Source: a virus | IMG/VR virus record: IMGVR_UViG_3300032070_000027 | Location: 1 to 25,611 of that record | Direction: 5' to 3' (one strand) | Length of the DNA: 25,611 nucleotides | In this document: positions 1-25,611 of the stretch, piece after piece | Position numbering within the stretch: position 1 is the stretch's first letter | How the letters are laid out: each line of letters begins with the position of its first letter | Position numbers and translations under genes: made by a program | Notes under the pieces: generated by a model | What the model was told of the DNA's origin: nothing | What the model saw: only the letters and a program-made list of their open reading frames with translations | Database searches by the model: none

Positions 1-200
1 ACGCTCGTCCCAGCCGTCTTCCCATTGAGGTAAGAGACGATCTGCTGGATCGCGGCGCCCTGGTCGTTCACCACCTTGACCAGCGCTGCCGTCTGCAGGG
101 TCGCCTCGATCTTCGCGAATCGCACGAGGCACGTCACCGCCAGCGCGATGATGAGCGCGAAGATGATGACGTCCTTTAGGTCGACCTCGATTTTCTTCAT
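1..200 (-). CDS. Small membrane protein, partial (C-terminus outside window)
   Basis: This reading frame starts at an ATG at 200 and runs off the window edge after 66 complete codons. After a charged start (MKKIEVDLKD) there is one hydrophobic segment, about residues 11-26 (VIIFALIIALAVTCLV), then a polar, probably helical tail. That suggests a single-pass inner-membrane protein with a cytoplasmic or periplasmic helix. The ATG overlaps the stop of the upstream tail-tip gene in an ATGA junction, so it belongs to the tail operon. Small membrane proteins after the tail genes are often holins or tail-associated proteins in phages. I see no motif that decides between these, so function is not assigned. 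Confidence 0.7.
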   Translation of the reverse strand, partial: MKKIEVDLKDVIIFALIIALAVTCLVRFAKIEATLQTAALVKVVNDQGAAIQQIVSYLNGKTAGTS

Positions 201-655
201 GATGTCCTCCATCCCGATCCTGTAAAGTGATCTATGATCCATGACCCGGCCGCGATGACGCAAAGCCTCACGACGGCGAAGGTCTCCTCGGCCAGGTCAT
301 TGTAGAGCGTGCCGCCGGCGCTGGAGTCGTTGATCGTATCGGCCCCGCTGGCCTGTATCGTTAGTTTCCCCGCCCCGCGCTTCACGAGAGTTACGGCGAG
401 GCTTACATTCGCCGCAATCACGGCCGGGAGGGTGAACGTTTTCGAGGCGGCCGAGTTCATAACAAGGGTTTTCCAGAAGTCAGTCGCGAGGACCGCATAG
501 TCATCTGTTTTCCATTCGACCTTAAATAGTTCGGTTAAATCCACGCCGGGTTCCGCGACGGCATCCGATATGGGCCCAAGTAAACTGACGCGTCGTTGCA
601 GGCGACGGGATCGGGCCAGGACCGCGTCATCGGAGGAAAATCTTTTTCCGATCAT
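197..655 (-). CDS. Tail-tip/tail fibre beta-domain protein
   Basis: 152 residues from the ATG at 655; an in-frame TTG at 661 would add two residues and overlap the stop of the tail hub gene. Residues ~50-152 resemble a beta-rich domain common at the distal end of phage tail fibres and receptor-binding proteins: a segment like 'TDFWKTLVMNSAASKTFTLP', then 'VKRGAGKLTIQASGADTI', then a GGTLYND motif and a tryptophan-rich end. The N-terminal ~45 residues are basic and may attach to the hub. Its place right after the hub gene fits a tail-tip or receptor-contact role. The family match is from memory of the pattern, not a search. Confidence 0.65.
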   Translation of the reverse strand: MIGKRFSSDDAVLARSRRLQRRVSLLGPISDAVAEPGVDLTELFKVEWKTDDYAVLATDFWKTLVMNSAASKTFTLPAVIAANVSLAVTLVKRGAGKLTIQASGADTINDSSAGGTLYNDLAEETFAVVRLCVIAAGSWIIDHFTGSGWRTS

Positions 656-657
656 TT

Positions 658-2280
658 TCAATATGTCAAGGCGTCCAAAAGCGTGACCAGATGGCTCGAC
701 CTGTCCTCGGGGTTCTTATGCACCTCGAGGATCCGGAAGAGGATGCCGTTGAGGGCGCCGCCCGCGTAGTCCGCGCGCGGAAGCGTGATTTTAACCTTCA
801 TCGTCGGGATCAGGTCGAAGCCATATCCGGCGAGGACGTCGAACTCCGCGATCCTCGTTGGATATTGAAGGTTCACCTTCCGCGTCGATACGGGGTCCGT
901 CCCGAGATAGTCCTTGGCCGCCTGGACAGCGTCCGCCGCGTCCTTGATCGCCGTCTCGATCTCGATCGACTCCTGTCGGTTGTACAGGTATCGGGCGATG
1001 TCCGATTTGGCCTCGGCCATGAGCCAATCGCCGGTCGTCGGGTCCTGGTAATATTTCACCTTCGCGACGTGGAAGACATTCGACCAGACCCGGCGCATGG
1101 TGAAGTTCCGGATGTGCTCCTTCTTGAGATGGGGGGTCCCCGGCGGTTCCCCGGACGCGAGACATCTGACGGCGAAATCCCCGCCGAGCGATGGAAGGAA
1201 TTTAAAGAGATGTCCAGCTTCAAGAATCTGTTTGGTCTGATCAAATTCAGCTTCGTCGGCTAGGTAGAGTGCGACATCCTGATTCAGGCGAGCATCGTGA
1301 AGTGTGACAAGGTCGGCCGCGTTGATCCCAGCCACGGTGCCGCCGATGATATTAACATAAACGTCTTTCAGGACATCCGCGACATTCTCCATCAGCGACG
1401 TGTCGGGATTTTCCAGGCCCTGAATGTCGCCGACAAGGTTCGAGACCCCCGTCCGGAACGGGAACCCGGAATGGCCGTGGCCGGGGTCGGGACTGTCACG
1501 GCTGTTCCAGTTCGATTTCACGCCGACGAGGGCCGCGCCCGGCGCCGCCGGGTTCGCCTGCGCGTTCAGAATGAAGACCCGGAATCGCCCCAGTATTCCC
1601 GAAGGATTCCGGACCTCGACGACGACGGCTGTGCAATAGAAATTCGCGGTCGGCTTGAACGATTGCGCCAGCCAGTATCGGGCGTTGTCGTCCCTGAGCC
1701 CGATCAACGTATGGGGCGGCCGCTCTACGTAAGAATACCGATTGTCGATCTGATGATGCCAAGGATCTGAAAGGTCCGCCTTTCCGCAGATCAGGAACCG
1801 CAGGTTATAGCCGGTCTCGGCGTGCCAAACTCCGGCATTGGATATCGTAAACAATTCTCCGTCCGGGTAGATGCTGCCTCCATAACTCGCGTCGTCGAAT
1901 TGCCACAGTCTGATATAGTTTGCCTGTACGCCAACTTCAAACGCCTCGATGACGAAATAGTAGGTCACGCCTGCCAAGAGATAAGGTGACGTAAGGATTG
2001 AGAATTCCCCGACCGCAAGCTCTCCGGGCGTCGCCGTATAGTCCGCCGCCGCCATAGGCACTCCGTTATCTCTTATCTCATCGATCGCATGGAGCAAACG
2101 TCTTGAGAATTTGTATTTCCAGGTCGTCGTGTCGATGCAGACCGGCGTCACGTTTTTCAGCACACCATAGGCCTCGGGGATAGGCAGACCTTCCGCATCG
2201 TCTTGGAGGTTCGGATACGACGTCTCGCCGGCCGGGGCAGACTTCCAGTATTTGAATCTCGGGATCATGATTTTTAGCAT
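658..2280 (-). CDS. Tail hub protein, C-terminal part (540 aa)
   Basis: 540 residues. Near the N-terminus it carries 'LPIPEAYGVLKNVTPV' followed by a stretch on an 'AIDEIRDNGVPM' pattern, which I recognise from central tail hub proteins of siphophages and prophages, where it normally follows a domain like the one ending the preceding 227-residue gene. The middle (about 150-290) looks like an inserted beta-sandwich. The last ~200 residues look like the conserved hub core, with alternating strands and a short helix around AIKDAADAVQAAKDYL. The ATG at 2280 lies 4 bases after the upstream stop and has no strong ribosome site; a second ATG lies four codons in. The hub caps the tail tube at the cell-proximal end and carries the fibre. 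Confidence 0.7.
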   Translation of the reverse strand: MLKIMIPRFKYWKSAPAGETSYPNLQDDAEGLPIPEAYGVLKNVTPVCIDTTTWKYKFSRRLLHAIDEIRDNGVPMAAADYTATPGELAVGEFSILTSPYLLAGVTYYFVIEAFEVGVQANYIRLWQFDDASYGGSIYPDGELFTISNAGVWHAETGYNLRFLICGKADLSDPWHHQIDNRYSYVERPPHTLIGLRDDNARYWLAQSFKPTANFYCTAVVVEVRNPSGILGRFRVFILNAQANPAAPGAALVGVKSNWNSRDSPDPGHGHSGFPFRTGVSNLVGDIQGLENPDTSLMENVADVLKDVYVNIIGGTVAGINAADLVTLHDARLNQDVALYLADEAEFDQTKQILEAGHLFKFLPSLGGDFAVRCLASGEPPGTPHLKKEHIRNFTMRRVWSNVFHVAKVKYYQDPTTGDWLMAEAKSDIARYLYNRQESIEIETAIKDAADAVQAAKDYLGTDPVSTRKVNLQYPTRIAEFDVLAGYGFDLIPTMKVKITLPRADYAGGALNGILFRILEVHKNPEDRSSHLVTLLDALTY

Positions 2281-2284
2281 CGGC

Positions 2285-2968
2285 CTATATGACCCCCGTC
2301 ATGAGGTCCTCGACGGTGACCTCGACCTCGTTCTCGCTCCATGTTATGTCGCCCGTCCAGCCGTCCCAGAAGACGGCAAAGTCCGCGTCCACCGCCCCAT
2401 TCTTGCCGATCCGAGGGGTGAGCCGCTTTCCCTCGTAGATGTAATCGGTGAGATCCGTGTCGAAGTATTTCTCGCCGTTCAAGAATTTTAGGCTGCCAAA
2501 GGTCTGCTTTGTGCCCCCCTCATGATAGCCGCCCGTCACATAGGCAACCGACGGGATGGAGTTATTGCCGACGAGCGGGAGGTATGGCCTGCCCCCGAAG
2601 ACATAGGGCCGTGTCCCGAAGCGGCGCCAAAGATAGGCCGCGATGATATATCCCCCGTCGCCCGGATCGCCATTGTCGGCGACATGGACGTAAAGCCTCT
2701 TCGCCGCGGCGTCCCAGTACCAGCTCGAGGCCGTCGCGTGGCATTCGGCCGGCGTGTTCTTCTCCGCGAGTTCGACCGCGTTAGCCTTGACTCTGGACGG
2801 CTTGCCCTCATGCTCGCCGAACTTGTCGCAATAGGTGTGCGAGATCCACCAGGCGTTCGTGTTCGGCGCATCGGCTTGGGTCCAAGTATCGACGTCTATC
2901 CTGTGGGCGACCTCGATGTCGACGAGGACGACGCTGTCCTGGTTCACCTCGCCGGGTGCATAGGCCAT
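2285..2968 (-). CDS. Tail hub protein, N-terminal domain as separate gene (227 aa)
   Basis: 227 residues. The start is the ATG at 2968, which overlaps the distal tail gene's stop (TGATG). The longer open frame upstream is an out-of-frame shadow of that gene. The C-terminal ~100 residues have the beta pattern seen at the start of one-piece tail hub proteins: 'SIPSVAYVTGG', a FLNGEKYFD segment, YIYEGKRL and a closing 'VTVEDL'. The next gene begins with what normally follows this domain, so the two probably act together in the tail tip. Residues 1-100 are rich in tryptophan, tyrosine and charged residues and I do not recognise them. Confidence 0.6.
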   Translation of the reverse strand: MAYAPGEVNQDSVVLVDIEVAHRIDVDTWTQADAPNTNAWWISHTYCDKFGEHEGKPSRVKANAVELAEKNTPAECHATASSWYWDAAAKRLYVHVADNGDPGDGGYIIAAYLWRRFGTRPYVFGGRPYLPLVGNNSIPSVAYVTGGYHEGGTKQTFGSLKFLNGEKYFDTDLTDYIYEGKRLTPRIGKNGAVDADFAVFWDGWTGDITWSENEVEVTVEDLMTGVI

Positions 2969-3759
2969 CAGAGCTCCTCCCTGAACAGGAGGGTCGTCTC
3001 CCAGAGCCGACCGTCGACCATCGACGGGAAGGCGATGTACTCCAGGAAGTGGCCGTAGACCGTGCTGGCGATTTCGTCCGTCGTGTCGATGCAGATCCAG
3101 AGCGGCTTCTTTATCCCGCATTCCGTGTCGATGGCCGCGTAGGCCTGGGCGTCGGCAGCGCCGACGATGGTGATCGGCAGTTCGTAGACCCAGAAAACCG
3201 GCCGCTCCGTCGCCGATGCCTGGCCCCCGTCTGAATAGCTGATCACGGAGTCGCTCTCCGGCCATCTCTTCCACTGCGTCCTGTAGCTCCTCACCGGCTC
3301 GAAATAAGGACCGAGGTATGGATGCGAGGCCGAGAGATAAGTTATCGCGCCCCCGCCGGCGGACATCTTGATCCGCCACCATCGATAGGTCTCGGCCGCC
3401 GCCAGGAAGACGACGATCCGCTTGGCCGCGGCCATCGCCGCGGTGATCGTTATGACATTCTCATAGGTGGTGTGTTCAAGGGCCGTGGGGTCTGCGGCGT
3501 GGCCCCCGAGTTCAACCGTCATCCCCACCGTAAAGTTCATATTCTCCAGGACAAATGCCTGGACGGGCTTCGTCGCCCACGCGCTCCCGAGATCAGAAAT
3601 AATCTCGATGCCGGCGGCTACGCCTACGCTCCGCCAGTCCCAGGTCTTCCATCGGTTCTGCAGGTTCGAGACCGGGTAGTCGGCTGCCTCGGAGCTCGCC
3701 GTTACAGTCGCCGAATCGAAGTAGTTCAACCACATGAACCGGAGCTTTTTCACAGCCAT
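2968..3759 (-). CDS. Distal tail protein (Dit-like)
   Basis: 263 residues from the ATG at 3759, which overlaps the tape measure stop (TGATG); the longer open frame upstream is a shadow. The N-terminal region has a 'TASSEAADYPVSNLQ' segment followed by a tryptophan-rich WKTWDWRS. This is typical of phage tail proteins with a jelly-roll domain encoded right after the tape measure. The C-terminal half has LWICIDTTDE and ends 'GRLWETTLLFREEL'. By position (after the tape measure, before the hub) it is the distal tail protein that joins tube and hub. The role rests mainly on position plus this pattern. Confidence 0.65.
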   Translation of the reverse strand: MAVKKLRFMWLNYFDSATVTASSEAADYPVSNLQNRWKTWDWRSVGVAAGIEIISDLGSAWATKPVQAFVLENMNFTVGMTVELGGHAADPTALEHTTYENVITITAAMAAAKRIVVFLAAAETYRWWRIKMSAGGGAITYLSASHPYLGPYFEPVRSYRTQWKRWPESDSVISYSDGGQASATERPVFWVYELPITIVGAADAQAYAAIDTECGIKKPLWICIDTTDEIASTVYGHFLEYIAFPSMVDGRLWETTLLFREEL

Positions 3760-6700
3760 CACGTGCCTCCAATCGTCCGCGGCGGTATCAGCCGGTTCGA
3801 CCGCTGGTATTGCGAGTGGAGCCACTCGACCCGGCCGTTCGCAATCCGGAGCATACGCTCGTCGAGCTTTTTCCCGTCCAGATAGAACGGGATCGTCAGG
3901 TTAATCGGGGCCTGCCCCCCGAATCCGATGCCTCCCATCTGGGACTTCCGGAATATGTATTCGGGGTCGCTTCTCGTGCCGTGGACGACCATGAGCTGCG
4001 TCTGCGTCGAGACGGCGCCGGCCGCGGCCCCGGTCAGCTTTCCGATGGTCTTGTCCATGCTCTTGAGATATTTCACGACCTCGCTCAGGTAGCCTTTGGA
4101 CGCTATCGTCTTCAGATAGTCGGCGCAGGACTTCAAATAGTCCTTCGAATGCTGGACGGCTGTACTGATCGCCCAAAGGGCCTTCTTCATGGCCTCCAGT
4201 TGCCCGCGGTTGTCGATGGTCAGGTCCCTGATTTGCGTCATGAGGGAGATCTGGTTGTCCTGCCGCTCGACGACGCGGCCCATGCCGTCGCCGGCGCCGC
4301 TGCCGCTGCTCGCGAACAGTCTCTTGAGGGCCGCTATGGTCGCGTAGATCCCCACCGCGATCAGCCCGACCACTATGAACGCCGGGGCCGCCGCCGCGAG
4401 GATCGTCGCGGCCGAGGCGATAGCCGTGGCCAGCGTCACGATCGCCGCGCCCACGCCTGCTGCGAGGCCGGAGATGAACCCGCCGATGCCGGTCCCGATT
4501 CCCGATATGAACTCCCCGATCGTCGCGCCCAGCCCCTTGACCTTCCCGCCGACGCCGTCAAGCGAATCGGCGACTGAGCCCCCGCCTTTGCTGATAAGCT
4601 TTTTCGCTAAGTTGGCGATCATGTCGCCTACGGGTTTGAACATCGTCGTGAGGAAAATCGTCGCCATGTTCTCACAGGCCGTCGCGAAGATCCCCTTTAC
4701 CTTGAACCAGAGGCTGTTCTGCCTCCTCTCCTCGGCCCTCGCCTGCGCCTCCCGGGCCGTGTCCTCCTTGACCCGGATGGCGTCCAGGTCGGCCTGGTGC
4801 GCGTTCTGCAAATCCAGAAGCTTCTTGAGGCCCGCCGCGCGGATACGCTCTATCTTCCTCTCCTCGGCCTCCTGCCGCGCGTACCTCGCGTCCTCGCGCG
4901 CCCGGTCCCGGGCGACTTTTGCATTCTCCCTGGCGATCTCCCTGGCGAGCTTTGCGGCCTCGAATTTCCTCTCCAGCGCGTCGAGCGCCGCCTCCTTCTG
5001 GGCCTCCGTCATCTTGCTGTTCTCGATGGCTTTCTTGTCGCGCTCGTACTGGGTCTCGTATTTCCGGTCCTCGGCTTGCTCGTGGCGGCTTCTCGCCCGG
5101 TCCTGGTCCTCCTCGGCGCGCGAGATCGTCAGCTCCTGCGCACGGTAGGCCTCGTTGGCCGCGTTGATGGTGGCCTCGCTGCTCGCCTCCATCAGGCTCC
5201 TGGTCTTCTCGTAGGCCGAGGTGGCCGCCTTGACCATGTCGTCGTAATAGGACGTGTCGAATTTGGCCGCCTTGGGCGCGGCTCCGAAAAGCCCCTTGAT
5301 GTCGAATGCGCCGACGATGGTCGAGGCGATGTCCCGCATCGAGTCAGAGATCACGGTGGAGCATTCCTGCCAGACGGACTTCGTGGCGTCGGCCGCGTCC
5401 TTGCTTGCCGCGGGGATGTTCTGCAGGTGCGCCGGGAGGTCCTTCATGGCCAGATCTTCGAAGTCCTTCTGCATCTCGTCCCTGAGGTCCTCGAATTCCT
5501 TGGACATGGCGGCGGCGACCTCCTCTGCCGACAGGGGGAGGTTGTCCATTGTCGCCATGAGCGCCTGGAACGTCTTGTCGAGGTCGACGATGGTCGGCTT
5601 GAGCCCGCCGAGCTTTTCGGTGGTCGCCTTGAGCGACTCCGCGACGCCCTCCATCCCGGCCTTGTAGTCCGCCGCGCTTATGGTGCCGGCCTCCCTGGCC
5701 TTCGTGAGCGCCTCCTCCTGTTTGAGCACGTCAGCCATCGCCCCCCTCAGCGGGTTGTATTTGCTTATGATCGCCTGCGCGGCCTCGGCGAGCTTCTTCT
5801 TGACCTCGATCGCCTTGAGCTCCTCCGCCGTTAAGGCCCCCGTGGCGGTCCCGGTCTCGTTGATGGGCTTCTTCAGCTTGTCCGCCGCCTCCTTGGCCGC
5901 CTTCATTTCGGCCGTCCAGTCGCGCCCCCCGTCGATCGCGACGCGGATAGTCTTGTGGAACTCGGCGTAGGTGTCGTTTAGCTCTTTCTGGGCCTTGATG
6001 GTCACGCCTATGGAGATGTCGTAAAGGGCCTTCGCGAATTTGCCCGCGAACTCCGCCGCCTTGACCAGGCTTTCGACGGCGCCCTTGAGCCATATCTGGA
6101 AGTCGGGCGAAGATGCCACCTTGTCGATCCAGGCCTTCAGATCCTTGATCGCGTCCCGGACTGCCTCGTTCTTGATGACCGCCGTACCCGCGGTCTCCAG
6201 AAGCTCGCCCCAGGAGTTCTTCAGCTGTTTCAGCGATCCGCCGAAGGTATCCGTCTCCTTCACCGAGCGCTGGTAGAGCGAGTCCAGCCTTTCCAGGACA
6301 TAGGCCTGCTTCTGCTCCGCCGTCATCGTCTCGTTGACCTTGATGCCGACCCGGCCGAGGGCCATGTAATTGCCTTCCATCGCCTTCGTGACCATCATGG
6401 TCGCGGAGTGCAGGTCTATCCCCATCGTCGTCGCCAGGCCCATCGATCCCTTTGTCGCCCGGTCGATCCCCTTTTGGTCGAGGTTCGTGAGTTGCAGGAG
6501 GAGCGTCTGGGTGGCCTGGATCTCCTCATGCGTGTAGGTTGTGACCGCCATCTTGGCCTGGGCGAAGTCCAGATAATGCTTGAGATTGCCCTCGATGGTC
6601 CGTCCCGTGATTTCCAGGGCGGCCTTCAGGTCGTTCTCGGCCTTCTCCTCGTCGATCGCGCCCTTGATCGCGGCCTCGCCGACGCCCTTGAGCGTCTCGT

Positions 6701-6881
6701 AGGCCTTCTTGAGTGCGTCGACGGCGAGTTGGCCGGCGGCGAACTGCTTCCAGAGCCCGCCGAGGGTCTTGTCGGACTTCCCCGCCCCCTTCTCAACTCC
6801 GTCGAGGGCCCGCTCCGTCTCGTTGAGCTGCTTCGGCGCGCCGTGGGTGTCCGCGTATACGTCGATCCTTACGTCAGGCAT
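3759..6881 (-). CDS. Tape measure protein
   Basis: 1040 residues, the longest gene in the window, placed directly after the tail assembly chaperone, which is the standard position. The N-terminal ~300 residues are helical with a GxG-rich region like other tape measure proteins. Residues ~550-760 are a highly charged coiled coil rich in Arg, Glu and Ala. The next ~130 residues are hydrophobic and Gly/Ala-rich (for example GIGTGIGGFISGLAAGVGAA), fitting the segment thought to reach the membrane during DNA entry. Its length sets tail length, so a long siphovirus tail is expected. The ATG at 6881 overlaps the end of the frameshifted chaperone by 8 bases. No peptidase or lysozyme domain is visible. 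Confidence 0.93.
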   Translation of the reverse strand: MPDVRIDVYADTHGAPKQLNETERALDGVEKGAGKSDKTLGGLWKQFAAGQLAVDALKKAYETLKGVGEAAIKGAIDEEKAENDLKAALEITGRTIEGNLKHYLDFAQAKMAVTTYTHEEIQATQTLLLQLTNLDQKGIDRATKGSMGLATTMGIDLHSATMMVTKAMEGNYMALGRVGIKVNETMTAEQKQAYVLERLDSLYQRSVKETDTFGGSLKQLKNSWGELLETAGTAVIKNEAVRDAIKDLKAWIDKVASSPDFQIWLKGAVESLVKAAEFAGKFAKALYDISIGVTIKAQKELNDTYAEFHKTIRVAIDGGRDWTAEMKAAKEAADKLKKPINETGTATGALTAEELKAIEVKKKLAEAAQAIISKYNPLRGAMADVLKQEEALTKAREAGTISAADYKAGMEGVAESLKATTEKLGGLKPTIVDLDKTFQALMATMDNLPLSAEEVAAAMSKEFEDLRDEMQKDFEDLAMKDLPAHLQNIPAASKDAADATKSVWQECSTVISDSMRDIASTIVGAFDIKGLFGAAPKAAKFDTSYYDDMVKAATSAYEKTRSLMEASSEATINAANEAYRAQELTISRAEEDQDRARSRHEQAEDRKYETQYERDKKAIENSKMTEAQKEAALDALERKFEAAKLAREIARENAKVARDRAREDARYARQEAEERKIERIRAAGLKKLLDLQNAHQADLDAIRVKEDTAREAQARAEERRQNSLWFKVKGIFATACENMATIFLTTMFKPVGDMIANLAKKLISKGGGSVADSLDGVGGKVKGLGATIGEFISGIGTGIGGFISGLAAGVGAAIVTLATAIASAATILAAAAPAFIVVGLIAVGIYATIAALKRLFASSGSGAGDGMGRVVERQDNQISLMTQIRDLTIDNRGQLEAMKKALWAISTAVQHSKDYLKSCADYLKTIASKGYLSEVVKYLKSMDKTIGKLTGAAAGAVSTQTQLMVVHGTRSDPEYIFRKSQMGGIGFGGQAPINLTIPFYLDGKKLDERMLRIANGRVEWLHSQYQRSNRLIPPRTIGGT

Positions 6882-7164
6882 CGGAGTCCTTCTTCGCTAT
6901 GTCCATCGCGTGTTTGTAGATCATGTTCATCTTCTCGAGGAAGAGCGGCCTCTCGGCCGGGGGGATTCCCAGGCCCCTCATCAGGTCCGGCATCAGCCCG
7001 AACTCCCTGACGAACTGGTTGACCGACTCGTTGAAGAACTCGTAAACCGCCAACGAGTGCTCGTCGAGCGGCGGCGGGTTCTGCTCCGGGCGGTCGCCCT
7101 TGCCTATCTGCCCCGGTTCGACCGCGTTGCCCCAGGTCCTCTCCCAAAGCAGATAGGCCCTCAA
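6874..7164 (-). CDS. Tail assembly chaperone, -1 frameshift extension (gpT-like)
   Basis: This 96-codon open frame has no start of its own with a ribosome site. It is reached by a -1 shift at the end of the 165-residue chaperone, on the heptamer at 7164-7170. The first codon after the shift is TTG (7164-7162). The fused product would be 165 + 96 = 261 residues. The extension has LRAYLLWERTW, a Pro-rich 'GDRPEQNPPPLDE' stretch and two helices ending DIAKKDSDA. This is the gpG/gpGT arrangement known from lambda: the short form and the rare fusion both coat the tape measure protein during tail assembly and are not in the mature virion. The frameshift is inferred from sequence and structure. Confidence 0.85.
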   Translation of the reverse strand: MRAYLLWERTWGNAVEPGQIGKGDRPEQNPPPLDEHSLAVYEFFNESVNQFVREFGLMPDLMRGLGIPPAERPLFLEKMNMIYKHAMDIAKKDSDA

Positions 7165-7170
7165 TTTTTT
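7102..7170 (-). promoter_or_regulatory. Programmed -1 ribosomal frameshift signal
   Basis: On the minus strand a slippery heptamer A AAA AAT (7170-7164) is followed by a 5-nt spacer (7163-7159, containing the zero-frame TGA) and then a perfect 10-bp stem. The stem's arms are 7158-7149 and 7111-7102 (GCCTATCTGC with GCAGATAGGC), with a 37-nt loop. Inside the loop, a 4-bp CGGT/ACCG mini-hairpin (7114-7117 with 7121-7124) could fold. Slippery site, 5-9-nt spacer and downstream stem is the textbook layout of a -1 frameshift signal. Confidence 0.85.
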
Positions 7171-7658
7171 CGGAAGTTCTCGTGGTTCCGTATGATCGTC
7201 AGCACTTCGATCCATAGGAATTGAAGATCCGGGGTCTTCTTCGAGGCGTCCACCGGCTCTTCCTCGCCCGGGTCGAATCCGGCCGGGGGGGCGGCCTCGG
7301 CGGGCTCGATGCGCCTCTTGACCTCCTCCCACATCAGCGCGTCCCTGAACCACGGCTTCATCTTCTCCTCTTCCGTGCAGGGGATCGGCTGGCCCCCGAG
7401 GGTGAGGTCCCACCCGATCACGTGCTGCATGATGACCGGGACGATCTTCTCGAACACCGGCCAGAATTCGGACACGTCCGTCTTCTCGAGCTTGAGTTTC
7501 TCGACCGAGGGGACGCCGGCGAACGCGAGGAAGCCCTCGAGCTGCCCCTTGCGGAAAAGCGGCCTCAGCTGGAGCCTGACGATCGGCGGGTCGATGATGT
7601 CCGTCTCGAGTTCGAACCCCTCCCAGATCGACGGACTCGCGAATTTCAGTTCACCCAT
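7161..7658 (-). CDS. Tail assembly chaperone (gpG-like)
   Basis: 165 residues with a very strong ribosome site (AGGAGG, 7 bases before the ATG at 7658). It sits between the major tail tube gene and the tape measure gene, the usual place for the tail assembly chaperone. The protein is acidic and mostly helical, with 'EFWPVFEKIVPVIMQHVIG' mid-protein and a low-complexity Glu/Pro/Ala stretch (about residues 117-140). It ends FRKN just before TGA at 7161-7163. The last codons form the slippery sequence that allows a -1 shift into the downstream extension. The role is inferred from position and the frameshift signal rather than from a sequence family match. Confidence 0.85.
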   Translation of the reverse strand: MGELKFASPSIWEGFELETDIIDPPIVRLQLRPLFRKGQLEGFLAFAGVPSVEKLKLEKTDVSEFWPVFEKIVPVIMQHVIGWDLTLGGQPIPCTEEEKMKPWFRDALMWEEVKRRIEPAEAAPPAGFDPGEEEPVDASKKTPDLQFLWIEVLTIIRNHENFRKN

Positions 7659-7678
7659 GTTTTACCTCCTGTAAAATG

Positions 7679-7716
7679 TCCGAAGGGCGGACCCCGTCGG
7701 CCCGCCCCCCATCGGA
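7679..7716 (-). terminator. Hairpin between tail tube and chaperone genes (possible attenuator)
   Basis: In the 64-base gap after the tail tube gene the transcript can fold a hairpin. Outer arms are 7712-7716 and 7679-7683 (TCCGA/TCGGA), inner arms 7702-7707 and 7685-7690 (GGGCGG/CCGCCC), with an 11-nt loop. It is followed by CATTTTAC, too weak a U-tract for a full terminator. It may reduce read-through so that the abundant tube protein is made in excess over the chaperone and tape measure. Confidence 0.35.
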
Positions 7717-7722
7717 TTTCGT

Positions 7723-9099
7723 TTATGCCAGGTAGTCCGTCGCCTGGAGGTTGACGAGCTCGATATAGGGCCGCACGTAGGCGGTCATGCCCGCCGGGCC
7801 CGTCGCGGCCTGCTCCGCCTCCAGCGTGATCACCGTGCTCATCGCGTCGGCGAGCGGGGCCGCCGGGGGCTCCACGAACTTCAACCGCGGGAACCCGAGG
7901 ACGAGGCTGTATTTGACCCCGCCCCCCGCGTTGATGGTCGAGGTGAACGTCACGGTGAGCTTCTGGGCCGCCTTGGCGTTGAACGACGCGAGGTACGCGA
8001 GGTTGGCCGGCGACGTCCGCGGGATCGTGAGCTTGACGCTCATCTTGAACGCCTTGGCGTCCTGCGCCTGGATGATCCCCTCGTCCCCCGCCGCGTGATA
8101 GGCGTCGAGAGTCCTCTCGTAGTCAATGTCGACGTCGCTTATCTGCAGAACGTCCCCGATCGCCAGGGCCCCGCCCCCCTGGAGGTTCATCCAGATCGCC
8201 CCATGCCCGAACCTGACGATGTTCGCCGTGTCCACATAGGTCAGGGCGTCCATCTCCGTCGCCCCGTTGACGCCCCCGTCGACGCAGTGGTTCCCCCTGA
8301 GCGATATCGTGCCCTTGAGCAATCCTTTGGCGATCTTCAGCGAGAGCTTAAACGGTACGCATGACGGGACCTCCCGGACCACTCCGGGACGTTCGACGGC
8401 GAACGTGAAGAACTTGTCGATATAGTCGGCCCAGGTGAAGACGTGCTTCATGGCCACCCCGACGCCCGTCGAATCGGACACGTAATTCAGGGATCCCGTG
8501 AGGTCCGTCTCCGCATAGCCGCAAAGGACCGAGATATCGAGCGCATGGTTCGTCCCCGTCGCGAACAGGAGGGAACACGTGGTGGTAGTGACCCCGAGAG
8601 TGAACTTGTTGGTCGTGGGGTTGTAGGTGCAGGCCCAAACTAGGGTCTTACCCTGGATGGCATTGAGGGCGAGCGCGATGGCCGTGGCTAAGGTCGCGCC
8701 CGTGTATGTGCCTGCCGGCACAGTCGCCGTTAATTCGGGGGGTGTGTCTGAGCCCTCTTTCACGTTGACCTTGTCGTTGACCCCCGTTACGACCTCGAAC
8801 ACGGGCGTCGGGGCCCCGGCCACGCCGAAGAGGCCCGCGACGAGGGACCCCAGAGGGCCGGGGTCGTACCGCATCGCGAACTCGGGCGAGAAGTCGACCG
8901 GCTCGATGAGCCCCAGATCTCCGTCGAGCGGCATTATGGCATCGATGTCGTCGCGGGCCTCATAGGCCCGCTTGGGGGACGGGTTCCCGTCGTTCTCAAT
9001 CAGGATCCCTTTCACGATCGGAAGGGCCGTGCCCCAAGTGCCCCCCTTTATCGCGCCTGCCGCGTAGAATCTCTTGCTTGGATAGATTGGTGTTGTCAT
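7723..9099 (-). CDS. Major tail tube protein
   Basis: 458 residues; the ATG at 9099 overlaps the stop of the preceding small gene (ATGA). It is beta-rich with few charged clusters and begins MTTPIYPSKRFYAAG. It has 'FSPEFAMRYDPGPLGSLV' around residue 70 and a C-terminal beta part with 'KLTVTFTSTINAGGG'. Residues ~105-215 look like an inserted domain with 'PAGTYTGATLATAIALALN' and 'YNPTTNKFTLGV', a pattern that also occurs in other phage tail and baseplate proteins. Length and position (after connector and terminator genes, before the chaperone) fit the tube protein that polymerises around the tape measure. It is longer than simple tube proteins, consistent with the insertion. Confidence 0.75.
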   Translation of the reverse strand: MTTPIYPSKRFYAAGAIKGGTWGTALPIVKGILIENDGNPSPKRAYEARDDIDAIMPLDGDLGLIEPVDFSPEFAMRYDPGPLGSLVAGLFGVAGAPTPVFEVVTGVNDKVNVKEGSDTPPELTATVPAGTYTGATLATAIALALNAIQGKTLVWACTYNPTTNKFTLGVTTTTCSLLFATGTNHALDISVLCGYAETDLTGSLNYVSDSTGVGVAMKHVFTWADYIDKFFTFAVERPGVVREVPSCVPFKLSLKIAKGLLKGTISLRGNHCVDGGVNGATEMDALTYVDTANIVRFGHGAIWMNLQGGGALAIGDVLQISDVDIDYERTLDAYHAAGDEGIIQAQDAKAFKMSVKLTIPRTSPANLAYLASFNAKAAQKLTVTFTSTINAGGGVKYSLVLGFPRLKFVEPPAAPLADAMSTVITLEAEQAATGPAGMTAYVRPYIELVNLQATDYLA

Positions 9100-9311
9100 G
9101 TTTGCCTCGTGCCGCTTTGTCTTGCGGCCTTCTCTTTCCTTTCGGGTTTAGGGGCCTGACCTTCCTCGAGCACCATCCTCGCCTGGCCCGTTCTCACCCA
9201 TGCGCCCACGACGGCCGGAGGGTATGCCCCCGCGTCGTGCTCCTTCCCTTTCTCAAGTCGCGGCCCCATGCGCGGGAAGGCCGAGTCCTGGAGCCATACG
9301 AATTTCGCCAT
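9096..9311 (-). CDS. Small phage protein, unknown (71 aa)
   Basis: 71 residues from the ATG at 9311, just downstream of the tail-completion gene; its stop overlaps the tail tube start (ATGA). The middle has a 'YPPAVVGAWVRTGQA' pattern that recurs in very small proteins of phage head-tail regions, and the C-terminus is a charged, probably disordered tail. The tight coupling on both sides argues that it is a real gene. Function is not known; a small structural or assembly role is only a guess from position. Confidence 0.6.
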   Translation of the reverse strand: MAKFVWLQDSAFPRMGPRLEKGKEHDAGAYPPAVVGAWVRTGQARMVLEEGQAPKPERKEKAARQSGTRQT

Positions 9312-9319
9312 GTTTCACC

Positions 9320-9748
9320 TCATGCAAGTTTTCTGAAATAGTCGGCCGTGAAGGCCAGCTTGGATATTAGATAATCCTCGAGATATTTCTGCGCGGATGC
9401 CTCCGAATTTAGCGCCAGCAGCGGATCGGAGTCGAGCGCCATGATCGCCGGGTCGTTGACCAGGTCGTCTTCGATTGCCTCTCTATCATCCAGAGCTCCC
9501 TTCCACGTCGCCCGGGCATCACGCTTCATCTTGTAGGCGATCCAGATCGCGATCTCCTCCCGCGGGTTCGCCAGATTGTCCATGCCGTAGCGGTTCTCTA
9601 TGACGCGACTCTCGATCCTGTACGCCTTGTGGATCACCGAATCCGGGACGTTGTCGAAGTCGAATACGGCTTTCGTCGCCGTGAAGCCCAGCGCGGCCAT
9701 CCGAGCCTCGACCGCCTCGATGATCGACCTAATCTTGCTTGTCGTCAT
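9320..9748 (-). CDS. Probable tail terminator/tail completion protein
   Basis: 142 residues from ATG 9748, 4 bases after the upstream stop. It begins with a helix (SKIRSIIEAVEARMAALGF), followed by strands and then acidic helices. This layout and its position between the connector gene and the tube genes match tail-completion (tail terminator) proteins, which cap the tail tube and join it to the head. There is no catalytic motif. The assignment is from position and size. Confidence 0.5.
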   Translation of the reverse strand: MTTSKIRSIIEAVEARMAALGFTATKAVFDFDNVPDSVIHKAYRIESRVIENRYGMDNLANPREEIAIWIAYKMKRDARATWKGALDDREAIEDDLVNDPAIMALDSDPLLALNSEASAQKYLEDYLISKLAFTADYFRKLA

Positions 9749-9752
9749 GCCG

Positions 9753-10448
9753 TCACCTGACCAGCGTCAGTTGGCCGAGCCCGCTTTCCTCGTCGGCCTC
9801 GATCGTCCCGCTCTCGTCCTCGTCGTATTTGATCTGGAGCGCCGCGAACCTCGCCGTGAACAAAGCGGCGTATTTCTCATACCGCTTCCACCAGACATCC
9901 TCTGGGTTCTTGGCGAAGTTGAAGAAGATCATCTCGAACGTCTTTATGATGACGAGCTCCCGGACCTGGGAGCCGTCGATCAGCATAGAGGGCCGCCTCC
10001 CCTTGTCCTTGATGAGCCGCTTGACGGTGCTGAAGGCCTCGGCGACCTGGCCGCTGTAGCTTGTCGTGCCAGCCCAGATTTCTTCCGCCAGGAGCGGAAA
10101 ATATGCCTTGAGGTCATTGTCCACGACATCACAGGCGAGCGGCGTGATGACGACGTCGAAAAAGAACGTCGCCCGATAGACGACCGTGTCGATTGTGTAG
10201 TTGATTTCGATGACGGCGTTCTCCCAGAGGTCCGCCGTCTTCGCCGCCTCGAGCAGGTAGGTCAAAGGTCCGGCGGTCTCGACCTTCATCGCGGCAGCCG
10301 GAAGGATTTCCGCGCCGTCGGGGTCGCGAATCGTGACGGTGGCTGAAGTCGGTTTGACGATCGTTCCGGCTAAGTAGACATTTGCCTCGATGGGGAAGGC
10401 CGCACCCCGGGGGGCCTGATCTTCTGCCAATTTCACGACATAGCTCAT
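9753..10448 (-). CDS. Head-tail connector/adaptor-like protein
   Basis: 231 residues; the ATG at 10448 overlaps the previous stop (ATGA). The N-terminal ~100 residues are a beta-sandwich-like domain ('ATVTIRDPDGAEILPA'). The C-terminal ~120 residues are helical, with 'LVIIKTFEMIFFNFA' and 'WWKRYEKYAALFTARF'. Helical proteins of this kind after the capsid gene are usually head-completion or adaptor proteins that bind the portal. The fused beta domain is less usual and might decorate the neck. The role is inferred from order and composition. Confidence 0.5.
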   Translation of the reverse strand: MSYVVKLAEDQAPRGAAFPIEANVYLAGTIVKPTSATVTIRDPDGAEILPAAAMKVETAGPLTYLLEAAKTADLWENAVIEINYTIDTVVYRATFFFDVVITPLACDVVDNDLKAYFPLLAEEIWAGTTSYSGQVAEAFSTVKRLIKDKGRRPSMLIDGSQVRELVIIKTFEMIFFNFAKNPEDVWWKRYEKYAALFTARFAALQIKYDEDESGTIEADEESGLGQLTLVR

Positions 10449-10768
10449 TTTCCGCGCTTCCTTTTCTTGTCCATCCCGAAAATCTGCTCTACCTTTTCTC
10501 TTTGCTCGCGGTCGGCCTTGTTCGCGTAAACCGGCGGTTCGGAATCCCCCTGAGATTTCTCCGGGATGACGGCAGGGGCCGGCGGACCGGCCCCCGCTTC
10601 TTTGGTTTCGCTTGCGGGTTCGGGTTCAACGATCAGGCATCCGAATTTGGATACCAACCGATCCGCATCCGCTTTCGAGCTCGTCGATCCCTTTCCGTGG
10701 GAGAAGTCAACGCCGCCCCTGTACCCCGTGAAGTCCGATCCTGGAAATTCAAGGATATAGATCGGCAT
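10445..10768 (-). CDS. Small phage protein with glycine-rich start (107 aa)
   Basis: 107 residues from the ATG at 10768. Residues ~12-45 hold 'YRGGVDFSHGKGSTSSKA' followed by a short beta strand (FGCLIVEP), and the rest is low-complexity Pro/Glu/Ala and a basic C-terminus (KKRKRGK). The first half resembles short domains in small proteins of phage head-tail modules. The stop overlaps the start of the connector-like gene. No function can be assigned beyond a likely virion or assembly role. Confidence 0.55.
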   Translation of the reverse strand: MPIYILEFPGSDFTGYRGGVDFSHGKGSTSSKADADRLVSKFGCLIVEPEPASETKEAGAGPPAPAVIPEKSQGDSEPPVYANKADREQREKVEQIFGMDKKRKRGK

Positions 10769-10777
10769 CGCCCCTCC

Positions 10778-11134
10778 TTACTTCTCGACCGTGGTGACGA
10801 GGATCTCGTAGGTGATCGACTCGGTGCCGTGAACGGCGGTGGTCGAATACCGCACGTATTTCTTGGTTGCCCGGAACGGCAGTTCATAGAGGCCGACGGC
10901 TAAGAGGACGGGGAAAGAGGTGATCGTTGTGTAGCCGCTCGCGAGGGTGTCGCTTTCCTGGATGCTGATAGCGAGTGTGCCAGCTGTGGCCAGGGCCGTG
11001 ATGTTGACCACGGCCTTGACGAGGTTGGTCGGCCCGATGGGGATACCGGTTCCGTCCACTACGGCCGTGCCGGCCGCGCTGGCCCGGAGGACCAGCAACT
11101 CGTCCTTGATGATTGTGCTTTGTTCGTGACTCAT
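10778..11134 (-). CDS. Probable capsid decoration (cement) protein
   Basis: 118 residues from the ATG at 11134, preceded by TAAGGAGG overlapping the end of the capsid gene. The longer upstream frame is a shadow. The protein is almost entirely beta strand, alternating hydrophobic and Thr/Ser residues ('VKAVVNITALATAGTLAISI'), ending with a strand like ITYEILVTTVEK. Small all-beta proteins next to the major capsid gene are often decoration proteins; the Bordetella phage BPP-1 cement protein Bbp16 is a similar case. The exact family is uncertain. Confidence 0.55.
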   Translation of the reverse strand: MSHEQSTIIKDELLVLRASAAGTAVVDGTGIPIGPTNLVKAVVNITALATAGTLAISIQESDTLASGYTTITSFPVLLAVGLYELPFRATKKYVRYSTTAVHGTESITYEILVTTVEK

Positions 11135-11144
11135 GGTTTCCTCC

Positions 11145-12068
11145 TTACAGAATCCCAGTCTTTTTGGTGACGCCCACAAGCCTGGCCGCGCACCGGGGGT
11201 GGAACATGGCCATGCCGATCAGCCATTCCAGGCGGTACCGGTAGACCGGCTTCACGTCGATTTCCCCGAGGTCGACGCCTTCGGGCTCGCCGTTCTGGAG
11301 CCCGCTAACGTACTGGTCGATGCCGAACTTGAAGCCATAGGCCGATGCGCAGATGCCGGTGGACGTGCCGACGGTCTCGTCGAAGCCGAGGATGACGCTG
11401 CCCAGGTGGTCCTTGTCGACGATGCCGATGGGGATCCCGTTGAAGAGCCTGATCCGCTCGCCCCACTGGTTCTTGTCGATCTTGATGATGGTGCTCCCCT
11501 CATAGAGGGCATCGACCTGGCGGTCAAATGCCTTGCCCCACACGAGAAGATCCGGCGTTTCGTCGAGCGCGTCGATGAGCTGGAGGAGCTGATTCTTGGA
11601 GAGGTTCGCGCCCGCGGTTCCCGACCCGTCGGCGTAGATGATCTGGCCGCCGGCGATCCGCTTGTTGACGCCGTCGAACCCCTCTATGTCGGTCGCTTCG
11701 TCGCCGTCGAAGAACTCCTTCGAGAAGCGGAGCGCGGCCGCCTTGGACTGCATCATGATGTCGGTCGACCGTCGGGACGAGCCGTACATCTTGACGAGCG
11801 CCTTGTCCGTATCCATGTCCCCGCCCATGATCTTGATCTTCTCGGTCAAGGGCAGGAGGACGCCGACGCTCTCGCTGTACGCCTTGTTGATGCCGCGGAA
11901 TCCGATCCCGGGCAGAACGCTTTCCTGGTTGTAGGCCAGGGCGTTCCCCTGAATGCTCTTGAAAGGCAGGGCATCCAGGATGACGGAGGACTTGGCGAAC
12001 GTCTCGATGACGCCGCTCAGAATCGGGTCCTGCGTCTGCTTACTGTACTCAATTAGGGTTTGAGCCAT
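11145..12068 (-). CDS. Major capsid protein
   Basis: 307 residues with a strong ribosome site (AAGAGGAGA before ATG 12068), directly after the scaffold gene. It contains 'ALPFKSIQGNALAYNQ' near residue 33, a pattern typical of one family of HK97-fold major capsid proteins. It also has a helical region with 'DIMMQSKAAALRFSKEFFDG', an Asp/Glu-rich middle and a C-terminal beta part with YRYRLEWLIGMAMFHPR. Length, position and the separate scaffold gene all fit the shell protein. No protease gene is seen nearby, which fits assembly on a separate scaffold without an obvious maturation protease. Confidence 0.88.
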   Translation of the reverse strand: MAQTLIEYSKQTQDPILSGVIETFAKSSVILDALPFKSIQGNALAYNQESVLPGIGFRGINKAYSESVGVLLPLTEKIKIMGGDMDTDKALVKMYGSSRRSTDIMMQSKAAALRFSKEFFDGDEATDIEGFDGVNKRIAGGQIIYADGSGTAGANLSKNQLLQLIDALDETPDLLVWGKAFDRQVDALYEGSTIIKIDKNQWGERIRLFNGIPIGIVDKDHLGSVILGFDETVGTSTGICASAYGFKFGIDQYVSGLQNGEPEGVDLGEIDVKPVYRYRLEWLIGMAMFHPRCAARLVGVTKKTGIL

Positions 12069-12098
12069 GATTTTTTGTCTCCTCTTGGAGGCCCGGTA

Positions 12099-12737
12099 TT
12101 ATTTCTTCTTGCCTTCGAGCCCCCGAGTTATCCGGTCCAGAACGCTTTCGCCCGGGACCGGCTGTCCTAAAATTCCCTTGAGGTGCGGCTTGGGCGTCCC
12201 GGGAGGCGGCGTGCCGGCCTTCCCTGCCTCCTGGAAGAGGTGCGGTTTGATCTTCGCCAATGCCGCGACCGCCTCCTTCGCACCCTCCACGGTCTCCAGG
12301 TCGTCCGAGACCTTGATTCCAGCCCTGTCGACGGCCAGGACCACAAGGTCCGGGTCTATCGAGTCCAGGGCGATCGCCTCGTTCTTGATGGTCAGGTCCG
12401 CCAGCCTCTTCATGAAGCTGGCCAGGGCCTTCAGGTTCTCGGCTTTCGCACTCTCGGCCAGTTCCTTAAACTTGCCCTGTTCCTTCAGGGCCGCCTCTTT
12501 CGCCTCGGTCTCGGCCTTTTCCTTGGCCTCGAGCTTCAGGCGGTAGGATTTCGCCTCGGCGTTCGAGTCCCGCTTCGTCTTGAGCAGGTTGGCGATGGCG
12601 TCGGGGTCCTTCATCAGGGCCGCGATCGTCGAATCGAGTTCGGGCTTGGTTTCGCCCTCCTCTTTCTTCTCGCCCTCGGCCTTCTTGGCCGCGTCATCCG
12701 CCGCTTTCTTGACGGCGATTTCTTCTGGTGTAGGCAT
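12099..12737 (-). CDS. Capsid scaffolding protein
   Basis: 212 residues preceded by AGGAGG. Residues 1-110 are strongly charged and coiled-coil-like (long runs of Lys, Glu and Ala, for example 'AEAKSYRLKLEAKEKAETEA'). Residues ~120-180 hold a smaller helical domain with 'DPDLVVLAVDRAGIKVSDD'. The C-terminus is basic and Pro-rich, ending LEGKKK. This is the classical make-up of a phage scaffold: an elongated acidic coiled coil with a basic C-terminal tail that binds the shell protein. The capsid gene follows at once. Confidence 0.82.
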   Translation of the reverse strand: MPTPEEIAVKKAADDAAKKAEGEKKEEGETKPELDSTIAALMKDPDAIANLLKTKRDSNAEAKSYRLKLEAKEKAETEAKEAALKEQGKFKELAESAKAENLKALASFMKRLADLTIKNEAIALDSIDPDLVVLAVDRAGIKVSDDLETVEGAKEAVAALAKIKPHLFQEAGKAGTPPPGTPKPHLKGILGQPVPGESVLDRITRGLEGKKK

Positions 12738-12749
12738 CTTGCCCTCCTG

Positions 12750-13163
12750 TTATTTATTAGCTTTCCGCTTCGTGCGGATGAGCTTCGCTTTCTTCGATTC
12801 CCGCGTCCAGTTCTCCCATGCCTTCTTCGCGGCTGGAAGTGCGGGAACAATAAAATCTACCAATCTGACACACGCATCGCTGAAGTTTTTATGCTGAGCG
12901 ATGAACAGATAGTCGTACATATCATGTGATTGGTCATCGGTCGTATCATATCGACATTTGAGCCTTGACAGAATAAGTTCCAAGGCTTCATGCAGGATCG
13001 CGACGACGACGTCGTCCCATTCGGGCTGATCGGCCCCGACCTTGATCCTGGGGATATGGCCCTCTTCGGGCATCGCGTAGAACTCGCCGCCCGTCCCTTC
13101 GCGCAGGACGAGTTCGCAGTACTCGACGCCTACAGGAAAATGACCGACGATCTTTTGCTTCAT
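12750..13163 (-). CDS. Unknown head-region protein (137 aa)
   Basis: 137 residues from ATG 13163, immediately after the TAG of the preceding 47-codon gene. The N-terminal third is beta-like (YCELVLREG, PRIKVGADQPEW), and the middle is a helix with 'VVVAILHEALELILSRLK'. The C-terminus is basic (ending KKAKLIRTKRKANK). HEALE superficially resembles a zinc-peptidase HExxH but lacks the second histidine, so I do not call a protease. I do not recognise the family. Its coupled position between neck-type genes and the scaffold suggests a head-assembly role. Confidence 0.55.
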   Translation of the reverse strand: MKQKIVGHFPVGVEYCELVLREGTGGEFYAMPEEGHIPRIKVGADQPEWDDVVVAILHEALELILSRLKCRYDTTDDQSHDMYDYLFIAQHKNFSDACVRLVDFIVPALPAAKKAWENWTRESKKAKLIRTKRKANK

Positions 13164-13307
13164 CTATTTCTTCCTCGGCTTCTTGTGCCACTTGGCCGTC
13201 GCCTTTTTACGCGTGTTCATGGTCGCGTAGAAAACGGATGTTCCTCTCTTCCCATACCGCTTTGAGAAGCTGCGCCTGATTCTCTTCCCGACTTTTGTCA
13301 GCGGCAT
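13164..13307 (-). CDS. Tiny basic phage protein (47 aa)
   Basis: A 47-residue frame from ATG 13307. The start overlaps the previous TAA (TAATG) and the stop is directly followed by the next ATG, so it fits exactly between two genes. About a third of the residues are Lys or Arg (start MPLTKVGKRIRRSF, a YGKRGTSVFYATMN segment, end HKKPRKK). Short basic proteins with a 'YG..G..VFYA' pattern recur in phage head regions; their function is unknown, and DNA or RNA binding is a guess from charge. Confidence 0.7.
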   Translation of the reverse strand: MPLTKVGKRIRRSFSKRYGKRGTSVFYATMNTRKKATAKWHKKPRKK

Positions 13308-13789
13308 TATTTCCCCCTCGCCCCCTTCGCCAGCGCTAAAATTGGATCGTCGTAATATTTCTTAGTCAACTTCTGGACGGCCGACGGCGCGAGGTTCATG
13401 AATTCCCGTTGGGGCTGTTTCCCCGTGCCCGTCGTGTGGATCTGGGCGAGCATGTCCGAATTGGCCCCGCCCTTCTCACTGACCGATGAGACAAAAACTG
13501 CGCCGTGTCGCGCGTCCTTGACTTCAGTCTTGAGCGCCCCGAGCATTGTCCCAGAAAGCTTCAGGTTCGGCCTCCCTGTCGCTGTCATTCCCTTTTTCTT
13601 CTCGGCGTACTTCTTCGAGTACGGCTTGAAACTCCGGCCCATGTAGTCAAGCCCGCTCGACGTCTTGACGAGGATGATGTCCTTGATGTCCGCAACAATG
13701 CCTTCCATCGGCTTCGTGGAGGCCAAGAACGCCTCGATGGCGGCGAACTGGCGCTTCACCTCAGCGATCCCCGTGATCTTGATGCTCAT
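13307..13789 (-). CDS. Neck/tail-completion protein (HK97 gp10 / virion morphogenesis-like)
   Basis: 160 residues from ATG 13789, overlapping the previous stop (ATGA). The longer frame upstream is a shadow. It has a helical start (IKITGIAEVKRQF), a 'MGRSFKPYSKKYAEKKKG' segment, 'NLKLSGTMLGALKTEV' and a late 'TGKQPQREFMNL'. This pattern is typical of the phage virion morphogenesis and HK97 gp10-like families, which help join heads and tails. It is unusual here because it lies before the scaffold and capsid genes rather than after them. Family call from pattern only. Confidence 0.75.
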   Translation of the reverse strand: MSIKITGIAEVKRQFAAIEAFLASTKPMEGIVADIKDIILVKTSSGLDYMGRSFKPYSKKYAEKKKGMTATGRPNLKLSGTMLGALKTEVKDARHGAVFVSSVSEKGGANSDMLAQIHTTGTGKQPQREFMNLAPSAVQKLTKKYYDDPILALAKGARGK

Positions 13790-14196
13790 CCGCCACCCTC
13801 CCGCTCCTTGATGAGCTTCCGCAGATACGTTTCGACCTCGAACACGTCCATGTCGTAGATCTCCGGCGGGAGCTTGCCGTACTTCGCGTTCCACTCCTCC
13901 ATGATGTCCTTCAGGCCCTGTTCCGATGGCGAAATGTCGACGACGCTCCGGATCTCCGTGCCCTCCTCGCCCCTGAGCTTCACCAGGTCTGAGATTTCGG
14001 GAAGCTTGTCCATCGCATCGACCGGGACCAGGATGCAGTGGCAATCGTCTTCGCAGTACCGCGCAGAACTCCCAGGGAGGCCCCACTCGCTCGAGGCCCA
14101 CTCATCATGGGTCATCGGCTCCTGGTCGGCCGCGTCAACGCAGATCGGACACGGGTTCGACGACAGGATCACGTTCTGAAGCAGGACGTCGGCCAT
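13786..14196 (-). CDS. Minor head protein-like with Cys/His cluster
   Basis: 136 residues from ATG 14196; a GTG one codon earlier gives a GTGA overlap with the previous stop, so either start is possible. Residues ~16-56 hold NPCPIC, later YCEDDCHCILVP. The spacing of Cys-x2-Cys and a second Cys/His group resembles the zinc-binding end of MuF-type minor head proteins ('P.H..CRC'), but the large MuF domain is absent. Residues ~85-130 are helical and acidic. It may be a MuF remnant or a partner split off as a separate gene. Position just after the portal region supports a head role. Confidence 0.55.
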   Translation of the reverse strand: MADVLLQNVILSSNPCPICVDAADQEPMTHDEWASSEWGLPGSSARYCEDDCHCILVPVDAMDKLPEISDLVKLRGEEGTEIRSVVDISPSEQGLKDIMEEWNAKYGKLPPEIYDMDVFEVETYLRKLIKEREGGG

Positions 14197-14456
14197 CACC
14201 TGACCTCTTTCGTGTACGCCATAATATGGACACGGTTGATAAATCCTGCGACCTCACGCTTGATGGCCTTGTTGAGGGCCTCGCGTTCCATCGCCCACCG
14301 CGACAGTGGATTCTCGCGCATGGCCTTGATGGCCTCGGGGGTCGCCCCGGCCGCCTTGTTCTCAGCCACGAATATCCGCATCTTCGCCGCATACTGCTCA
14401 AGCAGGAACCGGACCTTCACCCGGAAGACCTCGAGCTGGGGATTCTTATCGGCCAT
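14196..14456 (-). CDS. Small helical head-region protein (86 aa)
   Basis: 86 residues from ATG 14456 (MADKNPQLEVFRVKV); the frame is open further upstream, but that part is a shadow of the neighbouring gene. Almost entirely helical and basic, with 'AYAAKM'-type repeats and an 'ENPLSRWAMEREALNKAIK' segment. It overlaps the previous gene by 11 bases and the next by one to four. It might be the N-terminal helical part of a minor head protein whose other pieces are the neighbouring small genes. No recognised family. Confidence 0.6.
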   Translation of the reverse strand: MADKNPQLEVFRVKVRFLLEQYAAKMRIFVAENKAAGATPEAIKAMRENPLSRWAMEREALNKAIKREVAGFINRVHIMAYTKEVR

Positions 14457-14673
14457 TGATGGACTCCCCGAGTTCAAGCCCGAGCTCCGCCGCTTCCTTG
14501 ACGCCCTCGAAAATGTCCCGCGCAAGCGCGTCCGCATACTCGGCCGCATAAGCCTTGCCGTCCTTACCGAGCAGCCGCGCCTCGTCCATCAGCCGGAACC
14601 TGAGCCCTGCGCGCTCCGCCATCCGGTTCTCGACCTTCTGGAGCTTGAGGACGTGGCCTTTGAGTTCGATCAC
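14446..14673 (-). CDS. Small helical protein after portal (75 aa)
   Basis: 75 residues starting at a GTG (14673) that overlaps the portal stop in a GTGA junction. The protein is helical and amphipathic, with RLMDEARLLGKDGKAYAAEYADAL and an acidic C-terminal helix. No family recognised. Tight coupling on both sides argues that it is real. Together with the two following small genes it fills the place where many phages carry one minor head protein gene. Confidence 0.6.
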   Translation of the reverse strand: MIELKGHVLKLQKVENRMAERAGLRFRLMDEARLLGKDGKAYAAEYADALARDIFEGVKEAAELGLELGESINGR

Positions 14674-16151
14674 AGAGCACCTCCCCTTTCGGCTCCGGCA
14701 ACCTCACCCAGCTTCTTCTTTCCCGAGTTCATGATGTAGTCCAAGGCTTCGTCGAGCGACGGGTTCGCCTCCCGCGTCGCCTTGAGCTTGTTCAGGTTCT
14801 CAAGGATGGCCTTCTCCGCCTCATCGACGTCAGTAATATCCGGATTGAAGCGCTGGTAGAACTGGCCGAGCCCGATGATGCCGCTCTTTAGCCGCTTGCC
14901 CTCGAGGTCGATCTCGTAGACGGGGTCCTCCGGGAATTCGATCTCGCCGAAGTCCACCGTGAAGATCGCGTTCTCCGGGATCTGCTTCCAGCCGAACCAG
15001 CCGGCGTGGGCATTGTTGACGATTCGCGTTTTCTCGAAAAGGTCCGTTTCGAGCTGTCTGTAGGTCGGGATCTGCTCCTGCCGCTGCTCGAGGAGCGCCA
15101 TGTTCCTGATCTTGAGCGCCCGCCCCGAAATCTCGCTCACCGAAAGCGACCACATGTCCGCCGAGATCCCATAGTTGTTGATGATCATATTGACGTCGGC
15201 GACGATGGACGCGTCGAGCTTGTCGATCGCGATCTGAAGGTCGAGCGTCCCGATCTCCGCGTTCTGGCCCATGAGATGCAGCATCGTCAACGGATCCAAC
15301 CGTTGTTTGTTCGGGACGTTCAGCTCGTCGGCTATGACATAGATCTGCTTGAAAGAGGCGGTCTTGAAGTAATAGTCCTTGAGCGTCATTTTCCAGCCAA
15401 TGCCGACAGCCGCGTTATAGAGGTCGCCTCCCGAGTCCTGGTCCCAGAACGAGTCCTCGGGGTGCTGGTGGTGCGAGACGACGGCGGGGATGACGAACGC
15501 CCCGCCATTGTCGCGGTAAGGATAGGGCGCGCCCCCCTGTGAGCCGTCCAGGCTGTAGATCACCGAGATGGTCCGGAAGTAACCATCGAGGATCGCGTGG
15601 TTCCCGTTGACATCCCAATAGGCATAGCGGAGGTCCGCCGAGCTCGGCGTGTTGACCGATGTCAGCCTATAGACCAAAGCGTCCATCTTCGAGGGGTTGT
15701 CCGGATCCTGGATGACCGTGCAGACGTTCGGCGTGATGATGTCGTAGCAGATCCGCCCTTCGCGGACGGCGACCATGACGACGACATCGTTCAGGGCGTT
15801 CGTCAGGCGGTTCACCTTTCTCATCCTGGCGTCGATGTCCGTCTCTTTCTTGATGGCCTCGTAGCGGTCGCTCTCCACGTCGAGGGCGCGCTGGGCGTCG
15901 GCCTTGTAGATCATCGAGATCTGGTTCACGACGCGCTTGAAGACGTTCTGGCTCTGGTTGACGTGGTAATAAAGATTGTCGTAATTCTCCTTGCAGAACA
16001 GCTTCTTGAGCGCGTCGTGGATGATCTCCTCATAGTCGTCCGAGTAGATGGACAGGCGGTTGTCGGCCTCTTCCTGGCGGGCGCTCTCGGCGCGCCACTT
16101 CGCGGCCAGGACGCTGTTGACGACGGTCTGGGGAACGATGGATTTGAACAT
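14670..16151 (-). CDS. Portal protein (SPP1 gp6-like)
   Basis: 493 residues, placed right after the large terminase. The order of a helical N-terminus ('YDNLYYHVNQSQNVFKRVVN'), beta-rich wing ('VCTVIQDPDNPSKMDALVYR') and the long stem/crown helix ('ADMWSLSVSEISGRALKIRN', then ALLEQRQEQIPTYRQLE) is typical of the SPP1 gp6-like portal family. The portal is a dodecameric ring at the head vertex through which DNA enters and leaves. The ATG is at 16151, 1 base after the terminase stop; the ribosome site is weak. Length matches the family. Confidence 0.9.
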   Translation of the reverse strand: MFKSIVPQTVVNSVLAAKWRAESARQEEADNRLSIYSDDYEEIIHDALKKLFCKENYDNLYYHVNQSQNVFKRVVNQISMIYKADAQRALDVESDRYEAIKKETDIDARMRKVNRLTNALNDVVVMVAVREGRICYDIITPNVCTVIQDPDNPSKMDALVYRLTSVNTPSSADLRYAYWDVNGNHAILDGYFRTISVIYSLDGSQGGAPYPYRDNGGAFVIPAVVSHHQHPEDSFWDQDSGGDLYNAAVGIGWKMTLKDYYFKTASFKQIYVIADELNVPNKQRLDPLTMLHLMGQNAEIGTLDLQIAIDKLDASIVADVNMIINNYGISADMWSLSVSEISGRALKIRNMALLEQRQEQIPTYRQLETDLFEKTRIVNNAHAGWFGWKQIPENAIFTVDFGEIEFPEDPVYEIDLEGKRLKSGIIGLGQFYQRFNPDITDVDEAEKAILENLNKLKATREANPSLDEALDYIMNSGKKKLGEVAGAERGGAL

Positions 16152-16152
16152 A

Positions 16153-17439
16153 TTAAGCTACCCCGCACGAGGATTTCTTGACGGGGAACCGGTTGATAAA
16201 GAACTCGCCGAGCGCATCGATCCAGTGGTCGGATATCCCGTCCTTGAGCGGCATCTCGCTCTGAATGTCGCCTTTGGGGTCCGGATAGCGGTACATCTCG
16301 AACGCCTGTATGAGGTTCGTGCAGGACAGGGAAATGAGCAGCTTCTTGTTCCGGAGCCATTTGCGGATCTGGTTGATCCGGTCCTGGATGACGCCGGGAT
16401 ACTTGTTTTTATACTTGACGACGCTGTACCCGAACACCGCGCGGAGTTCGGCGACGGACGACGTGCCGAGGGCCTCGTTTTTCGCGTCGCCCGCGGGGTC
16501 GCAACCGATGAGCGTCGGGCGCGTTTGGGCTACGGCGTCGATGATGAATTGGCAGATGACCGGGATGGGCGTCTCGCGCCGGCCGAGCTCCTTCCACACG
16601 AACACGTTCTCCTGGGCGTCGACGTTGATGAACAGCACCGCCGTCGGAGCGCTCCACCCGAAGTCGATGCCGAGGCAATACTCCATTCCCGGGTTGAACT
16701 TGATCAGTTCCTTGGCTACGTGCCGTTCCCGGCTGAAGTCCGTGAATACCTGGCCTCCGAAGGTCTCAAAGCTGGCCTCGTATTCCTGGCGATAAACACG
16801 CGGGTCCATGTCCCGTTTCGCCCGCTCGAGTTCTTCCGGCGGGATGGTCCCGGCTTCCGAGGTCTTGACATGCTTCGAGTACCAGTCGGCCGGGTTCTTT
16901 GCCGCCATGTTGAAAAGGTCGTAGAAGTGGTTGTAGCCCTTCGGCGTGCCTATGAACATAACCGGCGCCTTCATATCGGAAGTGGCCGGCTGAAGCACCT
17001 CCTCCCAGATCTCCTTTTTCATGATCGCGTACTCGTCGATGACGAGCCGGTTGAGTTTGACGCCGCGCAAGGAATCCGGCTTATCCCCGCCCTTCAGTTG
17101 GATGACCGAACCCGTCTTGAGCCGGATAAGCAGGTCCGATTCGACCACCTTGTCGATGAGTCCATAGCGGTGGAAGTCCTCGAAGTTGCGCTTGAAAATC
17201 TCCCAAGCGATGTCTTTGGCCGCCCCGTAGGTCGGCCCGACATACCAATTGACAGAATTGGAAACAGTAGCTGCACCGATGGTCAGGTCGTCAGCGCCGA
17301 GGATGGTCTTCCCGCTCCTGCGGCCGGCCGGGACAACTTTGAACCGATGCTTATCGTCCTTGACAGCCTGTTGCCAGGGAAGCGGCTTGTACGGCAGGCG
17401 CAGTGGGATGTATTCGGCGCGGTCGGCGGCTTCCATCAT
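16153..17439 (-). CDS. terL: Terminase large subunit (packaging ATPase/nuclease)
   Basis: 428 residues; start at the first of two adjacent ATGs (17439), overlapping the small subunit stop (ATGA). Walker A is VPAGRRSGKT (Lys44, Thr45), and Walker B is RLVIDE (Asp135, Glu136). The nuclease domain starts at LGIDFGWSAPTAVLF (first acidic residue Asp259), a second acidic site is GCDPAGDAKN, and the third is near the C-terminus (SDHWIDALGEF). All parts of a full-length TerL are visible. It cuts and pumps DNA into the head through the portal. The operon order small subunit, large subunit, portal is standard. Confidence 0.95.
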   Translation of the reverse strand: MMEAADRAEYIPLRLPYKPLPWQQAVKDDKHRFKVVPAGRRSGKTILGADDLTIGAATVSNSVNWYVGPTYGAAKDIAWEIFKRNFEDFHRYGLIDKVVESDLLIRLKTGSVIQLKGGDKPDSLRGVKLNRLVIDEYAIMKKEIWEEVLQPATSDMKAPVMFIGTPKGYNHFYDLFNMAAKNPADWYSKHVKTSEAGTIPPEELERAKRDMDPRVYRQEYEASFETFGGQVFTDFSRERHVAKELIKFNPGMEYCLGIDFGWSAPTAVLFINVDAQENVFVWKELGRRETPIPVICQFIIDAVAQTRPTLIGCDPAGDAKNEALGTSSVAELRAVFGYSVVKYKNKYPGVIQDRINQIRKWLRNKKLLISLSCTNLIQAFEMYRYPDPKGDIQSEMPLKDGISDHWIDALGEFFINRFPVKKSSCGVA

Positions 17440-17798
17440 TTCTCCGGCTCCTGGTAGATGATCCTGTATATCGCCCCTGAGTGTTCGACCTGCGTCTTCT
17501 CCCGCCAGTTCTCCGGCTGCCGGTTCTTTAGCCAGAAGATCATGGCGGTCGTGTCGCCGGCCTTCGCCTTCTGGTAGAGGCTCTGCGTGATCTGGAAGTC
17601 CGCCTTGAGCTTCCCCCTTTTTAGGGACTGCAAAAACGCGGGCTGTTTTTTCCAGTAATTCAGGGTTCGGGGGCTGATATCGAGGATGACGGCGATCTGC
17701 TCATCGATCAGCCCCATGCTGGCGATGACCTCCACCTTCTCGAGCTTGAGCTGGTCCATCTTGAACGGGTGGTTGAGCTTCGCGACTTTGACTTTCAT
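17436..17798 (-). CDS. terS: Terminase small subunit
   Basis: 120 residues just before the large terminase. A helix-turn-helix lies at residues ~20-60 ('MGLIDEQIAVILDISPRTLN', then YWKKQPAFLQSLKRGK). The pattern, with a later 'DTTAMIFWLKNRQPENWREK', is typical of the small terminase family of phBC6A51-type phages. It binds the packaging site and directs TerL. The start at 17798 lies two bases from the preceding glycosyltransferase stop and has only a weak ribosome site. Confidence 0.9.
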   Translation of the reverse strand: MKVKVAKLNHPFKMDQLKLEKVEVIASMGLIDEQIAVILDISPRTLNYWKKQPAFLQSLKRGKLKADFQITQSLYQKAKAGDTTAMIFWLKNRQPENWREKTQVEHSGAIYRIIYQEPEK

Positions 17799-17800
17799 CG

Positions 17801-18577
17801 TTAAACACCACTGATCGGCGCATGGATAAGCGGGTTATAATCGACCAGCGCCTTGATCTTTTTCAGGTTATGGCTTCTCTTATTCCTGTCGATCGCCACG
17901 ATCTTCCCGCCCCATTTTTTTCTTAGTGCCGCCATCTGTTCCCTCTCTCTCTCGATCGTCCGATACGCCGCGCACCCCCCGGTCTGTTCCGACTGCTTCG
18001 CCACGTAATAGGCTTTATTGATCCTCATGACGATCCGATACTTGTTCAGTTGTTGGAGCGTCATGTCGTAGTCCTCTTTCAACGGAAGCCGTTCATCATA
18101 AAAGCACTCGTTCCCTTTTAGGAAACATTGAAACGGCCCTCCAACAAAAGACAGGGTCGCAAAGGGGGTGTTTTCCCGATAAACCTGCTTGTCCTGATTC
18201 ACGTTGACCCCCCAGAACTTCGCCCCCCATTCTTCCGCCAGTCTGGAATATTTCTCGATGAACATCATTAGAGCATCAGCATTAAGCCTCACCCTCTGGT
18301 TCTTCTCCCAGATATAAACCCCATTGAGATCGTCATCGACAATCAGGACGACATCCGCCCCTCGCTGTTCGAATTCTTCTCTCAGAATGTAATTACGGAC
18401 CCTCGATACATTCCCTTGAATCCCTTTCGGGCACGCCACTATATCCGCCCCTGGGTTTGCTTTCCGATATTCCGCCTCCTCCGACGGATCGACGTATACC
18501 CGAAGAAACGGGAGATATTCCAGCGTCAGGACTCCCTTCGGCCTTTTGTAGGATAAGTTCACTACAGATATCTTCAC
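17801..18577 (-). CDS. TET-associated-type glycosyltransferase (GT-A fold)
   Basis: 258 residues from a GTG start (18577) overlapping the ParB-like stop (GTGA); the longer frame upstream is a shadow. It starts with KISVVNLSYKRP, then 'LEYLPFLRVYVDPSEEAEY', 'GADIVACPKGIQGNVSRV', and a 'VVLIVDDDLNGVYIWE' segment whose DDD is the metal/nucleotide-sugar binding site of GT-A enzymes. A later 'LKEDYDMTLQQL' also fits. This matches the TET-associated glycosyltransferase family described for phages that modify DNA bases, which transfer sugars to hydroxymethylated bases. In a 60-base sample (18061-18120) 26 bases are G/C, below the structural genes, suggesting acquisition. No dioxygenase or hydroxymethylase is in the window, so the substrate is open. 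Confidence 0.8.
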   Translation of the reverse strand: MKISVVNLSYKRPKGVLTLEYLPFLRVYVDPSEEAEYRKANPGADIVACPKGIQGNVSRVRNYILREEFEQRGADVVLIVDDDLNGVYIWEKNQRVRLNADALMMFIEKYSRLAEEWGAKFWGVNVNQDKQVYRENTPFATLSFVGGPFQCFLKGNECFYDERLPLKEDYDMTLQQLNKYRIVMRINKAYYVAKQSEQTGGCAAYRTIEREREQMAALRKKWGGKIVAIDRNKRSHNLKKIKALVDYNPLIHAPISGV

Positions 18578-19224
18578 TCCAGCGCCTCCCCTCTGATTCT
18601 CCGTATCGCCTCTGACCCTTTCATGACCCGGCCGACACCCGACGCCATGAATCCCTTTTTCGCGTGAAGGGCCTTGACCGGCTTGAGTCCCAAGAGTGTC
18701 TGCGCGTTTAGCCAATCGATCGAGTTGTCGAAATATAAGACGACGTAGTTGTGTTCTTCCAGGAGTTCTTCAGAGAACTTGATCTCCGGTTCTTCGTCTT
18801 CATCCCCGGGCGACGCAACATCGTCGAGCAGGCTTTTCAAACTCACCGCCTGGCCGACGTCGACCTTGAAGTCCTCGAGGTTGAGCTTGGCCATGTAGGG
18901 GAAGATGAGCTCTGCCAGCTTGTCCTCCTCATAGTAGCCGGCGCGATCGTTGTCGGAGAGCGCGTACTCGATCCGCTCGGCCTCGGTCTTTGGCTTGACG
19001 ATGGAGATCTCGACCTCACGGACCCCGAGCTCCTGCAGGGCCCGGATCCTCATGTTCCCGCCCAGGACGACGTACTTCTTGCCGTTCCGGTAGCAGACGA
19101 GCGGCTTGTAGATGCCGAGGCGCTGGATCTGCTTCTTCAGGCGCTCAAAGTCCTCCGTCTTGATACCGCGGGGGTTTTTGTCCCACGGGACGACGGAAGA
19201 GATCGGAACCTTGAGGATCTTCAT
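18574..19224 (-). CDS. ParB/Srx-domain protein
   Basis: 216 residues; the ATG at 19224 overlaps the upstream stop (ATGA). Residues 1-100 form a ParB-like domain: LKVPISSVVPWDKNPR, then 'QIQRLGIYKPLVCYRNGKKY', 'VLGGNMRIRALQELGVREVE' (box with Gly-Gly-Asn-Met-Arg in place of the classical GERR), then 'LSDNDRAGYYEEDKLAEL'. Residues ~145-216 form a second domain with 'HNYVVLYFDNSIDWLNAQTL' and GVGRV. The classical DNA partition partner ParA is absent, and phage proteins of this type are usually not plasmid partition factors. Next to a glycosyltransferase it may take part in DNA modification or act as a nuclease or kinase-like enzyme; this is inference. Confidence 0.8.
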   Translation of the reverse strand: MKILKVPISSVVPWDKNPRGIKTEDFERLKKQIQRLGIYKPLVCYRNGKKYVVLGGNMRIRALQELGVREVEISIVKPKTEAERIEYALSDNDRAGYYEEDKLAELIFPYMAKLNLEDFKVDVGQAVSLKSLLDDVASPGDEDEEPEIKFSEELLEEHNYVVLYFDNSIDWLNAQTLLGLKPVKALHAKKGFMASGVGRVMKGSEAIRRIRGEALE

Positions 19225-19556
19225 GCCTTCCCTATGAACTTCTCAATGAGCCTGTCCAACTTGCCGTCGATTTTGGTTAGAGCCTCGCTGGTCGTTTCCT
19301 TGAATTGAACAAGGCCCGCGATCGCTTCTCCGTGTTCCTGACACTTCTTGCCTGTTCCCGGCTTTTCCACCGGGATTGATTTCGTGGCGCAGTTCCCGCT
19401 CGCCTTCCACTTGCGGTTGTTGAAAATGATCGAAAGCCAAGAGCCGACGGCAGCCACTCCGGCCAGCCCTACCGCAGGCCACGTGACAGGATCACCATGC
19501 CGAATGGCCTCTGAGGCCGCTTGCGCCGTGAGCATGAGCATGGGCAGAAGCATCAT
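19221..19556 (-). CDS. Small membrane protein with C-terminal helix (holin-like?)
   Basis: 111 residues from the first of two adjacent ATGs (19556), with GGGGGAG before them; upstream in-frame codons are shadow. It starts MMLLPMLMLTAQA, which could be a short signal or amphipathic segment. A transmembrane segment follows at about residues 29-46 (PAVGLAGVAAVGSWLSII), then a basic loop with two cysteines and a helix FKETTSEALTKIDGKLDRLIEKF. The layout, one or two hydrophobic segments and a charged coiled-coil tail, is like holins or holin-associated proteins. Function is not proven. Confidence 0.6.
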   Translation of the reverse strand: MMLLPMLMLTAQAASEAIRHGDPVTWPAVGLAGVAAVGSWLSIIFNNRKWKASGNCATKSIPVEKPGTGKKCQEHGEAIAGLVQFKETTSEALTKIDGKLDRLIEKFIGKA

Positions 19557-19858
19557 TTCTCCCCCTTCGCCTCGAACTCCTTGATCCTCAACTCGAGGAC
19601 ATGGACCTTCCAAGCGAGCTTGTAGGTCGTATACCAGAGCGCCTTCGTGACGATGAGATAATCCCCGGCCTGATTCTCTCCGGGCTCGAATGAAGCGACG
19701 CCGTTGACGATCTTGCCGACGATACGCGCGTCCCCGATCGCAACGGGGACGGTCTCGATCCTCGGTTTACAGCTCGTCCAAAAGCTCAGAGAGCAGCAAA
19801 TTAAGAGCAGGCACGTCGCCGGCCTCAATCGCCGCCAGAGCTTTCTTTCTTTTCTCAT
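19553..19858 (-). CDS. Predicted lipoprotein or secreted protein (101 aa), overlapping gene
   Basis: 101 residues from ATG 19858; an in-frame TTG at 19882 is an alternative start. A basic start (MRKERKLWRRLRP) is followed by hydrophobic ATCLLLICCSLSFWTSC, a signal peptide that could end at Cys30. The lipobox is imperfect (Trp at -3), so lipidation is likely but not certain. The mature part has short strands and a helical C-terminus (VHVLELRIKEFEAKGEK). The first ~92 bases overlap the 65-residue gene in another frame, like the overlapping Rz/Rz1 spanin genes of Gram-negative phages. It could be the outer-membrane spanin subunit, but no proline-rich stretch is seen. Confidence 0.6.
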   Translation of the reverse strand: MRKERKLWRRLRPATCLLLICCSLSFWTSCKPRIETVPVAIGDARIVGKIVNGVASFEPGENQAGDYLIVTKALWYTTYKLAWKVHVLELRIKEFEAKGEK

Positions 19859-19964
19859 CGCGCTCTTTCTCCATTTTCTCAATCTTGGCCTGGACCTTCG
19901 CTTGCTCGCTCGGGTGGATCATCGGCAGAAGTTCGGCGAGAATCTTGAGAAGCTCTGCGATCAT
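19767..19964 (-). CDS. Small helical protein (65 aa)
   Basis: 65 residues; ATG at 19964 overlaps the NlpC/P60 stop (ATGA). The N-terminus is amphipathic and hydrophobic (IAELLKILAELLPMI), followed by a charged helix (QAKVQAKIEKMEKERDEKRK) and a second helix ending LLSELLDEL. No transmembrane segment of full length is obvious, so it does not look like a standard inner-membrane Rz. The 3' half overlaps the lipoprotein gene in a different frame. Function unknown; a lysis partner is possible by context. Confidence 0.65.
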   Translation of the reverse strand: MIAELLKILAELLPMIHPSEQAKVQAKIEKMEKERDEKRKKALAAIEAGDVPALNLLLSELLDEL

Positions 19965-20416
19965 GAGGGAAGCCCCTTGAACGGATCGACTATGATCCGG
20001 GGTCGCTTCCGGTAATCCAGCGGCCGGATCTTGACAAAGGCGTTCCGGGCGATAGCCTCTTCATTTGTGTCGGTCCCGGAGGCTCCGCCGTCCGCGCCGA
20101 TGGCGAAGGCGTTATCGATCATCAGGACGACATGCTCCGCCCGGCCGTTGCGGTCAAGGTAAAAGGCAAGACACCCGGCATAGCCGAGCGCCACCTGACT
20201 GGGACGGAAAATGGAAAGCAGATCGTTCGCGGTATAGTCCCGGTCGTGGGCCAGCCGGCCGACGCCCTGAAGGACTTCGACGATAAGGCCGGAGCAGTCG
20301 AAGCCTTCCATCGGGTCATCGCCCCCCCATCGATAGGGCGTCCCGATGAAGTGCTTGGCGTAGTCCACCGCGACGGCGCGGAGGTAGTCGGCCCGGATGA
20401 GGTCCTCTTGCTTCAC
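19961..20416 (-). CDS. NlpC/P60 cysteine peptidase
   Basis: 151 residues from a GTG at 20416. The catalytic core is visible: 'GTPYRWGGDDPMEGFDCSGL' with Cys41, 'RAEHVVLMI' with His95, and a third polar position near Asp109 (AIGADGG). Length matches single-domain phage NlpC/P60 enzymes, which cut peptide bonds in peptidoglycan, either as endolysin or for entry. The GTG has GGAG only one or two bases before it, so the start is uncertain. The frame stays open upstream to a TGA at 20498-20500, coding a Pro-rich stretch across two of the 22-bp repeats but with no ATG, GTG or TTG. No signal peptide is seen, so a holin may be needed for export. Confidence 0.88.
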   Translation of the reverse strand: MKQEDLIRADYLRAVAVDYAKHFIGTPYRWGGDDPMEGFDCSGLIVEVLQGVGRLAHDRDYTANDLLSIFRPSQVALGYAGCLAFYLDRNGRAEHVVLMIDNAFAIGADGGASGTDTNEEAIARNAFVKIRPLDYRKRPRIIVDPFKGLPS

Positions 20417-20529
20417 GCTCCAATTGTAAGGGGTGATTTTTGCTGGGTCCGGCTCAGGTGGGGGTTTTGGACGAGTGAGCCGGGGGTTTTGGACGGGTCA
20501 GGCGGGGGAATTGGACATTGACAAGGTTT
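20417..20529 (-). other. Intergenic leader of the NlpC/P60 gene
   Basis: 113 bases between the 91-residue gene and the peptidase start. It holds three tandem 22-bp repeats (20451-20516) and, on the minus strand, a TACAAT that could be a -10 element about 10 bases before the GTG, without a convincing -35. Read in the peptidase frame it is open for 27 codons, but without a usual start codon. Confidence 0.4.
20451..20516. repeat. Three tandem 22-bp repeats (IS21-end-like)
   Basis: Units at 20451-20472, 20473-20494 and 20495-20516, each ending GGGGGTTTTGGAC or GGGGGAATTGGAC, in exact 22-bp phase. Read on the minus strand the set begins after TGTCAAT and gives GTCCAAAACCCCCGGC-like units. IS21-family transposons have ends with several such repeats beginning TGT, so this may be an orphan end of such an element. 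Alternatively it is a protein-binding array. Confidence 0.6.
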
Positions 20530-20805
20530 TCAAAGTATGTAGAACTTGAACTCTCCGCCCTTCCTCTGCCAGATCTCACGAGAGCAGATCCCGGGTCGCG
20601 GGGTGACTCCTTTCATGGCCTTGAAATCGTCGGCGGTCACTTCGTCAAGGACAACGCGGACGAACTTCGTCTCAGTCGATCGGTTCCCGATGACGCCGAC
20701 CGGCTTGTTATCGGAAATGAACACGTCGAAGCCGCGGTCCCGGAGCTCGCGGACGGCCGCCGTCTTCGCCCTGGATAGGCGTTTCTTCCTCAGATCATCA
20801 GGCAT
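20530..20805 (-). CDS. Unknown protein (91 aa)
   Basis: 91 residues from ATG 20805, preceded by AAAGGGTGA. The N-terminus is basic (DLRKKRLSRAKTAAVRELRDRGF without a clear DNA motif), followed by alternating strands and a C-terminal segment 'SREIWQRKGGEFKFYIL'. The helix-strand-strand layout (LRDRGFDVFISD, then VGVIGN) loosely resembles small restriction-endonuclease or Holliday-resolvase-like folds, but the catalytic acidic residue and Lys pattern is not clear. I do not assign a function. Confidence 0.55.
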   Translation of the reverse strand: MPDDLRKKRLSRAKTAAVRELRDRGFDVFISDNKPVGVIGNRSTETKFVRVVLDEVTADDFKAMKGVTPRPGICSREIWQRKGGEFKFYIL

Positions 20806-20877
20806 AAATCACCCTTTCAGCCCCGGAAAGGGGCCGGGCGAAAGGAGGTAAGACCCGACCCCCCGAGGCTTAAAATT

Positions 20878-21213
20878 TCAGTTCGTGGCTTTGTAGATCC
20901 CGTTCGCGGCCAGGAAGACGAAGACGGTATAGCCCACGAAAGCAGGGACAGTAAACGATCCCGCTTTGACAAGGAAGTACGCTGTCGCGGCTGCGCTTAC
21001 GATCCCTGAGATCACGTAGGCCAAAACGCCGCTCGCCTTGAGCCAGGTCTTGACCATCTGTGTGATCCCCACGACGGTCAAACCGCCTACGCCTAGAAGG
21101 ATCAGCTCCACGACGGCTGGGTCATAGGTCGTGTCGCCTTCCGTTTGCGCGGCGGCCAGGGGGATCGCCAAGAGGACCATAAAGAAAAACGCCATGAGGA
21201 TGATCTTTTTCAT
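20878..21213 (-). CDS. Signal/anchor membrane protein (holin-like?)
   Basis: 111 residues with a strong ribosome site (AGGAGGTGAAGG before ATG 21213). A signal-like start, KKIILMAFFFMVLLAIPLAAA, may be cleaved after the Ala-rich end. A segment with 'VVELILLGVGGLTVVGI', 'ASGVLAYVISGIVSAAATAY' and 'VPAFVGYTVFVFLAANGIY' gives about three further hydrophobic helices. Small phage proteins with this make-up are often holins. A 28-residue membrane peptide is encoded immediately before it. The holin role is an inference from topology only. Confidence 0.6.
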   Translation of the reverse strand: MKKIILMAFFFMVLLAIPLAAAQTEGDTTYDPAVVELILLGVGGLTVVGITQMVKTWLKASGVLAYVISGIVSAAATAYFLVKAGSFTVPAFVGYTVFVFLAANGIYKATN

Positions 21214-21223
21214 CCTTCACCTC

Positions 21224-21310
21224 CTATTGAGAATTTCTATCTCGCGCGATCTCGTAGCCGAGGCCACAGACCAGCACGAGGATGTAGACAAAGATGATGA
21301 TTGGACTCAT
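21224..21310 (-). CDS. 28-residue single-pass membrane peptide
   Basis: The ATG at 21310 overlaps the stop of the 112-residue gene (ATGA), and the frame ends TAG just before the ribosome site of the next gene. The peptide starts MSPIIIFVYILVLVCGLGYE and has a charged C-terminus (IARDRNSQ). Almost the whole length is one hydrophobic helix. Coupled position and composition support a real small gene. A regulatory role on the next membrane protein (as with holin/antiholin pairs) is speculation. Confidence 0.6.
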   Translation of the reverse strand: MSPIIIFVYILVLVCGLGYEIARDRNSQ

Positions 21311-21645
21311 AGCGGAAGCTCCCTCTGCTTCCATTCGCTCGGGTCCAGCTTGGGATAGAACGCCAGGATCGTCGCCACACGCCGGTGAGCCACGATCGGC
21401 CCACCCGGTCCCTTGGATAGATACTCTCTGAATTCCAAGACCTCGGCCGCCGTCGTCGGAAGGAAAAGGCCCTCCGGGCTTGAGCAGATGGGGAGCGTTG
21501 AATACAATTCCCGACATTCACGATCGGTGAATCTTGGGCGAAATAAACTCAGTTCGGCGAGTAGCGCCTTACGCGGCATGGCGTTGGCCCTGCCTCGATG
21601 CCCTTGCATGATCCTCATAACCTGGTTACGAAGAAATACACTCAT
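21307..21645 (-). CDS. Small phage protein after HNH gene (112 aa)
   Basis: 112 residues from ATG 21645, overlapping the endonuclease stop (ATGA), with GGGG before it. It begins [19 protein letters not shown]; a segment with RKALLAELSLFRPRFTDREC looks like a helix-turn-helix-like region. The C-terminus, 'ILAFYPKLDPSEWKQRELPL', resembles the tail end of small phage regulatory or DNA-binding proteins. Its first 11 residues match the 15-codon stub on the other side of the HNH gene, which suggests this is the gene into which the endonuclease inserted. Confidence 0.65.
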   Translation of the reverse strand: MSVFLRNQVMRIMQGHRGRANAMPRKALLAELSLFRPRFTDRECRELYSTLPICSSPEGLFLPTTAAEVLEFREYLSKGPGGPIVAHRRVATILAFYPKLDPSEWKQRELPL

Positions 21646-22121
21646 GATTGCCCCTTATCATTTTGGTGATGACTGGTATGTTTTCCCTTGGAAGGAAATA
21701 GCATTAAATTCTCTTTTCGATTATCGGCCGTATCCCCGTTGATATGGTGGACGATCTCGGTTGGTAATAAAAAACGACCGATCTGTTCCTCCATAATCAA
21801 CCGATGTTCAAGAATGTAACCACTGCGGTTGGCGAATGGGTGATCTGGGCAGAGCACGGCGACATATCCGCCCTCACGAACATGGCGGCCGCCCTTCCAC
21901 GCATGGTGATTTGCCCCCCTCCATTTCGCCTTTGTTTCTTCGGGAATTTTGCGGCCGCGTAATGTTGCACTCACCTTAGCTTTGAATTCCAGACTACGTT
22001 TACGGCCACGATTTGCCGCACTTATCTTCGCTCGGGTTTCAGGGCTTACCTCATGTCCGCGATTAGCCGCGCCAATCTTTGCTCGGGATTCCAGACTATG
22101 TTTATGACCTGGTCTTTTCAT
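21642..22121 (-). CDS. HNH homing endonuclease with NUMOD3 repeats
   Basis: 159 residues. Residues ~5-65 are four short repeats of the NUMOD3 DNA-binding type ([54 protein letters not shown]). The HNH nuclease follows: '[13 protein letters not shown]', then '[18 protein letters not shown]' with the His pair and Asn of the HNH motif, and 'KHTSHH' at the end. Free-standing enzymes of this type insert between or into phage genes and spread by cutting homologous DNA. GC content is low (21 of 60 in 21661-21720), unlike its neighbours. The start at 22121 overlaps the stop of the 15-codon stub. Confidence 0.92.
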
Positions 22122-22165
22122 GCCCAGCCTTCCCGCATGATCTTGTTGCGGAGGTAGGTGTTCAT
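22118..22165 (-). pseudogene. 15-codon gene stub left beside the HNH insertion
   Basis: A tiny frame [15 protein letters not shown] has a strong ribosome site (AAAGGAGG, 6 bases before ATG 22165), and its TGA overlaps the ATG of the HNH gene. Its first 11 residues align with the start of the gene on the other side of the HNH gene ([11 protein letters not shown]): M1, L5, R6, N7, M10 and R11 are identical. It is best read as the original start of that gene, cut off by the endonuclease insertion. It may still be translated as a leader for the HNH gene. Confidence 0.6.
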
Positions 22166-22166
22166 A

Positions 22167-22700
22167 TTAATCCTCCTTTGACGGCCTTCCCTGGACCGTC
22201 AGCATCAACGCCGGGATGACCCCGTCCCGCTCCATGCCGAGCTGCCGAGCCGCAGCCCTGGATAGGTCGATATCGCGTTCCGTCCACTCTGCTGGCCCGC
22301 GGTCCGTTATCTCCACGAGCGTCCACGTGAACCGCCTGATGTCCAGAACGAGGACCAGGCTCCCGAACGGGAGCGTGCGGTGCGCGGCCGTGAAGGCGTT
22401 CATGTCGAAGCTGGATCCCGATGCCGTTCGCTTTCCGTGATGGGCGTCCGCGTAAAACGACGCCAGCCCCGACCAAGCGATGAACGTCGCCCTGTTCTGC
22501 GCCAGCTCCGTCAGCTCGATATTCGCTTCGGCCAGGCTTGCGTTCGCCGTCTCGACCTCGGCCTTCAGATCCATGATCTCGACATCCTTATTCGCAGCCG
22601 TCACCTCGTGGCCGGCGAAGATCCCGAAGCCGAGCGCGAGGCAAATAGAAATCCCCGCGATCGCGACCAGCGTTGCGTCTTCTTTTAGGCGTAGTTTCAT
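22167..22700 (-). CDS. RlpA-like double-psi beta-barrel protein (membrane-anchored)
   Basis: 177 residues with ribosome site AGGAGGAGAG before ATG 22700. Residues ~10-29 form an uncleaved-type anchor (ATLVAIAGISICLALGFGIF), followed by a helical coiled segment (DLKAEVETANASLAEAN). Residues ~78-172 give the RlpA barrel: GLASFYADAHHGKRTASG, then 'FTAAHRTLPFGSLVLVLD', then 'VEITDRGP' with the conserved Asp-Arg-Gly-Pro, and 'DLSRAAARQLGM'. RlpA proteins cut denuded peptidoglycan at the septum in Gram-negative bacteria; the host form also carries a SPOR domain, absent here. In a phage it might remodel the wall during lysis. Activity is not shown. Confidence 0.85.
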   Translation of the reverse strand: MKLRLKEDATLVAIAGISICLALGFGIFAGHEVTAANKDVEIMDLKAEVETANASLAEANIELTELAQNRATFIAWSGLASFYADAHHGKRTASGSSFDMNAFTAAHRTLPFGSLVLVLDIRRFTWTLVEITDRGPAEWTERDIDLSRAAARQLGMERDGVIPALMLTVQGRPSKED

Positions 22701-22709
22701 CTCTCCTCC

Positions 22710-23534
22710 TCACATGGGCGGTTCATATTTAAACTCGATATAATCCCGCCATCGGTTCTTCATCAAAAAGGTCGCGGGGTTCAACGGCTCCTGTTTAAAA
22801 TTTCGCTTGACCTGCTGATCTTTGAGATAGTCCATGTATCCCCGGGTCGCTTTCTTCAGGTCGGGGATCTTTCCGGCCCGGGCCAGGATCATGAATTTCT
22901 CGCGGGCGTATTCTTTATGGATTTTCTTCGGATAACCTTTCCAGAATTCTTCAAAGAGCGGGTCGAATTTGTCTTGAATTCGACCATCTCTTATCTCTTC
23001 TTCTTTATTCTTCTCTTCTTTATTCTTCTCTCTTCTAGCTTCCGCCTTTTTGGAAGGCGGTTCCATTTTTCCGGAAGTCACCTCCGCGATTTCGGAATCC
23101 CCTTTTATTTCCGGGGTCTTTTCCCGCTTCCATCTATCAGATAATGAATAAGCCTCCGTGCTTTTTATGTAGTAGATGCCGGGTGTTATTTCGGATAGCT
23201 TCCCGACCAGCGGGTGAACACAGATGCCGATTGTCGCCCTGACGTGATCGATCGGCACGCAGAACATTCCGGCGAGCTGTTCGACTGGGTATGGCGTCGT
23301 TTCGTTGGCCCGAATATATCCGCCGTCTTTCTTGGACAAGGTCATGAGATCCACGAAGATGCCGCGGAGATCCGTGAACTGGCGGCCGACGATCGACTTT
23401 GGGACGATCGGGATAAGGTCCGGGAATCGCTCGGCCCATCCCGGGCCTATTACCAACTCGTGACGGGTCGAGCCGAAGAGCCATTTGTCGATATAGAAAG
23501 GGTACCAGGCGTCGATTTGCTTACCCCTCTTCAT
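22710..23534 (-). CDS. Replication initiator (replisome organiser) protein
   Basis: 274 residues from ATG 23534, AAAGGA before it. Residues 1-130 form an N-terminal winged-helix-like domain ('WYPFYIDKWLFGSTRHELVI', then 'LRGIFVDLMTLSKKDGGYIR' and 'PYPVEQLAGMFCVPIDHV'). Residues ~135-190 are a charged linker (KNKEEKNKEEE). Residues ~192-274 form a DnaD- or lambda-O-like C-terminal domain with 'FEEFWKGYPKKIHKEYAREK' and 'NPATFLMKNRWRDYI'. It binds the origin and recruits the host helicase loader. The linker DNA has repeats, and the gene is preceded by a long inverted repeat. Confidence 0.8.
   Translation of the reverse strand: MKRGKQIDAWYPFYIDKWLFGSTRHELVIGPGWAERFPDLIPIVPKSIVGRQFTDLRGIFVDLMTLSKKDGGYIRANETTPYPVEQLAGMFCVPIDHVRATIGICVHPLVGKLSEITPGIYYIKSTEAYSLSDRWKREKTPEIKGDSEIAEVTSGKMEPPSKKAEARREKNKEEKNKEEEIRDGRIQDKFDPLFEEFWKGYPKKIHKEYAREKFMILARAGKIPDLKKATRGYMDYLKDQQVKRNFKQEPLNPATFLMKNRWRDYIEFKYEPPM
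23000..23029. repeat. Perfect tandem 15-bp repeat within replication gene
   Basis: Two exact copies of CTTCTTTATTCTTCT (23000-23014 and 23015-23029) on a pyrimidine-rich stretch. They encode the charged linker of the initiator. Such direct repeats within an initiator gene recall the lambda origin in gene O. Confidence 0.7.
23042..23060. repeat. Inverted repeat within replication gene
   Basis: CCGCCTT (23042-23048) and AAGGCGG (23054-23060) are a perfect 7-bp inverted repeat with a 5-bp loop. It lies 13 bases beyond the 15-bp tandem repeats and could be part of an origin. Confidence 0.5.
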
Positions 23535-23557
23535 GTGTTTTTCCTTTCATCTTGGTA

Positions 23558-23610
23558 TCCGGGAGGGAGGGGCCTTGTCTGGCCCCTCCGACGCGCCACG
23601 GACTCCCGGA
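23558..23610. repeat. Nested inverted repeat upstream of replication initiator
   Basis: The 88-base gap (23535-23622) between the coiled-coil gene and the initiator holds an outer 8-bp arm pair (23558-23565 with 23603-23610) and an inner 9-bp pair (23566-23574 with 23581-23589). The arms are contiguous on one side and there is a 13-base bulge on the other, with a 6-base loop. No U-tract follows on the minus strand, so it is not a plain terminator. Confidence 0.75.
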
Positions 23611-23622
23611 ATAAGTTCATGA

Positions 23623-24405
23623 TCAGGCCTGAGCCTCAGCTGCCGACCGGACCGCCGTGCTCTTCTCCGAGTAGGCCCTGACGCCGGGGATGTTCGCGTC
23701 GCCCTTCAGCGCCCGGACGATCCGCCCGATCTTTTTCTCATCGGGAATCAGGTATTCCCTGGGGATCAGCGCCGCGTCGATGATCGAGAACTTCCAGTCC
23801 TCGCGGATCACAAGCCCCGCGGTATCGGCCTCGTCCGGGATCTCCGGAGCCGCGGCCAGGATCGCCTCGACCTTGTCGTGGGCCTCGTCGATCACCTTCG
23901 CGGCCTTCCCACCATTCCCCCCGGCCTCAAGCTTCTCAGCCTTGCCCACGGCCTTCTCAGCCAGCCGCCGAGCCTCATCCTCGGCTGCCAAGCGTACCCG
24001 CTCGGCCTCGCGTCGCTTTTCCAGGAGCGCCGTGACGTGGGCCGCGACCCGCTGGCCGACGACTTTCTTCGCCAGCTCGAGGGGTTCAATAAACCACTTC
24101 TTCTCTGCCAAGAGCGATTTGTGGAGGTCATGCGCTTTTGCGATCAGCGGATTTGCCTTTTCATTGATCTGGTCGATCATGGCGTTGACATCATGGAGAA
24201 AGCTGTTGGCGACATCGAGCGTCGCTTGGTCGCGGACAACGATCGATTTGACCCTGGCCTGGAGCTCCAGCGCCCGGGCCTTGACCTCCGGGACTGCGAG
24301 GGCCACCCCCTGGGGTTCGTTCTCCGGGAAATCTTCTTCGGGCCCGGACTTCATGGCCGCGATCGCGTCCCGTCTCATTCTCTTGCTCGCGTAAAAGGTG
24401 TTCAT
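23623..24405 (-). CDS. Coiled-coil phage protein (recombination-module hypothetical)
   Basis: 260 residues; ATG 24405 is 1 base from the previous stop. Residues ~40-190 are a long coiled coil (RALELQARVKSIVVRD, LEKRREAERVRLAAEDEARR). Residues ~195-260 contain 'GLVIREDWKFSIIDAALIPR', 'YLIPDEKKIGRIVRALKG' and an 'IPGVRAYSEK' motif. This C-terminal block recurs in phage proteins encoded beside Sak4-type ATPases, but its function is unknown. It may assist the recombinase. The gene starts after the ATPase gene and is read in the same transcript. Confidence 0.75.
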   Translation of the reverse strand: MNTFYASKRMRRDAIAAMKSGPEEDFPENEPQGVALAVPEVKARALELQARVKSIVVRDQATLDVANSFLHDVNAMIDQINEKANPLIAKAHDLHKSLLAEKKWFIEPLELAKKVVGQRVAAHVTALLEKRREAERVRLAAEDEARRLAEKAVGKAEKLEAGGNGGKAAKVIDEAHDKVEAILAAAPEIPDEADTAGLVIREDWKFSIIDAALIPREYLIPDEKKIGRIVRALKGDANIPGVRAYSEKSTAVRSAAEAQA

Positions 24406-24406
24406 C

Positions 24407-25453
24407 TCAAGCCCCCTTCCCGTTGATCGGATCGGCGGCCGCCCGCTTTGCTTCGAGGTGCTCGGCCCAGCGGTTGAGGTAGTCGATGGCCGTGTCCTCT
24501 TCTGCCGGCGAAAGTTCCACGAGCTCAGCGAATGCGTGCCTGTGGATCTTCATAATGTAGTCGCCGAGCCCCTTCCAGGCTGTCTCGTTCGTGATGCCAT
24601 ACTTCTGAACCGAGGCGATCCCGGCCTTGATAACCTCGGTGTTGTAGCGGGGCTTCTCCGGGCCCGGTTCTGCCGCCGGCCGTTCAGTCGGGAATTCCTC
24701 GGCTTGTTTCTGGGCCGCAGACTTGACCGGCTCCTGCTTCGTGACAGGCGCTCCGCCCTTGAGCCAGTCCATGATCTTCTTTCCCGTCATCTGCGTCGGC
24801 TTGAAAACCTGGCCGTCGAACAGGCTGGTCCTGTCTTTCGAGGCGATGGCGTTGTGGTCCATCGCCAGGTCGAGGACAGTCGTGAATTCGTATTCCATCC
24901 CATCGCGCTGGATCGGCGCCATCCCGACCTTCTTCGGAACGCTCTTCCCCTTCGGGTTGAGCTCGAGGACGTAGTCCTGTTTGGAGCGCATCGTACAAAT
25001 GAGGTGAATGTCGGCGGTGAGAATCCGGGCCTTGAGCTGTTCGTGTTCCTTCGTGATGCCGGCCCAATTCGTGTAGCTGTTCGAGCCGGCACGCTGGTCC
25101 AGGGCATCTTTTTTGTCCAGGAGCCCACCCTCGCCAGCCCAAGCCGGCGAAATGCCGTCGATCAGCAGGACATCGTATCCGCCCTTCTCGGCCATGTCGA
25201 TCGCTTCGACATACTTTTGAATTGTGTAGGGCGGCTCCACAGCGAGCGTATCGAAATCGATCCCCACGAGCGGACCCTTGTCCATTCCCGCGTAGAGCGA
25301 AGCCGACCCGTTTTCGGTGTCCACAACCGCGATCTTCTTTCCGATCCCGGCCGCGATGAGCAGCGCCGAGAATGTCTTGCCGGACCCGCTCGGTCCGGTG
25401 ATGGCGATCTTGAGCGCCGTTTGCCGGCGCTCCGCCTTTTTAAATTGAGTCAT
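24407..25453 (-). CDS. RecA-like ATPase (Sak4/AAA_24-type recombinase)
   Basis: 348 residues with ribosome site AAGGAGA before ATG 25453. Walker A is GPSGSGKT (Gly20-Thr27), 'KKIAVVDTENGSASLYAGMD' follows, and Walker B is VLLIDG (Asp99). The pattern matches phage AAA_24/Sak4 proteins, single-strand annealing recombinases related to the RecA core. The C-terminal ~120 residues are helical and may bind DNA or the SSB. It is preceded by an SSB-like gene, a typical Sak4 partner. It acts on phage DNA during recombination-dependent replication or repair. Confidence 0.82.
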   Translation of the reverse strand: MTQFKKAERRQTALKIAITGPSGSGKTFSALLIAAGIGKKIAVVDTENGSASLYAGMDKGPLVGIDFDTLAVEPPYTIQKYVEAIDMAEKGGYDVLLIDGISPAWAGEGGLLDKKDALDQRAGSNSYTNWAGITKEHEQLKARILTADIHLICTMRSKQDYVLELNPKGKSVPKKVGMAPIQRDGMEYEFTTVLDLAMDHNAIASKDRTSLFDGQVFKPTQMTGKKIMDWLKGGAPVTKQEPVKSAAQKQAEEFPTERPAAEPGPEKPRYNTEVIKAGIASVQKYGITNETAWKGLGDYIMKIHRHAFAELVELSPAEEDTAIDYLNRWAEHLEAKRAAADPINGKGA

Positions 25454-25476
25454 GTTATTCTCCTTTTCCTTTTTCC

Positions 25477-25611
25477 TTAGAACGGGACGTCCTGGTCGTC
25501 GTCAGGGAATTCCGACGCCGGCTTGGACTCCTGTTTTGCCTCAGGCTTCGGCACGGCCGGGTCAGCCAGGTACACAATGTAGTCCGGCTGCTCGTCCTTC
25601 TCCTTGAAGCC
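25477..25611 (-). CDS. Single-stranded DNA-binding protein, partial (N-terminus outside)
   Basis: The last 44 residues of a protein that begins outside the window. It holds GFKEKDEQPDYIVYLADP, then a linker rich in Pro, Lys and Glu, then an acidic tip FPDDDQDVPF. This acidic tail ending in Pro-Phe is the classic C-terminus of SSB proteins, which binds partner enzymes. The neighbouring RecA-like recombinase supports the call. The OB-fold itself is outside the window, so the family is inferred. Confidence 0.65.
   Translation of the reverse strand, partial: GFKEKDEQPDYIVYLADPAVPKPEAKQESKPASEFPDDDQDVPF

Follow-up and report, generated by a model that had tools for sequence, protein, structure and literature searches.

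The window, which is the whole stretch of DNA analysed here (25,611 nucleotides, IMG/VR virus record IMGVR_UViG_3300032070_000027), is a 25.6-kb virus record with a GC content of 59%. Its minus strand carries a tailed-phage structural module with the large terminase (phrog_2), the major capsid protein (phrog_212) and the tape measure (phrog_305). The order of major tail protein (assigned by position), G, T and tape measure is present in the window and is kept in its relatives. A family match was sought for the 458-aa putative major tail protein and none was obtained. G is preceded by a ribosome-binding site, AGGAGGT, at 7670-7664. The coordinates are collected in Table 1. Elsewhere on the minus strand, a called 365-aa ORF (3382-2285) overlaps the ORF at 3825-2968 by more than 400 nt (region 2968-3382); its likelier start is the ATG at about 2971, in an ATGA overlap.

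Table 1. Features of the predicted G/T frameshift region and its neighbouring genes (positions in the window)
Feature	Position	Strand	Basis
Tape measure protein, 1040 aa	3759..6881	-	phrog_305, E 4e-11
T extension, -1 frame, 96 codons + stop	6874..7164	-	sequence; homologous T domains
Hairpin 3' arm	7102..7116	-	fold z, compensatory changes
Hairpin 5' arm (10 perfect outer bp, then 5 inner bp of which three are G.U)	7144..7158	-	fold z, compensatory changes
Zero-frame stop TGA, adjoining heptamer 3'	7161..7163	-	sequence; TGA/TAG at the same place in homologues
Slippery heptamer A_AAA_AAT	7164..7170	-	sequence; A_AAA_AAT/A_AAA_AAC at the same place in 9 of 10 other contigs
G, putative tail assembly chaperone, zero frame, 165 aa, ends NFRKN-stop	7161..7658	-	sequence, gene position
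Putative major tail protein, 458 aa	7723..9099	-	position / gene order only

The last codons of G in the zero frame are CGA AAA AAT TGA. A heptamer of the form X_XXY_YYZ, A_AAA_AAT, thus lies in the zero frame at the end of the first ORF. No other all-A slippery heptamer stands in phase in the 15 window genes tested (4,865 codons). A second AAAAAAT run is found outside the genes tested, at 12076-12070 on the minus strand, shortly before the capsid gene begins (12068). The 5-nt spacer between heptamer and hairpin, TGAGG, contains the zero-frame stop. Open from 7164 to 6877, the -1 frame (stop at 6876-6874) encodes a domain that aligns with homologous T domains over its 96 codons, and overlaps the tape-measure ATG (6881) by 8 nt. 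The predicted products are a 165-aa G and a 261-aa G-T fusion. The initial annotation had described the heptamer at the end of the chaperone, the stop inside the spacer, a -1 frame open for 96 further codons to the tape measure, and a 261-residue fusion. All of its coordinates, the phase of the heptamer and the fusion length were reproduced from the sequence, and only the stem had to be extended.

That stem had been given as a perfect 10-bp helix with a 5-nt spacer and a 37-nt loop. The arms GCCTATCTGC (7158-7149) and GCAGATAGGC (7111-7102) are indeed perfect complements flanking a 37-nt loop. The helix continues inward for five more pairs (7148-7144 with 7116-7112; three G.U and two G-C), so that the full hairpin has 15 bp and a 27-nt loop and begins 5 nt past the heptamer. 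Structures at a distance of 5 to 9 nt are usual for -1 shifts, but tailed phages do not universally have them. A 74-nt stretch is predicted to fold at -36.1 kcal/mol (z -4.4), a stability that none of 200 dinucleotide shuffles attains, and a 65-nt stretch at -34.5 kcal/mol (z -5.9). Synonymous recodings of the -1 frame that followed the codon usage of the window never folded as well (0 of 500), and when T was recoded in this way all 12 of 12 core pairs formed in 0.08% of trials. The loop (GCGGTCG, 7125-7119) could form a pseudoknot by pairing over 7 bp with the strand that follows the hairpin (CGACCGC, 7096-7090, both on the minus strand). A search for a conserved second stem of an H-type pseudoknot in L002, L006, L008 and L010 gave no match of a length that beats chance. 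The pseudoknot stimulator was rejected, as the 7-bp candidate of the window is not kept in the relatives.

No relatives of G were found among 50,697 phage records or in one genome per prokaryote species. Ten other virus contigs gave homologous junctions (L002, L005, L006, L008, L009, L010, L017, L018, L019 and L021). L002 was reached by direct search and the rest via the capsid protein and T alignment. Homologues lacking both the heptamer and an open -1 frame had been named as evidence that would speak against the frameshift. Nine of the ten contigs, all but L005, keep the heptamer, the adjacent stop and an open, homologous -1 frame: G ends in K-N-stop on A_AAA_AAY with TGA or TAG immediately after, the -1 reading continues into a homologous T domain, and 5 to 7 nt separate the heptamer from a hairpin. 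These nine contigs and the window represent eight distinct junctions. T is 30 to 88% identical to the homologous domains; outside the nearest relative the identity is 21 to 45% for G and 28 to 45% for T. The L.W, G and NPP residues are invariant in the T domains. The G alignment has eight invariant columns, two of which hold the terminal K and N that the heptamer encodes.

L002 is a close contig (G 86% and T 88% identical) in which the heptamer, the stop and both 10-bp arms are unchanged. Its inner stem has two one-sided changes (U.G to C-G and G-C to G.U) and both keep the helix. In L018 the loop is 30 nt longer, yet a 12-bp stem is found at the homologous codons. L017 and L021 have the 5' arm in the same place, paired with a strand that lies further downstream and in another register. 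The hairpins of L006 and L008 are no more stable than shuffled sequences (z -0.3 and -0.5).

The initial annotation had proposed a comparison of the stem among homologues for compensatory changes. For this comparison, six in-register junctions were aligned without gaps and with the loop removed. Two-sided compensatory changes were found at three of the 15 pairs. In the stem, 86.7% of the cells are paired (79.1 +/- 1.9% in shuffled alignments), and when the partner is shifted by one to three columns the pairing drops to 34-47%. The covariation score is 0.293 compared to 0.128 +/- 0.040, a value that 0 of 500 shuffles reach. The covariation is good but not overwhelming support for the stem, since the alignment is small, with six sequences, and the shuffle control takes no account of their relatedness. 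A separate line of support comes from the synonymous-codon tests, which give p of approximately 4e-6 for five lineages combined, the lineages being not fully independent.

These tests also bear on the idea that the heptamer acts alone and that protein conservation (YLxW and EIGxG) produced the stem incidentally, which is a variant of the frameshift reading rather than an exclusive alternative. The arms do encode conserved residues, the pairing in L006 and L019 falls in or close to the range expected by chance from synonymous codons (15% and 6%), and some tailed-phage shifts seem to operate without stimulators (review, PMC5009743). Against it, the pairing in the window, L002, L010 and L018 is reached in just 0.04 to 1.6% of synonymous recodings. 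The Ile codon opposite TAT is ATA in every in-register homologue with Ile at that site, while ATA makes up only 5 to 19% of the Ile codons in those contigs. Three pairs are also altered on both sides. We consider a by-product stem unlikely.

Based on these comparisons, the locus very probably carries a signal for programmed -1 ribosomal frameshifting of the G/GT type known from phage lambda. The gpG/gpGT reading had been proposed in the initial annotation, and it gains support from the conserved heptamer, stop and -1 frame and from the compensatory changes in the stem. Most ribosomes would read AAA AAT and terminate at the adjoining TGA, giving the 165-aa G. The hairpin 5 nt downstream would hold the ribosome with AAA AAT in the P and A sites. 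The Lys and Asn tRNAs would then slip in tandem, from AAA AAT to AAA AAA, before translocation puts the stop codon in the A site; a minority of ribosomes would re-pair one base back, bypass the stop and so produce the 261-aa G-T. As in lambda, G would coat the tape-measure protein, the T part would recruit the major tail protein, and the slip would set the ratio of G to G-T. We infer that slippage takes place, and its efficiency and the protein functions are likewise inferred. In E. coli, which may not be the host, A_AAA_AAC is reported to shift far less readily than A_AAA_AAG (PMC5009743), so the efficiency may be low. The weak hairpins of L006 and L008, the other register in L017 and L021 and the missing signal in L005 count against the frameshift reading.

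T could instead be a separate gene with its own start near the G stop, for example the TTG at 7164 overlapping TGA, and no frameshift would be needed. The -1 frame TTG of the window does overlap the stop (T-TGA), a layout known in coupled genes. The codon at this place is TTG in the window, L002 and L017, CTG in L006, L008, L009, L010 and L021, and TTA in L018 and L019. A restart is very improbable because this stop-overlapping codon varies among the homologues. A good ribosome-binding site is absent ahead of the TTG, the heptamer and the stem would be left unexplained, and L005 has G and T as one chain.

In transcriptional slippage, RNA polymerase would slip on the A6 run and produce mRNAs that gain or lose one base. 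Polymerase slippage usually requires runs longer than six A's, and the run is only six in every homologue. The phase for tandem slippage, A_AAA_AAY, is constant and the hairpin is found at the spacing of a ribosomal shift. Runs of A are known polymerase slip sites and both routes occur in nature (PMC5009743). Because of the short run and the constant phase, we give polymerase slippage as small a chance as the separate start of T, and ribosomal frameshifting remains the preferred reading.

G is putatively a tail chaperone by its place in the gene order, by the G/T architecture and by the weak profile match of one homologue. The window G and T gave no match to the chaperone profiles of PHROGs and Pfam. 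G of L010 shows a weak match to phrog_569 (E 3.5e-4) and to phrog_313 'Tail assembly chaperone' (E 0.02), over 29 to 46 residues. A fold search with the predicted G structure (pLDDT 73) found no significant solved or viral match, and a profile search of G against solved structures gave chance matches only. Weak Pfam hits of T (TANGO6_N, E 0.014) are below the curated cut-off and were dismissed. G and T constitute a diverged, unannotated putative chaperone family that is absent from Pfam and barely touched by PHROGs. Their roles are suggested to be as in lambda by the same gene order, G/T layout and single weak profile match.

L005 is the exception among the relatives. It has neither the heptamer nor the stop: relative to L006 there is a net 20-nt deletion that also removed the spacer, and G and T are joined in one open frame of 244 aa (8111-8845). 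A remnant of the stem, CTATCTC facing GAGATAG, is still present. A slippery site plausibly placed for a G-sized product was sought in L005 and not found; the heptamers in frame there are AAAAAAA (8278) and AAAGGGA (8608). The neighbouring putative tail gene (464 codons) and the tape-measure frame (777 codons) are open. L005 is a single metagenome contig and the 20-nt deletion may be an assembly or sequencing fault. It is possible, although we hold this only tentatively, that L005 represents a natural loss of the programmed frameshift, in which G-T is always made as one 244-aa protein and the hairpin is left as a relic. If this is true and the L005 phage is viable, its tail module either obtains G in some other way or can work without the G to G-T ratio that is regarded as essential in lambda. 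Judged from its sequence, the L005 fusion still supports the existence of a G-T protein.

The heptamer of phage lambda is G_GGA_AAG. The window differs from lambda in its A_AAA_AAT heptamer, in the stop right after it, in the strong conserved hairpin and in a G and T that have no match to known chaperone profiles. It resembles lambda gpG/gpGT in having a short chaperone and a -1 extended form just before the tape-measure gene, the slip adding the T part (PMC5009743). Lambda produces the two forms at a ratio of about 30 to 1, the short one binding the tape measure and the T part binding the tail-tube protein (PMC5009743). Tail-chaperone frameshifting is widespread and the lambda mechanism is widely conserved (PMC5009743); 2,397 annotated cases have been reported among 3,679 SEA-PHAGES genomes (PMC10885494). 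The distance from heptamer to stop averages 26 nt in the SEA-PHAGES training set (PMC10885494). A heptamer abutting the stop is less usual and has been published for the Acinetobacter phages Loki and IME_AB3 (PMC5313236).

In IME_AB3 (gp12/gp13) we found A_AAA_AAC TGA with a -1 frame open for 112 codons, an arrangement like that of the window. The downstream predicted fold is weaker in IME_AB3 (-19.7 kcal/mol for 80 nt), and the chaperone and T sequences of Loki and IME_AB3 are unrelated to those of the window (profile comparison probability 1-2%). Burkholderia phage KL1 (L044, 12446-12540) also has a heptamer abutting TGA and is annotated as a joined gene. Its heptamer is a different one (G_GGA_AAC), its strong hairpin is about 30 nt downstream, and its chaperone belongs to the IME_AB3 family and not to that of the window. 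The haloarchaeal virus HCTV-2 has an A_AAA_AAC shift site in its tail chaperone gene (PMC5009743); its host is archaeal and the likeness rests on the published description. The frameshift signal is well supported and of a known kind, and the chaperone proteins are not detectably related to those of Loki, IME_AB3 and KL1.

With this locus, the known G/GT frameshift systems gain a diverged and unannotated family of tail chaperones. Clear evolutionary support is also provided for the stimulatory hairpin; in tailed phages such an element is frequently absent or has gone untested. For annotation, the predicted 165-aa and 261-aa products should be treated as one gene. The in-frame variant in L005 offers a natural test of whether a ratio of the two forms is always needed.
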